A stretch of 64,000 bases of DNA from Halobacterium wangiae. Its GTDB lineage: Archaea; Halobacteriota; Halobacteria; Halobacteriales; Halobacteriaceae. The position numbers and the translations under genes were made by a program. The DNA lies in the NCBI RefSeq assembly GCF_021249345.1, contig NZ_CP089588.1, positions 124,001 through 188,000 of the forward strand, written 5' to 3'. Positions 1 to 64,000 of this stretch are shown in pieces; the stretch's first letter is position 1; every line of letters begins with the position of its first letter. The notes beneath the pieces are model-generated. The model saw nothing but the letters and a program-made list of their open reading frames with translations. It was not told the origin of the DNA and ran no database searches.

Positions 1-2
1 CG

Positions 3-623
3 GCGGCCATCGAGGAGTCGATGGGGCACGACCCCATCGTCCAGGAGTTCATCCCGAAGGACGGCGAGTTCATGTTCGCCGCGCTGTACGACCGCGGCGA
101 ACCGCTGGCGACGTTCCAGCACCGCCAGATACGCGGCTCGTCGTACAGGGGTGGCGGTGGCGTCTACCGGGAGTCGATCTACGACCCGGAGCTCGAGAGC
201 GTCGCCCGCGACCTGCTCGACGAACTCGAGTGGCACGGCCTCGCCTGCATCGAGTACATGCGGGACGCCCGGACCGGCCAGTACGTCCTCACCGAGATCA
301 ACCCCCGGATGTGGCAGTCCCTCCCGTCGACCGTCCACGCGGGCGCCGACTTCCCGTACTACTACTGGCTGCTCGCGACCGGGCGGGCCGACGAGATCGA
401 CCACGACTACGAGACCGGCGTCGGGACGCACCTGCTGTACGGCGAACTGGCGTACCTGCTGAGCATCCTGCGAGAAGAGTCGCCCCACGTCGAGCGCCCG
501 TCGGTCTCACGCACGACCTGGAACATCCTCGCGTCCTGTATCACCGAACCCAGCTTCGACTACCTCTCGCTGGACGACTACGGCCCGTTCCTGACGGGGC
601 TGAAACGGAAGCTCTCGAAGTAG
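3..623 (+). CDS. ATP-grasp ligase, C-terminal part (5' cut by window)
   Basis: Only the last ~207 residues are inside the window. The fragment has the second half of an ATP-grasp fold: a YRGGGGVYRES loop, then an acidic helix, then LACIEYMRD and the metal-binding strand TEINPRMWQS, where the Glu and Asn are the usual Mg-ATP ligands. Haloarchaeal relatives are annotated as carboxylate-amine ligases and often lie in polysaccharide loci; the substrate cannot be told from this piece. The reading frame ends at a TAG (621-623), but high-GC3 coding-like sequence continues in the same frame to 725 (see next feature), so the annotated C-terminus may be premature. Confidence 0.8.
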   Translation, partial: AAIEESMGHDPIVQEFIPKDGEFMFAALYDRGEPLATFQHRQIRGSSYRGGGGVYRESIYDPELESVARDLLDELEWHGLACIEYMRDARTGQYVLTEINPRMWQSLPSTVHAGADFPYYYWLLATGRADEIDHDYETGVGTHLLYGELAYLLSILREESPHVERPSVSRTTWNILASCITEPSFDYLSLDDYGPFLTGLKRKLSK

Positions 624-725
624 GCCGAGAACCCGCGGTTCGTCGACGCCTGCCAGGAGTGGCAGTCCCAGGCCTCCCGGGCGGACGAGTCCGGGCGCTC
701 CGTCGTCCAGAGTCTGTTCTCGTAA
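624..725 (+). other. In-frame coding-like extension after TAG of the ATP-grasp gene
   Basis: Directly after the TAG, the same frame stays open for 33 codons to a TAA at 723-725. Almost every third base is G or C and the translation looks protein-like (starts AENPRFVDACQEWQS, ends VVQSLFS). This is what a recent nonsense mutation near the 3' end, or translational readthrough, would leave. A sequencing error is also possible. There is no sign of a separate start codon for it. Confidence 0.55.
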
Positions 726-761
726 CGTCCCCGGGGTGGGGCCGCCGCGACACCTCGACGG

Positions 762-2387
762 CTACTCGATGTAGCCGAGTCCGCGGAGGCGGTCCTCGAC
801 GTCGTCCATGTCCCCGCCGTCGCCCTCGCCGACGCTGGCAGTCTCGCGCTCGGCGGTCACCTCCGTCGTCTCGACCGCCCGGGTCGCGGGCGTCGACTCC
901 GCCTCGAAGATCTCGGAGAGGACGCGGCCGTCGACGTAGTCGGGAACTGGCTCACCCACCGCGTGGAGGAGCGTCGGCGCGACGTCCACGACGGTCGCGT
1001 CCTCGGCCTCGGCGCCGGCTTCGACCGTCGGTCCCCACGCGAAGTAGATCCCGTCCTCGTGGTGGCCCGCGGCCTTCGTCGTCGCGTCGACGAACACGTC
1101 CTCGGTCAGCATCGTCATCACCTCGTACTCGCCCTCGCCACGAATCACGAGGTCCGGGGAGTCGTCGTCACGCGGGAAGATGTCGTCGCCGTCGAAGACG
1201 CTGAACACCTCCTCACCGGTCTCCGGGTCGGTGAGGTCCTCGAACAGTTCCTGGAGTTCGGCCTTCAGGTCGGGGACGTCGGCGGGGTCGACGATGCCGT
1301 CGTCGAATCGCTCGGTGTCGTTGACGTACAGGCTGCCCTCGCCGTGCGTGAACGCGACCGTGTTCTCGTGGTCGACGTCGAAGAGGCTGTGTTCGCCCGG
1401 CACCTGGAGGGCGGCGACATTGACGAACGCCTGGGGGACGTAGTCGACGATCCGCTGCTTGGTGACGCCGACGCGGTCGAGTTTCGAGAGGACGTTCTGT
1501 TTGTCGATGCCGAGTTCCGCGAGCGTGCCCCGCATCCCGGACGCCTCGCGACGCTCGAGGTAGCCCTCGCGTTCGAGCAGCGCCGCCGCGGAGACGATGG
1601 TCTCGTTCGGGCCGAAGCCGTGGTCGGAGACGACGTTGAGCACGGCACCCCGCTGTTCGGCGTACTCCATCACGTCGCCGACGATGTCGTCGAACACCTG
1701 GTACCACTCCAGCAGCACGTCCTCGTCCCAGATGAGGTGCTGGAGCCTGTCGGGCGCCGTGAACACGAAGAAGAAATGCCGCCAATCCTCGCGCGCCATG
1801 AGTTTCTCCAGGAGCGCGGTGCGGTTCTCGACGAGCGCCTCGAGGTCCTCGACGAACGCGGCCTCACTGTCGCCGTACTCCCCCCAGTCGAGGCCAATCT
1901 CGTAGTCCGGAATCTCAGCCTCGATCTCGTCGCCCAGCGACGACGGACTCGTGAACCCGTCGTCGAGTCGCGGCGTCATCATCCCGGCGACCATCTCGCC
2001 GTCGATGTCCGCGGCCGGGTACGTCATCGGGACGTTCGCGACGACGGCCGGGTCGAGGTGGTCCCAGAGCGCTGGTCGCTGGACGTTCTCACTCGCGTTC
2101 ATCTCGTGAGTGTAGTCCGACGCGAGGTTCTGGAAGCCGTAGACCCCGTGGTCGTCCGGCCACACGCCCGTCGAGATAGAGGGCCACGCCAGCGCGGTGT
2201 GGGCCGGCTTCGTACTCTCGAGGACGCCGCTGGCGCCCTCCTCGAAGAGCCGCTGGAAGTTCGGCAGGTGACCCTCGTCCGTCCACCGTTCGACGAGGTC
2301 CCACGGGACGCCGTCGAGCCCGAGGACCATCGCTCGTTCCGGGCCTGCAGGTTCGTGGTCTACACCGGGACGGTTTTTGGGAGGCAT
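762..2387 (-). CDS. Alkaline-phosphatase-superfamily phosphodiesterase
   Basis: 541 residues, the type I phosphodiesterase/nucleotide pyrophosphatase branch of the alkaline phosphatase superfamily. Metal-site motifs are in the expected order: VLGLDGVPWD near the start (Asp), STKPAHTALAWPSISTG (Thr/Ser nucleophile region), TAPDRLQHLIWD (Asp and His), VVSDHGFG (Asp-His) and a late GHHEDG histidine. There is no signal peptide, so it is probably cytoplasmic. Family members cleave phosphodiester or pyrophosphate bonds of nucleotide sugars or lipids; haloarchaeal copies are common next to glycan genes, as here. The C-terminal ~60 residues are acidic and low complexity. The first ATG (2387) gives a short acidic lead before the catalytic core. 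The exact substrate is unknown. Confidence 0.85.
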   Translation of the reverse strand: MPPKNRPGVDHEPAGPERAMVLGLDGVPWDLVERWTDEGHLPNFQRLFEEGASGVLESTKPAHTALAWPSISTGVWPDDHGVYGFQNLASDYTHEMNASENVQRPALWDHLDPAVVANVPMTYPAADIDGEMVAGMMTPRLDDGFTSPSSLGDEIEAEIPDYEIGLDWGEYGDSEAAFVEDLEALVENRTALLEKLMAREDWRHFFFVFTAPDRLQHLIWDEDVLLEWYQVFDDIVGDVMEYAEQRGAVLNVVSDHGFGPNETIVSAAALLEREGYLERREASGMRGTLAELGIDKQNVLSKLDRVGVTKQRIVDYVPQAFVNVAALQVPGEHSLFDVDHENTVAFTHGEGSLYVNDTERFDDGIVDPADVPDLKAELQELFEDLTDPETGEEVFSVFDGDDIFPRDDDSPDLVIRGEGEYEVMTMLTEDVFVDATTKAAGHHEDGIYFAWGPTVEAGAEAEDATVVDVAPTLLHAVGEPVPDYVDGRVLSEIFEAESTPATRAVETTEVTAERETASVGEGDGGDMDDVEDRLRGLGYIE

Positions 2388-2495
2388 CTACCGTCAGCAA
2401 ACCCGCGAAGAGGTTAGTTACTGAGGTGGTAACGGGATACCAGTAGCTACGATCGGTCACCCGCCTCCCGGGCGAAAACACCCCACTCTACACGC

Positions 2496-3305
2496 CTACC
2501 GGCCAGCGTAGACGAGCGGGTCCAGGTCGGGGTGGGGTTCGTGCTCCTCGCGCGGGAGGTCCCCGCGGACGTACGCGTCCCGAACGGCCTGCCACTCCGT
2601 GTGACGGCGGAGGACGCGGACCCGTATCTCGTCGAGGTCGAGGAGCTTCGCGATGCTGAGCCGGTTCCGGCCGTCGACGAACAGCAGGTCGCCGTCCCGG
2701 CCGACGTGGACGGCGATCTCGTCCTTGTAGCGCTCGGTCTTGAGCCGGTCGGGGTCCCTGATGGGGCTCGCTTCGTCGGTCTCCAGTAGCTCCGCCTGCG
2801 AGCAGTAGCCCTCCTCCGCGATGCGCTCGTACAGGTCGTCGAGGCGCTCACAGCGGGCTTCGAACTCCGCTCGAGTGTGGCACCCCCAGCGCTCTCGCCC
2901 CTCCGCCATCTCGCCGACGACACGCTCGAAGAAGTCGGTCTCCGACCAGGGGACGCCCTCCTCGAAGTGGCGCCGGTACGCCCGGTAGACGTCCATCTCC
3001 TCGAAGCGGAGGTCGGTCTGGTCCCAGTTGCCGGCGACGACCTGCCCCGCGTCGCGGAACATCGGCTGGCGACGACCCACGACGTGCTCGATGTCGTGCG
3101 GGTCGACCTCGATCAGTCGGTACGGGTCGATCGGGGCGTCGTAGCGCACACGGTTGGCGAGCACGGTGGCTCGCACGTACGACCTGGCGTACAGGTCCCG
3201 GGCGCGGAGGAGCCGTCGTTCGACCCCGTAGCTCTGGCTAGCGAGTCGTTCACCGATCCCCCGGAGGAGTCCGTCGACGTCGGGACTCACCTTCATCCCC
3301 CACAT
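2496..3305 (-). CDS. ParB-N-domain-like protein of unknown function
   Basis: 269 residues. The C-terminal third has a ParB/Srx-like pattern: DEIAVHVGRDGDLLFVDGRNRLSIAKLLDLDEIRVRVLRR, i.e. a strand, a D-G-x-x-R-L loop and a helix, resembling the ParB N-terminal nucleotide-binding fold. The N-terminal part is helical and charged. It is not a chromosome-partition protein by context: no parA is near, and it lies 6 bp from a Gfo/Idh dehydrogenase gene on the same strand. Similar proteins occur in haloarchaeal polysaccharide loci. The role is unknown. The start at 3305 is the first ATG; the ATG at 3296 (MKVSPD) is an equally good alternative. Confidence 0.7.
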   Translation of the reverse strand: MWGMKVSPDVDGLLRGIGERLASQSYGVERRLLRARDLYARSYVRATVLANRVRYDAPIDPYRLIEVDPHDIEHVVGRRQPMFRDAGQVVAGNWDQTDLRFEEMDVYRAYRRHFEEGVPWSETDFFERVVGEMAEGRERWGCHTRAEFEARCERLDDLYERIAEEGYCSQAELLETDEASPIRDPDRLKTERYKDEIAVHVGRDGDLLFVDGRNRLSIAKLLDLDEIRVRVLRRHTEWQAVRDAYVRGDLPREEHEPHPDLDPLVYAGR

Positions 3306-3311
3306 CCCCGG

Positions 3312-4433
3312 CTATTCGGCGTCCTGACCAATGCTGTGTTCGACTGGCTGTGCGTCTCGGCGGCCCGACCGAGTGGCCGCGTTCCGGATCGCCTCCATGA
3401 GGTACACCGTCCAGCGGGCCTCCGCCAGCGGCACCGGCATCTCGTCGCCGGACTCGAGCGCACGCGCCTCGGCGTCGTGCTGGTAGAAGTGCGGGTTGTT
3501 GAGGCGGGTTGTGTCCCAGTCGTCGTTGCGGTTGCTCCGGACCATCGACCGGACGTTCTTCACCGTCCCCGTCACGCGGTCCAGCACGGAGTCGACGTTG
3601 TTGAGTCCGCGGCTCATCGGCGAGGCGAGGTAGTCGCGGTCGTGCTCCTCGATGGTCTGTGAGATGAGGTCGACGGTGAGGGACTTCTCCTCGCCGTGGA
3701 TGAGGATCTGGCGGACCGGCACCGTGTCGCTGAGGACCTTCGTCGTGCAGAGCACACCGTCCTCGGTGACGTACTGGAGCTGGGCGTTGTCGTAGTCGAA
3801 GTCGCGGTCGTACTCGTCGAACAGCGACGTGGTGGCGACGACGTCCTCCTGGCTGCGCGGGTAACCGCCGGCGCGCAGCGTGAGGTAGATGGGGTGGGGG
3901 AGGCCCTCCTCGAACTCGCCGCCCGCGAGTTCGAAGTTCCACGGGCCGCGGTTCGGGTCGTCCGGCCGACTCGAACCGGTGTAGATGACGTCGACGCCGC
4001 GGACCGCACCGAGTTCGCCGTCCCGTTTCATCTGCATCGCCTTCCGCATCGCGGGGACGAAGTTGTGGTTGTGGACCTCGGTGACGGTGACGCCGTGGCG
4101 GTCGGCGTGGGCCGCCAGCTCCTCGAACTCCTCGTAGGTCTCCGTGATCGGCTTCTCGATCTGGACCGGGATGCCCGCCTCGATGACGAGCTTCGCTATC
4201 GGGAGGTGGGTCTGGACGGGTGTACAGAGGTGGACCCAGTCGAGGTCGAGTTCGTCGAGCATCTCCTCGACGTCGAAGAACGCGTGGATGTCGTAGTCCT
4301 CGGCGATTTCCCGCGCGGTGTCCTCGTCGGTGTCGCAGATGGCGACGAGTTCCGTCCGGGGTCCCTGGTCGAGTCCGGAGAGGTGTTGTTCCGAGACGGT
4401 GCCGCCACCGACGACTGCCGTTCGCAGTGTCAT
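3312..4433 (-). CDS. Gfo/Idh/MocA family oxidoreductase
   Basis: 373 residues. The N-terminal Rossmann fold starts at once (MTLRTAVVGGGTVSEQH), followed by the CDTD acidic end of strand 2 and the family-defining EKPI motif near residue 100, then a C-terminal dehydrogenase domain. This family oxidises or reduces sugar hydroxyls or imines with NAD(P). The reading frame extends further upstream, but the ATG at 4433 was chosen because the Rossmann strand begins there and a TATA-like box lies about 32 bases before it. Together with the ParB-like and phosphodiesterase genes it looks like the end of a surface-sugar locus; the specific sugar is not readable from the sequence. Confidence 0.88.
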   Translation of the reverse strand: MTLRTAVVGGGTVSEQHLSGLDQGPRTELVAICDTDEDTAREIAEDYDIHAFFDVEEMLDELDLDWVHLCTPVQTHLPIAKLVIEAGIPVQIEKPITETYEEFEELAAHADRHGVTVTEVHNHNFVPAMRKAMQMKRDGELGAVRGVDVIYTGSSRPDDPNRGPWNFELAGGEFEEGLPHPIYLTLRAGGYPRSQEDVVATTSLFDEYDRDFDYDNAQLQYVTEDGVLCTTKVLSDTVPVRQILIHGEEKSLTVDLISQTIEEHDRDYLASPMSRGLNNVDSVLDRVTGTVKNVRSMVRSNRNDDWDTTRLNNPHFYQHDAEARALESGDEMPVPLAEARWTVYLMEAIRNAATRSGRRDAQPVEHSIGQDAE

Positions 4434-4460
4434 CGTCGGAGGATACCGCCGTCGGCGCAT

Positions 4461-4470
4461 TGTTATAGAG
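4461..4470 (-). promoter_or_regulatory. TATA-like box of the dehydrogenase gene
   Basis: Minus-strand CTCTATAACA, centred about 32 bases before the ATG at 4433. The spacing fits a leaderless or very short-leader haloarchaeal transcript. Confidence 0.55.
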
Positions 4471-4509
4471 ACGCTACGGCCTGCTGGGTCGCGAGTCCGG
4501 GCTCGACGG

Positions 4510-5076
4510 TCACTCCGGTGCGGACCGCTCGAACAGTCCACGGAGCAGCGGCATCCCGTCGAACAGCCAGACGGAGAGGGCGGCCAGCAGCAACAGGACG
4601 TCGGCGACGAGGTACAGCGTCCCGCGTGGCGTCGCGAGGAACTCCAGGAACACGACGATGAGTTCGCCGACGTGCGGGAGCGCCCGCTCGGGGCCGCCCT
4701 CCGCCGGGACGACAGGCCAGAGGAGGAAGCCGAGGCGCAGTTCTCCGCGGACGACCAGCGGGTAGACGACGTCACCCGCGAGGTGCGAGAGGTGGCCGAC
4801 GGCGAACGCGATGCTGCCGCGGTAGGAGTCGATGGCCCACCCGATGGCGAACGCGACGGCGACCAGTGGCATGGCCACGAGCAGCGAGTGGCCCAGCGTC
4901 CGTCCGCCGGGCAGGACGGCGAGCACCCACGCCAGCGGTTTGTCGACGAGGTCCGGGAGTAGGCTGGCGAACGCGACGACGACGGTCCCGCGGGTCGTCG
5001 GCGGTCGTCCCCACAGCCAGCGGCTACACGCCGAGTACAGCAGGTAGCCGACCGCGAGGTGTTCCCACGGCCACAT
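4510..5076 (-). CDS. Membrane-bound metal-dependent hydrolase family (YdjM/DUF457-like)
   Basis: 188 residues, largely hydrophobic with about four membrane segments. It begins MWPWEHLAVGYLLY and contains the pattern SLLPDLVDKP followed by GGRTLGHSLL and GHLSHLAGD. The Asp and His residues in these three places are the putative metal ligands of the DUF457/YdjM family. The function is unknown beyond the family label. It lies one base from the next upstream minus-strand gene (DUF1616 protein), so the two are probably co-transcribed. Confidence 0.78.
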   Translation of the reverse strand: MWPWEHLAVGYLLYSACSRWLWGRPPTTRGTVVVAFASLLPDLVDKPLAWVLAVLPGGRTLGHSLLVAMPLVAVAFAIGWAIDSYRGSIAFAVGHLSHLAGDVVYPLVVRGELRLGFLLWPVVPAEGGPERALPHVGELIVVFLEFLATPRGTLYLVADVLLLLAALSVWLFDGMPLLRGLFERSAPE

Positions 5077-5077
5077 C

Positions 5078-6151
5078 TCAGACGCCGTCCCCGGTCACGG
5101 GCGGGGCGGTGGTGGCCGCGGCCGTGCCGGCTGACGACTCGTTGACGTCCACCCAGAGGAAGAGGTGGTTGTCGGCGGTCTCCGGCGTCACGGTGGCCGG
5201 AGGTTCGCCCTCGTAGAGGAGGACGTTGAACCGCAGGTCGTCACCGAGCATCTCCGGGCGCACCGACAGCGTCTGTTCGCGCGTCTCGCCGTCGGGGACG
5301 GTCAGCGACGTCCGGTCGAGTTCGTTGCGCTCGAGGACGGTGACCGAGCCGTTGTCCGTCTCGACCCGTTCGATCACGGCGACGGCGGTGTAGTTCGTCC
5401 GTTCGCCCTCCTGGTTCTCGACGGTCAGCGTGAAGTTCGTCGCGCCGCCGGACGTGAGCTCCGTCGAGTAGTTGCCTGCGACGAGTTCGCCGCCGTCCTG
5501 GCCGAGCAGCGCCGCCTCGGTGAACGACTCGCCAGACTGCGGGGCGACCAGGCCGAACGCGAGCGCGCCCATCGACGCGACGACGAGCAGCGCCAGGACG
5601 ACGTTCAACACTGTGTCGGCGTTCCACTCGGCGTCGGCGGTCGCGGCCCGTAGTTCGTCGCGCCAGCTATCCGTCGGGAGGGCGAAGCGGTCGGTCTCCG
5701 GCAGCCGCAGTCGCCGGAACGCGCCGCCGAGTACGCCCACGCCAGTCACCAGCAGCAGCGTCGCGACGATCACCGTTGTGTCGAGGGGGAAGCCGAGCCA
5801 GGACAGCCCGAGCGCCACGATGGGCAGGAGTGCGACCGTCGCGCCGAAGGACAGACAGACGCGCTCGACCCAGCTGACGCCGCGCACGTGGGACGGCGTC
5901 GGCCGGCGAGTGCCCGCGTCCGTCGGCTGGTCGGGGCCGCGCGCGGGGAACAGCACTGCGGCCAGCGCGTACCCCGGCAGGAAGGTCAGCAGTGGCGCGG
6001 CGAGCACGACCCGGAGCGGGCCGGTGGCGACGCCACCGACGATGGCCGTTCCCACGACGAGCGCGTAGCCGAGCACCACCAGGACGTCCCCGAAGGCCGT
6101 GAGCAGGCCACCGTCCCCGACCGAGGTATCGAGAGCAGTCACCCGACTCAT
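5078..6151 (-). CDS. DUF1616 family membrane protein
   Basis: 357 residues. Four hydrophobic segments lie in roughly the first 160 residues (TVALLPIVALGLSWLG among them), then another (VVLALLVVASMGALAFGLV), then an extracytoplasmic beta-rich domain with many N-x-T/S sites (NYSTELTSGGATNFT). This order is that of archaeal DUF1616 proteins, which are linked by neighbourhood to surface-glycan and cell-envelope genes; no biochemical role is established. The stop sits one base before the downstream YdjM-like gene. Confidence 0.82.
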   Translation of the reverse strand: MSRVTALDTSVGDGGLLTAFGDVLVVLGYALVVGTAIVGGVATGPLRVVLAAPLLTFLPGYALAAVLFPARGPDQPTDAGTRRPTPSHVRGVSWVERVCLSFGATVALLPIVALGLSWLGFPLDTTVIVATLLLVTGVGVLGGAFRRLRLPETDRFALPTDSWRDELRAATADAEWNADTVLNVVLALLVVASMGALAFGLVAPQSGESFTEAALLGQDGGELVAGNYSTELTSGGATNFTLTVENQEGERTNYTAVAVIERVETDNGSVTVLERNELDRTSLTVPDGETREQTLSVRPEMLGDDLRFNVLLYEGEPPATVTPETADNHLFLWVDVNESSAGTAAATTAPPVTGDGV

Positions 6152-6593
6152 TGCCTCCCTCCCGCGCGGAGCACGTCGCGAAGATACCGATCCATGGAAC
6201 TGGTAGCGAGAACGGCCACGCGGTCCATTGTTACCAACAGCGTACCACGTCCGTCCAGACCGGTTCTCGCGGCGTCAGCGGCCAGTGTTCGAGGACGTGG
6301 CTCCTGCGTGGACTTGGATCGTAGACGACGACTCGCGGCCTCGCAGAGCTGCGAGTTGTCCCGTTTCGCCGGACACCTCTCGGCGTTCGAGACGTTCGCT
6401 GCGGCCGTTAGCCCGCGTGTACCGCCAGTTGGAGCGCCTGGCCGGCGGTCTCGCGGGGCCCGACAGTCGGGTACGACCGTTCGGCGCTCGCGCCAGTAAT
6501 CTCGGCTTTCCAGATTCGTAACCTGACCCTTGTCGGAGTGGTCGGAAAGCGCTGGCTTACAATGGTCGCGTACTCCCTCGGTAGGCGACGAGT
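6152..6593. other. 442-base intergenic region between divergent envelope genes
   Basis: It lies between the DUF1616 gene (minus) and the beta-helix gene (plus) and must hold both promoters. It contains a 97-codon open frame (6228-6521), but its composition is arginine-rich and its third-position GC bias is weak compared with neighbours, so it is not called a gene. No RNA gene or convincing repeat was seen. Confidence 0.5.
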
Positions 6594-8051
6594 ATGGATA
6601 CCGAACCCAGCTCTGTCAGGGCGATCGCAGTGGTTCTGGTGGTGGCGCTGGTCGCCAGCGGCGGCGCGACCGCTGCCGCTGGCTCGAACGCCACGGCCTC
6701 GTCGGTGGCCCAGTTGTCGTCGTGTGGGACCATCGATTCGCCCGGTATGTACGTCCTCTCCGAGGACATCGAGAACGCACCGTCCGACGGCTGTTTCACC
6801 GTCGAAGCGAACTACGTCAGCATCTACGGCGACGGACACACCGTCGCGACCGAGGACGGCACCGGTGCCGCCGTCGAGGCGGACGGCGTCGACCAGGTCG
6901 TCGTCGGGGGCATCGTCGCCACCGGCTGGCAGACCGGCGTCGCGTTCGACGACGTCGACGGCGGCGCGGTGGCCGGCAACGAGTTCCGGAACGTCTCCGT
7001 CGTCGCCGTCTCGCTACGGGACGGCACCAGCGTCGTGCGGGTCGACCGGAACGTGGTGACCGACGGGACCGACGGCGTCCGGGTCGCCTTCACCGACGAG
7101 GGCAACGTGGTCAGGAACAACGAGTTCACGGACCTCACCGGCACCGCCGTCGACGTCGGCGCGTTGGCCGAGGAGACCAGCGTCGTGAACAACACCGTCC
7201 GGAACGTGGGAGGTGACGCCGTCCGCGTCTCGAACTCGCGGTCGGCGACGGTCGCGGCCAACGACGTGACCGGCAGCGTCGGCGCCATCGCCGTCGAGGA
7301 GTCGGCGGGCGCGACCGTCCGCGACAACGTCGTCCGGGACGTCGACAGCACGGCGATCCGGATCGACGGCGGCGCGTCGGCGAGCGCCGCGGCCAGCGAA
7401 CCGGCGACGAGCGCCGAAGCACGGCACTTCGCCGCGCTCCAGTTGCTCGCGCCCGAACCCGACGGCGACACGGAGAGCCGGATTATCAACAACACGGTCG
7501 CGGGAACCCCCAACCGCGGTATCTCGGTCAACGAGACCGCGTCGCCGACCGTCGCGCACAACCTCGTCACCGACGCCAAGGACGGCATCTACGTCCACGA
7601 CTCCGCCGGCGTCGCGGTGACTGACAACCGCATCGCGGGCAGCGGCGACGACGGCGTCGCGCTGGCGAACAGCGTGAACACGACCGTCGCGCGGAACGAC
7701 GTCACGACAAGCGGCGACAACGGCATCTACGTCGTGGGCGCCGACAACGTGGTGTCGAACAACACCGTCACCCGGAACGCCGACGACGGCGTCGACCTGC
7801 AGAACGCGACGCGGGCGACGGTCCACGCCAACGCCTTCGTGAACAACAGCGACGACGGCGTCTTCCTCAGGGACACCGACAACGCCACGATCACCGCCAA
7901 CGACATCCGGGCCAACGGTGACGACGGCGTCGACCTCAGGGCCTCGGCCTGGAACGCCGTCGAGAACAACACGGTCTGCGAGAACGTCGACCGGGAGATC
8001 CGCGAACGTCGCGGTGCGGCGAACAACGACCTCGCGAACAATAGCTGCTGA
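6594..8051 (+). CDS. Secreted right-handed beta-helix (NosD-like) protein
   Basis: 485 residues. It starts with an export signal (basic N-terminus, then VVLVVALVASGGATAAAG), followed by about 440 residues of short repeats of the type N-x-V-x-x-N and GDDGVxL, the hallmark of a parallel beta-helix with Asn ladders (NosD/PbH1 repeats). Such folds often bind or cleave polysaccharide, but no catalytic triad is obvious. There is a short interruption around residues 260-285 (alanine-rich, ASASAAASEPATS), probably a surface loop. There is no C-terminal anchor, so it is likely released or held by its partner. It is convergent with the large PKD protein gene. Confidence 0.83.
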   Translation: MDTEPSSVRAIAVVLVVALVASGGATAAAGSNATASSVAQLSSCGTIDSPGMYVLSEDIENAPSDGCFTVEANYVSIYGDGHTVATEDGTGAAVEADGVDQVVVGGIVATGWQTGVAFDDVDGGAVAGNEFRNVSVVAVSLRDGTSVVRVDRNVVTDGTDGVRVAFTDEGNVVRNNEFTDLTGTAVDVGALAEETSVVNNTVRNVGGDAVRVSNSRSATVAANDVTGSVGAIAVEESAGATVRDNVVRDVDSTAIRIDGGASASAAASEPATSAEARHFAALQLLAPEPDGDTESRIINNTVAGTPNRGISVNETASPTVAHNLVTDAKDGIYVHDSAGVAVTDNRIAGSGDDGVALANSVNTTVARNDVTTSGDNGIYVVGADNVVSNNTVTRNADDGVDLQNATRATVHANAFVNNSDDGVFLRDTDNATITANDIRANGDDGVDLRASAWNAVENNTVCENVDREIRERRGAANNDLANNSC

Positions 8052-8067
8052 CGGCCCGCACCCGGAC

Positions 8068-11000
8068 TTACTCTTTTCGGCGCTGGAGGAACCGACCAGC
8101 GAGAGCCAGCGCGAGGGCGAGCACCGCGACGGTCGGGCCGAAGCCCGGGGACAGCACGTCGGAACTACCGTCGGTCGTCGTGGGCGTCTCCGTCGTCGTC
8201 TCCTCGCCCGCGACCTGCAGGGACACCGTCGCGTTCCCGACCGACGCGGTGTACGAGCCCGGCGCCTGGATCTGGCGCGTGAACGTCACCTCCACGGTCT
8301 CCCCCGCGGGGACGGTCACCTCCTGGCTGTCGACCACCTCGCCGAACAGTTCGAGCTCGACGCTCGTGGTGCCCTCGGCGTCGCCCGTGTTCTCGACGAA
8401 GGCCGTCAGCTCGAACATGTCGCCCGCGAGCACGGGGTCGCCGGACTGCTCGACGCTCGCGACAGAGATGTTCGGTTCTGCGGGCTCGACAGCCACGGTG
8501 TACGTAGTCTCGCCCACGCTGACGGTCCGGTTCCCAGGCGTGGTGAACTGCCGGGTGAACGACACGGTCCTGGTCTCGCCCGGCTCGATCACGAGCGTCC
8601 GACTCTCGACGACCGTCCCGTCGACGGCGAACTCGACCTCCCGCTCGCCGGCAGCGTCGCCGTCGTTCATCAGCGTCGCGTCGACGACCAGCGAGTCGCC
8701 GGCGACGAGCGTCCGGTCGGACACCGAGACATTCGCCGGCCCGATGTCGGGTTCCGCCGGGTCGGCCGGTTCGCTCGAACCGCCACCACCACCGCCGCCT
8801 CCGCCACCGCCGCCGCCACCGCCGCCAGCACCGCCTCCGCCACCACCGTCGTCGTTGTCGTTACCGCCGTCGTTCCCGTCACCGCCGTCCCCACCGCTAC
8901 CGCCGCTGTCGGCGGACGCGACATCGACGGTGGTGTTCGTCGAGGCCAATTCGCCGGCCGACGACTCGACCCGGAGCGTGACGGTGTAGCTCCCGGGTTC
9001 GTCGAACGTGTGCTCGACGGTCGCTCCGGTGGCGTTCCCGCCGTCCTCGAAGGTCCACTCGTAGCGCACGATGTCGTCGGTCGGCGTGGACGCGCTCGCG
9101 TCGAAGGAGACCGGTTCGCCCTCGGTCGGACTCTCGGTCTCCACGCTCACGACGGGGTCCAGCGGTTCGGAGTCGCCCTCGGTGACCGTCAGGATCGCAG
9201 TCGCCTGGTCCGTGGCGTTGTCGTCGTCGACCACCGTGACTGTCGGCTCGACGTCGCCAGTCCCGGTGTACGTGTGACTGACCGTCGCCTCGGTAGTAGT
9301 CTCGTCGACCGTGCCGTCGCCGTCGAAGTCCCAGCGGTACTCGATGATGCCGCGGTCGTCAGTCGACCCACTGGCGTCCAGCGTCAGCGCCTCGCCCGCC
9401 GTGGCGTTCGCGGGCACCTCGAGCGTGGCGTTCGGGGGACTGTTCGGCGCCTGAACGGTGAGCGTCGCGCTCGCCGTATCAGTGGCGTTGTCGTCGTCGA
9501 CGACCGTCACTGCCGGCTCGACAGTCCCGCTCTCGCCGTAGACGTGGTCGACTGTCGCGCTGGTCGTATTGGCGTCGACCGTGCCGTCGCCGTCGAAGTC
9601 CCAGCGGAACTCCGCGAGGGTCCCCTCGTCGGTCGACCCGCTCGCGTCGAGTGTGACCGACTCGTTCACGGTCGCTTCGGCGGGGACGTCGAGCGAGGCG
9701 TCGGGTGGCGAGGCTGCGGCCGTCACCGTCACGGTCGCGGTGGCGTTCCCGCGCTGTCCCGTGGTGTCCACGACGGTCACCGTGGCCGTGTACGTGTCCG
9801 CGGAGTCGTACGTCGTGGTGGTCGTCGCCTCCGCAGTGGTCTCGTCCACCTCGCCGTCTCCGTCGACGTCCCACTCGTAGGAGTCGATGCCCTCCTCCGC
9901 GGTCGACCCGCTCGCGTCGAGTTCGACCGTCTCGCCGGTGGTCGCGTTCTCCGGCACGGTGAGGGTCGCGTTCGGCGGCGCACCAGGCGCCTCGATGGCG
10001 ACGGTCGCGTTGGCCGCGTCGGTCGCGCCGTCGCCGTCCACGACGGTGACCGTCGGCGTGTAGTTGCCCGCAGTGTCGTACGCGTGGGTGACCGTCGCGT
10101 CGGTCGTCGTGTCCTCGGGGCTGCCGTCGCCGTCGAAGTCCCAGCGATACTCGGTGATGCCGCGGTCGTCAGTCGACCCACTGGCGTCCAGCGTCAACGC
10201 CTCGCCCGCGGTGCCGTTCGCGGGCGCATCGAGCGTGGCGTTCGGGGGACTGTTCGGCGCCTGGACGGTGAGCGTCGCGCTCGCGGAGTCCGTGAGGTTG
10301 TCGTCGTCGACGATCGTCACCGCCGGCTCGACAGTCCCGCTCTCGCCGTAGACGTGGTCGACTGTCGCGCTGGTCGTGCTGGCGTCGACCGTGCCGTCGC
10401 CGTCGAAGTCCCAGCGGTACTCGGTGATGCCGCGGTCGTCGGTCGACCCGCTCGCGTCGAGCGTGACCGACTCGTTCACGGTCGCTTCGGCGGGGACGTC
10501 GAGCGAGGCGTTCGGTGGCTGCACGACGTTCACGGTCGTCTCGTCGGTGGCGGCGTTCCCGTACGTGTCGAACGCCGTGACGGAGACCGTGTGCGCTCCC
10601 GCGTCCGTGAACGTGTGGGAGACGCTCGCGTCGGTCGTCACCTCGTCCACCTCGCCGTCGCCGTCGAGGTCCCACTCGTAGCCGCCGATGGCCGCCTCGG
10701 CGTCGGTCGACGCGGTCGCCTCCAGCGTGACGTTGGTGTCCGGCTCGACCTGCTCCGGACCCGAGACGTTGGCAGTGGGTGCAGTGTCGAGACACCCACC
10801 GCCGTGGACGAACACCCGGCGGTCCATGTCGAGGGTCGCCCGCGTCTCGCCGTCGGCACCCTTCACGACCCACGCGTCCATGTAGTACGCCGGGTCACCA
10901 GATTCGCCCCACTCTCCCCAGTGCGCCGCGTCCTCGTTGAATCCGGGGTCGAGGGTGACCGTCCCGTCGAACGCCCCGAAGCCGGTGTAGGCCCCACCGT

Positions 11001-11523
11001 CGGTCCGGTTGTCGGTCCACTTCCAGTCGACCGTGGTGGTCGTCTCGCCGATCACCCAGTCGTCGTCCTGGTCGGAGCCGTCGGGGGCCCTGTAGAGGTC
11101 GTCCTGGACGGCCCAGCTGCCGCTCGCTGGCAGCCCCTCGTACGCCATGGTCAACGTACTACCGCCGGCCTCGTCGCCGAGACGGTCGTTGATGGTGACC
11201 AGGCTCGTGTCGTTCGACCCGGCGTAGAACAGCAGCACGGACGTGTGGGTCTCCTGGTATTCGAGGGTCCCGTACGACGCGTACTTCGAGCCGTCGTACC
11301 CGGACTCCGGGTTCCGGTAGTCGTAGAATTCTGCGACGGTCTTCGAGGTGTTCGTCACCGGGCTGACGGTGGTACAGGTGGTGCCCTGTGCCACCGCGAA
11401 CTGCTCGTTCGCCGGTGGTGCCGACTGTGCCGACGCAGGTGCGGTACTCGCAATCGGCGCGAGGACGACGACCGACACGACGACGATCGTCGCCAGCGCG
11501 CCCGCGGACAAACGCTCTGACAT
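8068..11523 (-). CDS. Giant PKD/CARDB surface protein with PGF-CTERM anchor
   Basis: 1151 residues. Signal peptide at 1-32 (LATIVVVSVVVLAPIASTAPASA), a unique ~210-residue N-terminal domain, then seven PKD domains (about residues 245-868, each with a YxWDxDGDG-type core), a glycine run of about 45 residues, two CARDB domains (~920-1100), a Thr-rich stretch, and a C-terminal SPGFGPTVAVLALA helix with RRK tail. That last element is the PGF-CTERM signal, processed by archaeosortase ArtA and replaced by a lipid anchor. The protein has dozens of N-x-S/T sequons, so it is a plausible substrate for the AglB machinery further along. Calcium binding by the DGDG loops is possible. Confidence 0.88.
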   Translation of the reverse strand: MSERLSAGALATIVVVSVVVLAPIASTAPASAQSAPPANEQFAVAQGTTCTTVSPVTNTSKTVAEFYDYRNPESGYDGSKYASYGTLEYQETHTSVLLFYAGSNDTSLVTINDRLGDEAGGSTLTMAYEGLPASGSWAVQDDLYRAPDGSDQDDDWVIGETTTTVDWKWTDNRTDGGAYTGFGAFDGTVTLDPGFNEDAAHWGEWGESGDPAYYMDAWVVKGADGETRATLDMDRRVFVHGGGCLDTAPTANVSGPEQVEPDTNVTLEATASTDAEAAIGGYEWDLDGDGEVDEVTTDASVSHTFTDAGAHTVSVTAFDTYGNAATDETTVNVVQPPNASLDVPAEATVNESVTLDASGSTDDRGITEYRWDFDGDGTVDASTTSATVDHVYGESGTVEPAVTIVDDDNLTDSASATLTVQAPNSPPNATLDAPANGTAGEALTLDASGSTDDRGITEYRWDFDGDGSPEDTTTDATVTHAYDTAGNYTPTVTVVDGDGATDAANATVAIEAPGAPPNATLTVPENATTGETVELDASGSTAEEGIDSYEWDVDGDGEVDETTAEATTTTTYDSADTYTATVTVVDTTGQRGNATATVTVTAAASPPDASLDVPAEATVNESVTLDASGSTDEGTLAEFRWDFDGDGTVDANTTSATVDHVYGESGTVEPAVTVVDDDNATDTASATLTVQAPNSPPNATLEVPANATAGEALTLDASGSTDDRGIIEYRWDFDGDGTVDETTTEATVSHTYTGTGDVEPTVTVVDDDNATDQATAILTVTEGDSEPLDPVVSVETESPTEGEPVSFDASASTPTDDIVRYEWTFEDGGNATGATVEHTFDEPGSYTVTLRVESSAGELASTNTTVDVASADSGGSGGDGGDGNDGGNDNDDGGGGGGAGGGGGGGGGGGGGGGGSSEPADPAEPDIGPANVSVSDRTLVAGDSLVVDATLMNDGDAAGEREVEFAVDGTVVESRTLVIEPGETRTVSFTRQFTTPGNRTVSVGETTYTVAVEPAEPNISVASVEQSGDPVLAGDMFELTAFVENTGDAEGTTSVELELFGEVVDSQEVTVPAGETVEVTFTRQIQAPGSYTASVGNATVSLQVAGEETTTETPTTTDGSSDVLSPGFGPTVAVLALALALAGRFLQRRKE
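8770..8920 (-). repeat. Glycine-coding simple repeat (GGN tract)
   Basis: A run of GGN codons, interrupted by a few Asp/Asn/Ala codons, encodes the flexible linker between the PKD stack and the CARDB domains. Such tracts vary in length by slippage, so length differences between strains are expected. Confidence 0.8.
8990..10790 (-). repeat. Tandem PKD-domain repeats, some nearly identical in DNA
   Basis: Seven repeats of about 250-270 bp. Repeats 2 (around 10260-10510) and 5 (around 9460-9710) are almost identical over long stretches, for example the GTAGACGTGGTCGACTGTCG block seen at both ~9538 and ~10348, while 3 and 6 share the TDDRGI-EYRWDFDGDG block. Repeats 4 and 7 are clearly diverged. 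Confidence 0.8.
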
Positions 11524-11550
11524 TCACTCTCCGAATCGCCGCGTGTAACC

Positions 11551-11563
11551 CTTTGTTATAGAC
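11551..11563 (-). promoter_or_regulatory. TATA-like box of the PKD protein gene
   Basis: Minus-strand GTCTATAACAAAG, centred about 34 bases before the ATG at 11523. It resembles the box of the dehydrogenase gene at 4461-4470 and predicts a very short leader. Confidence 0.55.
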
Positions 11564-11769
11564 GCGTTTCGGCAGAGACTACTCTCTGCTCACGCCTGGA
11601 ACGCCCGTTCTCGAGCGTACTGGCTGTCAGGGCGTCCGTCGAGGTAATCAGAGCCATACCCGGAGAAGCGGCGGCGTTAGGCGGTCCGCGCCTCGAACAC
11701 AAGCTCTGTGTAACAATACTCCGCGTCGGCATATTTCCGAGCAACCGCCGGCAGTCCGGCGAGAACACA

Positions 11770-13008
11770 ATGTACCGAGGACACACTGTCGGGGTCGTCA
11801 TTCCGGCGTACAACGAAGAGGGGTTCGTCGGCGACACGCTCAGGTCGGTTCCGGAGCTCGTCGACCGCGTGTACGTCGTCGAGGACGGCTCTACGGACGG
11901 GACCTGGCAGGAGATTCGAACGACCGCAGCGGCACTGAACGACCGGCGCAGCGACGACGAGGACGACCCCTTCTCCGAGTTCGTCGTCCCGATCAGACAC
12001 GAACAGAACCGGGGCGTCGGGGGCGCGATCAAGACTGGCTACCTCCGTGCACGCGAGGAGGACGTCGACCTCATCGCGGTGATGGGGGCGGACGGCCAGA
12101 TGGCGCCCGAGGGGTTGACCGACCTCATGGACCCCATCGTGGACGGACGCGCGGACTACACGAAGGGCAACCGTTTCCTCGGGCGGACCTCGCGGGGTGA
12201 CATGCCCGCGTTCCGGTTCGTCGGGAACGCCACGCTGGGCGCCATCACGAAGATCGCCAGCGGCTACTGGAACAGCGGCGACCCGCAGAGCGGCTACACC
12301 GTCATCTCGAAGCGCGCCCTGGAGGAGACGGCCGTCGAGGACATGTACGAGTTCTACGGCTACTGCAACGACCTCCTCGTGAAACTCAACGTCGCGGGGA
12401 TGCGGGTCGTCGACGTCCCGCGCCCCATCATCTACGGCGACGAGGAGAGCCACATCAAGTACCACACGTACATCCCGAAGGTGTCCGGGATGCTGTTCAA
12501 GAACTTCCTCTGGCGGCTGAAGACGAACTACCTCGTCTTCGACTTCCACCCGCTGGTGGCCGCCTACGCCGTCGGCGGACTGGCGTCGCTCCTCGGCCTG
12601 CTCGGGTTCGTCTGGGCGCTCCCGGGCGTAGGGAGCTTCGGGACGCCGCTGGCACGCGGTGGCGCCGCGGCCGGCTTCCTCCTGTTCGGCGTGCTGTCGT
12701 TCGTCCTGGCGATGGGGATGGACATGCAGGCCAACGAGGGGCTGAGCGCGACCCTCCGACCGGAGTCCGACACTGGGGACGGGGAGCAGCGAGCGGTGCC
12801 CGCCGGCGAACCGACACCGGCGGGCGAGCGCGCCGGCGAGGCGCCGGACCAGACGGTGACCGTCGAACTCGGCCCGCGCGAGTGGGCCTACGTCGCGGAC
12901 GCAGAAGTCACAGACGGCGGCACGCCGTCGCCCCACGAGGTGGCCGTCGAGGAGGTCCGCGAACGGATCCGGGAACGACTCGAGGCGGCCGACGACGACG
13001 GCGACTGA
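11770..13008 (+). CDS. Membrane-anchored family 2 glycosyltransferase (dolichyl-phosphate sugar synthase type)
   Basis: 412 residues. GT-A fold at the N-terminus: VGVVIPAYNEEGFVGDTL, VEDGSTDGT, RGVGGAIKTGY and the catalytic GADGQM (in place of the commoner DADGQ), then GNRF and SGDPQSGYTVISKRAL. This is the pattern of polyprenyl-phosphate mannose/glucose synthases. Two C-terminal membrane segments follow (residues ~260-320). The last ~95 residues are an acidic tail that ends in a charged helix (VAVEEVRERIRERLEAADDD); this tail is not part of the standard family. It would load a sugar from a nucleotide donor onto dolichyl phosphate at the inner face of the membrane. Donor sugar unknown. Confidence 0.85.
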   Translation: MYRGHTVGVVIPAYNEEGFVGDTLRSVPELVDRVYVVEDGSTDGTWQEIRTTAAALNDRRSDDEDDPFSEFVVPIRHEQNRGVGGAIKTGYLRAREEDVDLIAVMGADGQMAPEGLTDLMDPIVDGRADYTKGNRFLGRTSRGDMPAFRFVGNATLGAITKIASGYWNSGDPQSGYTVISKRALEETAVEDMYEFYGYCNDLLVKLNVAGMRVVDVPRPIIYGDEESHIKYHTYIPKVSGMLFKNFLWRLKTNYLVFDFHPLVAAYAVGGLASLLGLLGFVWALPGVGSFGTPLARGGAAAGFLLFGVLSFVLAMGMDMQANEGLSATLRPESDTGDGEQRAVPAGEPTPAGERAGEAPDQTVTVELGPREWAYVADAEVTDGGTPSPHEVAVEEVRERIRERLEAADDDGD

Positions 13009-13102
13009 CCGACACCGACTCTCCCTCGAAGCCGCCGTTCACACGCGCTGCGCGGTCGTATACGGGGACTAACTAACTACGTAGCCGGCCCGCGTTGACG
13101 TA

Positions 13103-14446
13103 ATGTTCGGGACGAGCGGGATACGCGGCGAGTTCGGCACGGACGTGACGGCGGGGCTCGCACTCGACGTCGGTCGTGCAGTCGCATCGGAAGACAACGA
13201 GCGGGTCGTGGTCGGACGCGACCCGCGGGAGAGCGGTCCAGTTCTTGTGGACGCCCTGACTGCGGGTCTGCGGGAGTGCGGCGCCGACGTCGTGCGCCTC
13301 GGGGAGGTGCCGACGCCGACCGTCGCGCGGGCCATCGAGTGGTACGACGCCGACGCCGGCGTCGTCGTCACGGCCTCGCACAACCCACCGGAGGACAACG
13401 GCCTCAAACTGTGGAGCGCCGACGGGTCGGCCGTCGTGGGCAACGAACAGGCCAGCATCGCGGGACGGCTCGAGCGGGAGGCGTTCGACCTCCAGCCGTG
13501 GGACCGCCTCGGCGGCGTGGAGTCGATCTCCGAGGCGCGCCACCGGCACGCCGACGCCGTCGCCGACGCGGTCACGGTCGACCCGCCCCTGGAGGTGGTG
13601 CTGGACGTCGGCAACGGGAGCGGACGGCTAACGGAGACCGCGCTCCGCAAACTCGGCTGCGCCGTCGAGACGATGAACGCGACGCCCGACGGCACGTTCC
13701 CGTCGCGACCGAGCGAGCCGACCGCCGAGAACTGCCGGCAGCTCGGGAACGTCGTCGCCGGGACCGAAGCGGACCTCGGCGTGGCCCACGACGGCGACGC
13801 CGACCGAATGCTCGCCGTCACCGAGTCGGGGCGGTGGGTGTCCGGCGACGTGCTGCTCGCGCTGTTCGCGCGCCGCGAGGCCCGCCCGGGCGACCAGGTC
13901 GCCGTCCCCATCGACACGAGCATGGCGGTCCGCGACGAACTCGAGGCGCTCGGCGCGACCACGACGTTCACGAAGGTCGGAGACGGCCACGTCGCCGACC
14001 GCGCGACCGACGACGGCGTCGTCTTCGGCGGCGAGCCCAGCGGCGCGTGGATCTGGCCGTCGCTCTCCCGCTGTCCGGACGGCCCGCTCGCGGCGGCGAA
14101 GCTCGCGGCGCTGGTCGCCGACCACGGCTCCTTCGACGCGCTCGTCGACGACGTCCACACCGTCCCGATACGCCGCGAGAACGTCGAGACGGAGTCGAAG
14201 CGCGACGTCGTCGAGTACGTCCGCGCGCAGGTCGCCGACCGCTACGAGAGCGTGACGAACGTCGACGGCGTGCGCGTCGACAAGGACGACGGCTGGTTCC
14301 TTGTGCGGGCCAGCGGCACCCAGCCGCTCGTCCGCATCACCGCGGAGGCCCGCGACGCCGACCGCATGGCGTCGCTGTTCTCGACGGCGAGCGAACTCGT
14401 CGACAACGCCGTGGGGTCGGTCGGGGCGAGCGCGGGCGCGGCGTGA
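13103..14446 (+). CDS. glmM: Phosphoglucosamine mutase (GlmM-type phosphohexomutase)
   Basis: 447 residues, full length for the family. Motifs: MFGTSGIRGEFG (start), the phosphoserine loop VVTASHNPPEDNGLK, the metal loop AHDGDADR, the sugar-binding GGEPSGAW, and the phosphate-binding RASGTQPLVRI near the end. The enzyme interconverts glucosamine-6-phosphate and glucosamine-1-phosphate, although archaeal members may also accept mannose or glucose phosphates. GlmM is favoured over a general phosphomannomutase because the next genes are GlmU-like and glmS. The 46-base gap to the following gene suggests co-transcription. Confidence 0.85.
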   Translation: MFGTSGIRGEFGTDVTAGLALDVGRAVASEDNERVVVGRDPRESGPVLVDALTAGLRECGADVVRLGEVPTPTVARAIEWYDADAGVVVTASHNPPEDNGLKLWSADGSAVVGNEQASIAGRLEREAFDLQPWDRLGGVESISEARHRHADAVADAVTVDPPLEVVLDVGNGSGRLTETALRKLGCAVETMNATPDGTFPSRPSEPTAENCRQLGNVVAGTEADLGVAHDGDADRMLAVTESGRWVSGDVLLALFARREARPGDQVAVPIDTSMAVRDELEALGATTTFTKVGDGHVADRATDDGVVFGGEPSGAWIWPSLSRCPDGPLAAAKLAALVADHGSFDALVDDVHTVPIRRENVETESKRDVVEYVRAQVADRYESVTNVDGVRVDKDDGWFLVRASGTQPLVRITAEARDADRMASLFSTASELVDNAVGSVGASAGAA

Positions 14447-14492
14447 TAGCCGTCCAATAACAAGGACGGTTCCGGCTGTGGAGTACGTCGTC

Positions 14493-15545
14493 ATGCAAGC
14501 AGTGATTCTGGCCGCCGGTTCCGGACGCCGGATGCGGCCGCTCTCGACTGTGACGCCGAAGCCGATGCTCCCCGTGGCGGACCGCCCGCTCGCGGCGCAC
14601 GTCGCGGACGCCGCGGTCGCCGCGGGCGCCGACGAGCTAGTCTTCGTCGTCGGCTACGGTGCCGAACACGTCCAGTCCTACTTCGGGGACGAGTACGGCG
14701 GCGTCCCGGTCAGCTACGCTACCCAGTCCTCGCCCTCGGGCACAGCCGACGCGGTGCACACGGCGAGCGAACTGATCGACGGCCCGTTCGCCGTCCTGAA
14801 CGGCGACAACCTCTACGACGAGGAGAGCATCGTGGCGCTGTTCGAACACGACGCCGCGGTGGCCGCCCACCGCGTGGAGGACCCCTCGGAGTACGGCGTG
14901 CTGACGACCGAGGACGGCGTCGTGACCGGCATCGTCGAGAAGCCAGCGGACCCGCCGTCGACGCTGGCGAACGCCGGCGCGTACGTCTTCCCGGAGTCGG
15001 TCGTCGACGAACTGGACGTCGAGGCGAGCGAACGTGGCGAGCACGAACTCACGGACGTCCTCGCTGGTCTCGTGGAGCGACGCGAGGTCGCGGTCGTCGA
15101 GACCGACCGCTGGCTCGACGTGGCGCGTCCGCCGGACCTCGTCGCCGCGAACGAACTCGCGGTGCCGGACTTCGAGGAGTCGGACGCGGCGGCCGAGGGC
15201 CCGGTCCACGTCGCCAGCGGCGCGACCGTGGCGCCCGACGCCACCATCGAGGGGCCGGTGCTGGTCGGTCGCGGTGCGACGGTCGAAGCCGACGCCGTCG
15301 TCAGAGGACCGGTCGTCCTCGGCCCTGACTCGACGGTCGGCGAGGGCGCCCTGCTCTCCGAGGCCGTGTTGCTCGAGGGCGCGACCGTAGAGGACGGCGT
15401 CCAGTCGAGCGGCGTCGTGCTCGGCCCGGCCTGTTCGCTCGGCGAGGACGCGACCCTCGTGGCGTCCGACCGGGACGACGCTACGGGGACCGCGTCAGTC
15501 GTGGGCGCGGACACCCCGCTGGGCGCCGGACTGCAGTACTACTGA
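14493..15545 (+). CDS. glmU: Sugar-1-phosphate nucleotidylyltransferase (GlmU-like, uridylyltransferase half)
   Basis: 350 residues. The N-terminal nucleotidyltransferase domain is complete: MQAVILAAGSGRRMRPLS, PKPMLPVADRPL, LNGDNLYD for the metal Asp, and VEKPADPP. The last ~110 residues are hexapeptide repeats (left-handed beta-helix), but they lack the catalytic HLTY-type acetyltransferase site. So it should activate a sugar-1-phosphate with UTP or dTTP, with GlcNAc-1-P most likely by context. The ATG at 14493 was chosen because it precedes the P-loop-like start immediately; the open frame extends further upstream but overlaps glmM. Compare the second GlmU-like gene at 16321-17391. Confidence 0.82.
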   Translation: MQAVILAAGSGRRMRPLSTVTPKPMLPVADRPLAAHVADAAVAAGADELVFVVGYGAEHVQSYFGDEYGGVPVSYATQSSPSGTADAVHTASELIDGPFAVLNGDNLYDEESIVALFEHDAAVAAHRVEDPSEYGVLTTEDGVVTGIVEKPADPPSTLANAGAYVFPESVVDELDVEASERGEHELTDVLAGLVERREVAVVETDRWLDVARPPDLVAANELAVPDFEESDAAAEGPVHVASGATVAPDATIEGPVLVGRGATVEADAVVRGPVVLGPDSTVGEGALLSEAVLLEGATVEDGVQSSGVVLGPACSLGEDATLVASDRDDATGTASVVGADTPLGAGLQYY

Positions 15546-15639
15546 CTCCCGGACGGACCCACGTTTCTGGAGAACTACGTTGGGCAGCGGTGAGAACAGC
15601 GACCAGCGGTAGCGCCGGGACTCGTGCGGGGAACGTCGA

Positions 15640-16251
15640 CTACGCCTTGGTGCGGAGCCGGTACGTCACGAATAGGACCGCGAGGAGGAACCCGACGACG
15701 ATCGCGTTGGCCACCATGTAGGCGCTCGAGAGCTGTGCAGCCAGGAACAGGACACCGACGGCGAGGACGGACCCCGAGTAGAGTTCGTAGGAACTGGACT
15801 CCTCTTCGACGCCGACGTCGAGGTAGTTGTAGAGGGGGGCGACGTTCGGGCCCGGGTCGATGCGGCCGCGGTCCTGGTTGAACTCCACGACCCCGGCGTC
15901 GTCCATCTTCGGGAGGTGACACTGGTAGAGCCCGATGTAGACGCGCTTTCGCTGCTGGGCGTTGAGCTGCTTGACCGTGGTGTCGTTCTCGATCGCCGCG
16001 ATGTGCTCGGCGAGTTCGCCGATGCTCGTCGTCTCCTCTGCGTCGCGGAGGTACTGGAGGACGAGGCGTCGCCGTCTGTTCTTCAGGATCTCGAACGTGA
16101 CGTCGAGCGGTAGCTCCTCGGCCCGTTCGTCTGCCGTCTCCTCGGCGTCCGCCTCCTCGGATACGGCCGGCTCCGGTGGGTTCTCTGGCGACTGTACCTC
16201 CGACTCTGTCTGGCTCCCCGAATCTCCCTCGGTGTGGGTTCCCTCTAGCAT
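15640..16251 (-). CDS. Winged-helix protein with C-terminal membrane helices (DUF7344-like)
   Basis: 203 residues. An acidic disordered N-terminus (~50 residues) is followed by a winged-helix domain (EILKNRRRRLVLQYL, then QQRKRVYIGLYQCHLPKMDDAGVVEF), the DUF7344-type fold found in haloarchaea. The final ~50 residues form two hydrophobic helices (VLAVGVLFLAAQL; AIVVGFLLAVLFV), so this is a membrane-tethered DNA-binding protein. It is a paralogue of the gene at 19746-20261, with the same END(T)-x-V, QxxKRVY and LYQxHxPK signature. It lies between the two GlmU-like genes and may regulate the glm cluster. Confidence 0.78.
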   Translation of the reverse strand: MLEGTHTEGDSGSQTESEVQSPENPPEPAVSEEADAEETADERAEELPLDVTFEILKNRRRRLVLQYLRDAEETTSIGELAEHIAAIENDTTVKQLNAQQRKRVYIGLYQCHLPKMDDAGVVEFNQDRGRIDPGPNVAPLYNYLDVGVEEESSSYELYSGSVLAVGVLFLAAQLSSAYMVANAIVVGFLLAVLFVTYRLRTKA

Positions 16252-16320
16252 TGTTGTGTCCCGCGTTCGTCTGGTGTGCTGGTCGTTCGTGCGCTCCGGT
16301 TCGTCCCCACCATCGGGCTC

Positions 16321-17391
16321 TCAGTCCGCCTCCGGCGTCTCGGTTCGGCTCACGCCCCTGTCCCGCGTGAGGACCTCCCCCGGCGCAGTGGTGGCGCCCG
16401 CGCCGACCGTGACGCCGACGTTCAGCCGCGTCCCGATGCCGAGTTTCGCGTCCTCACCAACGACGGCACCGAACTTCCGTCGTCCGGTCGAGACGCGCTC
16501 TCCCTCGTGGGCCACGGCGACGTCGTCCTCGTCGTGGCGCAGGTTCGCGACCAGGGACCCCGCGCCGACGTTCGCGTCCGGGCCGACGATGCTGTCTCCC
16601 ACGTAGGTGAGGTGGGGGACTTGCGCGCCGGAGAGGAGCACGCTGTTCTTGATTTCTACGGCGTGTCCGACGCCAGCATCCGGTCCTATAAACGTACGTC
16701 CCCGGACATAAGCGTTTGGTCCGACTGTACAACCACTCGAAAGGAATGCAGGTCCCTCGACGACGGACCCGGCCTCGACTTCCGCACCGGATTCGACGAC
16801 GACGGCGCCCCGGCACTCGGCGGTCTCGTGTACGGTTCCCAACACCGACCGTGACTGTTCGCCCAGGACTGCCTCGTTGGCCGCGAGGTACTCCCACGGG
16901 CGGCGGACGTCGAGCGCGCGCTCGCAGTCGACCGTCCGCCACTCGCGCTCGTCGAGCGGGACGTCCGCGAGCGACGCCGCCGACTGGAGCGACTCGAAGG
17001 CGTCGGTCGACACCGAGTACGCCGGCGGCCGTCTCGCGTCGTCTGCCTGACGCGTCGCCACGGCAGGGCCTCCGCCGGCGAGATGTTCGACGTCGGCTGT
17101 CCCTAACAGCGTCGCCGCGTTGACGACGACCGCCCGCTCGCTGCCCCTGCGTGCCCGTCGCCGGAGACCCTCGACTCCGACCACCCCGTCGGTCGGGCTC
17201 TCGGGTGACTCCGCCCACTCCTGCACCGGATCGTCGGTAGTGACGACGACTAACTCCTCGACTCCCGCGGCCGCCATCGCGTCGGCAGTCCGCTCCACGA
17301 CCGGAATCCCGGCAACCCGGTACAGTGGCGCCGACACGGAGGGTGCGACCCGTGGGTTCGACTCTCTCGGCGTCCGTAGCACTCCCAACAT
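16321..17391 (-). CDS. glmU: GlmU-like acetyltransferase with a degenerate nucleotidyltransferase domain
   Basis: 356 residues. The N-terminal ~190 residues align with a GlmU nucleotidyltransferase in outline (VAGIPVVERTADAMAAAGVEELVVVTTDD), but the glycine-rich start loop and the PKP lysine are gone (LRTPRESNPRVAPSVSAPLY). The C-terminal beta-helix keeps the acetyltransferase active site: EIKNS, PHLTYVGD and NVGAGSLVANLR correspond to the Lys, His/Tyr and Asn of bacterial GlmU. It therefore probably acetylates glucosamine-1-phosphate with acetyl-CoA, leaving uridylyl transfer to the gene at 14493. It is divergent from glmS. Confidence 0.78.
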   Translation of the reverse strand: MLGVLRTPRESNPRVAPSVSAPLYRVAGIPVVERTADAMAAAGVEELVVVTTDDPVQEWAESPESPTDGVVGVEGLRRRARRGSERAVVVNAATLLGTADVEHLAGGGPAVATRQADDARRPPAYSVSTDAFESLQSAASLADVPLDEREWRTVDCERALDVRRPWEYLAANEAVLGEQSRSVLGTVHETAECRGAVVVESGAEVEAGSVVEGPAFLSSGCTVGPNAYVRGRTFIGPDAGVGHAVEIKNSVLLSGAQVPHLTYVGDSIVGPDANVGAGSLVANLRHDEDDVAVAHEGERVSTGRRKFGAVVGEDAKLGIGTRLNVGVTVGAGATTAPGEVLTRDRGVSRTETPEAD

Positions 17392-17775
17392 GTCCGTCGT
17401 TCACACGTCAGGCTACGTCCTTAGTTATCCCCTGGTTAGCGGGGAGTAAGCCCACCCAAACGTCTCGCGAGCGTTCTCGGAAACCCCCGAGATACCGCCG
17501 CTCGAACCGGATGCCGGGGAATAACCACGGCTCGATTTCGGCAACCGCCGAATAACAATGCCCGGAAGAGCCGATTCACGCACGTTACCTTGGACGGTAA
17601 GCGCGTCCAAAACCACCATGACCCGGAACAACCAGAAACCGCAAGAGAGGGAGCGTCGGACGCGAAAGCGAACGGATTACGGACCGCCCGAGAGCCGCAC
17701 GCGCGGTAGTTCACCGGGCCACCCACACGTTCGCCGATCTGGACGACCGTCCGACGGCCTCACGGAGGAGAACTG
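17392..17775. other. 384-base intergenic region before glmS
   Basis: Divergent promoter region between the second glmU-like gene and glmS. A 72-codon arginine-rich open frame (17558-17776) ends in a TGATG overlap with the glmS start, but its third-base GC is only moderate, so it is not called coding. A Shine-Dalgarno-like GGAGG (17764-17768) lies seven bases before the glmS ATG, which suggests that glmS has a real 5' leader, unlike most genes here. Confidence 0.5.
17764..17768 (+). promoter_or_regulatory. Shine-Dalgarno site of glmS
   Basis: GGAGG with a seven-base spacer before the ATG at 17776. It supports this start and a leadered mRNA. Confidence 0.6.
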
Positions 17776-19590
17776 ATGTGCGGGATAACCGCGTGCGTCG
17801 GACGCGACGACGTCGTCGACGTGCTACTCGGTGGGCTCGAGAACCTCGAGTACCGGGGATACGACTCCAGCGGCATCGCGACGCAGTCCGCGGAGTCGGT
17901 CGCCGTCGTGAAACGTGAGGGTGGCATCGAGGAGCTCGCCACCAGCCTCGACGCGATCGAACCCACCGGCCACGTCGGCATCGGCCACACGCGCTGGAGC
18001 ACACACGGCGCGCCGACGGACGCGAACGCACATCCACACACTGACTGCGAGGACCGGGTCGCGGTCGTCCACAACGGCATCATCGAGAACTACGCCGACC
18101 TCCGCGAGGAGCTCGCGGCGGCTGGCCACGAGTTCACCAGCGAGACCGACACCGAGGTCGTCCCCCACCTGGTCGCGGACGCACTCGACAGCGGGCTCTC
18201 TCCCGACGCGGCGTTCCGTGCGGCCATCGACAGACTCGAGGGGAGCTACGCGCTGGCGATGGTGGTCGCCGGCGAGGACGCCATCTACGCGTCCCGCGAC
18301 GGCTCACCACTCGTCGTCGGCGTCGGCGACGACCGGCAGTACCTCGCGAGCGACGTCCCATCGTTCCTCGAGCACACCTCGGAGGTGGTCTACCTCGAGG
18401 ACGACGACGTGGTCCGCGTCACCGCCGACGGACACGACGTCACCAAGATCGACGGGACGCCCGTCGACAGACCGGTCGAGTCCGTCGACTGGCAGCCCGA
18501 GGACGCCGAGCGCAACGGCTTCGACCACTACATGCTCAAGGAGATCCACGAGCAGCCGGCGGCCCTCGAACGGGCCATCAACGGGCGCGTGACGGCAGAC
18601 GGCAACGTCAAACTCGAGGAGTTCCCCCGCGGGAGCTTCGAGGACGTCGAGGACGTCATGTTCGTCGCCTGTGGCACTTCCTACCACGCGTCGATGTACG
18701 CCCGCCAGATGCTCGCCGCTCGCGGCGTTTCCGCGCAGGTGTACAGTGCCGGCGAGTTCGCGACGACGCCGTCGCCGGTCGACGAGAACACGCTGGTCGT
18801 CGCCGTCACGCAGAGCGGGGAGACGGCGGACACCCTCGCCTCGGTCCGCCTCGCACAGGAACGAGGCGCGCGCACGCTCGCGGTGACGAACGTCGTCGGG
18901 TCGACCGCCGCACGGAAGTGCGACGACGCGCTGTTCATCCGCGCGGGCCCGGAGATCGGTGTCGCCGCGACGAAGACGTTCTCCTCGCAGGTCGCGGTGC
19001 TCACGCTGCTCGCCGAGCGCCTGGTCGAGGACGTCACCGGGTCGCCGAGCGAGGAGCGCGCGGACGTGCTGCGCGCGCTCGAACGACTCCCGAGCGACGT
19101 CCAGCAGATCCTCGACCAGTCCTCCGTGGAGTCGCTGGCCGCCCGCAACAGAGACCGGGACGGCCACTTCTTCATCGGACGTGGGGTCGCCTACCCCGTC
19201 GCGCTGGAGGGCGCGCTGAAGTTCAAGGAGATCACCTACGAGCACGCGGAGGGGTTCGCGGCTGGCGAACTGAAACACGGACCGCTCGCGCTCGTGACCC
19301 CCGACACACCGGTGTTCGCCGTGTTCTCGGGCGACCACGACGAGAAGACGCTGAACAACGTCGAGGAGGTGCAGACGCGGGGAGCACCCGTCGTCGGCAT
19401 CGGCAGCGAGGAGTCGACGGCGGTCGCCGAGACGGTCGACGAGTTCATCCCGATCCCCGACACCCACCCGCTGGTGTCTGGCGTGCTCGCGAACGTACAG
19501 CTGCAACTGGTCGCGTACCACGTCGCGGATCTGCTCGGTCGTTCCATCGACAAACCGCGGAACCTCGCCAAGAGCGTGACAGTAGAGTGA
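17776..19590 (+). CDS. glmS: Glutamine--fructose-6-phosphate aminotransferase (isomerizing)
   Basis: 604 residues, the usual length. It starts MCGITACVG, so Cys2 becomes the N-terminal nucleophile of the class II glutamine amidotransferase domain; YRGYDSSGIA and HTRWSTHGAP follow. Two SIS domains come after about residue 280 (CGTSYHASMYAR, TQSGETADTLA; FIGRGVAYPVALEGALKFKEITY), and the C-terminus ends KPRNLAKSVTVE as in the family. It makes glucosamine-6-phosphate from fructose-6-phosphate and glutamine, the first step of UDP-GlcNAc synthesis, and completes the pathway with glmM and the two GlmU-like genes upstream. Confidence 0.95.
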   Translation: MCGITACVGRDDVVDVLLGGLENLEYRGYDSSGIATQSAESVAVVKREGGIEELATSLDAIEPTGHVGIGHTRWSTHGAPTDANAHPHTDCEDRVAVVHNGIIENYADLREELAAAGHEFTSETDTEVVPHLVADALDSGLSPDAAFRAAIDRLEGSYALAMVVAGEDAIYASRDGSPLVVGVGDDRQYLASDVPSFLEHTSEVVYLEDDDVVRVTADGHDVTKIDGTPVDRPVESVDWQPEDAERNGFDHYMLKEIHEQPAALERAINGRVTADGNVKLEEFPRGSFEDVEDVMFVACGTSYHASMYARQMLAARGVSAQVYSAGEFATTPSPVDENTLVVAVTQSGETADTLASVRLAQERGARTLAVTNVVGSTAARKCDDALFIRAGPEIGVAATKTFSSQVAVLTLLAERLVEDVTGSPSEERADVLRALERLPSDVQQILDQSSVESLAARNRDRDGHFFIGRGVAYPVALEGALKFKEITYEHAEGFAAGELKHGPLALVTPDTPVFAVFSGDHDEKTLNNVEEVQTRGAPVVGIGSEESTAVAETVDEFIPIPDTHPLVSGVLANVQLQLVAYHVADLLGRSIDKPRNLAKSVTVE

Positions 19591-19745
19591 CCGTACGCGA
19601 ACCAGGACGCTCGAGAGCGAATCGCCGCCCGCCACCGGGAGCGGCAGCGTCGACCGGTCCCCGACTCGGGGAGCCGCGAGACGCCTCGGTGGCCGCCGCC
19701 GTGCCGGGCGGCGAACTCACCACAGACGAACCGTGAGTATTCAGT

Positions 19746-20261
19746 ATGTCCAGGCCAGACCACGACACGTTGTCTCAGGGCGAAGTGTACGACCTCCTGA
19801 GCAACGCCCGCCGTCGGTACGTCATCTCCTACCTGCGGGACCGCGACGAGCCCGTGGAACTCACCGACCTCTCCCGGGCGGTCGCCGCGTGGGAGAACGA
19901 CACCTCCGTCGAGGAGCTGAGCGACCAGCAGACCAAACGCGTCTACGTCTCGCTCTACCAGACGCACGTCCCGAAGCTCGACGACTCCGGACTCGTCGAC
20001 TACGACCAGGAGAGCGGCGAGATCCGGCTCACGTCGAGTGTGAACGAGCTAGACACGTACCTGCCCGCCGAAGAGGAAGCGGGAGTGCCGTGGCAGCTAG
20101 TGTACATGGCTATCGCGGTGGTCGGCCTCGCGCTGTACGGCGCCGCGGCGCTGTTCCCGGCGGCGTTCGGCTGGCTCTCGCTGACGCTGCTCGGCAGCGT
20201 CGTGATGGCGGCGTTCGCCGTCGTCGCGGCCGCCCACTACCTGTCCGCGAGAGGCACGTGA
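19746..20261 (+). CDS. Winged-helix membrane-tethered regulator (DUF7344-like)
   Basis: 171 residues. Winged helix at residues ~10-100 (VYDLLSNARRRYVISYL; DQQTKRVYVSLYQTHVPKLDDSGLVDY), then two C-terminal transmembrane helices (VYMAIAVVGLALYGAAALF; SVVMAAFAVVAAAHYL). It is close in sequence to the protein at 15640-16251, and the two flank the second glmU/glmS pair. The family is known only from haloarchaea and has no assigned targets. Confidence 0.8.
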   Translation: MSRPDHDTLSQGEVYDLLSNARRRYVISYLRDRDEPVELTDLSRAVAAWENDTSVEELSDQQTKRVYVSLYQTHVPKLDDSGLVDYDQESGEIRLTSSVNELDTYLPAEEEAGVPWQLVYMAIAVVGLALYGAAALFPAAFGWLSLTLLGSVVMAAFAVVAAAHYLSARGT

Positions 20262-20369
20262 TCCAACCACTGTCGGCTCTCCACGGCCTGACGACACCCA
20301 CAATCACACCATGACCACACAGACCCGGACCGGACGACACGCAGCGGCAACTCGACGGAGGTGGGCGTC

Positions 20370-20648
20370 GTGAGCCCCGACTGGGACGTGGTCGGGTACG
20401 TCATCAGCTCCGACCACCGCACGCTCGTACTCGGCCGCCTCGCGGAGGGACCGGCGACGCCGACACAGATCGCCAACGACGTGGAACTCTCCGTGACCCA
20501 CGTCTCCCGGGCGCTGAAGTCTCTCCGGGAGCGCGACCTCGTCGAACTGCTCGTGCCCGAGGAACGACGCAAGGGCAGAGTGTACGGCATCACGGAGCAG
20601 GGACAGGAGGCGTGGCAGCTCATCCAGGCGAAGGACCTCAGCAAGTGA
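20370..20648 (+). CDS. Small MarR/PadR-like winged-helix regulator
   Basis: 92 residues, one winged-helix domain: HRTLVLGRLAEGPATPTQIA, then the recognition helix LSVTHVSRALKSLRERDLVEL and a wing with GRVYGIT. The GTG at 20370 was chosen because a GGAGG (20357-20361) lies eight bases before it; the GTG at 20361 overlaps that site and is less likely. It lies about 110 bases after the membrane-tethered regulator, on the same strand. Target unknown. Confidence 0.78.
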   Translation: MSPDWDVVGYVISSDHRTLVLGRLAEGPATPTQIANDVELSVTHVSRALKSLRERDLVELLVPEERRKGRVYGITEQGQEAWQLIQAKDLSK

Positions 20649-20969
20649 GGTCCCGAAAACGGGGTGGGGGAGAAAGTGGCTCCGGTTCGGGGTGGTGGGG
20701 TAGCAGTCGTTCCGAGGGGCGTGGTTCGTCTGCACCCCGTCTCGAAACTCTACTGCCAGCTCCTTTGTTAACCACACCGTGAGCCGCCAGCTCGGCGAGT
20801 GACGACGGTCACCGGGCGGGAACGTTGGGCCAATGCTCGGCAGTGACTCGACGGTCGTAGATGTGAGTACTGCGGAGGCGAGCGGCCTGGTCCGCGAGCG
20901 GCCGGATATCGGACTTCGACCGTGGATAGTCGAATCGTAACAAAGCTCTCGGGGCCCGCCGTCTCTGTC
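20649..20969. other. 321-base region without a recognised gene
   Basis: No open frame with coding-like base bias, no tRNA fold and no repeat was recognised. The first part is G-rich (GGTGGGGGAGAAAG), and the last ~40 bases contain AT-richer sequence that may be the promoter of the small zinc-finger gene. Confidence 0.4.
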
Positions 20970-21119
20970 ATGGAATCCCGACAGACAGTTCTCGGAGACT
21001 GCCCGCACTGCGCGACGACCATCCCGAAGGGCGCACTCCTCGTCAGTTACGAGCGCGACGGGTGGCCCGCGATGTACGCGGAGTGTCCGGACTGCGGCGA
21101 CGTCGTCCACCCCCAGTAG
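20970..21119 (+). CDS. Small CPxC zinc-finger protein (49 aa)
   Basis: 49 residues with two Cys pairs, CPHC near residue 10 and CPDC near residue 41, spaced as a zinc ribbon. Haloarchaea encode many such zinc-finger micro-proteins; a few are linked to stress adaptation or motility, but most are uncharacterised. The ATG at 20970 gives the compact protein; an upstream ATG in the same frame (20922) would add an unlikely 16-residue lead. Confidence 0.7.
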   Translation: MESRQTVLGDCPHCATTIPKGALLVSYERDGWPAMYAECPDCGDVVHPQ

Positions 21120-21701
21120 GGGCGTCTCCTCGACGTGGACCACGTGGGTGGCGACACGGACGCCGTCCTGATCGTGTCCGACGGCCGAATGCTCTCGACC
21201 TGGCAGCCGTCGTCGGGTTTCGCGCCGTCTCGTCGAGCTGCCGGGAGGTGGAAGTCGCTGCATAACGAACTGCATCGGCGGTCTGGATACGAGTGGCCAT
21301 GCGACTCAAACTACTCGCGACGACCGTCGCCATCGCAACCGTCCTGCTCGCAGCACGAAGCTTCGAACAACGTACTCGACCGGACGTAGCCGACGAGTAC
21401 GGCGAATAGCGCCCGACTGTCCTCCGTCCCGTCCTCCGTCCTCAGTCGGCGTCTGCAGCGGCGACCGCTGTCGCCTCCTGCACCGACCCGTCCTCGACGC
21501 TGCCCCGGGCTCCCCGCTGGACCTACAGCGCGTTCCACGGCGGTCTCGTCGCCGCTGTCGGGTCGCTGGAGAGGGGGTGGCGAGCGCCGACAGGGGTGTC
21601 GGATCCGGGGTCCGGGAACCGCCCGTACACCGGTGATTAGGAGCCTTCTATCGCAGTTATTGTAGATATTACTTAGGCAGAAACTGACCAAGAGAGGGGC
21701 G
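21120..21701. other. 582-base region with only a possible 36-aa membrane peptide
   Basis: Apart from the small open frame at 21299-21409 no gene is supported. Longer open frames here have weak third-base GC bias. The stretch from 21640 to 21680 is AT-rich and looks like the promoter of the 43-residue gene that follows. Confidence 0.4.
21299..21409 (+). CDS. Possible 36-aa single-span membrane peptide
   Basis: ATG at 21299 opens MRLKLLATTVAIATVLLAA, a basic start and a hydrophobic helix, followed by a short polar tail (RPDVADEYGE). An AT-rich element (GCATAACGAA) lies about 36 bases upstream. Third-base GC is only about 60%, lower than in the large genes, so the call rests on the membrane-helix pattern. 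Confidence 0.35.
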   Translation: MRLKLLATTVAIATVLLAARSFEQRTRPDVADEYGE

Positions 21702-21833
21702 ATGGCACACCAGATAACTGACGCCGATAAGCAGCGCATGCAGGAGTTCGCGACCACCCCGAAGTACCAGCGGAGCCCTCACCTCCTCGAACCCGAAGAC
21801 TGCGACGACGGCGACGAACAGAGCCGTCAGTAA
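21702..21833 (+). CDS. 43-aa acidic small protein
   Basis: MAHQITDADKQRMQEFATTP start and an acidic C-terminus (LEPEDCDDGDEQSRQ). It has strong third-base GC, a purine-rich AGAGGGG just before the ATG, and an AT-rich GATATTACTTA about 32 bases upstream. No domain recognised. The composition is typical of a haloarchaeal cytoplasmic protein. Confidence 0.6.
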   Translation: MAHQITDADKQRMQEFATTPKYQRSPHLLEPEDCDDGDEQSRQ

Positions 21834-22029
21834 TCGTATACAAACGCAGTACGCTCCCGGTTTCGCGTCCACGGCTCGCTCTCGGCTCCGGTGCTGTGGA
21901 CGACGAACCCGACGCCCTCCGTTCTTCTCTCCGATGTTCCACGACAGACGGCGACCCGTGCAGAATGCTAGTAACTGTCTCGCGTACGTGAGGGTTACTG
22001 CGGGCGTGCGACACTGGGCGGCGAATCTG

Positions 22030-22371
22030 TTACTCTGCGCCGTCCTCTAACTCCGCGACGAACGCGAGGAGCGACTCCAGGTCGTCGTCCGGTCGGTAGG
22101 TGACGGTGCGCTGCCCGGGGTCGTAGTCGACGACGTCGTGGTCGTCGAGTGTCGGGAGGTGTTTGTGGTGGAGTTCGGCGCGAACACGATCGGTGTCGGG
22201 CGGGTCCACTCCCACAGTCGAGGTTTCGGCGACGACTCGACGCACGACGTCGTCGACCGACTGTTCGGGCGACCCGGCCACGAGTACTTGGAGGAGCGTT
22301 CGGCGACACGAGTCCGCGAGCAGTCGGAGGAGGGCGTCGATGGACTCCGACTGGGTTGGAGTAGCGGTCAT
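22030..22371 (-). CDS. DUF7344-type winged-helix protein without membrane anchor
   Basis: 113 residues: LLADSCRRTLLQVLV, then ELHHKHLPTLDDHDVVDYDP and a short strand region. The LHHKHLP...DDxxVVDY signature is shared with the two membrane-tethered winged-helix proteins at 15640 and 19746, but here there are no transmembrane helices. The upstream region is strikingly AT-rich (around 22385-22440). Probably a soluble DNA-binding regulator, target unknown. Confidence 0.75.
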   Translation of the reverse strand: MTATPTQSESIDALLRLLADSCRRTLLQVLVAGSPEQSVDDVVRRVVAETSTVGVDPPDTDRVRAELHHKHLPTLDDHDVVDYDPGQRTVTYRPDDDLESLLAFVAELEDGAE

Positions 22372-22557
22372 TGGTCCACCCGTCAGAACTAGTCAATACT
22401 ACGACCATAATAATGTAACGGTGGAATGTATCTAATTTCAAACTAGAAGAGGGAACTGCCACGATTCGACCCGGACGTCCGAGCTACGTTCTCGCGCACT
22501 CGACGACTGTGTAGTGTCGACCGGCAGCGTCACGGGCGAGCCCTGCCGGAGTATCGG

Positions 22558-23190
22558 TCAGTGTTCGATGCCCGCGAGGAGTGCGTCGACGTGCGCCTGT
22601 TCGTCGTCTAGCTGCTGGGGGTAAATGCCGACGGCGACGACGAAGTCCCCGTCGTGTTTCACTTTCGTGACGTGGACGTAGACGTCGACGGACGGTCCAC
22701 CCTGGAGGGTGGCGGTGCCCTCGAACTTCGAGACCTCGGCCGACTCCTCGAGGACGGTGACGGTCCGCGTGCCGACCTCGTCGCCGATGGAGAGGCTGTC
22801 GTACTGCTGCTGGGCGAGTTCGGCGAGTTCCCGGTTGGAGTAGTCCTTGATCGGGTTGAACGTCTGGCCGAGCACGCTCACCTCGGGGCTGGCGAACGTC
22901 GAGAACACCGCCGCTCGTTGCTCGCCGATACCGAGCACGTCGACGGTCCGCTCGTACATCGCGACGTGGTTCGTGACGCTGACGTTCTTCGACTGACCCG
23001 CAGCGGAGAACGTCCGCGTCACCTCGCTACTCGTGACCTCCGCCTCCTCGTACCCGGTCTCCGCGAGCGCGTCGTCCCCGACCGTCGCCTCCGACGCGGA
23101 GAACTCCAGGGGACCACTGAGGATACCGAGACACCCACTCGTCGCGACAAGCGCCGCGAACGCGACGACAACCGCCGTTCGTCGATGCAT
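22558..23190 (-). CDS. Lipoprotein (DUF6517-like)
   Basis: 210 residues. Signal and lipobox: MHRRTAVVVAFAALVATSGC, with Cys at 20 as the likely lipidated residue. The mature part has the haloarchaeal lipoprotein pattern YEEAEVTSSEVTRTFSAAGQ and NHVAMYERTVD, ending in a beta-rich half. The ATG at 23190 was chosen because the lipoprotein signal starts there; the longer open frame upstream lacks any signal. Function unknown; exposed on the outer face of the membrane. Confidence 0.75.
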   Translation of the reverse strand: MHRRTAVVVAFAALVATSGCLGILSGPLEFSASEATVGDDALAETGYEEAEVTSSEVTRTFSAAGQSKNVSVTNHVAMYERTVDVLGIGEQRAAVFSTFASPEVSVLGQTFNPIKDYSNRELAELAQQQYDSLSIGDEVGTRTVTVLEESAEVSKFEGTATLQGGPSVDVYVHVTKVKHDGDFVVAVGIYPQQLDDEQAHVDALLAGIEH

Positions 23191-23236
23191 GGAGTACGCG
23201 ACCCAGCGTGCGGAGATAAGCCTGTTGGCAGACGTC

Positions 23237-24721
23237 TCAGCGCCGGAACGAGACGCCGTCGTCCGTGTCCTCGACGACGACGCCGAGCGCCTCCAGGTGG
23301 TCCCGGAGGTCGTCCGCCCGCTCGTAGTTACCCGCGGCGCGCTCCTCCTCGCGGACGCCCAGGACGAGTTCGACGAGGTCGTCGGCCAGCGAGACGTCGC
23401 CACCAGCGTCCGCGTCACCGAACTGGAAGCCCAGGACGTCGCCCCCGAGGTCCTCGAACGTCTCGACGGCGTCGACGAGACCGCGGTAGTCGTAGCGCTC
23501 GGCGGCGTCGGCGTGGCGGTTCACCGCGGTGGCGAGTTCGAGCAGCGCGCTCACCGCCGCGCGGCTGTTGAAGTCGTCGTTCATCGCGTCGGTGAACGAC
23601 TCGCGGGCGGACTCCGCTGCCGCACGGAGGTCGTCGTCGACGGTGGTCGCGTAGGCGTCGGGGCTGTCCGCGGCCTCGACGGCGCGGTCGTAGGCGCGTT
23701 CGAGGCGCTCCCAGCGCTCCTCGGCCTCCGAGACGGTCGCCTCGGAGAACGTCTGGCGCTGCGTGTACGACGTGGAGACGAGGAACATCCGCACGACGTC
23801 CGCGCCGAACTCCGCGACGGCGTCCTTGACGGTGAAGTAGTTGCCGAGGCTGGAGCTCATCTTCTCGTCGCCGGTCTCCAGCAGTCGCACGTGGAGCCAG
23901 TACTTCGCGAACGGCTCGCCCGCGGCCGCCTCGCTCTGGGCGATCTCGTTCTCGTGGTGGGGGAAGACGAGGTCCTGGCCACCGACGTGGACGTCGATGT
24001 GGTCGTTGAGGTGTGTCATGCTCATCGCGGAGCACTCGATGTGCCAGCCGGGACGGCCCTCGCCCCACGGGGAGTCCCACGTCTGGCCGGACTCGTGGTC
24101 CAGCGGCGGGAGGGTCTCGTCGCGGTGTTCGTTGGCGTCCTCGGGGTCGACGCCGCCGGCCTTCCAGAGCGCGAAGTCCGCCGGGTGGCGTTTCTCGCGT
24201 TGCTCGTCCTCGGGGCCCTGGGCCTCCACCTCCTCTACCTTCTGGCCGGAGAGTTTCCCGTAGTCCTCGAAGGTCGTGACGTCGAAGTAGACGGAGCCGT
24301 TCGTCTCGTAGGCGTACCCCTCCTCGATCAGCGTCTCGACGAGGTCGATTATCTCGGGGACGTGCTCGGAGACACGTGGGTAGACCTCGGCGCGGTCGAG
24401 GTTCAGCGCGCGCATGTCCTCGATGACGGACTCGATGTAGTGGCGCGCGACCGCAGCCTCGGTGTCCCCGAGGTCGTCCTCGCCTGTGCGGGCGACGATC
24501 TTCTCGTTCACGTCCGTGAAGTTCTGCACGTGGCGCACGTCGTAGCCGGCCTTCGCCAGCCACCGCACGACCACGTCCGACTGCACCCAGAGGCGAGCGT
24601 GCCCGAGGTGGGCGTCGTCGGAGACCGTGAGCCCGCACGTGTAGACGAGTACGCTGTCGGGGTCGTGGGGCTCGAAGCGCTCTCGCTCGCCGGAGAGGGT
24701 GTTCGACACGTAGAGCGTCAT
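23237..24721 (-). CDS. cysS: Cysteinyl-tRNA synthetase
   Basis: 494 residues, class I aminoacyl-tRNA synthetase. YTCGLTVSD with the zinc Cys, the HIGH-type HLGHAR at residues 38-43, WHIECSAM and HHENEIAQSEA for zinc and substrate binding, and the KMSKS-type KMSSSLGN around residue 285. The C-terminal helical DALR domain is present and the length is normal. Charges tRNA-Cys with cysteine. Confidence 0.95.
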   Translation of the reverse strand: MTLYVSNTLSGERERFEPHDPDSVLVYTCGLTVSDDAHLGHARLWVQSDVVVRWLAKAGYDVRHVQNFTDVNEKIVARTGEDDLGDTEAAVARHYIESVIEDMRALNLDRAEVYPRVSEHVPEIIDLVETLIEEGYAYETNGSVYFDVTTFEDYGKLSGQKVEEVEAQGPEDEQREKRHPADFALWKAGGVDPEDANEHRDETLPPLDHESGQTWDSPWGEGRPGWHIECSAMSMTHLNDHIDVHVGGQDLVFPHHENEIAQSEAAAGEPFAKYWLHVRLLETGDEKMSSSLGNYFTVKDAVAEFGADVVRMFLVSTSYTQRQTFSEATVSEAEERWERLERAYDRAVEAADSPDAYATTVDDDLRAAAESARESFTDAMNDDFNSRAAVSALLELATAVNRHADAAERYDYRGLVDAVETFEDLGGDVLGFQFGDADAGGDVSLADDLVELVLGVREEERAAGNYERADDLRDHLEALGVVVEDTDDGVSFRR

Positions 24722-24792
24722 CCCCGGATGCTACGCGCGCCAGCGTTTCAAAGCGTCGGAACTGGCGGCGTCTGTCGGGAGACCGACTGCGG

Positions 24793-25269
24793 TTACTGTG
24801 GCACGCTCCCGAGTGCGTCCTCGACGACCCGGAGCGCGTCCGCGCCGTCACGGCGTTCGACGACCACCGCGAGCGCTCCCTCGGCCACCCCGGCGGCCAC
24901 GGGTTCGACGTCCACCGCGTGCAGTCGGTCGAGTGCGAACGCGAGGACGCGCGTGTCCACGTCGCCGTTGGCGAGCAACGCGGTGAGCCGGCCCTCCCCG
25001 GGCGCGAACCCGTGCCCGGAGACCACCAGCAGGCCGTCCTCGCTCGCCCCGAGCCCGGACTCCATGGAGACGGTGCCGCGGCGCTCGGCCGCCTCGAAGT
25101 CGGGGAGTTCCTCGCCGTACCGCCTGATCGCTGCCGCGACTGCCTCCTCGTCGCCGTCCACGTCGAGGAAGCGCGCCGCGGCGGCGTGATTGACGACGCC
25201 GGCCCGCAGCGCCTGCCGGAGGAACGGGTTGTCGTCTATCGCAGCCCGGGTTGTCGCCGCCTTCGTCAT
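24793..25269 (-). CDS. Conserved haloarchaeal protein, possibly ACT-like regulator
   Basis: 158 residues. The N-terminal segment LRQALRAGVVNHAAAARFLD, followed by EEAVAAAIRRYGEEL, resembles the start of small archaeal and bacterial ACT-domain regulators (pattern L-R-x-G-x-x-N-x-x-A-R then A-x-x-R-Y). Two alternating beta/alpha halves follow, consistent with paired ACT-like folds. A TATA-like GATTTAAGCC (25291-25300, minus strand) lies 26 bases before the start. Just downstream of cysS on the same strand direction; the effector is unknown. Confidence 0.65.
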   Translation of the reverse strand: MTKAATTRAAIDDNPFLRQALRAGVVNHAAAARFLDVDGDEEAVAAAIRRYGEELPDFEAAERRGTVSMESGLGASEDGLLVVSGHGFAPGEGRLTALLANGDVDTRVLAFALDRLHAVDVEPVAAGVAEGALAVVVERRDGADALRVVEDALGSVPQ

Positions 25270-25324
25270 ACCCTCCCTCGTCGCCCCCGTGGCTTAAATC
25301 TCAGCTCCTGCGAGCGACGACCGT

Positions 25325-25332
25325 CTTTAAAT
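25325..25332 (+). promoter_or_regulatory. TATA box of the HTH/DUF7521 pair
   Basis: CTTTAAAT centred 27 bases before the GTG at 25355, the spacing expected for a leaderless transcript. This decides in favour of 25355 over the ATG at 25346. Confidence 0.6.
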
Positions 25333-25354
25333 CCCCGGGGCGGAAATGGCGCGT

Positions 25355-25699
25355 GTGAGCGAGGACAGCGACCCGACTGCGGTGCTCTCCGTGCTCGACG
25401 ACGAGCACGCGCGAGCCATCCTCGCAGCGGCCAGCACGCAACCCATGTCCGCTAGTGAACTGAGCGAGGCGTGCGACGCATCGACGGCGACAGTGTACCG
25501 CAGGATCGACGACCTCACCGAACTCGAACTGCTCGAGGAGTCCATCAACGTCCGTCCGGACGGCAACCACCACCGCGTCTACCGCGCGACGCTCCGGCGG
25601 TTCACGCTCGAACTCGCCGACGGCGAGTTCACCACCGAGGTGGAGTGTGACTCCGAGGACGTCGCCGACCGATTCACGCGCATGTGGGAGGGACTGTGA
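25355..25699 (+). CDS. ArsR-type winged-helix regulator
   Basis: 114 residues: ALVL-like helix 1 (AVLSVLDDEHARAILAAAS), helix-turn-helix MSASELSEACDASTATVYRRIDDL, and a wing NHHRVYRATLRRFTLEL. It is the haloarchaeal ArsR/DUF7342-like type found next to DUF7521 membrane genes. Its stop overlaps the next gene's ATG (TGATG), so the two are translated together. Likely senses through its membrane partner; ligand unknown. Confidence 0.8.
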   Translation: MSEDSDPTAVLSVLDDEHARAILAAASTQPMSASELSEACDASTATVYRRIDDLTELELLEESINVRPDGNHHRVYRATLRRFTLELADGEFTTEVECDSEDVADRFTRMWEGL

Positions 25700-25998
25700 T
25701 GGACGACTGGTATCTCGCCATCTTCGCGGTGTCGCTGGCCTCGACGGCGGTGGGACTGTTCGTCGGCTACCAGGCCTACCGCGGCTTCCGCCGGCACCAG
25801 AGCGCGGCGATGCAGTACCTCTCGGCGGGGCTCATCCTGCTGACCGCGGTGACGAACACGGCCGCGTTCGTCGGCTCCGCGCTGCTCCGGTACGGCGTCA
25901 TCGACGCGTCGCTGCAGTCGCCGTTCACCCTCGGCGTGCGCCTGCTGCAGTTCGCCGGCCTGCTCTGTATCGCGTACTCGCTTTACCGCCGCCCCTAG
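25699..25998 (+). CDS. DUF7521-like three-helix membrane protein
   Basis: 99 residues with about three transmembrane helices (LAIFAVSLASTAVGLFVGYQ; SAGLILLTAVTNTAAFVG; LLQFAGLLCIAYSL) and a basic loop (YRGFRRHQ). It begins on the last base of the winged-helix gene. Such HTH-membrane pairs recur in haloarchaea and suggest a two-protein signalling unit; the role has not been shown. Convergent with the next gene: its TAG is immediately followed by the stop of the minus-strand gene. Confidence 0.75.
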   Translation: MDDWYLAIFAVSLASTAVGLFVGYQAYRGFRRHQSAAMQYLSAGLILLTAVTNTAAFVGSALLRYGVIDASLQSPFTLGVRLLQFAGLLCIAYSLYRRP

Positions 25999-27156
25999 TC
26001 ACTCGCAGGCCATGGACTGCGCGATTTCGACCAGTGCCTCCTCGTCGAGCGTCGACCCGACGACGGAGTACCGGGTGCGCTCGCAGGACCACGTGACGAG
26101 GTTGTACTGACCCGTCGACAGGTACCGGCCCTCGTAGCCGGCGACCGAGACGTTCTCGCCGCCCGGGTGCGCGTTCGGTTCCGCCGACGTCGCCGGGGAC
26201 TTCGAGACGGTGAGGTGGCCGTCCTCGCTCTCGTACTGGAGGGTCAGCTGCGTGTGGTTCCCCTGGATCACCTGCGCGCGGTGGAACTCGTAGCCGTCCG
26301 GGACGTCGGGGTCCGGGACGGCCAGCGAGCTGTTCGCCCGGAGCGCCGACAGCGAGTCGAAGGTCTCCACGTGGAAGTCTCGCGTCTCGACGGTGGCGCC
26401 CTCCGGCTTCTCGAACGTGAAGACGTCCGTCGGGAGGTCGTCGTTGTACGTGACGTTCTCCAGGTGCATGGCCGTGTGGTACGTCTCGCCGTCCAGCGTC
26501 ACGGTCTGGTTCATCCGCAGCGGGTAGTAGTACGCCGCGTCGAGCCACATCGTCCGGTCGAAGTCGACGGCCGCGTCCGACGCTGCGGTCATCCGGAACC
26601 CGTGGACCGTGCGCCCGTCGACGGTGTCGGTCCCCAGGTACGTCACCTCGTAGGTGTCGATGGGGTCGGACTCGGTGGTGGTCGCCGGGAGGACCGGGAG
26701 CGGGGAGACGCCGCTGGAGGGGTTCTCGATCGGTTCGTCCTCACAGGCGCCGGCGACGACGCGCGCGAAGAACTCCCCGCGGTCAAGAGACAATACACCG
26801 CCGACGTGGGGTACGTACGAGACCGATTTCTCGCTGGCGTCGTAGGTCACCGACGTCGACTCGTTCGACACGTACACGTCGCCTTCACGCTCGGCCGGGG
26901 CGTGGACGTACTGGTACTGGCGAGTGGACTCCCCGAGGCCGATGTGGACCGTGGCGCGCATGTGAACGGTCTCGTTCTCGGACCGGAACGAGAAGACCTG
27001 CGTGCCACTCACCGTCTCCAGGGAGTCGAACTTCGCGGCCACGTCGTCGTCCGGAGGTGACTGGGTACCGTCGCCCCCGAACAGCAGGACGCCGGTACAG
27101 CCGCTCGCGACGAGGAGGAGGGCGACTGCGACTGGCACGTAGCTCTGGGACCTCAT
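25999..27156 (-). CDS. LolA-like outer lipoprotein
   Basis: 385 residues. Signal and lipobox: VPVAVALLLVASGC, Cys ~20. The body resembles LolA/LppX-type half-barrels: FRSENETVHMRATVHIGLGESTRQ, a central MNQTVTLDGETYHTAMHLENV strand series, and a C-terminal domain (LTLQYESEDGHLTVSKSP) similar to DUF4367. Family proteins bind or shuttle lipids or sense envelope state. The ATG at 27156 was chosen because the signal peptide starts there; a TATA-like element lies about 31 bases upstream. Confidence 0.78.
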   Translation of the reverse strand: MRSQSYVPVAVALLLVASGCTGVLLFGGDGTQSPPDDDVAAKFDSLETVSGTQVFSFRSENETVHMRATVHIGLGESTRQYQYVHAPAEREGDVYVSNESTSVTYDASEKSVSYVPHVGGVLSLDRGEFFARVVAGACEDEPIENPSSGVSPLPVLPATTTESDPIDTYEVTYLGTDTVDGRTVHGFRMTAASDAAVDFDRTMWLDAAYYYPLRMNQTVTLDGETYHTAMHLENVTYNDDLPTDVFTFEKPEGATVETRDFHVETFDSLSALRANSSLAVPDPDVPDGYEFHRAQVIQGNHTQLTLQYESEDGHLTVSKSPATSAEPNAHPGGENVSVAGYEGRYLSTGQYNLVTWSCERTRYSVVGSTLDEEALVEIAQSMACE

Positions 27157-27181
27157 TCTCACCTGCCACGACGCAGCCGGA

Positions 27182-27192
27182 ACGAATAAAAT
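27182..27192 (-). promoter_or_regulatory. TATA-like box of the LolA-like gene
   Basis: Minus-strand CATTTTATTCG, the only AT-rich run in this divergent region, about 31 bases before the ATG at 27156. Confidence 0.5.
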
Positions 27193-27284
27193 GGGCGAAA
27201 CATTCCGGTTCTTGCCGGCCGGCTCGGCCACCGGATTCCCCCGATTCCCGAATCCCTAAGGTCACTTCGTCCCTACCCGCGAGC

Positions 27285-28166
27285 ATGCAAGCGCTGGTCA
27301 TCGTCGGACACGGCTCACACCTCAACCCCGGGTCGTCGGACCCGGCGTTCGCGCACGCCGACACCATCCGCGAGGCGGGCGCGTTCGACGAAGTACGGGA
27401 GGCGTTCTGGAAGGAGGAACCGTCGTTCCGCGAGGTGCTCCGTACGCTCGAGTCCGAGGAGGTGTTCGTGGTGCCGCTGTTCATCTCGGAGGGCTACTTC
27501 ACCGAGCAGGTCATCCCGCGCGAACTTCGACTCGACGACTGGGACCCCGCGGACTGGGACTCGAACGGCACGGACGCCGACCACGTCACACTCCACGCCG
27601 AGGACGTGGAGAAGACCATCCACTACTGCGGACCGGTCGGCACTCACGACTCGATGAGCGACGTCATCGTCCAGCGCGCGAAGTCCATCACGGGCGACGA
27701 GGACGTCGGCCCGGGCTTCGGGCTGGCCGTCGTCGGCCACGGCACGGAGCGCAACGAGAACTCCGCGAAGGCCATCTACTACCACGCCGACCGCATCCGC
27801 GAGACGGGCCGCTTCGAGGACGTGCAGGCGGTGTTCATGGACGAGGACCCGGAGGTCGACGACGTCACCGAGTTCTTCGACGCCGAGGACATCGTCGTCG
27901 TCCCGCTGTTCGTCGCCGACGGCTTCCACACCCAGGAGGACATCCCCGAGGACATGGGCCTCACGGACGACTACCGGACGGGCTACGACGTGCCCAGCGA
28001 GGTGGACGGCCACCGCATCTGGTACTCCGGAGCGGTCGGCACCGAACCACTGGTGGCCGACGTGGTGCTCGAACGGGCGGCCGAGGCGGGCGCCGACGTC
28101 CGGGAGGCTATCGAACTGGTGCGCGAGCGGACCGGCGGCGTGAACGCCGCGAGTGCGGGGGACTGA
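27285..28166 (+). CDS. cbiX: CbiX-type chelatase with two CbiX domains
   Basis: 293 residues, two tandem chelatase domains. The first starts MQALVIVGHGSHLNPGSS (His of the metal site), the second VVGHGTERNENSAKAIYYHA; both have the VVPLFxxxGxH(T/F) type motif (VVPLFISEGYFTEQ; VVPLFVADGFHTQED). CbiX inserts cobalt (or nickel/iron in relatives) into sirohydrochlorin for corrin synthesis. The ATG at 27285 directly precedes the first beta strand. The stop shares a base with the next start (TGATG), so it is coupled to the DR2241 gene. Confidence 0.85.
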   Translation: MQALVIVGHGSHLNPGSSDPAFAHADTIREAGAFDEVREAFWKEEPSFREVLRTLESEEVFVVPLFISEGYFTEQVIPRELRLDDWDPADWDSNGTDADHVTLHAEDVEKTIHYCGPVGTHDSMSDVIVQRAKSITGDEDVGPGFGLAVVGHGTERNENSAKAIYYHADRIRETGRFEDVQAVFMDEDPEVDDVTEFFDAEDIVVVPLFVADGFHTQEDIPEDMGLTDDYRTGYDVPSEVDGHRIWYSGAVGTEPLVADVVLERAAEAGADVREAIELVRERTGGVNAASAGD

Positions 28167-29236
28167 TGTCCGCGACCACCACCGACGCGGTCGCCGACGC
28201 GCTCGTCGATGCGGCCAACGCCGGCATCGACTTCGACGGCCTCACCGTCGAGCCGTTCCGCGAGGCGTACCGCTGGCAGACGCCGGAGACCGAGGCCGTC
28301 GTCTCGGCCGAGGAACTCCAGGAGTACGCCGACGACCCGTACGCGACCAACTGGTACTACTGGGAGCGGGAGGTCGGCGGCCACGACACCGCGCGGCGCG
28401 CGTTCCTCCGCTGGCTCGAGGGCGACGACCTGGCCCCCGACCGCTACGAGCAGTTGCGCGGCGGCCACACGCGCCACTGGGGGGAACTCGCGATCACGGT
28501 CGTGCTGAGCGATGGCGGCACCCGGCGCTACGAGGTGCGGCACGAGGACGACGTCGGCGAGGACGTCGACGCCTACACGGACCCCCTCGAGGCGCGCCAC
28601 CTCGTCAAGCACGACAACGAAGGACGCTACCGCCCGCTCTCGACGGCGCCCTCGCTCCCCCACGGCTGGGCGTTCGTGGACCTGGACGGCAGCGACCTCG
28701 TTCAGACCGTCGAGTACGTCTACCCCGCGACGGTCGCCAACTGGCACCGCGAACGGGAGGGCGACCTCGATGTCGACCACTGGGAGGACGCCGCGAGCCG
28801 CCAGACGGGCATCTACAGCATCGTCGAACAGCTCGACGGCGAGGCCCTGGAGTGGGGCGCGGAGGCCTGCTGCGTCGACTCCCAGTGCCTGAAGCGCCGC
28901 GAGTGGGACGAGAACGACGAGACGGAACTCGACGTCCCACGGGGTGACGGCGAGTTCCCGTGCCGCGAACCCTGCTCGCTGTTCGTCGCCGCCGCACGGA
29001 AGTTCGTCACGCTCGAACGCGAGGAGAGCCGCGAGTACACCTTCGAGTTGACGCCCGCCGAGAAGGAACAGATCGAGGACATCGTCGACACCGTCGCGGA
29101 CGGCCGCACGGACGAGATCCGCGAAGCGGACGTCTACGAGGGTGCGAACCGCTACCGGGCGCGGTTCCTGCGCGCGAAGCGGATGGACGAACACGGCCTC
29201 TCGGGGACGCCCACGTACCCCGAGGACCACGACTGA
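28166..29236 (+). CDS. DR2241-family iron-sulfur protein
   Basis: 356 residues. It carries a cysteine cluster around residues 230-275 (EACCVDSQCLKRRE ... FPCREPCSLF) that matches the 4Fe-4S-binding region of DR2241-type proteins, then a helical stabilising domain rich in Arg/Glu. DR2241 proteins occur next to or fused with CbiX chelatases; their role in cobalamin or sirohaem synthesis is inferred from that association. The translational overlap with cbiX here supports a common function. Confidence 0.8.
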   Translation: MSATTTDAVADALVDAANAGIDFDGLTVEPFREAYRWQTPETEAVVSAEELQEYADDPYATNWYYWEREVGGHDTARRAFLRWLEGDDLAPDRYEQLRGGHTRHWGELAITVVLSDGGTRRYEVRHEDDVGEDVDAYTDPLEARHLVKHDNEGRYRPLSTAPSLPHGWAFVDLDGSDLVQTVEYVYPATVANWHREREGDLDVDHWEDAASRQTGIYSIVEQLDGEALEWGAEACCVDSQCLKRREWDENDETELDVPRGDGEFPCREPCSLFVAAARKFVTLEREESREYTFELTPAEKEQIEDIVDTVADGRTDEIREADVYEGANRYRARFLRAKRMDEHGLSGTPTYPEDHD

Positions 29237-29274
29237 CGGCCCGTCAGGACAGCTGCTTCTGGCGAAGAGACGAC

Positions 29275-29832
29275 TCAGACGAACAGCAGGTAGGCCGCAG
29301 CCGCGACGCCCGCCAGCAGTGCGAGCACGCCCACGACCAGCGCCAGCGAGTCGGAGACGGCCAGGGCGACCGCCGCGGCCACGACCACACCGCCGGCGGC
29401 CAGCACGAGGTTCCGCGCTCCCTCGGCGGTCCCACCGCCCGGGTCCGTCTCGACGGTCTGTTTCTCCGCGAGCGTCTCGTCGACGGCCACCTCGGGACCG
29501 CCGTCCTTTCGCTCGGCCGTCACGGTGACATTGAGGCGCGCCTCCTGGGCGCCGTACCCCGTCACGAGGTCGACGTACCCCTTCGCGGGGCCGTGACCGA
29601 GTGGAATCGTGATTTCGACGTCACGGGTCGCCTCCTCGTCGACGTACACCTGCGTGGCCGAGGGCTGGGCGACCGCGTCGAGCGCCTCGTCGAAGTGGAG
29701 GTGGACGTGGAGCGGGCCGCCGTGGTTCACGAACCGCAGGACGAACGAGCGGTCCGTCTCCAGGGACGCCACTTCGGGTGCGACGTCGCGTGGCTCCTCG
29801 CGGTTGAGGTGAACCGTCAGGGTCTCCGGCAC
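29275..29832 (-). CDS. Conserved haloarchaeal membrane protein (DUF7524-like)
   Basis: 185 residues. The N-terminal ~110 residues are beta-rich and soluble (LTVHLNREEPRDVAPEVAS, a VNHGGPLHVHLHFDEAL strand pair), then two C-terminal hydrophobic segments (LVLAAGGVVVAAAVALAVS; ALVVGVLALLAGVAAAAYLL). The N-terminal part has no signal peptide, so the orientation is uncertain. Function unknown. Convergent with the CbiX/DR2241 operon. Confidence 0.65.
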   Translation of the reverse strand: MPETLTVHLNREEPRDVAPEVASLETDRSFVLRFVNHGGPLHVHLHFDEALDAVAQPSATQVYVDEEATRDVEITIPLGHGPAKGYVDLVTGYGAQEARLNVTVTAERKDGGPEVAVDETLAEKQTVETDPGGGTAEGARNLVLAAGGVVVAAAVALAVSDSLALVVGVLALLAGVAAAAYLLFV

Positions 29833-29876
29833 GCTCGGGGGATGGAACCGGGGTTAGAAAAAGGTTCCCTGCCGAG

Positions 29877-30071
29877 TCAGGCGGGCGCCTCCTCGCGCAT
29901 GTCCGGCGGGAGGAGGTTCGGGATGCCGTCCTCGATGGGGTAGGTCTCGCCGCACTCAGTGCACGTCAGCGTCCCCGACATGACCTCGCCGTCCTCGCGG
30001 GACTCGACGTCGAGTTCCAGGTCGTGCTTGTCGAGCGGACAGCAGATGATGTCCATGAGGTCTTCCTTCAT
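29877..30071 (-). CDS. trm112: Trm112-family methyltransferase activator
   Basis: 64 residues, the normal size. MKEDLMDIICCPLDKHDLEL, then LTCTECGETYPIEDGIPNLLP: the zinc-ribbon-like fold with the YPIxDGIPxLLP C-terminal motif of Trm112. In archaea Trm112 binds and activates several RNA and protein methyltransferases (for example Trm9- and Mtq2-type). The ATG at 30071 is set by the family start. Confidence 0.88.
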   Translation of the reverse strand: MKEDLMDIICCPLDKHDLELDVESREDGEVMSGTLTCTECGETYPIEDGIPNLLPPDMREEAPA

Positions 30072-30258
30072 GTTCTGAGCGTGGACGGCGCCGGTCAAAA
30101 GCGTGCGGGTTCCAGAGTGGGTGTTCTCCGGACTCGGTACGCGCGGCGTGGTAGCGGAGTACGACACAGAAAGCCCTCGGCTCGCCCTTTCGCTCCACCA
30201 GGGTGTCGGTCGTTCCACAGCAGTTTCTCGCAGAAAATCGGACTGGCAGCGGAGACGC

Positions 30259-31572
30259 TTACTCGAACGGGTCCTGGCGAACGACTGTCTCTTCGCGACC
30301 TGGGCCGACGCCGAGGACGTACGTCGGCGTGTCGAGTTCGTCCTCGAGGTACTCGACGTACTCGCGGGCGGCGGCCGGGAGCGCGTCGTAGCCACCGTCT
30401 GCGACCGCCTGCGGGTCGAACTCCTCCCAGCCGTCGAAGCTCCGGAAGACCGGCTCGCACTCGCTCCAGCGCTCCGTGCTGGCGGGCGTCGCGAGCAGTT
30501 CTTCGCCGTCGAGTTCGTACGCGTGACCGACCTTCAGTTCGTCGAGGCCGGCGAGCACGTCGAGGTGGTTGATAGCGAGGCCGGTGAAGCCGTTGGCGCG
30601 GGCGGCGTGCCGGAGCATCGGGACGTCCAGCCAGCCGACGCGACGCGGGCGGCCGGTGACGGTGCCGTACTCCCCGCCCTCGTCGCGGATGTACTCCGCC
30701 AGGTCGCCGTCCAGTTCCGTCGGCATCGGGCCGCTACCGACCCGGGAGAGGTACGCCTTCACGATACCGACGACTTCGCCCTGTCCGATGACTGTCGGGC
30801 CGAGGCCGGTGCCGGTGGCGGCGTAGCCCGCGGTCGGGTTCGAGGAGGTGACGAATGGGTAGTCGCCGTGGTCGATGTCGAGGCTGGTACCCTGGGCGCC
30901 CTCCAGCATCAGTTCCTCGCCGGCGTCGACGCGGTCGGCGAGGTACTCGCCAGCGTTGACGGCCATGTTCTCCTCGCTGATGCGTTCGCCGTACTCGCGG
31001 CAGCGCTCGTAGATGGCGTCGACGTCGAACTCGTCGCCCGCGTCGCCGCCGTAGACGTCCTCGTACAGCGTACGCTTCTGCGGGACGGCGTACTCCAGGC
31101 GGTCCCGGAGCACGTCCGGGTCGAGCAGGTCGCCGACGCGGACGCCGCGGCGGCCGACCTTGTCCTCGTACGTCGGGCCGATGCCGCGGCCGGTGGTGCC
31201 GATCTCCTGGTCGTCGTCGGCCTTCGCCTCCTCCTCGATGCCGTCGAGGACGCGGTGGTACGGCAGGATGACGTGTGCGCGGCGCGCGACCCGGACGTCG
31301 GGGTCCAGCCCGCGCTCGCGGAGCGCGTCGATCTCCTCGAACAGGGTCTCCGGGTTCACGACGCAACCGTTGCCGAGAACGCCGGTCTTCCCGCGGATGA
31401 CGCCGGAGGGGACCAGGGAGAGCTTGTACTCCTCGCCGCCCACGACGACGGTGTGGCCGGCGTTGTCCCCGCCCTGGTAACGGACGACGACGTCCGCGGC
31501 GTCGCCGAAGATGTCGACGACACCGCCCTTGCCCTCGTCGCCGAGCTGTGCGCCCACGATAGTGACGGTCAT
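30259..31572 (-). CDS. purA: Adenylosuccinate synthetase
   Basis: 437 residues. Start MTVTIVGAQLGDEGKGGVVD (GTP loop), RYQGGDNAGHTVVV, IGTTGRGIGPTYEDK, and the later TTSSNPTAGYAATGTG and TGRPRRVGWLDV motifs, all family hallmarks. Converts IMP, aspartate and GTP to adenylosuccinate in AMP synthesis. The ATG at 31572 is the family start; longer upstream open sequence lacks homologous features. Confidence 0.95.
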   Translation of the reverse strand: MTVTIVGAQLGDEGKGGVVDIFGDAADVVVRYQGGDNAGHTVVVGGEEYKLSLVPSGVIRGKTGVLGNGCVVNPETLFEEIDALRERGLDPDVRVARRAHVILPYHRVLDGIEEEAKADDDQEIGTTGRGIGPTYEDKVGRRGVRVGDLLDPDVLRDRLEYAVPQKRTLYEDVYGGDAGDEFDVDAIYERCREYGERISEENMAVNAGEYLADRVDAGEELMLEGAQGTSLDIDHGDYPFVTSSNPTAGYAATGTGLGPTVIGQGEVVGIVKAYLSRVGSGPMPTELDGDLAEYIRDEGGEYGTVTGRPRRVGWLDVPMLRHAARANGFTGLAINHLDVLAGLDELKVGHAYELDGEELLATPASTERWSECEPVFRSFDGWEEFDPQAVADGGYDALPAAAREYVEYLEDELDTPTYVLGVGPGREETVVRQDPFE

Positions 31573-31775
31573 ACACGTGCGTTCCACGACTGGCGACAAA
31601 CCCGTTACGATGTTCGCGGATATTGTGTGCACTCCCGTGCACAACGACGGTAGATTTCCCCGCCCCCATTGGACGAACGAGTAGATTCGACCGGACTCGA
31701 ACGCCGAGCGCAATCGTTAATTGCTAGCACTCCCAAACGCCAAACACCCCGTTTTTCGCGGCGCAGTGTGACAAC

Positions 31776-31783
31776 CTTTAAAA
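31776..31783 (+). promoter_or_regulatory. TATA box of the 100-aa HTH gene
   Basis: CTTTAAAA centred 31 bases before the ATG at 31811, in an AT-rich pocket; predicts a leaderless or near-leaderless mRNA. Confidence 0.65.
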
Positions 31784-31810
31784 CCCCGCCAAGACAAGTT
31801 AACAAGTGCC

Positions 31811-32113
31811 ATGATAGACCGGCTTGAGAAGGAAGTCGATATGCTAGAACGACATCTGCAGGTCCTCCGAATGGTCATCGAGAACGAGCCAATCGGTATC
31901 GTGAAGATGTCCAACGAGACCGGCTACCCCCACCACAAGGTGCGCTACTCCCTCCGCGTACTCGAAGAGGAGAACCTCATCGAACCGTCCAGCCAGGGTG
32001 CGATCACCACCGAGCGGACCCAGGAGTTCGTCGACGAACTCGACGGCAAGATCGACGAGATCGTGGGGAAGATGGAGGCGATGAAGATCGACGCGGCAGC
32101 GGAAGCCGAGTGA
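31811..32113 (+). CDS. Conserved winged-helix regulator (100 aa)
   Basis: 100 residues. A helical dimerisation start (MIDRLEKEVDMLERHLQVLRMV), then a winged helix: EPIGIVKMSNETGYPHHKVRYSLRVLEEENLIEPS, and an acidic C-terminal helix. The sequence is highly haloarchaeal in type; proteins of this shape are broadly conserved in Halobacteria. Codon use is less GC-biased at the start than in neighbours, as often seen in strongly expressed small genes. Target unknown. Confidence 0.8.
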   Translation: MIDRLEKEVDMLERHLQVLRMVIENEPIGIVKMSNETGYPHHKVRYSLRVLEEENLIEPSSQGAITTERTQEFVDELDGKIDEIVGKMEAMKIDAAAEAE

Positions 32114-32162
32114 GGCGTCCTCGACGTCGATAACTCCGGTCGAGAAGGTCCCCGCCGGGTAC

Positions 32163-34172
32163 CTACAGTTCGGGGACGGTCAGGTGGAACGCGTCGTTTC
32201 TATCCTCCACCAGACAGAGGTGGTAGCCGTCCTTGCGGCCGACCTTCACGTAGCTCTCTTTGTCGCTGCGAGAGAGGAAGCCGCCGCCACCGGTCTCCTC
32301 GGCGGCGGTCTCCAGTGCCTGCGGTTCGAAGAACGAGGCCGTGACGTACATCGCCGCGCTCAGGTCGTCGGCACCCTCGCTGACGGCGGTCGTCGCGTCG
32401 ACGAGCGCCTGCATCTCGTCGCCGGTCACTGGTTCCCGCTCCGCGTTCAGTTCCGCGACGACGAGCGGTTCGCCCATGCGGTCGCGCAACACGACGTCGA
32501 ACGAGCGGGAGACGCTGCCGTCCTCCGTCTCGACCTCGACCGCGCCGTCGAGTTCCGCGCGGTCGACCCTCGGAATCGCGTCGTAGAGGTCGGCGAGCCC
32601 GGTCGAGTGGCCGGCGTCACGGATCTCGTAGGGGAGTTCTCTGACAGCCCAGGAGACGAAGCGGTACGCGCCCGTCCCCGTCAGGAACGTCTCGAACTCC
32701 TCGCCGTCTACGGTGGCCGTCGACGCCTCGAACTGCGTGTGGTGGTCGACGCGCATGTTCTGGTTCACGGCGTCCGCGTCGATGCCGTCGCCGAGTTCGT
32801 CGAGCGTGGACTTCCCCTTCGAGTCGTACCGGACGAAGAGGTTCGTCCCCGACAGCGCGGCCTCCGGTGAGAGGTCGTTCTGTCCCGGAGTGCCGCCCGT
32901 GGCGCCCGCGCTCTCGGCGGCCTCGAGTTCCGACTCGAGTGCGTCCGCGCGCGCCGCGAGTTCGTCGCGTTCCTCCTGGAGGCTCCGCACGCGCTCGCGG
33001 AGCTTGTCGCGTTCGCCTTCGAGGGAGTCGATGCGCTCGGCGGCCTCCTCGAGTTTCGCGTCGCGCTGCTGGACGGCCCGTTTCAGCTTCTCGACGTTCG
33101 AGCGGCGCTTGCCCGAGGAGGACGACTGCCGGCTGCGCTTGGCCCGGCGCTGTTTCTGCTGGCGTTTGGCCGTCTGCTCGGTGGCCTCGCCGCCGGCGTC
33201 CTCGTCGGCCGTCTCGCTCTTCTCCGGGTCGAGCGTCGGCACCGAACGGGCGTTGCGCCACTCCTTCTCCTCGTCGAAGACGCCCTCTTCGTCGGCTGCC
33301 GCAGCCGACGCTGCTGTCGCCCCGCCGTTGGGCGCCGCCTCCTCGGGTTCGTCTGTGGCGCCCGAACCGTCGTCTACGGTGGACGGCGAACCCGGCTCGG
33401 GAGCGTCACTGGGCTCGCTCGCCGACTCGTCGACGCTCCCCGGACCTGTCTCCGCTGCCTCTGCCGTCGCTTCCTCGGCGTCGGTCGTCGATTCAGCGTC
33501 CTCGGTGGACTGTCGCTCGTCGTCGACGCCACCGGGAGTGGCCGGCGATTCGACCGTCGTCTCCTCGGCTGTGTCGTCCGCGGCGTCCGCCGGTTCCTCC
33601 GCGGCCGCGGCCGCGTCGCCGGTATCCTCTTCGACATCGGGGATGCTCGTGACGTTCACGGGCGTCTTCAGCACCTCGTAGAGCCCCACTTCGTCGTCCG
33701 CGCGCTCGAAGGCATCGTCGCCGGTGATCAGTTCCTCGCTGGCGCCTACGAACGCGGCACTCATCGAGCGGCCGCCGTAGTAGACGACGTAGTAGTCCCC
33801 GGAGAGGACGTTCTCCGAGAGTTCGATGTAGCCGGTGAAGTTCGCGTCCGAGAGCGTCCTGTCGGCCTCCGAGAGCGCCGTGTCGTTCGTGTAGTACTTC
33901 GCCTGCGTCTCACCGCCCCGCTCCTGCATGGAGAACAGTAACGCGAGCGCGGGGTCCGGCGCCTCGTACACCGTTCCGTCGGTGTCCTCGAAATCGTCGA
34001 TCTGGCCCTCGAAGACGCCAATGACGCGGCCGTTCAACATGAACAACCACGTCCCGCCGGCGACGACCGCGCCCGAGAAGTCGGCGTCCGCGAGTTCGTG
34101 CAACTCGTGGAAGCCACCCGAGAACGGTCGGGAGTGCCAGGACTCCACCCGCTCGACCGTGTGTGCCTGCAT
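32163..34172 (-). CDS. DUF7527-like protein: paired N-terminal domains, coiled coil, nuclease-like C-terminus
   Basis: 669 residues in four parts. Residues 1-165 appear to be two related beta-rich units (ADFSGAVVAGGTWLFMLNGR and ANFTGYIELSENVLSGDYYV), perhaps a DUF4388-like pair. Residues 170-345 are an acidic Ala/Glu/Thr linker. Residues 345-455 are a basic patch and a heptad coiled coil (LEEAAERIDSLEGERDKLRE). Residues 470-669 form an alpha/beta domain with SFDVVLRD (near 557) and LVVAELN (near 573), which resembles the D...ExK core of PD-(D/E)xK nucleases with Asn in place of Lys. No signal peptide. Function unknown. Confidence 0.7.
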   Translation of the reverse strand: MQAHTVERVESWHSRPFSGGFHELHELADADFSGAVVAGGTWLFMLNGRVIGVFEGQIDDFEDTDGTVYEAPDPALALLFSMQERGGETQAKYYTNDTALSEADRTLSDANFTGYIELSENVLSGDYYVVYYGGRSMSAAFVGASEELITGDDAFERADDEVGLYEVLKTPVNVTSIPDVEEDTGDAAAAAEEPADAADDTAEETTVESPATPGGVDDERQSTEDAESTTDAEEATAEAAETGPGSVDESASEPSDAPEPGSPSTVDDGSGATDEPEEAAPNGGATAASAAAADEEGVFDEEKEWRNARSVPTLDPEKSETADEDAGGEATEQTAKRQQKQRRAKRSRQSSSSGKRRSNVEKLKRAVQQRDAKLEEAAERIDSLEGERDKLRERVRSLQEERDELAARADALESELEAAESAGATGGTPGQNDLSPEAALSGTNLFVRYDSKGKSTLDELGDGIDADAVNQNMRVDHHTQFEASTATVDGEEFETFLTGTGAYRFVSWAVRELPYEIRDAGHSTGLADLYDAIPRVDRAELDGAVEVETEDGSVSRSFDVVLRDRMGEPLVVAELNAEREPVTGDEMQALVDATTAVSEGADDLSAAMYVTASFFEPQALETAAEETGGGGFLSRSDKESYVKVGRKDGYHLCLVEDRNDAFHLTVPEL

Positions 34173-34250
34173 GGTCCATCGAACGCAAGGGGCCGGTATA
34201 AGGCTTTCCGGGGCGGACGAGCCCCTTCAGAACGTGTTCGGGAGCCGTCG

Positions 34251-34529
34251 TTACAGCTTGCCCGAGGCGTCGTCGGCGAGCTCCTCCATGCGCTTGCTGA
34301 GTCGGCCCGCGTTGGAGAACTCGTCGTCGCTCATCGCCGCCGCCAGCGCGTTGCCGAGCAGGAAGACGGCGTGTTTGTGTTCGCTCTTGGATTTGTGGAC
34401 GTGCGAGGGGTCGACGTCGAGTTCTTCGTAGGCCGCGAACGCGTCCTGGTCGACGCTGTCGAACGCGAGGAACTGGTCTTTGATCTGGACCATCTGTTCG
34501 TGCAGGTCGAGGAGCTCGTCCTTGTGCAT
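34251..34529 (-). CDS. UPF0058 family protein
   Basis: 92 residues, start MHKDELLDLHEQMVQIKDQF, then VDPSHVHKSKSEHKHAVFLLGNALA, the diagnostic UPF0058 pattern with clustered His residues that could bind a metal. Widely conserved in euryarchaea; function not established. Small, helical, soluble. Confidence 0.88.
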   Translation of the reverse strand: MHKDELLDLHEQMVQIKDQFLAFDSVDQDAFAAYEELDVDPSHVHKSKSEHKHAVFLLGNALAAAMSDDEFSNAGRLSKRMEELADDASGKL

Positions 34530-34587
34530 CGTTGGTCGGAGTAGGAAATTCGGCGATTTAAGCGTTGTCCGCTACGGTGTCACACGG

Positions 34588-34803
34588 TCAGAAGACGTAC
34601 TCGTCGTCGTGGCCCATCATGCCACCCTCGCTCTCGAGTCCCGGGTCCTCTTCGTCTGCCGGTCCGCTCGTCTTGTAGGCGCGGATGCCCGAAGACAGCA
34701 GCTGTTCGACGGCCTCCTCGCGGCTCACGAACTCCCCCTGTTCGACGAGCTGAGCGATCTGCATCTCGATCTGGTCCGGGATGTTGATTTCGACGGTGGG
34801 CAT
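34588..34803 (-). CDS. Ribbon-helix-helix protein (71 aa)
   Basis: 71 residues: strand and first helix MPTVEINIPDQIEMQIAQLV, turn, second helix FVSREEAVEQLLSSGIRAY, then an acidic tail. This is the ribbon-helix-helix fold (haloarchaeal DUF7120-like). The ATG at 34803 begins the DNA-contacting strand. Likely a dimeric DNA-binding protein; it is not next to a toxin gene. Confidence 0.75.
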   Translation of the reverse strand: MPTVEINIPDQIEMQIAQLVEQGEFVSREEAVEQLLSSGIRAYKTSGPADEEDPGLESEGGMMGHDDEYVF

Positions 34804-34957
34804 GCTACTGGACGGGGATTCGCCACCACCGTTCTTAAGCCTGACGGGGTGGCCACTCGCCGTCTCCCCGGGAGCGTCACGCTCGCCGGAAGATACGGGG
34901 ACGACGCGGCGAGCTGCAGTCGGTAGGAATACGTGTACCGACCCGCTACGCGCACCC

Positions 34958-35554
34958 ATGAACGTCGAGGACGTCACGGATCTCTACGAGGAGTTCGGGG
35001 ACGACCGCCTCCCACCCGGGCAGCGCGAGACGTCGAAGTTCCCCGTGCTCTCGAAGGGGAGTACGCCGACGTGGGACCCGGAGACGTGGCGGTTCACCGT
35101 CGGGGGCGCCGTGGGGAACGAACTCTCGCTCACCTTCGAGGAGTTCACGGACCTCGACGCGGTCACCCAGCGCCAGGACTTCCACTGCGTCACCGGCTGG
35201 TCGAAGTTCGACTGCGAGTTCACCGGCGTCACCTTCCCCCACCTCGCGGAACTCGCGGACGTCCGTCGCGACGCCACGCATGTCATGTTCCACGCGCTCG
35301 ACGGCTACACGACCAACCTGCCGCTCGAAGACTGCATGCGCGAGGAGGTGCTGTTCACCTGGGAGTTCGACGGCGAGGACCTTCCGGCGGAACACGGTGG
35401 CCCGCTCCGGGTCGTCACGCCCCACAAGTACGCCTACAAGGGCGCGAAGTGGGTCGACGGCGTGGAGTTCCTCACTGAACCAGAACGCGGCTACTGGGAG
35501 AAGCGCGGCTACTCGAACACCGCCGACCCGTGGGCCGAGGACCGGTACAGCTAG
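34958..35554 (+). CDS. Sulfite-oxidase-like molybdopterin oxidoreductase domain
   Basis: 198 residues, a single SUOX/YedY molybdopterin domain. The molybdenum-ligand cysteine is in FHCVTGWSKFDCEFTGV, and the substrate/cofactor pocket region is LPLEDCMREEVLF and PLRVVTPHKYAYKGAKWV. Short for the family: no heme, no dimerisation domain and no Tat signal, so it is cytoplasmic. Small forms like this are common in haloarchaea; substrate unknown (possibly methionine-sulfoxide- or nitrate-type chemistry). The ATG at 34958 gives the compact domain. Confidence 0.83.
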   Translation: MNVEDVTDLYEEFGDDRLPPGQRETSKFPVLSKGSTPTWDPETWRFTVGGAVGNELSLTFEEFTDLDAVTQRQDFHCVTGWSKFDCEFTGVTFPHLAELADVRRDATHVMFHALDGYTTNLPLEDCMREEVLFTWEFDGEDLPAEHGGPLRVVTPHKYAYKGAKWVDGVEFLTEPERGYWEKRGYSNTADPWAEDRYS

Positions 35555-35614
35555 ACCAGTCGCGCAGGCGCTCTGCCAGCCGGTTTATCCTCGTCGAGAG
35601 AGAACGTCATATCG

Positions 35615-36856
35615 ATGAGCCAGTTCAACCTGTGGCTCACGGTGCTGGGCGGCCTGACCCTCCTCTTGGTCCTGGGGGCGGGCGTGATGAAGACCCGCAT
35701 CCGCGTGCTGTCCCAGCCGATCGTCGCCGTCCTCGTCGGTGTCGCCGTCGGCCCCCGCGGCCTCGACCTCCTCCAGACGACGGCAGTCTCCGAGACGCGT
35801 CCGCTCCTCGAGGAGGTCGCCCGGCTCACGGTCGCCTTCGCGGTCACGAGCATCGCACTTCGCCTGGATCCGGCGTACTTCCGAGCGCGTGCCCGGTCAC
35901 TGGCGGTCCTCGTCGGTCCCGGGATGGTCCTGATGTGGCTGCTCAGCGCGCTCGTGGCCTACGCCGTCCTCCCCGTCGGCCCGGTCGTTGCCCTCCTCGT
36001 CGGGGCGGTCGTGACGCCGACCGACCCGGTCCTCGCGAACTCCATCGTCGTCGGCGAGACGGCCACGGAGAACATCCCGAGACGACTCCGCTACCTGCTC
36101 TCCGGCGAGGCGGGCATCAACGACGGCACCGCCTACCTCTTCGTGTTGCTCCCGGTGTTGCTGATGGCCCACCCCGTCGAGACGGCGCTCGGCGACTGGC
36201 TCACGCGGACGTTCCTCTGGGAGGTACTCGGAGCCGTCGTCGTCGGGTTCGCCATCGGGTCACTCGTTGGCGCAGTCGAACAGTGGGAGAACACGCGGGA
36301 CTTCCTCGAGGAGACGTCCGTGTTCACGCTCACGGTCGCGTTGACGTTCTTCGTGCTCGGCGCCACCAAACTCGCCGGGACCGACGACATCCTCGCGGTG
36401 TTCGTCGCCGGCGCCGCGTACAACTGGCGGGCCGACCCCCAGGACGAGGCGAACGAACAGCGCGTCGAGGAGGTGTTCAACCGGCTGTTCACGATTCCGG
36501 TGTTCGTCCTCTTCGGCATCGCACTCCCCTGGAGCGGGTGGGTCGACCTCGGGTGGCGGGCGCCGGCGCTCGTCGCCGGCGTCCTGCTGTTCCGCCGCCT
36601 CCCGGTGATCCTCGCCCTCCGCCGGTACGTCCCGCCGCTGGACCGGAGAGGGGCCTCACTGTTCGTCGGCTGGTTCGGCCCGATCGGCATCGCCGCCGTC
36701 TTCTACGCCGTACTGGCAGCGGAACGGACGGGCGCGGAGGTCGTCTGGGTCGCGGCCAGTCTCGTCGCCGCGAGTTCGGTTCTCGTCCACGGCGTCACCG
36801 CGGTCCCCGCGACCCTCGGGTACGGACGACTGGGCGACGACGACGAGTCCTGGTGA
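35615..36856 (+). CDS. CPA1 family cation:proton antiporter (NhaP-like)
   Basis: 413 residues, about 11-12 transmembrane helices. TPTDPVLANSIV (helix 4-5 break) and SGEAGINDGTAYLF with the Asn-Asp ion-binding pair are the CPA1 signatures. It would export Na+ or K+ against protons across the cytoplasmic membrane, important in a halophile. It lacks a long C-terminal cytoplasmic regulatory domain. Separate from its neighbours by ordinary gaps. Confidence 0.88.
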   Translation: MSQFNLWLTVLGGLTLLLVLGAGVMKTRIRVLSQPIVAVLVGVAVGPRGLDLLQTTAVSETRPLLEEVARLTVAFAVTSIALRLDPAYFRARARSLAVLVGPGMVLMWLLSALVAYAVLPVGPVVALLVGAVVTPTDPVLANSIVVGETATENIPRRLRYLLSGEAGINDGTAYLFVLLPVLLMAHPVETALGDWLTRTFLWEVLGAVVVGFAIGSLVGAVEQWENTRDFLEETSVFTLTVALTFFVLGATKLAGTDDILAVFVAGAAYNWRADPQDEANEQRVEEVFNRLFTIPVFVLFGIALPWSGWVDLGWRAPALVAGVLLFRRLPVILALRRYVPPLDRRGASLFVGWFGPIGIAAVFYAVLAAERTGAEVVWVAASLVAASSVLVHGVTAVPATLGYGRLGDDDESW

Positions 36857-36876
36857 GTCTCGGGCGGAAGGAACAG

Positions 36877-36884
36877 GCTATTAG
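36877..36884 (+). promoter_or_regulatory. TATA-like box of menF
   Basis: GCTATTAG centred about 28 bases before the ATG at 36909. Fits a leaderless menF-menD transcript. Confidence 0.5.
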
Positions 36885-36908
36885 TCGGAGCGCCCTCAAC
36901 GTCGGACA

Positions 36909-38234
36909 ATGAGTTCTCTGTCCGGCGAATCGACCGTTCGCGGGCCGGTCGTGAGCAGGAGTGCCCGGGTCGCCGACGTCTCCTACCGGGCGTTCCTGGC
37001 GTCGCGGGACGCACCCCGCATCCACTGGGCGGACCCCGACGGCCTCGAACTGTCGGGCGCTGGCGCGGCGGCCGCCGTCACCGCGTCTGGCGCCGAGCGA
37101 TTCGACACGGTACGCGAGTGGGCCGACCGACTGTTCGCCGACAGCGACCACGACGGCCCCGAGGTCGCCCGCCCGCGCCTCCTCGGCGGGTTCGCCTTCT
37201 TCGACGACCACGAGGCCGGCGGCGCGTGGGCCGGGTTCCCCGCCGCGCAGTTCGTCCTCCCGGAGGTCCAGTTGTCCAGCGCTGGCGACGAGACGTGGCT
37301 GACCGTGACGCGTGCGGGCGACGACGTCGACCCGTCGACCGTCGAGACCGACCTCGACGACGCCCGCGAGGCCGTCGAGTCGCTGCCGGCGATGAAGCCG
37401 GGCGGCCCCCACCCCGGTGTCGAACGCACCGCGCCGACCCCGGAGAAGGCCACGTGGTGCGAGCAGGTCGCCGCCGCCCTCGACCGCATCGACTCGGGCG
37501 ACCTCCGGAAGGTCGTCCTGGCGACGGCACTGCGCGCGGATCTCGCCGGCCCCGTCGAACCACGGGACCTCCTCGAGCGCCTCCGGCAGCGCTACTCGGA
37601 GTGTTTCCGGTTCCTCGTCGAACCGACCGACGACGCCGCGTTCCTCGGCGCGACGCCGGAGCGACTCGTCACACTCCGCGAGGACACCGTGGAGACGACG
37701 GCGCTCGCGGGGTCCGTGGGGCGCGGCAACACCCCCGCCGAAGACGCCCGCCTCGCCGAACGCCTCCGCGAGAGCGAGAAGCTCCGGCACGAACAGCGCC
37801 TCGTCACGGACGCCATCGCCGACGGCCTCGACGCGTTCGGCGACGTGACCGTCGGCGAGCGCGGCGTCCGCAGGCTCTCGAACATCCAGCACCTCGAGAC
37901 ACCCATCCGCGCCGACGTCGACGAGATGACCCACGTACTCGACGTGGTCGAGGCGCTCCACCCGACGCCCGCCGTCAACGGCCTGCCGCCCGCCGCGGCG
38001 CTCGCCACCATCCGGGAGACGGAGACGTTCGACCGCGGCTGGTACGCCGCCCCCGTCGGCTGGTTCGACGCCGCGGGCGACGGCACGTTCGGCGTCGGCC
38101 TCCGGTCGGCCGTCGCCGCCGACCGCACCGTCACGCTGTTCGCGGGCAACGGCATCGTCGCGGACAGCGACCCCGAGGCCGAGTGGGAGGAGGTACAACT
38201 GAAGTACCGCCCCATCCTCGACGAACTCGAATGA
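36909..38234 (+). CDS. menF: Isochorismate synthase
   Basis: 441 residues, chorismate-binding enzyme fold. Motifs: DLRKVVLATALR, FLGATPERLV, TTALAGSVGRGNTPAED, RHEQRLVTD, and the C-terminal ALHPTPAVNGLP, GWYAAPVGWFD and AGNGIVADSDPEAEWEE that bind chorismate and Mg. First committed step of classical menaquinone synthesis. 22 bases before menD on the same strand. No fused domain. Confidence 0.92.
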   Translation: MSSLSGESTVRGPVVSRSARVADVSYRAFLASRDAPRIHWADPDGLELSGAGAAAAVTASGAERFDTVREWADRLFADSDHDGPEVARPRLLGGFAFFDDHEAGGAWAGFPAAQFVLPEVQLSSAGDETWLTVTRAGDDVDPSTVETDLDDAREAVESLPAMKPGGPHPGVERTAPTPEKATWCEQVAAALDRIDSGDLRKVVLATALRADLAGPVEPRDLLERLRQRYSECFRFLVEPTDDAAFLGATPERLVTLREDTVETTALAGSVGRGNTPAEDARLAERLRESEKLRHEQRLVTDAIADGLDAFGDVTVGERGVRRLSNIQHLETPIRADVDEMTHVLDVVEALHPTPAVNGLPPAAALATIRETETFDRGWYAAPVGWFDAAGDGTFGVGLRSAVAADRTVTLFAGNGIVADSDPEAEWEEVQLKYRPILDELE

Positions 38235-38256
38235 CGACCGCGACGGAGGCCCCGCG

Positions 38257-39996
38257 ATGACCGACCCGAACCGGAACGCGCTGTGGGCGCGCGCACTCGT
38301 CGAGGAACTCACACGGAGCGGCGTCGACGCCGCCTGCGTCTGTCCGGGCAGCCGGTCGACGCCGCTCACCGTCGCCCTGGCAGAGCACGACGACGTGCGC
38401 GTGTTCTCCCACCTCGACGAGCGCTCGGCGGCGTTCTTCGCCCTCGGCCGTGCGAAGCGCACCGGCCGCCCGACGCCCGTCGTCTCCACCTCCGGCACGG
38501 CCACCGCGAACTTCCACCCAGCCGTGATGGAGGCCACCCAGGCCCGCGTCCCGCTGCTGGTGCTCACCGCCGACAGACCCCCCGAACTCCGTGACTCGGG
38601 CGCGAACCAGACCGTCGACCAGCAGACGCTGTACGGCGACGCCGTCCGCCACTACCGCGACCTCCCGGAACCCGAGGCCGACGACCGGAAACTCCGTTCG
38701 CTGAGGACCGCGGTCTGTCGCGCCGTCGGCGAGACGACTGGCGCGAACCCCGGCCCCGTCCACCTCAACGTCCCGTTCCGCAAACCCCTCGAACCCGTCG
38801 AGGTGCCCGGCGACGTCCCCGAAAACTTCGCCGCCGACTTCCCCCTCGCCGCGGGTGGGCGGGACGACCCGTTCGTCGCCGTCGAACACGGCCGCGGGCT
38901 GCCCGACGACGGGACGCTCTCGGAACTCGCTGCGGCCGCCGAGTCCGCGGCGCGCGGTCTCGTCGTCGCCGGCCCGGACGACGGTGGCCTCGCCCCGGAG
39001 GCAGCCGCGGCGCTCGCCGACGCGACCGGCTTCCCGGTTCTCGCGGACCCGCTCTCGGGCCTCCGGTTCGGCGACCACGTCACGGACGCCCCGGTCGTCG
39101 GCGGCTACGACGGCTTCCTCGCGGGCGACGTTCCGGAGCCGGACTTCGTACTCCGCTTCGGAGCCTCTCCCACGTCGAAGCCACTCCGAAACTTCCTCCG
39201 GGACAGCGGCGCGCGACAGGTGCTCGTCGACCCCGCGGGCGGGTGGCGCGAGGCGACGTTCACGGCGACAGACCTCGTCGTCGCGGACCCGACCGAGACG
39301 GCTCGCGCGCTCGCCGGCCGGATCGAGACCGGTCGAGACGAGTGGACCGAGCGCGTCCTCGACGTCGAGTCCCGCTATTGGGCCGCCGTCGACGAGTTCG
39401 AAGCAGACGGCGTCATGGAGGGCGACGTGGTCGCGGCCGCGGCCGACGACGCGCCCGACCCGGCCACCGTCTTCGTCTCGAACAGCATGCCCGTCCGGGA
39501 CTTCGACCGCTTCGCGCGGCCGCGAGCGGCGGACCTCACCGTGCTCGGGAACCGCGGCGCCTCGGGCATCGACGGCATCACGTCGTCGGCCCTCGGCGCC
39601 GGGAGCGCGACAGACGACCCGCTCGTCCTGCTCACGGGCGACCTGGCGTACTACCACGACTCGAACGGCCTGCTCGCGCTCGAACGCTGCGACGTGGACG
39701 CGACGATCGTCCTGCTCAACAACGACGGCGGCGGCATCTTCCACATGCTCCCCATCGAGGAGTTCGACCCACCGTTCACCGGCCAGTTCAGGACGCCACA
39801 CGGCCTCGACTTCGCGCCCACTGGCGACAGCTACGACCTCGAGTTCGGCCGCGTCGAGACGCTCGCGGGGTTCCGCGACGCCTACCGGCGCTCCCTCGAA
39901 TCGTCGGGGACGCAGGTCGTCGAGGTTCGCACGGACGCCGAACGCAGTCACCGCGAGCGCGAGCGCCTGCACGCCCGGGTCGCGGACCTTGTCTGA
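38257..39996 (+). CDS. menD: 2-succinyl-5-enolpyruvyl-6-hydroxy-3-cyclohexene-1-carboxylate synthase
   Basis: 579 residues, a thiamine-diphosphate enzyme of full length. CPGSRSTPL near the start, HLDERSAAFFALG with the ThDP-activating Glu, STSGTATANFHPAVMEA, GNRGASGIDG and the ThDP/Mg site LTGDLAYYHDSNGLL..LNNDGGG. Adds 2-oxoglutarate to isochorismate. Follows menF directly. Confidence 0.93.
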   Translation: MTDPNRNALWARALVEELTRSGVDAACVCPGSRSTPLTVALAEHDDVRVFSHLDERSAAFFALGRAKRTGRPTPVVSTSGTATANFHPAVMEATQARVPLLVLTADRPPELRDSGANQTVDQQTLYGDAVRHYRDLPEPEADDRKLRSLRTAVCRAVGETTGANPGPVHLNVPFRKPLEPVEVPGDVPENFAADFPLAAGGRDDPFVAVEHGRGLPDDGTLSELAAAAESAARGLVVAGPDDGGLAPEAAAALADATGFPVLADPLSGLRFGDHVTDAPVVGGYDGFLAGDVPEPDFVLRFGASPTSKPLRNFLRDSGARQVLVDPAGGWREATFTATDLVVADPTETARALAGRIETGRDEWTERVLDVESRYWAAVDEFEADGVMEGDVVAAAADDAPDPATVFVSNSMPVRDFDRFARPRAADLTVLGNRGASGIDGITSSALGAGSATDDPLVLLTGDLAYYHDSNGLLALERCDVDATIVLLNNDGGGIFHMLPIEEFDPPFTGQFRTPHGLDFAPTGDSYDLEFGRVETLAGFRDAYRRSLESSGTQVVEVRTDAERSHRERERLHARVADLV

Positions 39997-40002
39997 TCCT
40001 GC

Positions 40003-40635
40003 TCACTCCCCGTGGACGTAGGCGCCGTAGAGCGCCGCGCCGACCGTGCCGAACGCGAGGGCGTACCCCGTGCAGTAGAGCGCCACCGTCACGAGATTCG
40101 GGCCGACCGTCACCGCCGCGAAGCCGACGCTCCGCGAGTACGACACCGCGGAGACGATTGTGACAGCAGTGACGCCGTAGCCCAGCGCGATTCGGATACC
40201 GGTGAGGAGGCTACTGGCGGGACGTTCGTCGGCGAACCGGGCAGCGAGCAGGAGCCCCGTGGCGAGCAGGACGGCTGGTGGAACGAGCACGAGCAGTGAG
40301 TCCCAGACTGGCGTCTCCTGGACGTCGACGCTGCGGCGCACGGTGCTGCCGAGCACCGACCCGTGGAACTCCAGTGGGACGTAGTGGCTGCCGTAGAAGA
40401 ACCACCCGACCAGCTGGACGGAGTCCGGCTGGAGCCACTCGGCGACCCCCCGGAAGATGCCACCGGTGTCGGCGCCGAGGAGTGCAGCGACCTCGTCGAC
40501 GACGGCGGCGGACTCCCGGACCTCGTCGTACTGGACGGCGAGCGTGGCGGCGTAGCCGACGCAGAAGGCGAGGACGCCGGCGAGCGCGCCTTCGGCGGTC
40601 GCCCGCCACTCCCGCCACAGCGCACCGTACTCCAT
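40003..40635 (-). CDS. Haloarchaeal membrane protein of unknown function
   Basis: 210 residues, about five transmembrane helices (LAGVLAFCVGYAATLAVQY; SLLVLVPPAVLLATGLLLAA; GYGVTAVTIVSAVSYS and others), with a polar loop of ~70 residues after the first helix (VAEWLQPDSVQLVGWFFYGS). The ATG at 40635 matches the start of the first amphipathic segment. It is inserted antisense between menD and menB. DUF7978-like in layout, but the family assignment is uncertain. Confidence 0.65.
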   Translation of the reverse strand: MEYGALWREWRATAEGALAGVLAFCVGYAATLAVQYDEVRESAAVVDEVAALLGADTGGIFRGVAEWLQPDSVQLVGWFFYGSHYVPLEFHGSVLGSTVRRSVDVQETPVWDSLLVLVPPAVLLATGLLLAARFADERPASSLLTGIRIALGYGVTAVTIVSAVSYSRSVGFAAVTVGPNLVTVALYCTGYALAFGTVGAALYGAYVHGE

Positions 40636-40700
40636 ACCGGTCGGTCCCCGGGCCGGCCCATAAGCGTGCGGGTCAGTTCTCGGGCGAGTGCTGTACAAAC

Positions 40701-40706
40701 GCTTTT
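40701..40706 (+). promoter_or_regulatory. GCTTTTG-type promoter box of menB
   Basis: GCTTTT(G) centred 27 bases before the ATG at 40731. The same box at the same distance precedes menA (43011-43016) and the orphan start at 47568. Confidence 0.5.
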
Positions 40707-40730
40707 GCCCGCCGCCCGCGGACGCCCGGT

Positions 40731-41645
40731 ATGGTTTCCGAGCTCTTCGACCCCGACCGCTGGGAGGCGGTCGACGACGTCGACTTCGAGGACGTGACGT
40801 ACCACCGCGGGACGGACGTCGACGCCGTCCGCATCGCGTTCGACCGGCCAGCACTGCGCAACGCGTTCCGCCCGGGCACCGTCGACGAACTGTACGAGGC
40901 GCTCGACCACGCGAAACGCCAGGCTGACGTCGGCTGCGTCCTCCTCACGGGCAACGGCCCGAGTCCGAAGGACGGCGGCTGGGCGTTCTGCTCCGGTGGC
41001 GACCAGTCCGTCCGGGGCGACTCGGGCTACGAGTACCGCGGCGACGACCGGGCCGGCGACGAGGAGGACGCCGCGGTGCGCGAGGCGAAGGCGGGCCGCC
41101 TCCACATCCTCGAGGTCCAGCGCGCCATCCGGTTCATGCCCAAGCCCGTCGTCGCCGTCGTCCCCGGGTGGGCCGTCGGTGGCGGCCACTCCTTGCACGT
41201 CGTCTGTGACATGACCCTCGCCAGCAAGGAGCACGCGAAGTTCCTCCAGACGGACCCGGACGTCGCCTCATTCGACGCCGGCTTCGGCTCCGCCTACCTC
41301 GCCAAGCAGGTCGGCCAGAAGAAGGCCCGCGAGGTGTTCTTCCGCGGGAAGACCTACTCCGCCGAGGAGGCCGCCGACATGGGGATGGTCAACGAAGTCG
41401 TCCCGCACGACGACCTCGAGGACGTCGCCCTGGAGTGGGCCGACGAGATGACGAGCAAGTCCCCGACGGCGATGCGGATGCTGAAGTACGCGTTCAACAT
41501 GGCCGACGACGGCCTAGTCGACCAGCAGGTGTTCGCGGGGGAGGCCACCCGACTCGGCTACATGACCGACGAAGCGAAAGAGGGGCGCGAGGCGTTCATG
41601 GAGGGCCGGGACCCCGACTTCTCGAAGTTCCCCTGGCACTACTGA
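40731..41645 (+). CDS. menB: 1,4-dihydroxy-2-naphthoyl-CoA synthase
   Basis: 304 residues, crotonase fold. Start MVSELFDPDRWEAVDD, then RPALRNAFRPGTVDEL, WAFCSGGDQSVRG for the oxyanion hole, GWAVGGGHSLHVVCDMT, and QTDPDVASFDAGFGSAYLA, all typical of MenB. The ATG at 40731 was chosen over an upstream open extension because MenB homology begins there and a promoter box lies 27 bases before it. Closes the second ring in menaquinone synthesis. Confidence 0.93.
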   Translation: MVSELFDPDRWEAVDDVDFEDVTYHRGTDVDAVRIAFDRPALRNAFRPGTVDELYEALDHAKRQADVGCVLLTGNGPSPKDGGWAFCSGGDQSVRGDSGYEYRGDDRAGDEEDAAVREAKAGRLHILEVQRAIRFMPKPVVAVVPGWAVGGGHSLHVVCDMTLASKEHAKFLQTDPDVASFDAGFGSAYLAKQVGQKKAREVFFRGKTYSAEEAADMGMVNEVVPHDDLEDVALEWADEMTSKSPTAMRMLKYAFNMADDGLVDQQVFAGEATRLGYMTDEAKEGREAFMEGRDPDFSKFPWHY

Positions 41646-41683
41646 CCGGAGAGGGTGCAGTCCGCCGGACTCCAGTGCGTTCG

Positions 41684-42880
41684 TCAGTCGACGGGAGTTC
41701 CCAACGAGGAGACGGACTCGACGGGCGCACCCGCACCGTCGCTGGACGGCGACGCCCGCTGGAGCGCCACCCTGAACGTGCTGCCCGCCGGCCCCGTCTC
41801 CACCAGGTCGACGGACCCCCCGTACTGTTCGACGAGTTTGGCAGTGAGGTACGTCCCGAACCCGTGGTCGGCCGTCCGCTGTGACGGCCGGTCGAACAAC
41901 CCTTCGACCTCGCCGTCCGGGACGCCGGAGCCGTTGTCCGCGATCTCGACGGTCACCCGCTCGCCGCCCGCGTCCACGGTGACGGACACCCGCGGCGGAC
42001 TGCTGTCGTTGTGTTCGACGGCGTTCGCGAGCAGGTTACCGAACACACGCGGGAGCAGCGCGTCGGCCCGGACATACACCGAGTCGGGTACCGACATCTC
42101 GACTTCCACGGAGTCGTCGAGGTCCTCAAGTTTCGCCACCTCTTCGGCGAGCGTCTCCGAGAGGTCCACCGGCACGACCGGCGCGTCCGTCTCGGACGCG
42201 AGCAGCAGCACGCGGACGTCCTCGATGACGCCCGTTATCTCCTCGCTGCGGCGGAGTATCGTGTCGCCGTAGTCGTACTCGGGGGTCCCCTCGTCGTGTG
42301 CGTCCTTCAGCAGTGTCGCGTATCCCGAGACGACGTTCGTCGCGTTCAGCACCTCGTGGCGCAGGAGGCTGTTGAGGTAGTCGAGCAGGTCGCGCTGGGC
42401 CTCGAGGTGTTCGGCGCGGACCGCGCTCCGTTCGGCGTCCGTCGCGTTCTGGATGGCTCGCGCCTCGACGACGCCGATGAAGACGCCCAGCCCGGCGCCG
42501 AGCGCGACCGCCCAGCGGAGCCACGCGACGAACAGGAGCACCGAGGACACCGGGAGCACCGTCATCAGGGCGAGGTTCAGCAGGACGGCAGCCCCGGCCC
42601 CCGCGACGGTCCACCACCAGGCCCGCGCGAACCGCTCGGGCTGGAGTTCGCTGTGCGTGAGCCAGTGGCCGGCGTACGCGACGCCCGCGACGAACGGGGC
42701 GGCAGTGATGACCCCGACCAAAAACTCCCCGCTGAACACCAGCGAGGACTCCTTCGTCCAGTCTGCCAGCCCGAGCAGCCGGACGCCAACCTCGGCGACG
42801 AGGACGAGCGAGAGGCCGAGACTCGTCCCGAGCAGCCACGTTGGCACTCCGTGTCTGGACTGGAACGAGAAGGTGGCCAT
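41684..42880 (-). CDS. Membrane sensor histidine kinase
   Basis: 398 residues. Four transmembrane helices in the first ~150 residues, a short coiled linker, the phosphoacceptor box LLRHEVLNATNVVSGYA (His about residue 175), and an ATPase domain with NLLANAVEHND (N box), DNGSGVP (G1) and HGFGTYLTAKL (G2). No PAS domain and no receiver next door, so an orphan kinase of haloarchaeal type. It lies antisense between menB and menA; the signal could be membrane-borne (for example quinone state), but this is only a guess. Confidence 0.85.
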   Translation of the reverse strand: MATFSFQSRHGVPTWLLGTSLGLSLVLVAEVGVRLLGLADWTKESSLVFSGEFLVGVITAAPFVAGVAYAGHWLTHSELQPERFARAWWWTVAGAGAAVLLNLALMTVLPVSSVLLFVAWLRWAVALGAGLGVFIGVVEARAIQNATDAERSAVRAEHLEAQRDLLDYLNSLLRHEVLNATNVVSGYATLLKDAHDEGTPEYDYGDTILRRSEEITGVIEDVRVLLLASETDAPVVPVDLSETLAEEVAKLEDLDDSVEVEMSVPDSVYVRADALLPRVFGNLLANAVEHNDSSPPRVSVTVDAGGERVTVEIADNGSGVPDGEVEGLFDRPSQRTADHGFGTYLTAKLVEQYGGSVDLVETGPAGSTFRVALQRASPSSDGAGAPVESVSSLGTPVD

Positions 42881-43010
42881 GACGTGCCACCAACGAACGT
42901 TCTCGTGTATAAAGGCTCACTTTGGTTGCGTATCCGACAGAGTCGGTCTATCCCGCGGTTCCGGACGTCGAGTGGTGGGTGGACCGGTGACCGCGCGTCG
43001 ACCGCCACCG

Positions 43011-43016
43011 CTTTTG
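43011..43016 (+). promoter_or_regulatory. CTTTTG-type promoter box of menA
   Basis: CTTTTG, 27 bases before the ATG at 43041, matching the menB box. Confidence 0.5.
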
Positions 43017-43040
43017 TACCGCTGTCCGTAGACCCGGACA

Positions 43041-43976
43041 ATGAGCGAGACGGCCGACGTGACCCGACGGCAGGCGTGGCTGATGGCGGCACGCCCGCAC
43101 ACGCTGCCGGCGGCCGCCGCACCCGTCGTCGTCGGCACGGGGCTCGCGGTGCACGCGGGCCTGTTCGCGGCGCTGCCAGCGCTTTCCGCGCTCGTCGGCG
43201 CGGCGCTGATACAGGTCGGCACGAACTTCGCGAACGACTACTACGACGCCGTCCAGGGCGCGGACACCGACGAGAGAGAGGGATTCACGCGCGTCACCGC
43301 GGGCGGCCTCATCGACGCCGAGCGCGTGAAGTTCGCGATGTACGCGACGTTCGCGCTCGCCATCCTCGACGGCACCTACCTCGTCTACGTCGGCGGCCTC
43401 CCGATTCTCGTCGTCGGCCTCGCGAGCGTCGCCTCCGGCATCGCGTACACGGGCGGCCCCTACCCCCTGGGCTACCACGGCCTCGGCGACCTCTTCGTCT
43501 TCGTCTTCTTCGGCGTCGTCGCCGTCACCGGGACGTTCTACGTCCAGGCCGTCACCCACCTCGCCGAGCCGCTGACGACGACGATTCCGCCGGGGACCGT
43601 GACGACGGCGGCGCTGGTCGCCAGCCTCCCGGTGGCCGCGATCTCCACGGACATCCTCGTCGTGAACAACGTCCGCGACCGCGAGGAGGACGCGACGACC
43701 GGCAAACGCACGCTCGCGGTCCGCTTCGGCTACGCGTTCTCCCGCGTGCAGTTCGTCGCACTGCTCGTCCTCGCCTACGCCGCCCCCGTCTGGTTCTACG
43801 TCGAGGGGTACGGCGCGGCCGTCTTCCTCCCCGTTCTCTCGCTGCCCCTCGCCGTCTCGGTGACGCGCACCCTGCTCTCGCGGACCGACGGCGAGGCGCT
43901 GAACCCCGCGCTCTCCCGCACCGGCCAGCTACTCGCGCTGTACTCGGCGCTGTTCGCCGCCGGACTCGCACTATGA
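43041..43976 (+). CDS. menA: 1,4-dihydroxy-2-naphthoate polyprenyltransferase
   Basis: 311 residues, UbiA-superfamily membrane enzyme with about eight helices. The first aspartate-rich motif is NDYYDAVQGADTDE, the second is NNVRDREEDATTGKRTLA. MAARPHTLPAA start is typical of MenA. Attaches the isoprenoid tail to DHNA. Its stop overlaps the menC start (ATGA). Confidence 0.93.
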   Translation: MSETADVTRRQAWLMAARPHTLPAAAAPVVVGTGLAVHAGLFAALPALSALVGAALIQVGTNFANDYYDAVQGADTDEREGFTRVTAGGLIDAERVKFAMYATFALAILDGTYLVYVGGLPILVVGLASVASGIAYTGGPYPLGYHGLGDLFVFVFFGVVAVTGTFYVQAVTHLAEPLTTTIPPGTVTTAALVASLPVAAISTDILVVNNVRDREEDATTGKRTLAVRFGYAFSRVQFVALLVLAYAAPVWFYVEGYGAAVFLPVLSLPLAVSVTRTLLSRTDGEALNPALSRTGQLLALYSALFAAGLAL

Positions 43977-44965
43977 TCCGGGCGTTCACCCTCCCGCTGG
44001 CGCGACCGCTGCCGACCGCGCGTGGCACCATCGAGACCCGCTCGGGGGTCCTGTTCGCCCGCGACGGCGGCGTCGGCGAGGCCACACCACTCCCCGGCTG
44101 GACGGAGTCCCTGGAGGACTGCGGGAGCGCGCTCCGCGCGGCCGACGCAGCCGACGACTGGGCGAGCGCACTCGCCGCCTGCGAGGACGCGCCCGCCGCC
44201 CGGCACGCCGTCTCGCTCGCGAAACTGGACGCCGAGGCGCGCAACGCGGACGTTCCGCTCGCCGCCCACCTCGCGGACGACCCGGCCGACTCGGTGGCCG
44301 TGAACGCGACCGTCGGCGACGCGAACGCACAGGACACCGCCGAGGCCGTCCGGAACGCCGCCGACGCGGGCTTCGACACGGTGAAGGTGAAGGTCGGCGC
44401 GCGCTCGCTCGACGAGGACGTCGAACGCCTGCGCGCCGCCCACGCGGTGACCGACGCCACCCTGCGCGCCGACGCGAACGGCGCGTGGTCCCGGGAGCGC
44501 GCCCGCGAAGCGTTCGAGCGACTGGAAGGACTCCACGTGGCGTACGTCGAGCAGCCGCTCTCTGCGGACGACCTGGAGGGCCACCGGGGCCTTGGCGACG
44601 ACGGCGTCGGCGTCGCGCTCGACGAGGCGCTGGTCACCCACGAGTACGAGGCCGTCCTCGACGCAGCGGACTACGTCGTCCTGAAGCCGATGGTACTCGG
44701 GGGAGTGGACCGCGCCCGCGAGGCCGCACTCGAAGCCCGCGAGGCCGACGTCGAACCCGTCGTCACGACGACAGTCGACGCCGTCGTCGCGCGCACAGCA
44801 GCGCTCCACCTCGCCGCGAGCCTCCCGGACCTGCCGGCCTGCGGCCTCGCCACCGCCGACCGCCTCGCCGAGGACTTCGCCGCGGACCCCGCCCCGGTCG
44901 CCGAGGGCCGAATGGTGGTCCCGGACGCTCCGGGTCACGGCGTCGAGGTGTCGGTCGATGCGTGA
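43973..44965 (+). CDS. menC: o-Succinylbenzoate synthase
   Basis: 330 residues, enolase superfamily. Lys of TVKVKVGA, metal ligands in RADANGAW (Asp), YVEQPL (Glu) and ALDEAL (Asp), then the late Lys in VVLKPMVLGG. The ATG at 43973 overlaps the end of menA. A longer open frame runs far upstream of menA but is only a frame accident of GC-rich sequence. Dehydrates SHCHC to o-succinylbenzoate. Overlaps menE by eight bases. Confidence 0.9.
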   Translation: MIRAFTLPLARPLPTARGTIETRSGVLFARDGGVGEATPLPGWTESLEDCGSALRAADAADDWASALAACEDAPAARHAVSLAKLDAEARNADVPLAAHLADDPADSVAVNATVGDANAQDTAEAVRNAADAGFDTVKVKVGARSLDEDVERLRAAHAVTDATLRADANGAWSRERAREAFERLEGLHVAYVEQPLSADDLEGHRGLGDDGVGVALDEALVTHEYEAVLDAADYVVLKPMVLGGVDRAREAALEAREADVEPVVTTTVDAVVARTAALHLAASLPDLPACGLATADRLAEDFAADPAPVAEGRMVVPDAPGHGVEVSVDA

Positions 44966-46415
44966 CGCGGTCGCGCTCCAGACGGCGAGCAACCCCGACG
45001 CGACCGCGCTCGTCGACACCGAGAGCGGGGCGTCCTGGACGTACGACGAACTCCACGACGCGGTCGAGACGACTGCGGGGCGACTCGCGGCGCTCGGCGT
45101 CGAATCGGGCGACCGCCTGGGCGTACTGATGGAGACGCGGCCCGCGTTCGCCAGACTGGCGTTCGCCTGCGCCCGTCTCGGCGCCGTCCTGGTCCCGCTG
45201 AACGCGCGCCTCGCCGTCCCGGAACTCCGGGCGCAGGTGCGGTCCGTGGAACCCGTCGCCATCGTCTGCGAGGCGGAGACGGCCGCCGACGCCCGAGAGC
45301 TGGACGCCCCGACCGTGAGCGTCGACGCTGGCGACCGCCCGGCACTCGCCGACAGCGACCCCGTGGACGTCAAGGCCGCCGACCTCGCGTGGAGCGATAC
45401 CCGCGCGCTCCTGTTCACCTCGGGGACGACGGGGTCGCCGAAGGCGGTTCGGCTCACCTACGGGAACGTCGCCGCGAGCGCCGTCGCGTCGGCGTTCCGA
45501 CTCGGCGTGCTCCCCGACGACCGGTGGCTCTGCCCGCTGTCGATGTACCACACGGGCGGTCTCTCGGTCGTCCTCCGGTCGGCGCTCTACGGCACGACCG
45601 CGGTCCTGACGCGCGGCTTCGACGCCGAGGACGTGCTCGCTGCGCTCGACGAGTACGACTGCACGGGCGTCTCGCTCGTCCCGACGATGCTCCAGCGCCT
45701 GCTCGACGCGGGCGCCATCTCGGACTCGCTACGGTTCGCGCTCGTCGGCGGCGCACCCACGCCCCCGGACCTCGTGGTGCGCGCACTCGACGCCGACGTC
45801 CCCGTCTGTCCCACGTACGGGATGACCGAGACGGCCTCGCAGGTGGCGACGCTCCGCCCGGAACAGGCCGCGGACCGGTCGGACAGCGTCGGGCGGCCAC
45901 TGCTCGGAACCGACGTGACCGTCGTCGGCGACGACGGCGAACCCCTGTCTGCAGGCGAGGTAGGCGAACTCGTGGTGTCCGGTCCGACTGTCACCCCGGG
46001 CTACGTCGGCGACGACGGAAGAGAGTCGTTCTCTGAGTTCGGGCTGCGGACGGGCGACCGCGGGTACGTCGACGAGGACGGCTTCCTCCACGTCGGCGGG
46101 CGACGCGCCGACCAGATCGTCACCGGCGGGGAGAACGTCCACCCCGAGGAGGTCGCGGCCGTGCTGGAGTCCCATCCCGGCGTCGACGAGGTCGCCGTCG
46201 TCGGCGTCCCCGACGAGGAGTGGGGCGAACGCGTCGGCGCACTCGTCGTCTCCGCGAGCGACGTTACTGCCGCCACCCTCGACGAGTTCTCCGACGACCG
46301 GCTTGCGGGCTACAAGCGACCGCGGGTGGTGGCGTTCGCCGAGGAACTCCCACGGACGGCCTCCGGGACGGTCGACCGGGCGGCCGTCAGGGACGCGCTC
46401 GCCGACGAGAACTAA
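44958..46415 (+). CDS. menE: o-Succinylbenzoate--CoA ligase
   Basis: 485 residues, ANL adenylating enzyme. P-loop LLFTSGTTGSPKAVRLTYGN, PTYGMTETASQVA, TGDRGYVDEDGFLHVGGRRADQI hinge, and GYKRPRVVAFAEELPRTASGTVDRA with the C-terminal catalytic Lys replaced in context by the usual GTVDR form. Activates OSB with ATP and CoA. Last gene of the menA-menC-menE overlapping operon. Confidence 0.9.
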   Translation: MRDAVALQTASNPDATALVDTESGASWTYDELHDAVETTAGRLAALGVESGDRLGVLMETRPAFARLAFACARLGAVLVPLNARLAVPELRAQVRSVEPVAIVCEAETAADARELDAPTVSVDAGDRPALADSDPVDVKAADLAWSDTRALLFTSGTTGSPKAVRLTYGNVAASAVASAFRLGVLPDDRWLCPLSMYHTGGLSVVLRSALYGTTAVLTRGFDAEDVLAALDEYDCTGVSLVPTMLQRLLDAGAISDSLRFALVGGAPTPPDLVVRALDADVPVCPTYGMTETASQVATLRPEQAADRSDSVGRPLLGTDVTVVGDDGEPLSAGEVGELVVSGPTVTPGYVGDDGRESFSEFGLRTGDRGYVDEDGFLHVGGRRADQIVTGGENVHPEEVAAVLESHPGVDEVAVVGVPDEEWGERVGALVVSASDVTAATLDEFSDDRLAGYKRPRVVAFAEELPRTASGTVDRAAVRDALADEN

Positions 46416-46440
46416 GTGCGGGCGGCCCCTACGAACCCGC

Positions 46441-47130
46441 GTGTGTACGCTGGCATTCGCGTGGCGCGAGTTCGATGACGCGCCACTGGTAGTCGCAGCG
46501 AACCGTGACGAGGCAGTCGGCCGACCGTCCACCCCGCCCGCCGTCCGCGGGCAGCACCCCAGGGTACTGATGCCCCGCGACGAGGAGGCCGGCGGGACCT
46601 GGATCGGCGTGAACGAACACCGCCTGTTCGTCGGCGTCACGAACCGGCCCGCGGACGTCGAGGGCGAGCGCTCGCGCGGCCTGCTCGTCACCGACGCGCT
46701 CGGCGCCGAGAGCGCGATTGACGCCCTCCAGCGCGTCGAACGAGAACTCGCCGAGCGCGACTACGCGGGGTTCAACCTCCTGCTCGCCGACGACGAGGAC
46801 TGCGTACTGCTGGAGTGGGACGGCGTCCTGCGCACCCACCACCTCGACCCCGGCACGCACGCGGTCGTGAACCGGGGGTTCGACGACGCCACCGAGAAGT
46901 CCCGGACGGTGCGGGCCGCACTGTCGAACGAGGAGTCGCCGACTGCGTGGCACGACGCCGCCCGGACGACGATGCGCGACCACGACGCCGACGTCTGCAT
47001 CCACCGCGACGGCTACGGCACGCGCTCGTCGTCGCTTCTCTGGATTTCGGCCGGCGGCGAGGTGGACTACGAGTTCGCGGACGGCCCGCCGTGCGAGAAC
47101 GACTACCGACGCATCAACGGCCACCTTTAA
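46441..47130 (+). CDS. NRDE/TANGO2-family protein
   Basis: 229 residues beginning at a GTG: (M)CTLAFAWREFDDAPLVVAANRDEAVGRPS. The Cys after the start Met and the internal NRDE motif define the family, a likely N-terminal-nucleophile hydrolase fold (TANGO2 in eukaryotes, linked to heme and acyl-CoA handling). GGTWIGVNEHRLFVGVTNRP and later SRGLLV and GFNLLLAD also fit. The GTG start places Cys at position 2 as required. Confidence 0.85.
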   Translation: MCTLAFAWREFDDAPLVVAANRDEAVGRPSTPPAVRGQHPRVLMPRDEEAGGTWIGVNEHRLFVGVTNRPADVEGERSRGLLVTDALGAESAIDALQRVERELAERDYAGFNLLLADDEDCVLLEWDGVLRTHHLDPGTHAVVNRGFDDATEKSRTVRAALSNEESPTAWHDAARTTMRDHDADVCIHRDGYGTRSSSLLWISAGGEVDYEFADGPPCENDYRRINGHL

Positions 47131-47131
47131 A
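47126..47131 (+). promoter_or_regulatory. TATA box inside the end of the NRDE gene
   Basis: TTTAAA, covering the stop codon of the upstream gene and lying 27-28 bases before the ATG at 47156. It selects 47156 rather than 47147 as the start of the next gene. Confidence 0.55.
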
Positions 47132-47155
47132 CCGGTCGCGGTACGTATGACGCAT

Positions 47156-47512
47156 ATGAGCGCCGAAGCCACCGAGGCGGACCTCTCGGAGGACGAGCAG
47201 CATGGACTCGAACTCGTCCGGGAGACCCTCGGCATCCACCAGAGCGAGTTCTGGAAGGAACTCGACGTCTCCTCGCGGAAGGGCAGTCGCATCGCCTCGA
47301 AACTGGAGGAGAAGGGGCTCGTGGAGCGCGAGGAGAGCGTCCACGAGGGGAACACCACCTACCTCATCACGCCCGTCATCGACGAGCGGAACCTCGACTT
47401 CTCGCTTCTGATGGCCGGCGAGATGCTGTCGCCGTTCGTCGGCGAGGAGGAGGTCGACCCGCAGGGCGACGCCTTCTCGCAGTGGATCATGAGCCTCGCG
47501 TACGAGGACTGA
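47156..47512 (+). CDS. Winged-helix regulator (118 aa)
   Basis: 118 residues. EDEQHGLELVRETLGIHQSE, then a helix-turn-helix WKELDVSSRKGSRIASKLEEKGLVER and a wing HEGNTTYLITPV; the C-terminal ~35 residues (LLMAGEMLSPFVGEEEVDPQ) may bind a ligand or dimerise. Similar to Lrp/MarR-like haloarchaeal regulators. Leaderless by promoter spacing. Target unknown. Confidence 0.75.
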   Translation: MSAEATEADLSEDEQHGLELVRETLGIHQSEFWKELDVSSRKGSRIASKLEEKGLVEREESVHEGNTTYLITPVIDERNLDFSLLMAGEMLSPFVGEEEVDPQGDAFSQWIMSLAYED

Positions 47513-47537
47513 CCGCGAGTCGACCACGGCCGACGCC

Positions 47538-47543
47538 GTTTTG
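47538..47543 (+). promoter_or_regulatory. GTTTTG promoter box of the gene broken by IS-A
   Basis: GTTTTG centred 27 bases before the ATG at 47568, identical in type and spacing to the menA and menB boxes. Confidence 0.5.
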
Positions 47544-47567
47544 CCGTCCGCTTCCCACTCCTCAGCC

Positions 47568-47617
<50 letters not shown>

Positions 47618-47632
47618 ACCGTGGGGATTGGG

Positions 47633-48979
47633 CTACGCCGATTCCCCGGCGGTAACTTGCGGGTGTGTATGCTCCTCGTTGAGACGGTGAGCGCGTGGTG
47701 ACGCCGACCATCGGTGGTCGTCCCACTTGAGGCATACGAGCCGTGCCATCGGCCGTGGTACGTCTGCTTCGTGGCTTTGACGAGACAAGTTGTGTCTCGC
47801 TCGCCAATCAGAACTTTCTAAGTTCTGATGACGTCGGAGGAACGTCTCCGACGCGGTGAGATCCGCGTGGCCTTCGAAGCCACACGAACAGGTGAGCGTG
47901 TCCTGATGCCGAGTCGTGTCCTCCGTCGAACCGCACTGCGGACACGTCTGCGAGGTCCACGCTTCGGGGCGGACTTCGACGGTGATGCCGTACTCCTCGG
48001 CGGTACACGCGAGCCGGTCAAGGAACGCGCGGAACGCCCAGAAGTTGTGCGTCTTAGCGTTCGCCCGCACCGACCAGTGCGTTTCCAATACGTCGGTGAG
48101 GTCGCCAACGTACACCGTCGAAACGCCCTCTTCGTACAGGCGCTCGAAGAGGTCACGGGCGAGGGCGTCCATGGCGTGGTCGCGCCGTCGCGTCCGGCGG
48201 CGGTACAGCCGTCGAATCCGCTTCGAGGAGTACCGCTCCTCTTCGCGCTTGACTTTCGATTGGTGGTCCGCGATTCGGCGGGTTGTCTCGCGGAACAGCG
48301 CGAAGAGGTCGCGTCCTTCGTACAGGTACTGCTGGCCGGTCGTGGTCGTACAGGCGACGATGTTGTTTGCGCCAATATCCAGAGCAGCCGTTTCGTCGGC
48401 TACTGGTGAGTCCCGCCGAGAATCGTTCGTGGTGACAGGTTGAATAGCCCTGAATTGGTCGCTCAACTTATCGTAGTACAATTCGAGCCGGCCTTGATCG
48501 CCCGACCACTTCGGCTTCCCACGAACGTCGAGCGTGAGACGTTCGCGGTAGCCCATGTCGTACTCGTCCTTGAGGTCGCTGCCGGCCGTGATTTCGATGG
48601 TCGAACGGTCGCCCCAGCGGAGCGTGTACTGGTCGTTGCGGATGTACGTTCGCAACTCCCGTCCCTCTTCTTCGTTGCCCCAGTAGCCCGGAAGGCCGTT
48701 GGCTTCACCCTTCTCTTTCAGGGCGAAAAACGACCGCCACGCTTCGGTATTCTTGCGAATCACCTGTTGGGCCGTGGCGCTCCCGAGGACGCCGACGTAC
48801 TGCTTGCGGTAGTCCTCGGTGTCCCACACAGACTTGTCGATGTCGGGGTCGGTGAAGTTCTGCCGACGCTCGTAGGTGAGTTGATTCCACAGCGAGGCAG
48901 AGGCGTCCAACAGTCGGCGAAGCAGTTCTTCGTCGGCGTCGGAGCGCGGGACGACGCTGAAGGAGTTGACGCGCCTCAT
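47633..48979 (-). CDS. tnpB: TnpB-like RNA-guided nuclease of IS-A, RuvC-II Glu missing
   Basis: 448 residues. RuvC-I Asp in [12 protein letters not shown] (Asp201) and RuvC-III Asp in [11 protein letters not shown] (Asp373) are present; the zinc ribbon is CPQC (346/349) with CSC (364/366). The RuvC-II site, normally VxxEDL, reads VYVGDLTDV, with Gly292 where the catalytic Glu should be. Either the enzyme is dead or another acid, such as Glu378 in the RuvC-III motif, substitutes. The start overlaps the tnpA stop (ATGA). It lies on the minus strand and ends 50 bases before the right end. Confidence 0.88.
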
Positions 48980-49368
48980 GCGGTCCACTCCCCATTTTGT
49001 TTGTCCTTTTGCTCGCGGATGTACTGCTCGACAGCGTCTTTTGAGACGCTGCCGGCAGTCCCGACGTAGTACGAGCGGGTCCACTTGATGCGGTCGTCGG
49101 CCCGTTCATTGTACCACCGGGCGGAAATTCCCTTCACCCAGTTGACGATTAGGGAGGGGGCGTTCTTCGGCGGGCTGCCGATGTAGAGGTGGACGTGGTC
49201 GGGCATGATTTCGGCTTCAACCAGTTCGAGGTCTTTGTCGTCACAGATTTCCTCAAAAATAGAGTGAAGCCTGTCAGCAGTCGCACCCGTGAGACGCTGC
49301 TCCCAGTACTTTGGAATGAACACTATGTGGTAGTAGAGTTCGTAGACAGCGTGACGAGTGTTCTTCAC
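48976..49368 (-). CDS. tnpA: Y1 HUH transposase of IS-A
   Basis: 130 residues, full length for IS200/IS605 TnpA. The HUH pair is in MPDHVHLYI (His58, His60) and the nucleophile is the Tyr of VEQYIREQ (Tyr116). A GTG start at 49368 ([16 protein letters not shown]) fits the family. Cuts and rejoins single-stranded ends of the element. Appears functional by sequence. Upstream of tnpB with a four-base overlap. Confidence 0.9.
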
Positions 49369-49559
49369 TATGCGTGTATACCATGGTTAGCATGGATAGT
49401 AAGTGTCCCGGTCGAACCCCGGCCTTGCCATCGCCATTGGACTGTTTGGCCGGGCTTACTGCTCGACCTCGTCCTGAATGGCAGCTTGCGCTCGAATTTC
49501 ACATCAGACCGCGTGAACGCTCTCGGTACGTCCAAGTGCTGCGGGTGGGAAGGTCCGCT
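49369..49559 (-). other. Left end region of IS-A
   Basis: About 190 bases between tnpA and the FAD gene without coding bias on either strand. It includes short inverted segments (CCCGGTCGAACCCCGG at ~49406-49421; CCATGGTTAGCATGG) that may be the left-end hairpins needed for TnpA recognition. The current start of the FAD gene must use whatever promoter this region offers. Confidence 0.45.
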
Positions 49560-50798
49560 GTGACTCATCAGACCGACGTCCTCGTCGTCGGCGGCGGGGC
49601 GACCGGGGCCGGCGTCGCTCGCGACCTGGCGATGCGCGGCGTGGACGTGACGCTCGTCGAGCGCGGCGGCCTGGGGAGCGGTACCTCCGGGCGCTCACAC
49701 GGTTTGCTCCACAGCGGCGCGCGCTACGCCGACACCGACCCGGAGGGCGCCGCGGAGTGCATCGCGGAGAACCAGATCCTCCGCGACGTCGCCGGCGCCT
49801 GCGTCGACGCGACGGGCGGCTTCTTCGTGCAACTCCCCGACGACGATCCGGACTACTTCGAGGCGAAGGTCGCGGCCTGTCGGGACGCGGGCGTCCCCGT
49901 CGAGGTGATGGACGGCGAGGCGGCGCGCGCCGACGAACCCGGGCTCTCGGCGGACGCCGAGCGCGTGGCCGAGGTTCCGGACGGCGTCGTCTACCCCTCG
50001 AGGCTGGTCGCGGCGACCGCCGCCGACGCCCGCGAGCACGGTGCGAGCGTCCACACGCACGCACAGGTCCGTAGTCTCCTCGTCGACGACGGCCGCGTCG
50101 TCGGCGCGGACGTCGGGGGCGTCGGCAGGGTTGAGGCCGACCACGTCGTCAACGCGACGGGCGCGTGGGCCGACTCGCTGGCCGCCACGGCCGGCGTCGA
50201 CCTCGAGGTCCACCCGACGAAGGGCGCGATGGTCGTCGTCGAGTACGACGGCCTCGACACCGTGTTGAACCGCTGTCGGCCCGCCGCCGACGGCGACATC
50301 GTCGTGCCGCACGCCGACCGCGTCGTCCTCGGCACGACCAGCGTCGAAGTCGGCGACCCCGACGAGTTCCCCGAAGACGAGGCGGAGGTCGAGCGCGTCC
50401 TCGCGGAGTGTGCCGAGATGCTACCGGACGTCGCCGACCACGCAGTCGAACGAGCGTACTGGGGTGTCCGCCCGCTGTACAGTCCGCAGTCCTACGGCGA
50501 GAACGCGCGTGCCATCTCCAGGGGGTTCTACCTGCTCGACCACGCCGACCGCGACGGCGTCGCCGGGTTCACCACCACCGTCGGGGGGAAGCTCACGACG
50601 TACCGGCTGATGGCCGAGGCCACCGCAGACCACGTGGCCGACCGTCTCGGCGTCGACGAACCGTGCCGGACGGCCGACGAACCGTGCCGGACGGCCGACG
50701 AACCGCTGGTCGGCCACGACGACCCGGACCGTCTCGACGAACTAGTCGCCGAGTTCGACGCCGCGAACCCCGCCGACGCGGACGTCGGCGGCGACTGA
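49560..50798 (+). CDS. GlpA/D-like FAD-dependent oxidoreductase, 5' end displaced by IS-A
   Basis: 412 residues from a GTG. FAD-binding DVLVVGGGATGAGVARDLAMRG and VERGGLGSGTSGRSHGLLHSG, then HVVNATGAWADSL and VGGKLTTYRLMAEA, as in glycerol-3-phosphate dehydrogenase subunit A. It lacks the C-terminal iron-sulfur/BFD-like region of true GlpA (normally well over 500 residues) and has no glpB, glpC or glpK beside it, so the substrate is uncertain. The native start is probably at 47568, now separated by IS-A. The C-terminus carries a short tandem repeat. Confidence 0.8.
   Translation: MTHQTDVLVVGGGATGAGVARDLAMRGVDVTLVERGGLGSGTSGRSHGLLHSGARYADTDPEGAAECIAENQILRDVAGACVDATGGFFVQLPDDDPDYFEAKVAACRDAGVPVEVMDGEAARADEPGLSADAERVAEVPDGVVYPSRLVAATAADAREHGASVHTHAQVRSLLVDDGRVVGADVGGVGRVEADHVVNATGAWADSLAATAGVDLEVHPTKGAMVVVEYDGLDTVLNRCRPAADGDIVVPHADRVVLGTTSVEVGDPDEFPEDEAEVERVLAECAEMLPDVADHAVERAYWGVRPLYSPQSYGENARAISRGFYLLDHADRDGVAGFTTTVGGKLTTYRLMAEATADHVADRLGVDEPCRTADEPCRTADEPLVGHDDPDRLDELVAEFDAANPADADVGGD
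50655..50705 (+). repeat. 21-base in-frame tandem repeat in the FAD gene
   Basis: Two perfect copies of GACGAACCGTGCCGGACGGC(C) and a third partial one, encoding DEPCRTA-DEPCRTA-DEP. Adds seven residues per unit with two cysteines; likely slippage-prone. Confidence 0.85.
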
Positions 50799-50804
50799 TT
50801 CTGC

Positions 50805-51049
50805 TCAGACGCGACCGAGAACGAGCGTCACACGTTCCACGTCGTCGTCGGGCTCCTCGTCCTCCTCGTCGACCGACTCCGTCTCGTGTAGCATCGCGAG
50901 TGCGGGGCGGAGGTCATCCCTGACGCCCGCGCGGTTGCAGAGGTCCGCCCACACGCGTTCGGGGACGCGGAGCACCCACCGCGTGGGCGTCCGCTCTACG
51001 AGCGGGTTCTCGCGGAACGCCTGGCGCCACTCGTGAACCGCCTCGGGGC
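50805..51049 (-). pseudogene. 3' fragment of a small conserved gene split by IS-B
   Basis: About 80 codons: EAVHEWRQAFRENPLVERTP, WVLRVPERVWADLC and an acidic end. The open frame runs into the right end of IS-B with no proper start. The missing 5' part is at 52976-53122 on the same strand, on the other side of IS-B. Together they would make a protein of about 125-130 residues, soluble and acidic, of a type common in haloarchaea but without known function. An internal GTG might still start a ~55-residue product. Confidence 0.65.
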
Positions 51050-51072
51050 TTGACCTCGAGGCTTCCCGTGGT

Positions 51073-52347
51073 TTAGTCGGACACTCCCATCCGACCATCG
51101 GCCTGATAGCCTCGAACGGGCGGGTGGGTCACGGTCGGGGCGTCCACGGCCCCCGATGCCTGCCGTCGCACCTTCCTCATGGTGGGGAGGCTGTTGAGAG
51201 CAGGCACATTCCAATCGAGTTTCTTGACGCCTTTCACGGCGATATTGACGCTTGCACCACGGTCGCTGTGGTCTTGATGCTCGCAGGACTTGCACTTGAA
51301 CCGCTTCTTATTGCGATTCGCCCGTTCCGTGTGTCCACACAGCGGACACCGTTGGCTCGTGTACTTAGGGTCAATCCACTCGGTCGGAATCCCCTCGAAC
51401 GCGGCCTTGTACGACGTATAGAACTGAAGTGCACGGAACGGGAGGTGGTGCAGGCGTCGGTTCATCCGCGTACCGTAGTCGATACTGTCGCGCATCTCTT
51501 TGAGGTCCTCAAAGACGATGCACGGCTTCTCGAACTGACGGCTCCACTCCACTATGTGCCGGGACACCTTGTGGAGTCGGTCGCGGACGAACCGTTCCTC
51601 ACGCCCTTCGAGCGTGTCGTGGATCCTGTCCTTTCCCGCGTTCTGGACGCGCTTGCGCATCGTGAAGTAGCGGTGGCGCTCGAACTTGATTTCGGGGAAA
51701 TCGATGACCAAAGAGTCCTTGACACCACGCTCGGAGAGTGCGGTGAGGGCCACGTTGTCCTCGTTTACGTCTACACCGACGACCGTCCGCGAGTCATGCT
51801 TGTCTCGAACGGATTGCTTGGTGTTGGTGACGTTGACGTGTAACTCGGCGTTGTCGTTGTGGAACAGGGCCTCTGCCGTCCCAATCTTCCACTCATCACT
51901 CGTGAGTGCAGTCTTGAGAATGTCGAGGTGCGCGTGATCGCCTTCGAGGACGCCCGTGACGTGTTTGTACGGCTTCGCGCTGATGCGGAACGCCACGTCA
52001 CCGTCGTCGGTGAGCGAAAGGTTGTAACCCTCCGTGTAGTTCGCTCGGAGCGGGTACGCGCCGCCTTTAGTGTGGCTCGGGGGTCCGAAGTCGTCGTACT
52101 CGTAGTAGTTCTCCATCGCACTGAGTGCTTTGGCGACGACGCGCTGAGTCGTGTTCTTCACGAGGTTAGCGTCATCAGCCACGCGGTCGGAAATGGCGTC
52201 CCAGTCCACGCCTTCCTTGGCGAGGCGGATGGTTTCGTTGTACACTCGGCGGGCCTCAAGCGTGGCATCGTAGAGTAGGCGCTCGTTGTCACTGTGAATG
52301 TCGAGTTGAAAATCCAGCGTCTTGATGAGTGCCTGTGCGGCGGTCAT
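51073..52347 (-). CDS. tnpB: TnpB RNA-guided nuclease of IS-B, catalytic triad intact
   Basis: 424 residues. RuvC-I Asp193 (VVGVDVNEDN), RuvC-II Glu280 (PCIVFEDLKEM) and RuvC-III Asp362 (HSDRGASVNIA) are all present, as is the zinc ribbon CPLC/CKSC (334/337, 352/355). The N-terminal wedge/REC region is normal in length. The C-terminal ~40 residues are variable, as expected where the coding sequence overlaps the omega-RNA. Predicted to cut DNA matching the flank of its own right end. The ATG overlaps the stop of the RHH gene (ATGA). Confidence 0.9.
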   Translation of the reverse strand: MTAAQALIKTLDFQLDIHSDNERLLYDATLEARRVYNETIRLAKEGVDWDAISDRVADDANLVKNTTQRVVAKALSAMENYYEYDDFGPPSHTKGGAYPLRANYTEGYNLSLTDDGDVAFRISAKPYKHVTGVLEGDHAHLDILKTALTSDEWKIGTAEALFHNDNAELHVNVTNTKQSVRDKHDSRTVVGVDVNEDNVALTALSERGVKDSLVIDFPEIKFERHRYFTMRKRVQNAGKDRIHDTLEGREERFVRDRLHKVSRHIVEWSRQFEKPCIVFEDLKEMRDSIDYGTRMNRRLHHLPFRALQFYTSYKAAFEGIPTEWIDPKYTSQRCPLCGHTERANRNKKRFKCKSCEHQDHSDRGASVNIAVKGVKKLDWNVPALNSLPTMRKVRRQASGAVDAPTVTHPPVRGYQADGRMGVSD

Positions 52348-52481
52348 TCCTCGGGTTCGTTGAGCCAGTTGTTGACGAGTCCACGCACTACGTCGGACTT
52401 GGTTTCATCAACCTCGATGCACTTCTTCGAGAACTCCTTGTATACGTCCTCCTCGAAGTCCACGGACAACCGTTTCGTCAT
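52344..52481 (-). CDS. 45-aa ribbon-helix-helix protein coupled to tnpB
   Basis: MTKRLSVDFEEDVYKEFSKK, then ETKSDVVRGLVNNWLNEPEE: an Arc/CopG-type N-terminal strand (KRLSVDF) and two helices with the SDVVR turn. It is too short to stand out by length but has full haloarchaeal style and an ATGA overlap with tnpB, so both come from one mRNA. A TATA-like box lies 28 bases before its ATG. Likely a dimeric repressor of the RHH-tnpB promoter, or a TnpB-associated factor; no toxin-like gene is beside it apart from tnpB. Confidence 0.8.
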   Translation of the reverse strand: MTKRLSVDFEEDVYKEFSKKCIEVDETKSDVVRGLVNNWLNEPEE

Positions 52482-52504
52482 CTCACAGCCTTACTCAGAT
52501 ACTG

Positions 52505-52514
52505 AAATACTTAA
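52505..52514 (-). promoter_or_regulatory. TATA-like box of the RHH-tnpB operon
   Basis: Minus-strand TTAAGTATTT[C] in the most AT-rich pocket of IS-B, centred 28 bases before the ATG at 52481; predicts a leaderless mRNA. It lies between the RHH gene and the tnpA relic. Confidence 0.6.
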
Positions 52515-52542
52515 TCCTTGCTCACGTACTGTCCATATAGGT

Positions 52543-52915
52543 GAGGCTCGGGCGAACCCCACGGTGTACAACGTCAACTACCACTTTCTGTGGTGTCTGA
52601 AGTACCGTCACGCAATGCTCGAGCGAATCGAGGACTCGCTGAGAGAGAGTTTCCGAAGAGTGCATGACGAGTACGACTATGAGATACTTCGCTTCACATC
52701 CCTCCGACCACGTACGCCTATCCTAGCCGCCCGCCCGAATCACGCGTGCGGTTGTACGAACAGCCAAGAGCATCACGGCACGAGAGATATGGGATCAACA
52801 CAAACCGTTCCTTGAAAAGTACCTGAGAAGCGGCAGGTTCTAGGAGGAAGCATTCCACATCGAGACGGCAAGAAAAGCGTCTAGCAAGACGATTGAACGT
52901 ATATTGAACGAACTG
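52543..52915 (+). pseudogene. tnpA: Decayed Y1 transposase gene of IS-B
   Basis: The first part reads YNVNYHFLWCLKYRHAMLE and DEYDYEILRF, clear TnpA. The frame then shifts at about 52700; in the new frame the HUH motif reads DHVR instead of DHVH and meets a stop. After a further shift come SITAREIWDQHKPFLEKYL, SGRF-stop-EEAFHIETA (TAG where the family has Trp) and KTIERILNEL, where the catalytic Tyr of ERYI is Ile. At least four independent lesions, so no active TnpA is possible from this copy. Confidence 0.85.
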
Positions 52916-52955
52916 AATACGTCTGGGTGTCGGCTTCACCCACTGGCACAAATCC

Positions 52956-52971
52956 CGAGGCACTCGCCTCG
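52956..52971. repeat. Perfect left-end hairpin of IS-B
   Basis: CGAGGC-ACTC-GCCTCG, a 6-bp stem with a four-base loop next to the interrupted gene. The position fits a subterminal TnpA-recognition hairpin. Confidence 0.6.
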
Positions 52972-52975
52972 CTCG

Positions 52976-53122
52976 TCAGTAGACGAGGCCGTCGACGGTC
53001 GTTCCAGGGTAGTCCGCGACCGCCGCCTGCACGGATGCGGCGGCCGACGCGAGGTCCGAATCCTGGACGCCGAAGACAGATGCGATCTGGGCGACGGTGT
53101 CGCGTTCGAAGGGACCAGTCAT
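52976..53122 (-). pseudogene. 5' fragment of the small conserved gene split by IS-B
   Basis: 48 codons with a normal start: MTGPFERDTVAQIASVFGVQ, then YPGTTVDGLVY and an immediate TGA at the IS-B boundary. The body of the gene is the fragment at 50805-51049. The break lies between GLVY and the VHEWRQAF segment. The promoter side is intact, so a 48-residue truncated peptide may still be made. Confidence 0.65.
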
Positions 53123-53162
53123 ACCGTCGCGTTCGTCCGCGACGGAGAAAACGCCCCGGGCG

Positions 53163-54098
53163 TTAGTAGTCGAGGTCGTCGGTCGACGCGTCGAGGGCGA
53201 GCACGAGTCCCGCGCCGACCACGCCGGAGACGAGCAGCGGCACCGCGGCAGCCACGGTCCACTCGGGGGTGGCGTCGGCGATGCGGATGGCCGGCGCGCG
53301 GAGTGCACCCGCCATCAGCGCCACGAGGAACGTCAGCGTCGCCGCCCGGTACGTGTCCAGAGCCCACTTCACTGCGCGCGCGAACGACAGCAAGCCGACG
53401 AACGCGCCGAGGATGAACACGACGAGCGTCGTCATCGGGTCGACCGCCTGCCCGAACTCGCCCGCGAACAGTGTGTCCGTCGCGGCGCTCACCGCCGACG
53501 TCATCGTCTCGTACTTCCCGACGGTCAGCAGGATCAGCGACCCCGAGACGCCCGGGAGCACCATCGCACAGATGGCGAACGCCCCGACGACGAAGATGAC
53601 GAGCAGGCCGCCCGGGAGCGCGTCGCCCTGCGCCTGGCCGCTGAGCACGAACGCGAACGCGAACCCGAGGACGCCCGCCGCGATCCGCCCAGGGGTATCC
53701 GCGGACACCTCGTCGAACAGCACGACGACGGAGGCCGCGATGAGGCCGAAGAAGAACGCGAACGTGAGCCCCGGGTAGTCGTGGTACGCGATCTCGACGA
53801 GGTTCGCCACCGTGACGACGGCGCTCACCACGCCGATTCCCAGTATCGCGAGGAACGGCACCTCCATGTCGGTCAGCGTCCCCGCGAACTCCGCGCGGAC
53901 GCCGTCGTCCCCGAGTCGGGGCACCAGCGCCAGCAGCCCCACGGCTTCTCGCGGGTCGAGTGCCGCGAGCGCGGAGACGAGTCGCTCGTAGATGCCCGTG
54001 ATGAGCGCGATGGTCCCGCCGGAGACCCCCGGCACCGCGTCCGCCGCGCCCATCGCCGCGCCCTTCAGGTAGACGATGAGCCAGTCCCGCGCCGCCAT
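53163..54098 (-). CDS. DUF368 membrane protein, candidate polyprenyl-phosphate translocase
   Basis: 311 residues with about nine transmembrane helices. Two repeated DUF368 signatures: GAAMGAADAVPGVSGGTIAL near the N-terminus and AICAMVLPGVSGSLILLTVG in the middle. Bacterial DUF368 proteins (PopT) recycle undecaprenyl phosphate across the membrane. Here the gene overlaps aglB by one base (TGATG), so returning dolichyl phosphate to the inner face after oligosaccharide transfer is a strong inference. The archaeal activity has to be shown. Confidence 0.85.
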   Translation of the reverse strand: MAARDWLIVYLKGAAMGAADAVPGVSGGTIALITGIYERLVSALAALDPREAVGLLALVPRLGDDGVRAEFAGTLTDMEVPFLAILGIGVVSAVVTVANLVEIAYHDYPGLTFAFFFGLIAASVVVLFDEVSADTPGRIAAGVLGFAFAFVLSGQAQGDALPGGLLVIFVVGAFAICAMVLPGVSGSLILLTVGKYETMTSAVSAATDTLFAGEFGQAVDPMTTLVVFILGAFVGLLSFARAVKWALDTYRAATLTFLVALMAGALRAPAIRIADATPEWTVAAAVPLLVSGVVGAGLVLALDASTDDLDY

Positions 54099-57000
54099 CA
54101 GCCGACGCGACGGAGCAGGAGACCAGCGACGACGGGCAGTGCAGCGGCCGTCAGCCCGGCGGTCGTCGCCGACGAGTCAGTCGCCTGGCCGCCCGACGTG
54201 CCGTCGGCGGTCAGCGACGACGACTCGGGGGCGCTCAGCGTCTCGGAGGTGTCGTTCTGCGCGCCCTCCGGTTCGTCGACCACGTTGCGCTCGAGGTCGA
54301 CGGTTACCGTGTCGTCGGACTCGCCGAGCACCTGCGCCTCGGTCACGTCCGCGGTCGCGTTCCAGTTCACGACCGTCACGCCGTCCTCGGCGGTCGTGTT
54401 CCCCGTCGAGAACTCGTACGGGCCGGCCGCGCGCACCGAGACGTTCGTGTGGCCGTTCTCCGGTCCGAAGTTCTCGTAGCCGGTCGTCGAGTACGGCAGC
54501 GTCATCGTGAACTCGCCGTCCGGCCCCGTCTCGGCGTGCTGCGTGTACGTGAACGTCGGGTGGGAGTTGTCCTGGTTGCTCGTCATCTGCGAGAGGTTCA
54601 TCTCGACCGTAGCGGTCACCGTCGTGTTCGCGGGCGCGGTCCCGGTCACCTCGGCGCCGTCGACGCGCTCGAACAGCTTCACCCACGTCGGCATGTAGCC
54701 GTAGTTCAGCTCGCCGTTCAGGATGAGGTTCGCCGGTGCCAGGTTGTCGTCGCTCACGCCCACCAGCCGGTAGTGCTGCAGGGCCGCGACGTCCTCCTCG
54801 GGCACGTCCTGGAAGCCGCCGATCTGGGACGTCGAGTCGTTGGCGACGTAGGACTCTGCCGCGCTCATGTTGTCGAACTGCCTGACGTTCGTCGTCGACT
54901 GGTCGAACACGAGGAGCGGCTGGCCGGTCGGACTCCGCCGAGTCTCCTCCCAGTCGAGCACCGTCGGCTGCGCCTGCTTCGCGCTGCCGTGGTAGCGGTA
55001 GAGCCGAACCGACATCGACTCGAAGTACGACTGCCCCTTCACGAGCGGTGCCTGCTGGAGGTACCGCGCGCCCTGAATCTGGCCGTTCTCGTACTGCGCG
55101 TTGTACGCGACGCGGTAGAAGTCGCTCGCAGCGAAGTTCCGTGGCCCGTCGTAGAAGACCAGCGGCGCGGAGAACTTCGCCTGCCCGGAACTGAGGTCGG
55201 GCCGCGGCGGCATGATCATCTTCCAGTCGACGGCGACGTACTTCGTCGCCGCGTCGTCCTCGTCGATGCCCTCGAGGACGTCGGCGGCCTCGGACTCGTT
55301 CTGCGCGAGCAGGAAGTTCGCGGCCGTGTTCGCGCCCTGCTGGAACGGGTTGGCGTGGGGCACACGTTCGCCCTCGACGGTGATCCAGTGGCCGTAGTCC
55401 CACCAGGACATGACGCCGTAGGCTCCCTCGGGGTAGTCGAAGTCCCCGCTCCGGGAGTACGTCCCGTAGTAGTCCATCGCGTCCGCGTTCGACGCGCCGC
55501 CGTACTCGCCCTGGGCGGGCGTGTGCGTCTGCATCCACTCCATCGCGTCGTCCCACTGGACGACGGCGCCGGGGCCGTTCGACGAGCCGACGGTGATCGC
55601 CGACTGGAGGGGGACCTGCTGGTTGTTCGCGTTCGTCAGCGTGATCGGCGTCGCGCTCCCGCGCTGGGAGTCGTTGTTCGTCGCCTCCGCGACGGCGGGC
55701 GCCGCGACCGGCACCAGCACGAGCAGGACGACCATCACGACGGTACCGACCTGGTACCAGCTCACGTCCTCGATGGTCGAGGCGGGCCGGTCGAGGTCGA
55801 GCACCGACAGCACGCTCGCGAGCAGGTACGCGTTCAGCACGACGACCGGCACGACGAGGTAGTAGTTGAACCGCACCTGCGTGAACGCCGCCGAGGTGAT
55901 GAACGCGCCCCAGACGACGACCAGCAGCGGGCCGGCGTCGTACTCGCCGGTCACGGCGATGGCCGCCAGCGTGATGCCGACGATACCGAGCGCGGCGAGC
56001 TGCCCGCCGATGCCGAAGATACCGCCGATCCACGCCGGGAAACCGGGCGCGGCGAACATGAGGAGGACGACCGCGACACCGACCGCTGCGCCGGCGAGCC
56101 GCTTCAGACTACCGCTCTCGAGGTGCGGCCGGAGCAGGATAATCGCGGCCGCGAGGAGGGCGGTGAAGAACGCCAGCCCGTACTCCAGGAAGATGACGCC
56201 GAACATCCCGAGGCCGTACGTGTTCGTACGGGAGAGGAACGGCTGGGCTTCACCGATGGTTCGGGTTGCCGCCCCAGAGCTGAAGCCGACGAAGCGGAAG
56301 AGGTTCGTCTCGACGAGCGACCAGAGTTCGGGGAGGACGACGGCGGTGGCGGCGACACCGACGACCAGGATACCGAGTACTGCGGCAGGGTAGGAGTCCG
56401 CAGTGAACTCGCGGTCGTCCCACTTGCGGGCGAGCCACGCGAGGAACACCGCGCCGCCCGCGACGGCCATCGAGAACACCGGCTGGAGAAGAGAGAACTT
56501 GCTCGCGGAGAACTCCAGGGTCGACAGGGGGACCAGCATCAGGAGGGCGGTCGTCGCCATGCTCACTGCGGCGACGATAGCGACGTGGTCCGGGCTCGAC
56601 CCGCTGTAGTAGTCGCTGGTCAGCTTCACGAGGTAGAAGACGCCGAAGATGCCGACGAGGAGGATACCCGGCGGCCACATCCACATGTAGGCCGCGGCCG
56701 CGACGCCCGCGAGCACGCTCCAGGCGACAACCCGGCGGAGGCCCGAGACGTCGCGGTCGACGAACTGCTCGTAGACCGGTTTCTCGCGTTCCGCAACGCG
56801 GAGCGCGAGAAGCGTGCCGAGGACGGCCAGGGACTGGAACAGCGGCTCGGCACCGTTGTGGTCGGCGGCGCCGACGAGGCTACGCTGGAGGAAGTAGCCC
56901 GGGAGGAGCGCGAGGATGACCGCTGCGAACACGCCGCCGATGCGGCCCCCGAGGTGTTTCCCGATGAAGTAGACGGGGATCGCGAGCAGCGCGCCGAAGA

Positions 57001-57394
57001 CGGCCGGCGCGAACAGCAGCGTCATCGCGACCGTCTGCTGGGAGGGGTCGCCGAGACCGACGACGAGCGCGGCCGTCGCGACGAGCTGGTCGAACAGCGT
57101 GCCGAACTGGCCGACCGACGTCCCCGTCGAGAACCCCGTCCAGACGTCGAACGGCATCGTCTCGGGCCAGTTCTGGACCGTGTACATCACCTGACGGAAG
57201 TGGTACCAGGCGTCGTTGCCGGAGAAGTACACCTGCCCGTTCCGAGTGAAGTTCTCCCACGCCTGGACGCGCACCCAGAGCATGAACGCGAGGACCGCAC
57301 CCAGCACGGGCACGTGGTACCAGTCTTCGAGCGCGTCGAGGGCGTTGTCGACGGAGAAGGCGGACTCCCTCGGCGCTTCGTTCTTCTCGCTCAT
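54098..57394 (-). CDS. aglB: Archaeal oligosaccharyltransferase AglB
   Basis: 1098 residues. GT-C fold with about 13 transmembrane helices (residues ~30-500), including the first-loop acidic motif FSGNDAWYHFRQ and FSTGTSVGQFGTLFDQ. The catalytic WWDYGHWI lies at about residue 664 in the extracellular domain. Beta-rich C-terminal modules follow, and one more C-terminal helix (TAGLTAAALPVVAGLLLRRVG). Transfers the dolichyl-phosphate-linked glycan to Asn of N-x-S/T on exported proteins. The ATG at 57394 was chosen because the conserved cytoplasmic start and first helix follow; the longer open frame upstream is low-complexity shadow. Confidence 0.95.
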   Translation of the reverse strand: MSEKNEAPRESAFSVDNALDALEDWYHVPVLGAVLAFMLWVRVQAWENFTRNGQVYFSGNDAWYHFRQVMYTVQNWPETMPFDVWTGFSTGTSVGQFGTLFDQLVATAALVVGLGDPSQQTVAMTLLFAPAVFGALLAIPVYFIGKHLGGRIGGVFAAVILALLPGYFLQRSLVGAADHNGAEPLFQSLAVLGTLLALRVAEREKPVYEQFVDRDVSGLRRVVAWSVLAGVAAAAYMWMWPPGILLVGIFGVFYLVKLTSDYYSGSSPDHVAIVAAVSMATTALLMLVPLSTLEFSASKFSLLQPVFSMAVAGGAVFLAWLARKWDDREFTADSYPAAVLGILVVGVAATAVVLPELWSLVETNLFRFVGFSSGAATRTIGEAQPFLSRTNTYGLGMFGVIFLEYGLAFFTALLAAAIILLRPHLESGSLKRLAGAAVGVAVVLLMFAAPGFPAWIGGIFGIGGQLAALGIVGITLAAIAVTGEYDAGPLLVVVWGAFITSAAFTQVRFNYYLVVPVVVLNAYLLASVLSVLDLDRPASTIEDVSWYQVGTVVMVVLLVLVPVAAPAVAEATNNDSQRGSATPITLTNANNQQVPLQSAITVGSSNGPGAVVQWDDAMEWMQTHTPAQGEYGGASNADAMDYYGTYSRSGDFDYPEGAYGVMSWWDYGHWITVEGERVPHANPFQQGANTAANFLLAQNESEAADVLEGIDEDDAATKYVAVDWKMIMPPRPDLSSGQAKFSAPLVFYDGPRNFAASDFYRVAYNAQYENGQIQGARYLQQAPLVKGQSYFESMSVRLYRYHGSAKQAQPTVLDWEETRRSPTGQPLLVFDQSTTNVRQFDNMSAAESYVANDSTSQIGGFQDVPEEDVAALQHYRLVGVSDDNLAPANLILNGELNYGYMPTWVKLFERVDGAEVTGTAPANTTVTATVEMNLSQMTSNQDNSHPTFTYTQHAETGPDGEFTMTLPYSTTGYENFGPENGHTNVSVRAAGPYEFSTGNTTAEDGVTVVNWNATADVTEAQVLGESDDTVTVDLERNVVDEPEGAQNDTSETLSAPESSSLTADGTSGGQATDSSATTAGLTAAALPVVAGLLLRRVG

Positions 57395-57495
57395 TACCCG
57401 TAGGGACCGCCAGCGTTCGAATAAGCCTTGTGAATCTGCCCGCTTTCCAGACACGAAAGAAACGTCTATACCCCCGTCGCTGGTAGCTCTCCCCG

Positions 57496-58422
57496 ATGCG
57501 AGTCTCCGTCGTCGTCTGCACCTACACGATGGACATGTACGAGCACGTCCGGGACGCCGCCGACGGTGTCCTCGAACAGACGTACGACGACGTGGAACTC
57601 GTGCTGATCTCGGACGGCGACGAGGACGTCTACGACGCCATGTGTGCGGACTACGGCGACCGCGAGAACGTCCGAATCGGCTGTAACGACGAGAACCGCG
57701 GGCTCTCCTACAGTCGGAACCACGGCGTCGAACTCGCGACTGGGGATGTGGTCGCGTTCCTCGACGACGACGCCGTCCCAGAACCGGACTGGGTGGCGGA
57801 ACTCGTCGGCGGCTACGAGCGTCACGACGCGCTGGCTGTGGGTGGGAAGATGACACCGCTGTGGGTGGACGGGAAACCCGAGTTCCTCCCCGAGGAGTTC
57901 TACTGGCTCGTCGGCGTCACCCACCGTGGTTACGCCGAGGAGGAGTGTGAGGTCCGGAACACGTTCGGCTCGAACATCTCCTTCCGGCGGGAGATCTTAG
58001 AGGATCTTGGCGGGTTCGACGAGAACCTCGGCAGGAAGGGAGAGGCGCAGGGGCAAGGCGAGGAGACGGAGATCGCAGCGCGCATGCACGAGGAGTACGG
58101 CGAATCTGTCTGGTACGTTCCCGACGCGGAGGTCGGGCACAAGGTGTTCGACTTCCGGACAGACCGCAGGTGGCTCCTCGAGCGCGCATTCTGGCAGGGC
58201 CACTCGAAGCGAGTGATGGGGGACCTCGTCGAGGACAGCGGTGGGCAAGAGGGTGAGTTCCTGCGGCGGCTACTGGTCGAGTTCGGCCCACTCAGATTCC
58301 TCGGCCTCGTGATGAATCCGTCCCTGGCGAAAGTCGAACAATTAGTCATGCTCGTGTTATTGACGGTCTCCGTCGGACTCGGATTCTTGTGCGCGAATCT
58401 CTCGAGGCTGGCGTCGAGCTAG
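57496..58422 (+). CDS. aglG: AglG-like family 2 glycosyltransferase
   Basis: 308 residues. RVSVVVCTYTMDMYEHV, NRGLSYSRNHGVELATGD, AFLDDDAVPEPDW with the DxD metal site, and the C-terminal HKVFDFRTDRRWLLERAFWQG typical of AglG/AglI-like glucuronosyl-type transferases; one or two membrane helices at the end (VEQLVMLVLLTVSVGLGFL). Divergent from aglB with a TATA-like CTATAC about 29 bases before the ATG. Expected to extend the dolichol-linked glycan, probably with a uronic acid; the donor is inferred from the family. Confidence 0.82.
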   Translation: MRVSVVVCTYTMDMYEHVRDAADGVLEQTYDDVELVLISDGDEDVYDAMCADYGDRENVRIGCNDENRGLSYSRNHGVELATGDVVAFLDDDAVPEPDWVAELVGGYERHDALAVGGKMTPLWVDGKPEFLPEEFYWLVGVTHRGYAEEECEVRNTFGSNISFRREILEDLGGFDENLGRKGEAQGQGEETEIAARMHEEYGESVWYVPDAEVGHKVFDFRTDRRWLLERAFWQGHSKRVMGDLVEDSGGQEGEFLRRLLVEFGPLRFLGLVMNPSLAKVEQLVMLVLLTVSVGLGFLCANLSRLASS

Positions 58423-58432
58423 CTCTCTGACT

Positions 58433-59830
58433 TCAAATAAACGAGGTGGCTTTCTGACGAATCCGGCCCGACAGGGCTAACAGGACAATCGCGTAAACGG
58501 CGCTGCCTGCAAAGATGATCACGATTGTAGCGAGGTGGCCACGCTGGAATTGGCCAATTGACATCCACACAAAGCCCACCATCACGATACTGGCGAATAT
58601 CTCAATCGAGATCTCATGCAAGGGAATCGCAAGTGTACCAAGTTCACGTACCAGTAGTGCGTACCCGAGCAGGAGGTAGACACCACTCGAAACGAGCGTA
58701 GCGATGGCAGCCCCGTACCAACCGATGGTGACGACGAGTCCAACGTTCAACAACAGATTCACACCGACGAACACGGCGTTCACACGGAATGCGGCTTCCG
58801 GCCTATTAATGCCATTCAGCGTGTTAACAAACTGGCCTCCGAACGTGTGCAGTACTTGGGCGCCGATTAGAATACCGAGCACCGTGGCGCCCTCAGCGAA
58901 CTCCGGCCGGTAGATTCTCAGCAGGTCATCTCCGATGACTAGTGCTCCGAAGAACCCCGGGATGAGAAAGATTCCAGTAAACACGAGTCCCTCGTCCAGA
59001 AGGTGCTTGATCTCGTCGAACTCGGCACGAGTACTCAGGGAACTCATCTTCGGGAAGAGCGTCGAAGTGATCGAAGTCCCCGCGATGGCGAGGAACGAGG
59101 CTAACGTCCACGTCACTTGGTAGATTCCGATCAGGTTGTCGGCGACGACGAAGCCGAGCACGAAGATGTCCATCCAGTTCAGGGCACTCCCCTTCAAACT
59201 CCCCAGCCAGGAGTATTGGGCGAACGAGAGCACCGAGTCGAACGAAGAGCGGGTGGGCCATTCCAGATACTCCTTCAGTAAGACGGCACCGACCAGCGAG
59301 ACGACGAAGAGTGACAACAGGTGGCCAAGCACCAATCCCAGTACAGCGTACCCCAAAAGGACGAGTCCGACCTGACACACGAGCCGGACAACTCTCTCCG
59401 CAGTCCCGAGCCAACCCGATGCCGCGACGCGGTTCGCCCCAATCAGTCCACTGGCAACCGTGTCGTATCCGGCGGTCACTACCAGTAGCAGCGGTAAGTA
59501 CAACGCCAGTTCCGTCCCGAGGTAGGCGTTCACGTACTCCTGACCCGTCACAACCCCAACCGCCACGAGAGCTGCGTACCCCCCGACAATCAGAATCCCC
59601 GCGACGAAGATTCCTGGTCTGGAGTTATCTTCGCTCATTCGCTTCGAGATTGCAGAGCCGATACTGTCCGTGGGGAACTTCAGCCAGAAGAGGAGCGTCA
59701 ACAGTTGTGAGTAGATGCCCAGCGGGGTCGCACCCAAGTACCGCGCGATGAAGAACGTCGCCAGGAAGCCGGCTACGGACCGTGTAACCTGTGAGACAAA
59801 ATGGAGGATAGCAGTCTTTCCAGAACGCAT
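58433..59830 (-). CDS. Lipid-linked oligosaccharide flippase (MATE/RfbX-like)
   Basis: 465 residues with about 12-14 transmembrane helices. Start AILHFVSQVTRSVAGFLATFFIARYLG, the usual opening of Wzx/polysaccharide transporter proteins; GTSITSTLFPKMSSLSTRAEF and the C-terminal NTLNGINRPEAAFRVNAVF also fit. It would move the finished dolichol-linked glycan to the outer face for AglB (AglR-like role). GC content and codon use drop from here to the end of the window. Confidence 0.85.
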   Translation of the reverse strand: MRSGKTAILHFVSQVTRSVAGFLATFFIARYLGATPLGIYSQLLTLLFWLKFPTDSIGSAISKRMSEDNSRPGIFVAGILIVGGYAALVAVGVVTGQEYVNAYLGTELALYLPLLLVVTAGYDTVASGLIGANRVAASGWLGTAERVVRLVCQVGLVLLGYAVLGLVLGHLLSLFVVSLVGAVLLKEYLEWPTRSSFDSVLSFAQYSWLGSLKGSALNWMDIFVLGFVVADNLIGIYQVTWTLASFLAIAGTSITSTLFPKMSSLSTRAEFDEIKHLLDEGLVFTGIFLIPGFFGALVIGDDLLRIYRPEFAEGATVLGILIGAQVLHTFGGQFVNTLNGINRPEAAFRVNAVFVGVNLLLNVGLVVTIGWYGAAIATLVSSGVYLLLGYALLVRELGTLAIPLHEISIEIFASIVMVGFVWMSIGQFQRGHLATIVIIFAGSAVYAIVLLALSGRIRQKATSFI

Positions 59831-59861
59831 TTACTCCTCGGTTGCTTTCGGACCCCTAAAC

Positions 59862-60539
59862 ATGTCCGGATTCTTCCGAAAGTCTCTACGACGACTGTAC
59901 AACCGGTTCGTCCGCCACAAATTACCGAGGACGATGGGTGTCTACAACGGGGTCGCCACGAAGAAATACTATCTCCTTGACCTGACTGCGAGCGATTACG
60001 AGCCGGACTACAAGCAAACGCTAGTATCGACCGTTCGGTCGGTCGTAGCGGAGGGTGATTCCGTTCTCGAGATCGGGTCCGGATACGGCGTATGTACCGT
60101 CTGGCTGGCGAGAACAGTCGGTGAGGAGGGCGACGTCACATCCTACGAAGCAGGAGACAAGCAAGTAGCCGCAACGAAGGAGGCAATCCAACTGAACAGT
60201 AACATCCTCGAAGAGGACCTGACAGAACGCACGGCCGTCGAACATGCGCTCGTCGGCGAAGGAAACGCCGTGTACGGACCCAGCGGTGCAAAAATCGTTA
60301 ACGCCGAAGAACTACCATCTTGCGACGTACTCGTCACAGATTGCGAGGGGGCGGAACTAGATATTCTACCAGCGATGGACGTTCGTCCGCGGACGCTCGT
60401 TATCGAAACGCACCCAGACTTCGGAGCGGGAACCCCCGAGCTCTCCTCGCTGTTGGAAGACTACGGGTACGAATGCAGGAAGGAGTACGTCTCCGAAACG
60501 CCTGAAGGACCGAAGCACATACTCGTCGGAGACCGATGA
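59862..60539 (+). CDS. FkbM-family methyltransferase
   Basis: 225 residues. SAM-binding VLEIGSGYGVCTVWLART, then DVLVTDCEGAELDILPAMD (the FkbM DxEGxExxxL signature) and RTLVIETHPDFGAG. Probably O-methylates a sugar of the N-glycan, as AglP does in other haloarchaea. The ATG at 59862 was chosen because the basic start (FFRKSLRRLYNRF) fits the family; upstream sequence in frame overlaps the flippase. Low-GC codons throughout. Confidence 0.8.
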   Translation: MSGFFRKSLRRLYNRFVRHKLPRTMGVYNGVATKKYYLLDLTASDYEPDYKQTLVSTVRSVVAEGDSVLEIGSGYGVCTVWLARTVGEEGDVTSYEAGDKQVAATKEAIQLNSNILEEDLTERTAVEHALVGEGNAVYGPSGAKIVNAEELPSCDVLVTDCEGAELDILPAMDVRPRTLVIETHPDFGAGTPELSSLLEDYGYECRKEYVSETPEGPKHILVGDR

Positions 60540-60586
60540 ACCCCGACGGGAGCCTTCGTCTCGGCCGATACACCGGTGTTTACGGT

Positions 60587-61624
60587 CTACGGGCCTCGGT
60601 TCGAGACTTCCTCGTACACCTCGAGGTGTGTGTCGATAGCTGTATCGAGCGATAGAGGAGCCTCTTCGAACGTGTCGAGCCCCCGCTTTACCTGTTCTTC
60701 GTACTCGGTACTGTCGTCAAGTAGAGCCCGAACTGTCGAAAGAACGGCCTCCGGTGTCCGTTCTGCCCACACGTACGAACCGTGTTTCTCGAAGATCTCC
60801 TCGAGCAACCCATCCGCCGTCGTGACGAACGGGGTCCCGCACGCGATAGACTCCAGGCCGACGTTCGACGTCTTGTCTGTTCGACGTGGACCGATAGTTA
60901 CGTCGGCCGCGTTGTAGTAGACAGGTAACTGGTCGTTGTCGACGAAGCCCTCGTACCGGACGTTGGTGCGGTCGCGGAACCTGTTTCTCATCTCACCCTC
61001 GCCGACGACGATGAACTGCAGGGAATCGTCGCCCCTTTCGATTCGTGCCATCTCGTCGACGATACCAGCCCCGTACTCCTCGTTCAACTCTCCGACGTAC
61101 AGCACGACGTCGACACCGGCGGGTATGTTCAGTTTCGTTCGGGCCCGCTTGGTTCCATCCTCGTCGTATGGGTGAAAATTCTCCCGGTTGATCGTAGCAG
61201 TGACAGACGTGGTGTCGAACCCAGATTTAGTCCACCTGGACCGCTCCTTGGAGACGACCATCTTTTTGTCGATACCCAACAGATACCCCAACAGACGGTG
61301 CCTGCGGCCCGGTTGGATGCCGGGACCCACACCGGCTACGAGAGGTCCACGGTAGAACAACCGAACGAACAAGACCTGATAGATATTGATGGGAACGTGG
61401 GCGACGTCCACGTCCGACAGGGCCCGTTTCGTGGCCATCGCCGTGCCGAGAATGTTCTGGAGAGATATCTCAACGACCTCTGCTCGGTCCGAGACGGCCC
61501 CCGGTTCTTTCGTCAGAACGACGACATCGTGGTCCGTCTTTGTGGCGACGCCATTGATGATATCCTTGGCCCGTGTCCTCGGGCCAGTTCCAGAGAGACG
61601 ATAGCAGAAATAACCAATCTTCAT
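60587..61624 (-). CDS. GT4-family glycosyltransferase
   Basis: 345 residues, GT-B fold. MKIGYFCYRLSGTGPRTRAK start, KMVVSKERSRWTKSGFD at the domain border, VVLYVGELNEEYGAGI, and the nucleotide-sugar site VTIGPRRTDKTSNVGLESIACGTPFVTT with the conserved EXXACGTP. Transfers an unknown sugar, probably to the N-glycan. The ATG at 61624 fits the first beta strand; the ATG 39 bases earlier is less likely. Confidence 0.85.
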   Translation of the reverse strand: MKIGYFCYRLSGTGPRTRAKDIINGVATKTDHDVVVLTKEPGAVSDRAEVVEISLQNILGTAMATKRALSDVDVAHVPINIYQVLFVRLFYRGPLVAGVGPGIQPGRRHRLLGYLLGIDKKMVVSKERSRWTKSGFDTTSVTATINRENFHPYDEDGTKRARTKLNIPAGVDVVLYVGELNEEYGAGIVDEMARIERGDDSLQFIVVGEGEMRNRFRDRTNVRYEGFVDNDQLPVYYNAADVTIGPRRTDKTSNVGLESIACGTPFVTTADGLLEEIFEKHGSYVWAERTPEAVLSTVRALLDDSTEYEEQVKRGLDTFEEAPLSLDTAIDTHLEVYEEVSNRGP

Positions 61625-61783
61625 ACGGTGTCCCTGATTGTTCCCGACTAAAGGTCTTTCCAAGGAACGGACGTGCTGGACGCCCGATACGTCACTCCCT
61701 TACCGGGAATCACCGAGTACCCGCGACACCACAAACTATTTCCTCGGATACCTCATCGCTCCAGAAAACCAGAGGGAAACCCA

Positions 61784-62875
61784 ATGGATGTTGATTTCAC
61801 AGATATCTACGTCGACGACGAAATACTCGAGAGCGTCGAGTCTGTTCTGCGGAGCACTCGATACATTAAGGGCCCGGAACTGGAAGCCTTCGAGGAGGCC
61901 TTTGCTCGACACTGTGGCGTCGAACACGCGGTGGGGGTCAGCAGTGGAACGTCAGCAATCTTACTCGCACTCCAGTCAGTGGGCGTTGGAGAGGGCGACG
62001 ACGTTTTCGTCCCCGGTCACACGTTCTTCGCGACGGTTAGTCCAGTGCTCGCACTCAACGCCAACCCGGTCTTCGTGGACATCGACCCGGAGACGTACAC
62101 GATGGACCCGGAGGACCTGATCAGGGCCATCGAGAGTAGCGACCACCCGACTGCGGTGTTCCCCGTCCACATCTACGGACAGATGGCGGACATGTCTCGG
62201 ATTTCGGAAATCGCCGAACAGTACGACCTAAAGGTCGTAGAGGACGCCTGTCAGGCCCACTTCGCGGAACGAAACGGTGACGTAGCAGGCACCATCGGTG
62301 ATGCTGGCGCGTTCAGTTTCTACCCGTCGAAGAACATGACCGTGGCGGGCGACGGAGGGATGCTCATGACGGACGACGACGACGTGGCCGAACAGGCCCG
62401 CATGCTGCGCAACCACGGTCGGAACGAGGTTGGCGAGCACGTGGACCTGGGGCTGAACTACCGCATGGACGAGGTCCGCGCCGCAGTCGGCAACGAGCAA
62501 CTCGCACACATCGACGAGTGGAACACGGCCCGGAATCAGGCGGCCCAGACGTACTCTCGACTCCTCGCGGACGTAGACGAAATCACCACGCCGTTCGAGG
62601 CTGACGGTGCGTTTCACGTCTACCACCTCTACGTGATTCAGGCGCCAGACCGGGACAAACTCCAGTCGCATCTCGAGGATCAGGGCATCGATACCGGCAT
62701 TCACTATCCGACACCAGCCCACGAACACGAAGCAGTCGTCGAACGGCGCGGAGAATCGTCACTCCCGACGACTGAGGACCTCGCCGACCACATTCTCTCC
62801 CTGCCAATGCACCCAAGAATCTCCGAGAAAGAGATCGAGTACGTCTGTGACACGATCGAAGAGTACTACCGATGA
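61784..62875 (+). CDS. DegT/DnrJ-family sugar aminotransferase
   Basis: 363 residues, PLP fold type I. GVSSGTSAILLALQSVGVG, DIDPETYTMDPEDL, VVEDACQAHFAE (Asp to PLP nitrogen) and FSFYPSKNMTVAGDGGML with the Schiff-base Lys. Transfers an amino group from Glu to a keto-sugar nucleotide. Overlap with the next dehydrogenase gene (ATGA) points to a 3-keto-to-3-amino conversion. Probably starts at 61784 where the family homology begins. Confidence 0.88.
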   Translation: MDVDFTDIYVDDEILESVESVLRSTRYIKGPELEAFEEAFARHCGVEHAVGVSSGTSAILLALQSVGVGEGDDVFVPGHTFFATVSPVLALNANPVFVDIDPETYTMDPEDLIRAIESSDHPTAVFPVHIYGQMADMSRISEIAEQYDLKVVEDACQAHFAERNGDVAGTIGDAGAFSFYPSKNMTVAGDGGMLMTDDDDVAEQARMLRNHGRNEVGEHVDLGLNYRMDEVRAAVGNEQLAHIDEWNTARNQAAQTYSRLLADVDEITTPFEADGAFHVYHLYVIQAPDRDKLQSHLEDQGIDTGIHYPTPAHEHEAVVERRGESSLPTTEDLADHILSLPMHPRISEKEIEYVCDTIEEYYR

Positions 62876-63858
62876 ACTACGCTGTCATCGGGACCGGCTA
62901 CTGGGGATCGAACCACGCGCGCGTCGCAGCAGAGTTGCGTGAGGAAGGAACAATCGAGAACGTCGTCCTCTGTGACATCGAAGAGGAACGTGTCTCCGAA
63001 CTGGCGGACTCTTACGACGTATCGTACACGACCGACTACACCGAACTCGGTGACCTGGGCGTCGACGCGGCGACGGTGGCCACGCCGTCACCGTCACACC
63101 ACGAAATCGCGACAGAACTCCTCGAAGACGGCGTGAACTGTCTCGTCGAGAAACCGCTCGCATTGACCAGCGAGGAGGCGTGGGACATCGTAGATACCGC
63201 TGAACGCGAGGGTCGAACGCTGGGTGTCGGGCACATCTTTCGGTACCACCCCGCGCTTCGAGAACTCAAAAAGCGTATCGACCGGGGGGAACTCGGTCGG
63301 ATAAAGTACGTGAACACGAACCGATTCTCTTTCCGCGTTCCTCGAGAGACGGCTGGCGTTCTCTACTCGCTCGCAGTTCACGACGTCGACATCTCGAACT
63401 ATCTCCTCGACAGTGAACCAACGTCCATCTACTGTAACCTCGACTGTCACATCCGGGACGATATCGACGAGACGGCGACTATCGTCATGGAGTACGAGAA
63501 CGCGACGAGTGTCATTAACGAGTCCTGGCAGATCCCCGTCTTCGGGAAACGGCGGGATTTGACCGTGGTCGGTTCCGAGCAGGTCGCGTATCTAGACTAC
63601 CTCGAAGATACAGTTGTCGAACTGTACGACGCAGCAGTCACGAGCAGAGACGGTGAACTTCGGACTCGAGACGAAGGAAAGCAGGTGTACGAAACAGAAC
63701 GATGTGAACCCCTCAAGGTAGAGGCCGAAGAGTTCCTCGAGGCTTGCCAGTCGGGTGGACAGCCCGCCGCTTCCGGCGAGGTGGGTGCCCGGACTACGGA
63801 ACTGCTAGAGTGCTGTCGGCTGTCATCCGACGAAGGGCACGTGATTCGATTCGGGTAG
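62872..63858 (+). CDS. Gfo/Idh/MocA dehydrogenase (WlbA-like)
   Basis: 328 residues. MNYAVIGTGYWGSNHARVA Rossmann start, VEKPLALTSEEAWDI with the EKPL signature, and GHIFRYHPALRELKKRIDRG in the active-site domain, similar to UDP-GlcNAc(A) 3-dehydrogenases such as WlbA. Oxidises C3 of a UDP-sugar, giving the keto-sugar used by the aminotransferase encoded four bases upstream in overlap. Together they would produce a 3-amino-sugar nucleotide. Confidence 0.85.
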   Translation: MNYAVIGTGYWGSNHARVAAELREEGTIENVVLCDIEEERVSELADSYDVSYTTDYTELGDLGVDAATVATPSPSHHEIATELLEDGVNCLVEKPLALTSEEAWDIVDTAEREGRTLGVGHIFRYHPALRELKKRIDRGELGRIKYVNTNRFSFRVPRETAGVLYSLAVHDVDISNYLLDSEPTSIYCNLDCHIRDDIDETATIVMEYENATSVINESWQIPVFGKRRDLTVVGSEQVAYLDYLEDTVVELYDAAVTSRDGELRTRDEGKQVYETERCEPLKVEAEEFLEACQSGGQPAASGEVGARTTELLECCRLSSDEGHVIRFG

Positions 63859-63902
63859 CCTCCAGTGAATCCGCAGAGAATGCGGAGTGACTCTCGAAGC
63901 GG

Positions 63903-64000
63903 TTACAGCGTGACTCCCAGATTCTCGATGTCTTCGTAAGAGTTCTTCGTCAAGTAGATACGGTGGCCATCGAGTTCTACGTACGCTGGTTCGAACGGCG
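63903..64000 (-). CDS. 3' end of an unidentified gene (cut by window)
   Basis: The last 32 codons of a minus-strand gene: PFEPAYVELDGHRIYLTKNS, then YEDIENLGVTL and a TAA at 63903-63905. Strongly protein-like, low-GC codons as in the rest of the glycan island. Too short to assign; convergent with the WlbA-like gene. Confidence 0.6.
   Translation of the reverse strand, partial: PFEPAYVELDGHRIYLTKNSYEDIENLGVTL

Follow-up and report, generated by a model that had tools for sequence, protein, structure and literature searches.

The 64,000-nucleotide stretch of Halobacterium wangiae DNA analyzed here (the window) contains the archaeal oligosaccharyltransferase gene aglB, followed on the same strand by a gene of the DUF368 family (Table 1). 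The two genes overlap: in the junction sequence (...GTCGGCTGATGGCG...), the last base of the aglB TGA stop codon is the first base of the DUF368 ATG start codon, as the first-pass annotation had stated. AglB additionally matched PF02516, PF22627, and PF18079 in Pfam and carries the catalytic motif WWDYG at residue 664. Profile searches of the complete 3.1 Mb genome retrieved one DUF368 gene and one aglB match. Past its TIGR04154 match, the C-terminus of AglB is a low-complexity tail of acidic/Ser/Thr character that includes a short hydrophobic segment and, close to the end, RR; these tails differ strongly among genera.

Table 1. Features at and around the aglB-DUF368 pair of H. wangiae (window coordinates)
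Feature	Position	Strand	Evidence or remark
IS200/IS605-type element	47633-49368	-	TnpB-like protein (PF01385, Cas12f1-like TNB domain) beside TnpA-like ORF
FAD-dependent oxidoreductase, GlpA-like	49374-50798	+	PF01266; 474 aa
IS200/IS605-type element	51073-52347	-	Second TnpB-like ORF
48-aa ORF directly downstream of DUF368	52976-53122	-	No Pfam match
DUF368, PopT-family polyprenyl-phosphate translocase candidate	53163-54098	-	311 aa; PF04018, 216.9 bits (gathering cut-off, 26)
TGATG junction, aglB stop and DUF368 start with one base in common	54096-54100	-	Sequence
C-terminal tail of AglB	54098-54320	-	Low complexity
aglB, archaeal oligosaccharyltransferase	54098-57394	-	1098 aa; TIGR04154, 875.4 bits (cut-off, 450)
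aglG, glucosyl-dolichyl-phosphate glucuronosyltransferase	57496-58422	+	NF041394 equivalog, 484.5 bits (cut-off, 440); divergent from aglB
Wzx/polysaccharide-synthase-type flippase, candidate for the outward step	58433-59830	-	PF01943, 46.3 bits (cut-off, 28.2); role from context only

The location of aglG beside aglB points to dolichyl monophosphate as the lipid carrier, and passages of a review (PMC3871713) describe haloarchaeal N-glycans of the AglG type as built on this lipid. Genes of the Wzx type (family c10) also adjoin other aglB-DUF368 pairs.

PF04018, currently described in Pfam as "Undecaprenyl phosphate translocase-like," was the sole Pfam match of the DUF368 protein, in which PF09335 (the DedA/UptA domain) was absent; the match covers residues 16 to 268 and profile positions 1 to 227 of 246 and is thus near full length. 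The scores against the NCBIfam PopT equivalogs NF052564 and NF052563 were 187 and 92 bits, below the cut-off of 400; judged by these profiles, the protein is a PopT-family member outside both curated equivalogs. Its AlphaFold2 model, obtained from a 52-sequence alignment (pLDDT 93.6, pTM 0.88), contains a helix-break-helix at about residues 20 to 27 and another at about residues 181 to 185, each on a PGVSG motif (residues 23 to 27 and 182 to 186), and these are the predicted re-entrant hairpins. The N- and C-terminal halves are homologous to each other (hhalign probability 97.6%, E 4.5e-12, 130 columns). The modeled protein therefore has the two predicted hairpins and the two-fold repeat that mark PopT, for which inverted two-fold symmetry and two re-entrant loops have been published (PMC10216114). 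Across 52 haloarchaeal and bacterial DUF368 sequences, 27 residues were invariant, many of them within the hairpin motifs. Among solved structures, phmmer and a profile search retrieved no meaningful sequence relative, and a Foldseek search of the PDB gave no match to the model at E ≤ 0.001. BbZIP was considered as a fold relative (best VIA-align rows with Z 9.3, 162 residues, and rmsd 4.5) and rejected; since the VIA-align scores fall in the range of unrelated helical bundles, no fold relationship is claimed.

With the PopT proteins VCA0040 of Vibrio cholerae and SAOUHSC_00846 of Staphylococcus aureus, the H. wangiae protein shares the Pfam family, the motif residues, the two predicted re-entrant hairpins, and the internal repeat; identity to the bacterial DUF368 relatives compared was roughly 35 to 43%. 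It differs from PopT in being archaeal, in scoring below the equivalog cut-offs, in its expected carrier, dolichyl phosphate, and in the overlap of its gene with that of an N-glycosylation enzyme. Bacteria need members of this family to remove outer-leaflet undecaprenyl phosphate (UndP), as reviewed in PMC12826051. Like the H. wangiae protein, HVO_RS12060 of Haloferax volcanii is a haloarchaeal DUF368 protein, and for no other was an experiment found: according to passages of Sit et al. (2022, PMC9876793), it gives at least partial complementation of a V. cholerae mutant without VCA0040. The complementation of a bacterial popT mutant that the first-pass annotation had proposed is therefore already in print, with a positive if partial outcome, and this homologue was assayed solely in a bacterium that uses UndP. 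The UptA/DedA (PF09335) UndP flippases, which have two re-entrant loops (PMC10216114), resemble the H. wangiae protein in the proposed return of polyprenyl phosphate but belong to a different sequence family.

To see how far the gene pair extends, profile searches were run on 292 genomes of Halobacteria, and DUF368 was present in 289 of them, as was TIGR04154 (289/292). Two genomes in which neither gene was found (G186 and G205), possibly owing to draft-assembly loss, were excluded from the evidence. Among 52 sampled haloarchaeal genomes with DUF368, some of which are related and hence not independent, 35 (G052 among them) carry the gene immediately 3' of a co-oriented aglB. Direct adjacency was seen in 18 of 28 genera, over seven families, with aglB always first and on the same strand. 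Two more genomes (G013 and G042) had DUF368 at most 2.4 kb from aglB, two (G029 and G047) had it adjoining aglM with aglB elsewhere, and in the remaining 13 it was far from aglB and adjoined no recognized glycan gene. A set of 36 named haloarchaeal contigs was biased by its selection for similarity to the H. wangiae DUF368. In 31 of these, aglB precedes DUF368 and is read in the same direction; examples are Halobacterium salinarum DSM 3754, Haloferax mucosum, Natronomonas, Halorubrum, Haladaptatus, and Halogeometricum limi, the last with a gene intervening between the two. Of 68 linked loci, which include some near-duplicates, 15 have genes that overlap by 1 or 4 nt, and in 31 the genes are within 30 nt of each other. 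By heuristic gene calls, each downstream neighbor family was limited to about 4 of 26 linked loci at most; because the genes beyond the pair differ between loci, the pair has been held together while its surroundings turned over. The adjacency is far above chance in haloarchaea, and in these salt-loving archaea a PopT (DUF368) family gene usually follows aglB directly. The first-pass annotation had asked for such a survey and had taken an absence of linkage elsewhere as counting against its proposal; the linkage proved to be class-wide.

In a tree of 93 DUF368 sequences, all haloarchaeal copies formed one clade (support 100/100), with aglB-linked copies in both branches of its deepest split. 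This distribution is best read as a linkage ancestral to the class, so that the pair apparently dates back to the origin of Halobacteria. Unlinked copies from Haloarculaceae, together with an additional Natrialbaceae paralogue, formed a derived clade (100/99), and two Natrialbaceae genomes (G005 and G024) retain both an aglB-linked and an unlinked copy. The divergent unlinked paralogue related to the Haloarculaceae copies is common to Natrialbaceae (L166, L171-L179, L182, and L183), in some of which it is the sole DUF368 copy. Several Haloferacaceae have the order aglG-aglB-aglM-DUF368 (L107 and L213-L215), the intervening gene encoding AglM, a UDP-glucose dehydrogenase (NF041297, 754 bits). 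In the Halobellus group, aglB has moved away and DUF368 still lies beside aglM, and in Haloferax relatives the DUF368 gene adjoins either aglB or an aglM that adjoins aglB. The H. volcanii glycosylation cluster is drawn from HVO_1517 to HVO_1531 (aglM) in passages of PMC3871713; since it ends at aglM, the H. volcanii DUF368 gene may sit just beyond its recognized edge. HVO_1531 itself was at first suspected to be DUF368 and is aglM according to the same passages.

Outside Halobacteria, 242 genomes of the phylum were sampled, and just 37 of them had DUF368, whereas aglB was nearly universal; in none of the DUF368-positive genomes examined did the two genes adjoin. Among methanogens, DUF368 is missing from most genomes that encode AglB. 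In one methanogen family (f30; L189, L191, and L199), aglB and DUF368 share a strand and are 12.5 to 14.3 kb apart in 4 of 5 sampled genomes, a loose but recurrent linkage that was not counted as adjacency. Profile searches found aglB and no DUF368 in G020, and in G334, which has AglB, neither DUF368 nor a PF09335 match was detected. DedA-type (PF09335) proteins were present in 17 of 19 genomes tested, with three matches in the H. wangiae genome, and could be an alternative for the same recycling job. DUF368 is thus not the sole archaeal carrier recycler, given G020, G334, the AglB-bearing methanogens without DUF368, and the wide distribution of DedA. The recycler role put forward in the first-pass annotation agrees with the family, the predicted architecture, and the AglG-type monophosphate pathway, but it cannot be extended to a single recycler for archaea.

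We consider it probable that DUF368 is a polyprenyl-phosphate translocase of the PopT family that is made with AglB and returns inward the dolichyl phosphate that AglB frees. The glycan would be assembled on dolichyl monophosphate at the cytoplasmic side and then flipped outward; AglB would transfer it to asparagines of the S-layer, with dolichyl phosphate staying in the outer leaflet; DUF368 would move this lipid back to the cytoplasmic leaflet via its pair of inverted re-entrant hairpins, and the returned carrier would be used again. As the glycans are monophosphate based, AglB should free dolichyl phosphate directly, a lipid acceptable to a PopT. Inward return appears to be the most economical reading, from which we infer the dolichyl substrate and the direction of transport in the archaeon, as well as co-transcription and functional coupling to AglB. 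The more specific proposal, a dedicated return flippase serving AglB that is ancestral to Halobacteria and expression-coupled to the oligosaccharyltransferase, seems to us evenly poised. Against a recycler speak the 13 unlinked genomes among 52, the AglB-bearing genomes without DUF368 (G020 and most such methanogens), the DedA proteins as candidates for the task, the missed equivalog cut-offs, and a complementation that was partial and in a UndP-using host.

If transport ran in the opposite direction, DUF368 would flip the charged lipid (dolichyl-phosphate oligosaccharide) out to AglB instead of the empty carrier back. Tight linkage to AglB is expected of such a supplier as much as of a recycler, and passages of PMC3871713 name no forward flippase for the main Haloferax glycan, its lipid-linked tetrasaccharide being merely "flipped." However, the substrate of bacterial PopT is bare polyprenyl phosphate (PMC12826051 and passages of PMC9876793), the mutant complemented by the haloarchaeal homologue was defective in carrier recycling (passages of PMC9876793), and Wzx-type genes, the usual outward flippases, are present in the H. 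wangiae cluster as well as beside other aglB-DUF368 pairs. Outward transport is accordingly quite improbable.

We also regard as unlikely a general translocase of polyprenyl phosphate or envelope lipids that serves salt and pH tolerance, in which case the adjacency would reflect joint expression of surface genes and DedA or other routes would handle the bulk of recycling. Vibrio depends on its PopT at high pH and high sodium, and a role in halophile adaptation was proposed by Sit et al. (passages of PMC9876793); the unlinked Haloarculaceae and Natrialbaceae copies adjoin unrelated genes, DedA proteins are widespread in haloarchaea, and G020 retains aglB without DUF368. Yet DUF368 adjoins aglB specifically and continues to do so where the neighbors on both sides have changed, and both G005 and G024 keep a linked copy besides the unlinked one. 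A gene order of historical origin, without functional link, would fit the lineages that lost the linkage and kept both genes, but the stop and start codons that overlap by 1 or 4 nt and the retention of the pair in seven families amid flanking turnover make this highly improbable. Dolichyl-phosphate return thus remains our preferred reading.

The family, its predicted activity, and cross-domain complementation are already published. The literature searched contained no archaeal DUF368 knockout, lipid-sidedness data, glycosylation data, or assay. Roney and Rudner (2022/2023), whose work was outside the scope of this search, reportedly included synteny analyses; within its scope, no statement was found on aglB synteny of DUF368, COG2035, or PopT. 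Given the literature covered, what is new is the class-wide, apparently ancestral linkage and a testable proposed role in archaeal N-glycosylation. The return of dolichyl phosphate that follows N-glycan transfer is poorly assigned in archaea and, to our knowledge, in eukaryotes as well. With a conserved two-gene unit of oligosaccharyltransferase and carrier transporter, genetically tractable archaea allow this step to be tested directly, and the proposed role, if true, would broaden PopT beyond undecaprenyl to include dolichyl carriers. Passages of Sit et al. (PMC9876793) mention archaeal members and dolichol phosphate within a general discussion of polyprenyl phosphates, and those searched do not mention aglB linkage.

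The region downstream of the pair contains several further features (Table 1). The 48-aa ORF is conserved in Halobacterium relatives, with 47 to 63% identity in L021, L030, L031, and L086. Of the two IS200/IS605-type elements, the second places another TnpB-like ORF close to the pair. The GlpA-like oxidoreductase is possibly truncated, its relatives having about 590 aa, and several other haloarchaea have a glpAB-like pair close to aglB-DUF368 (families c4 and c9).
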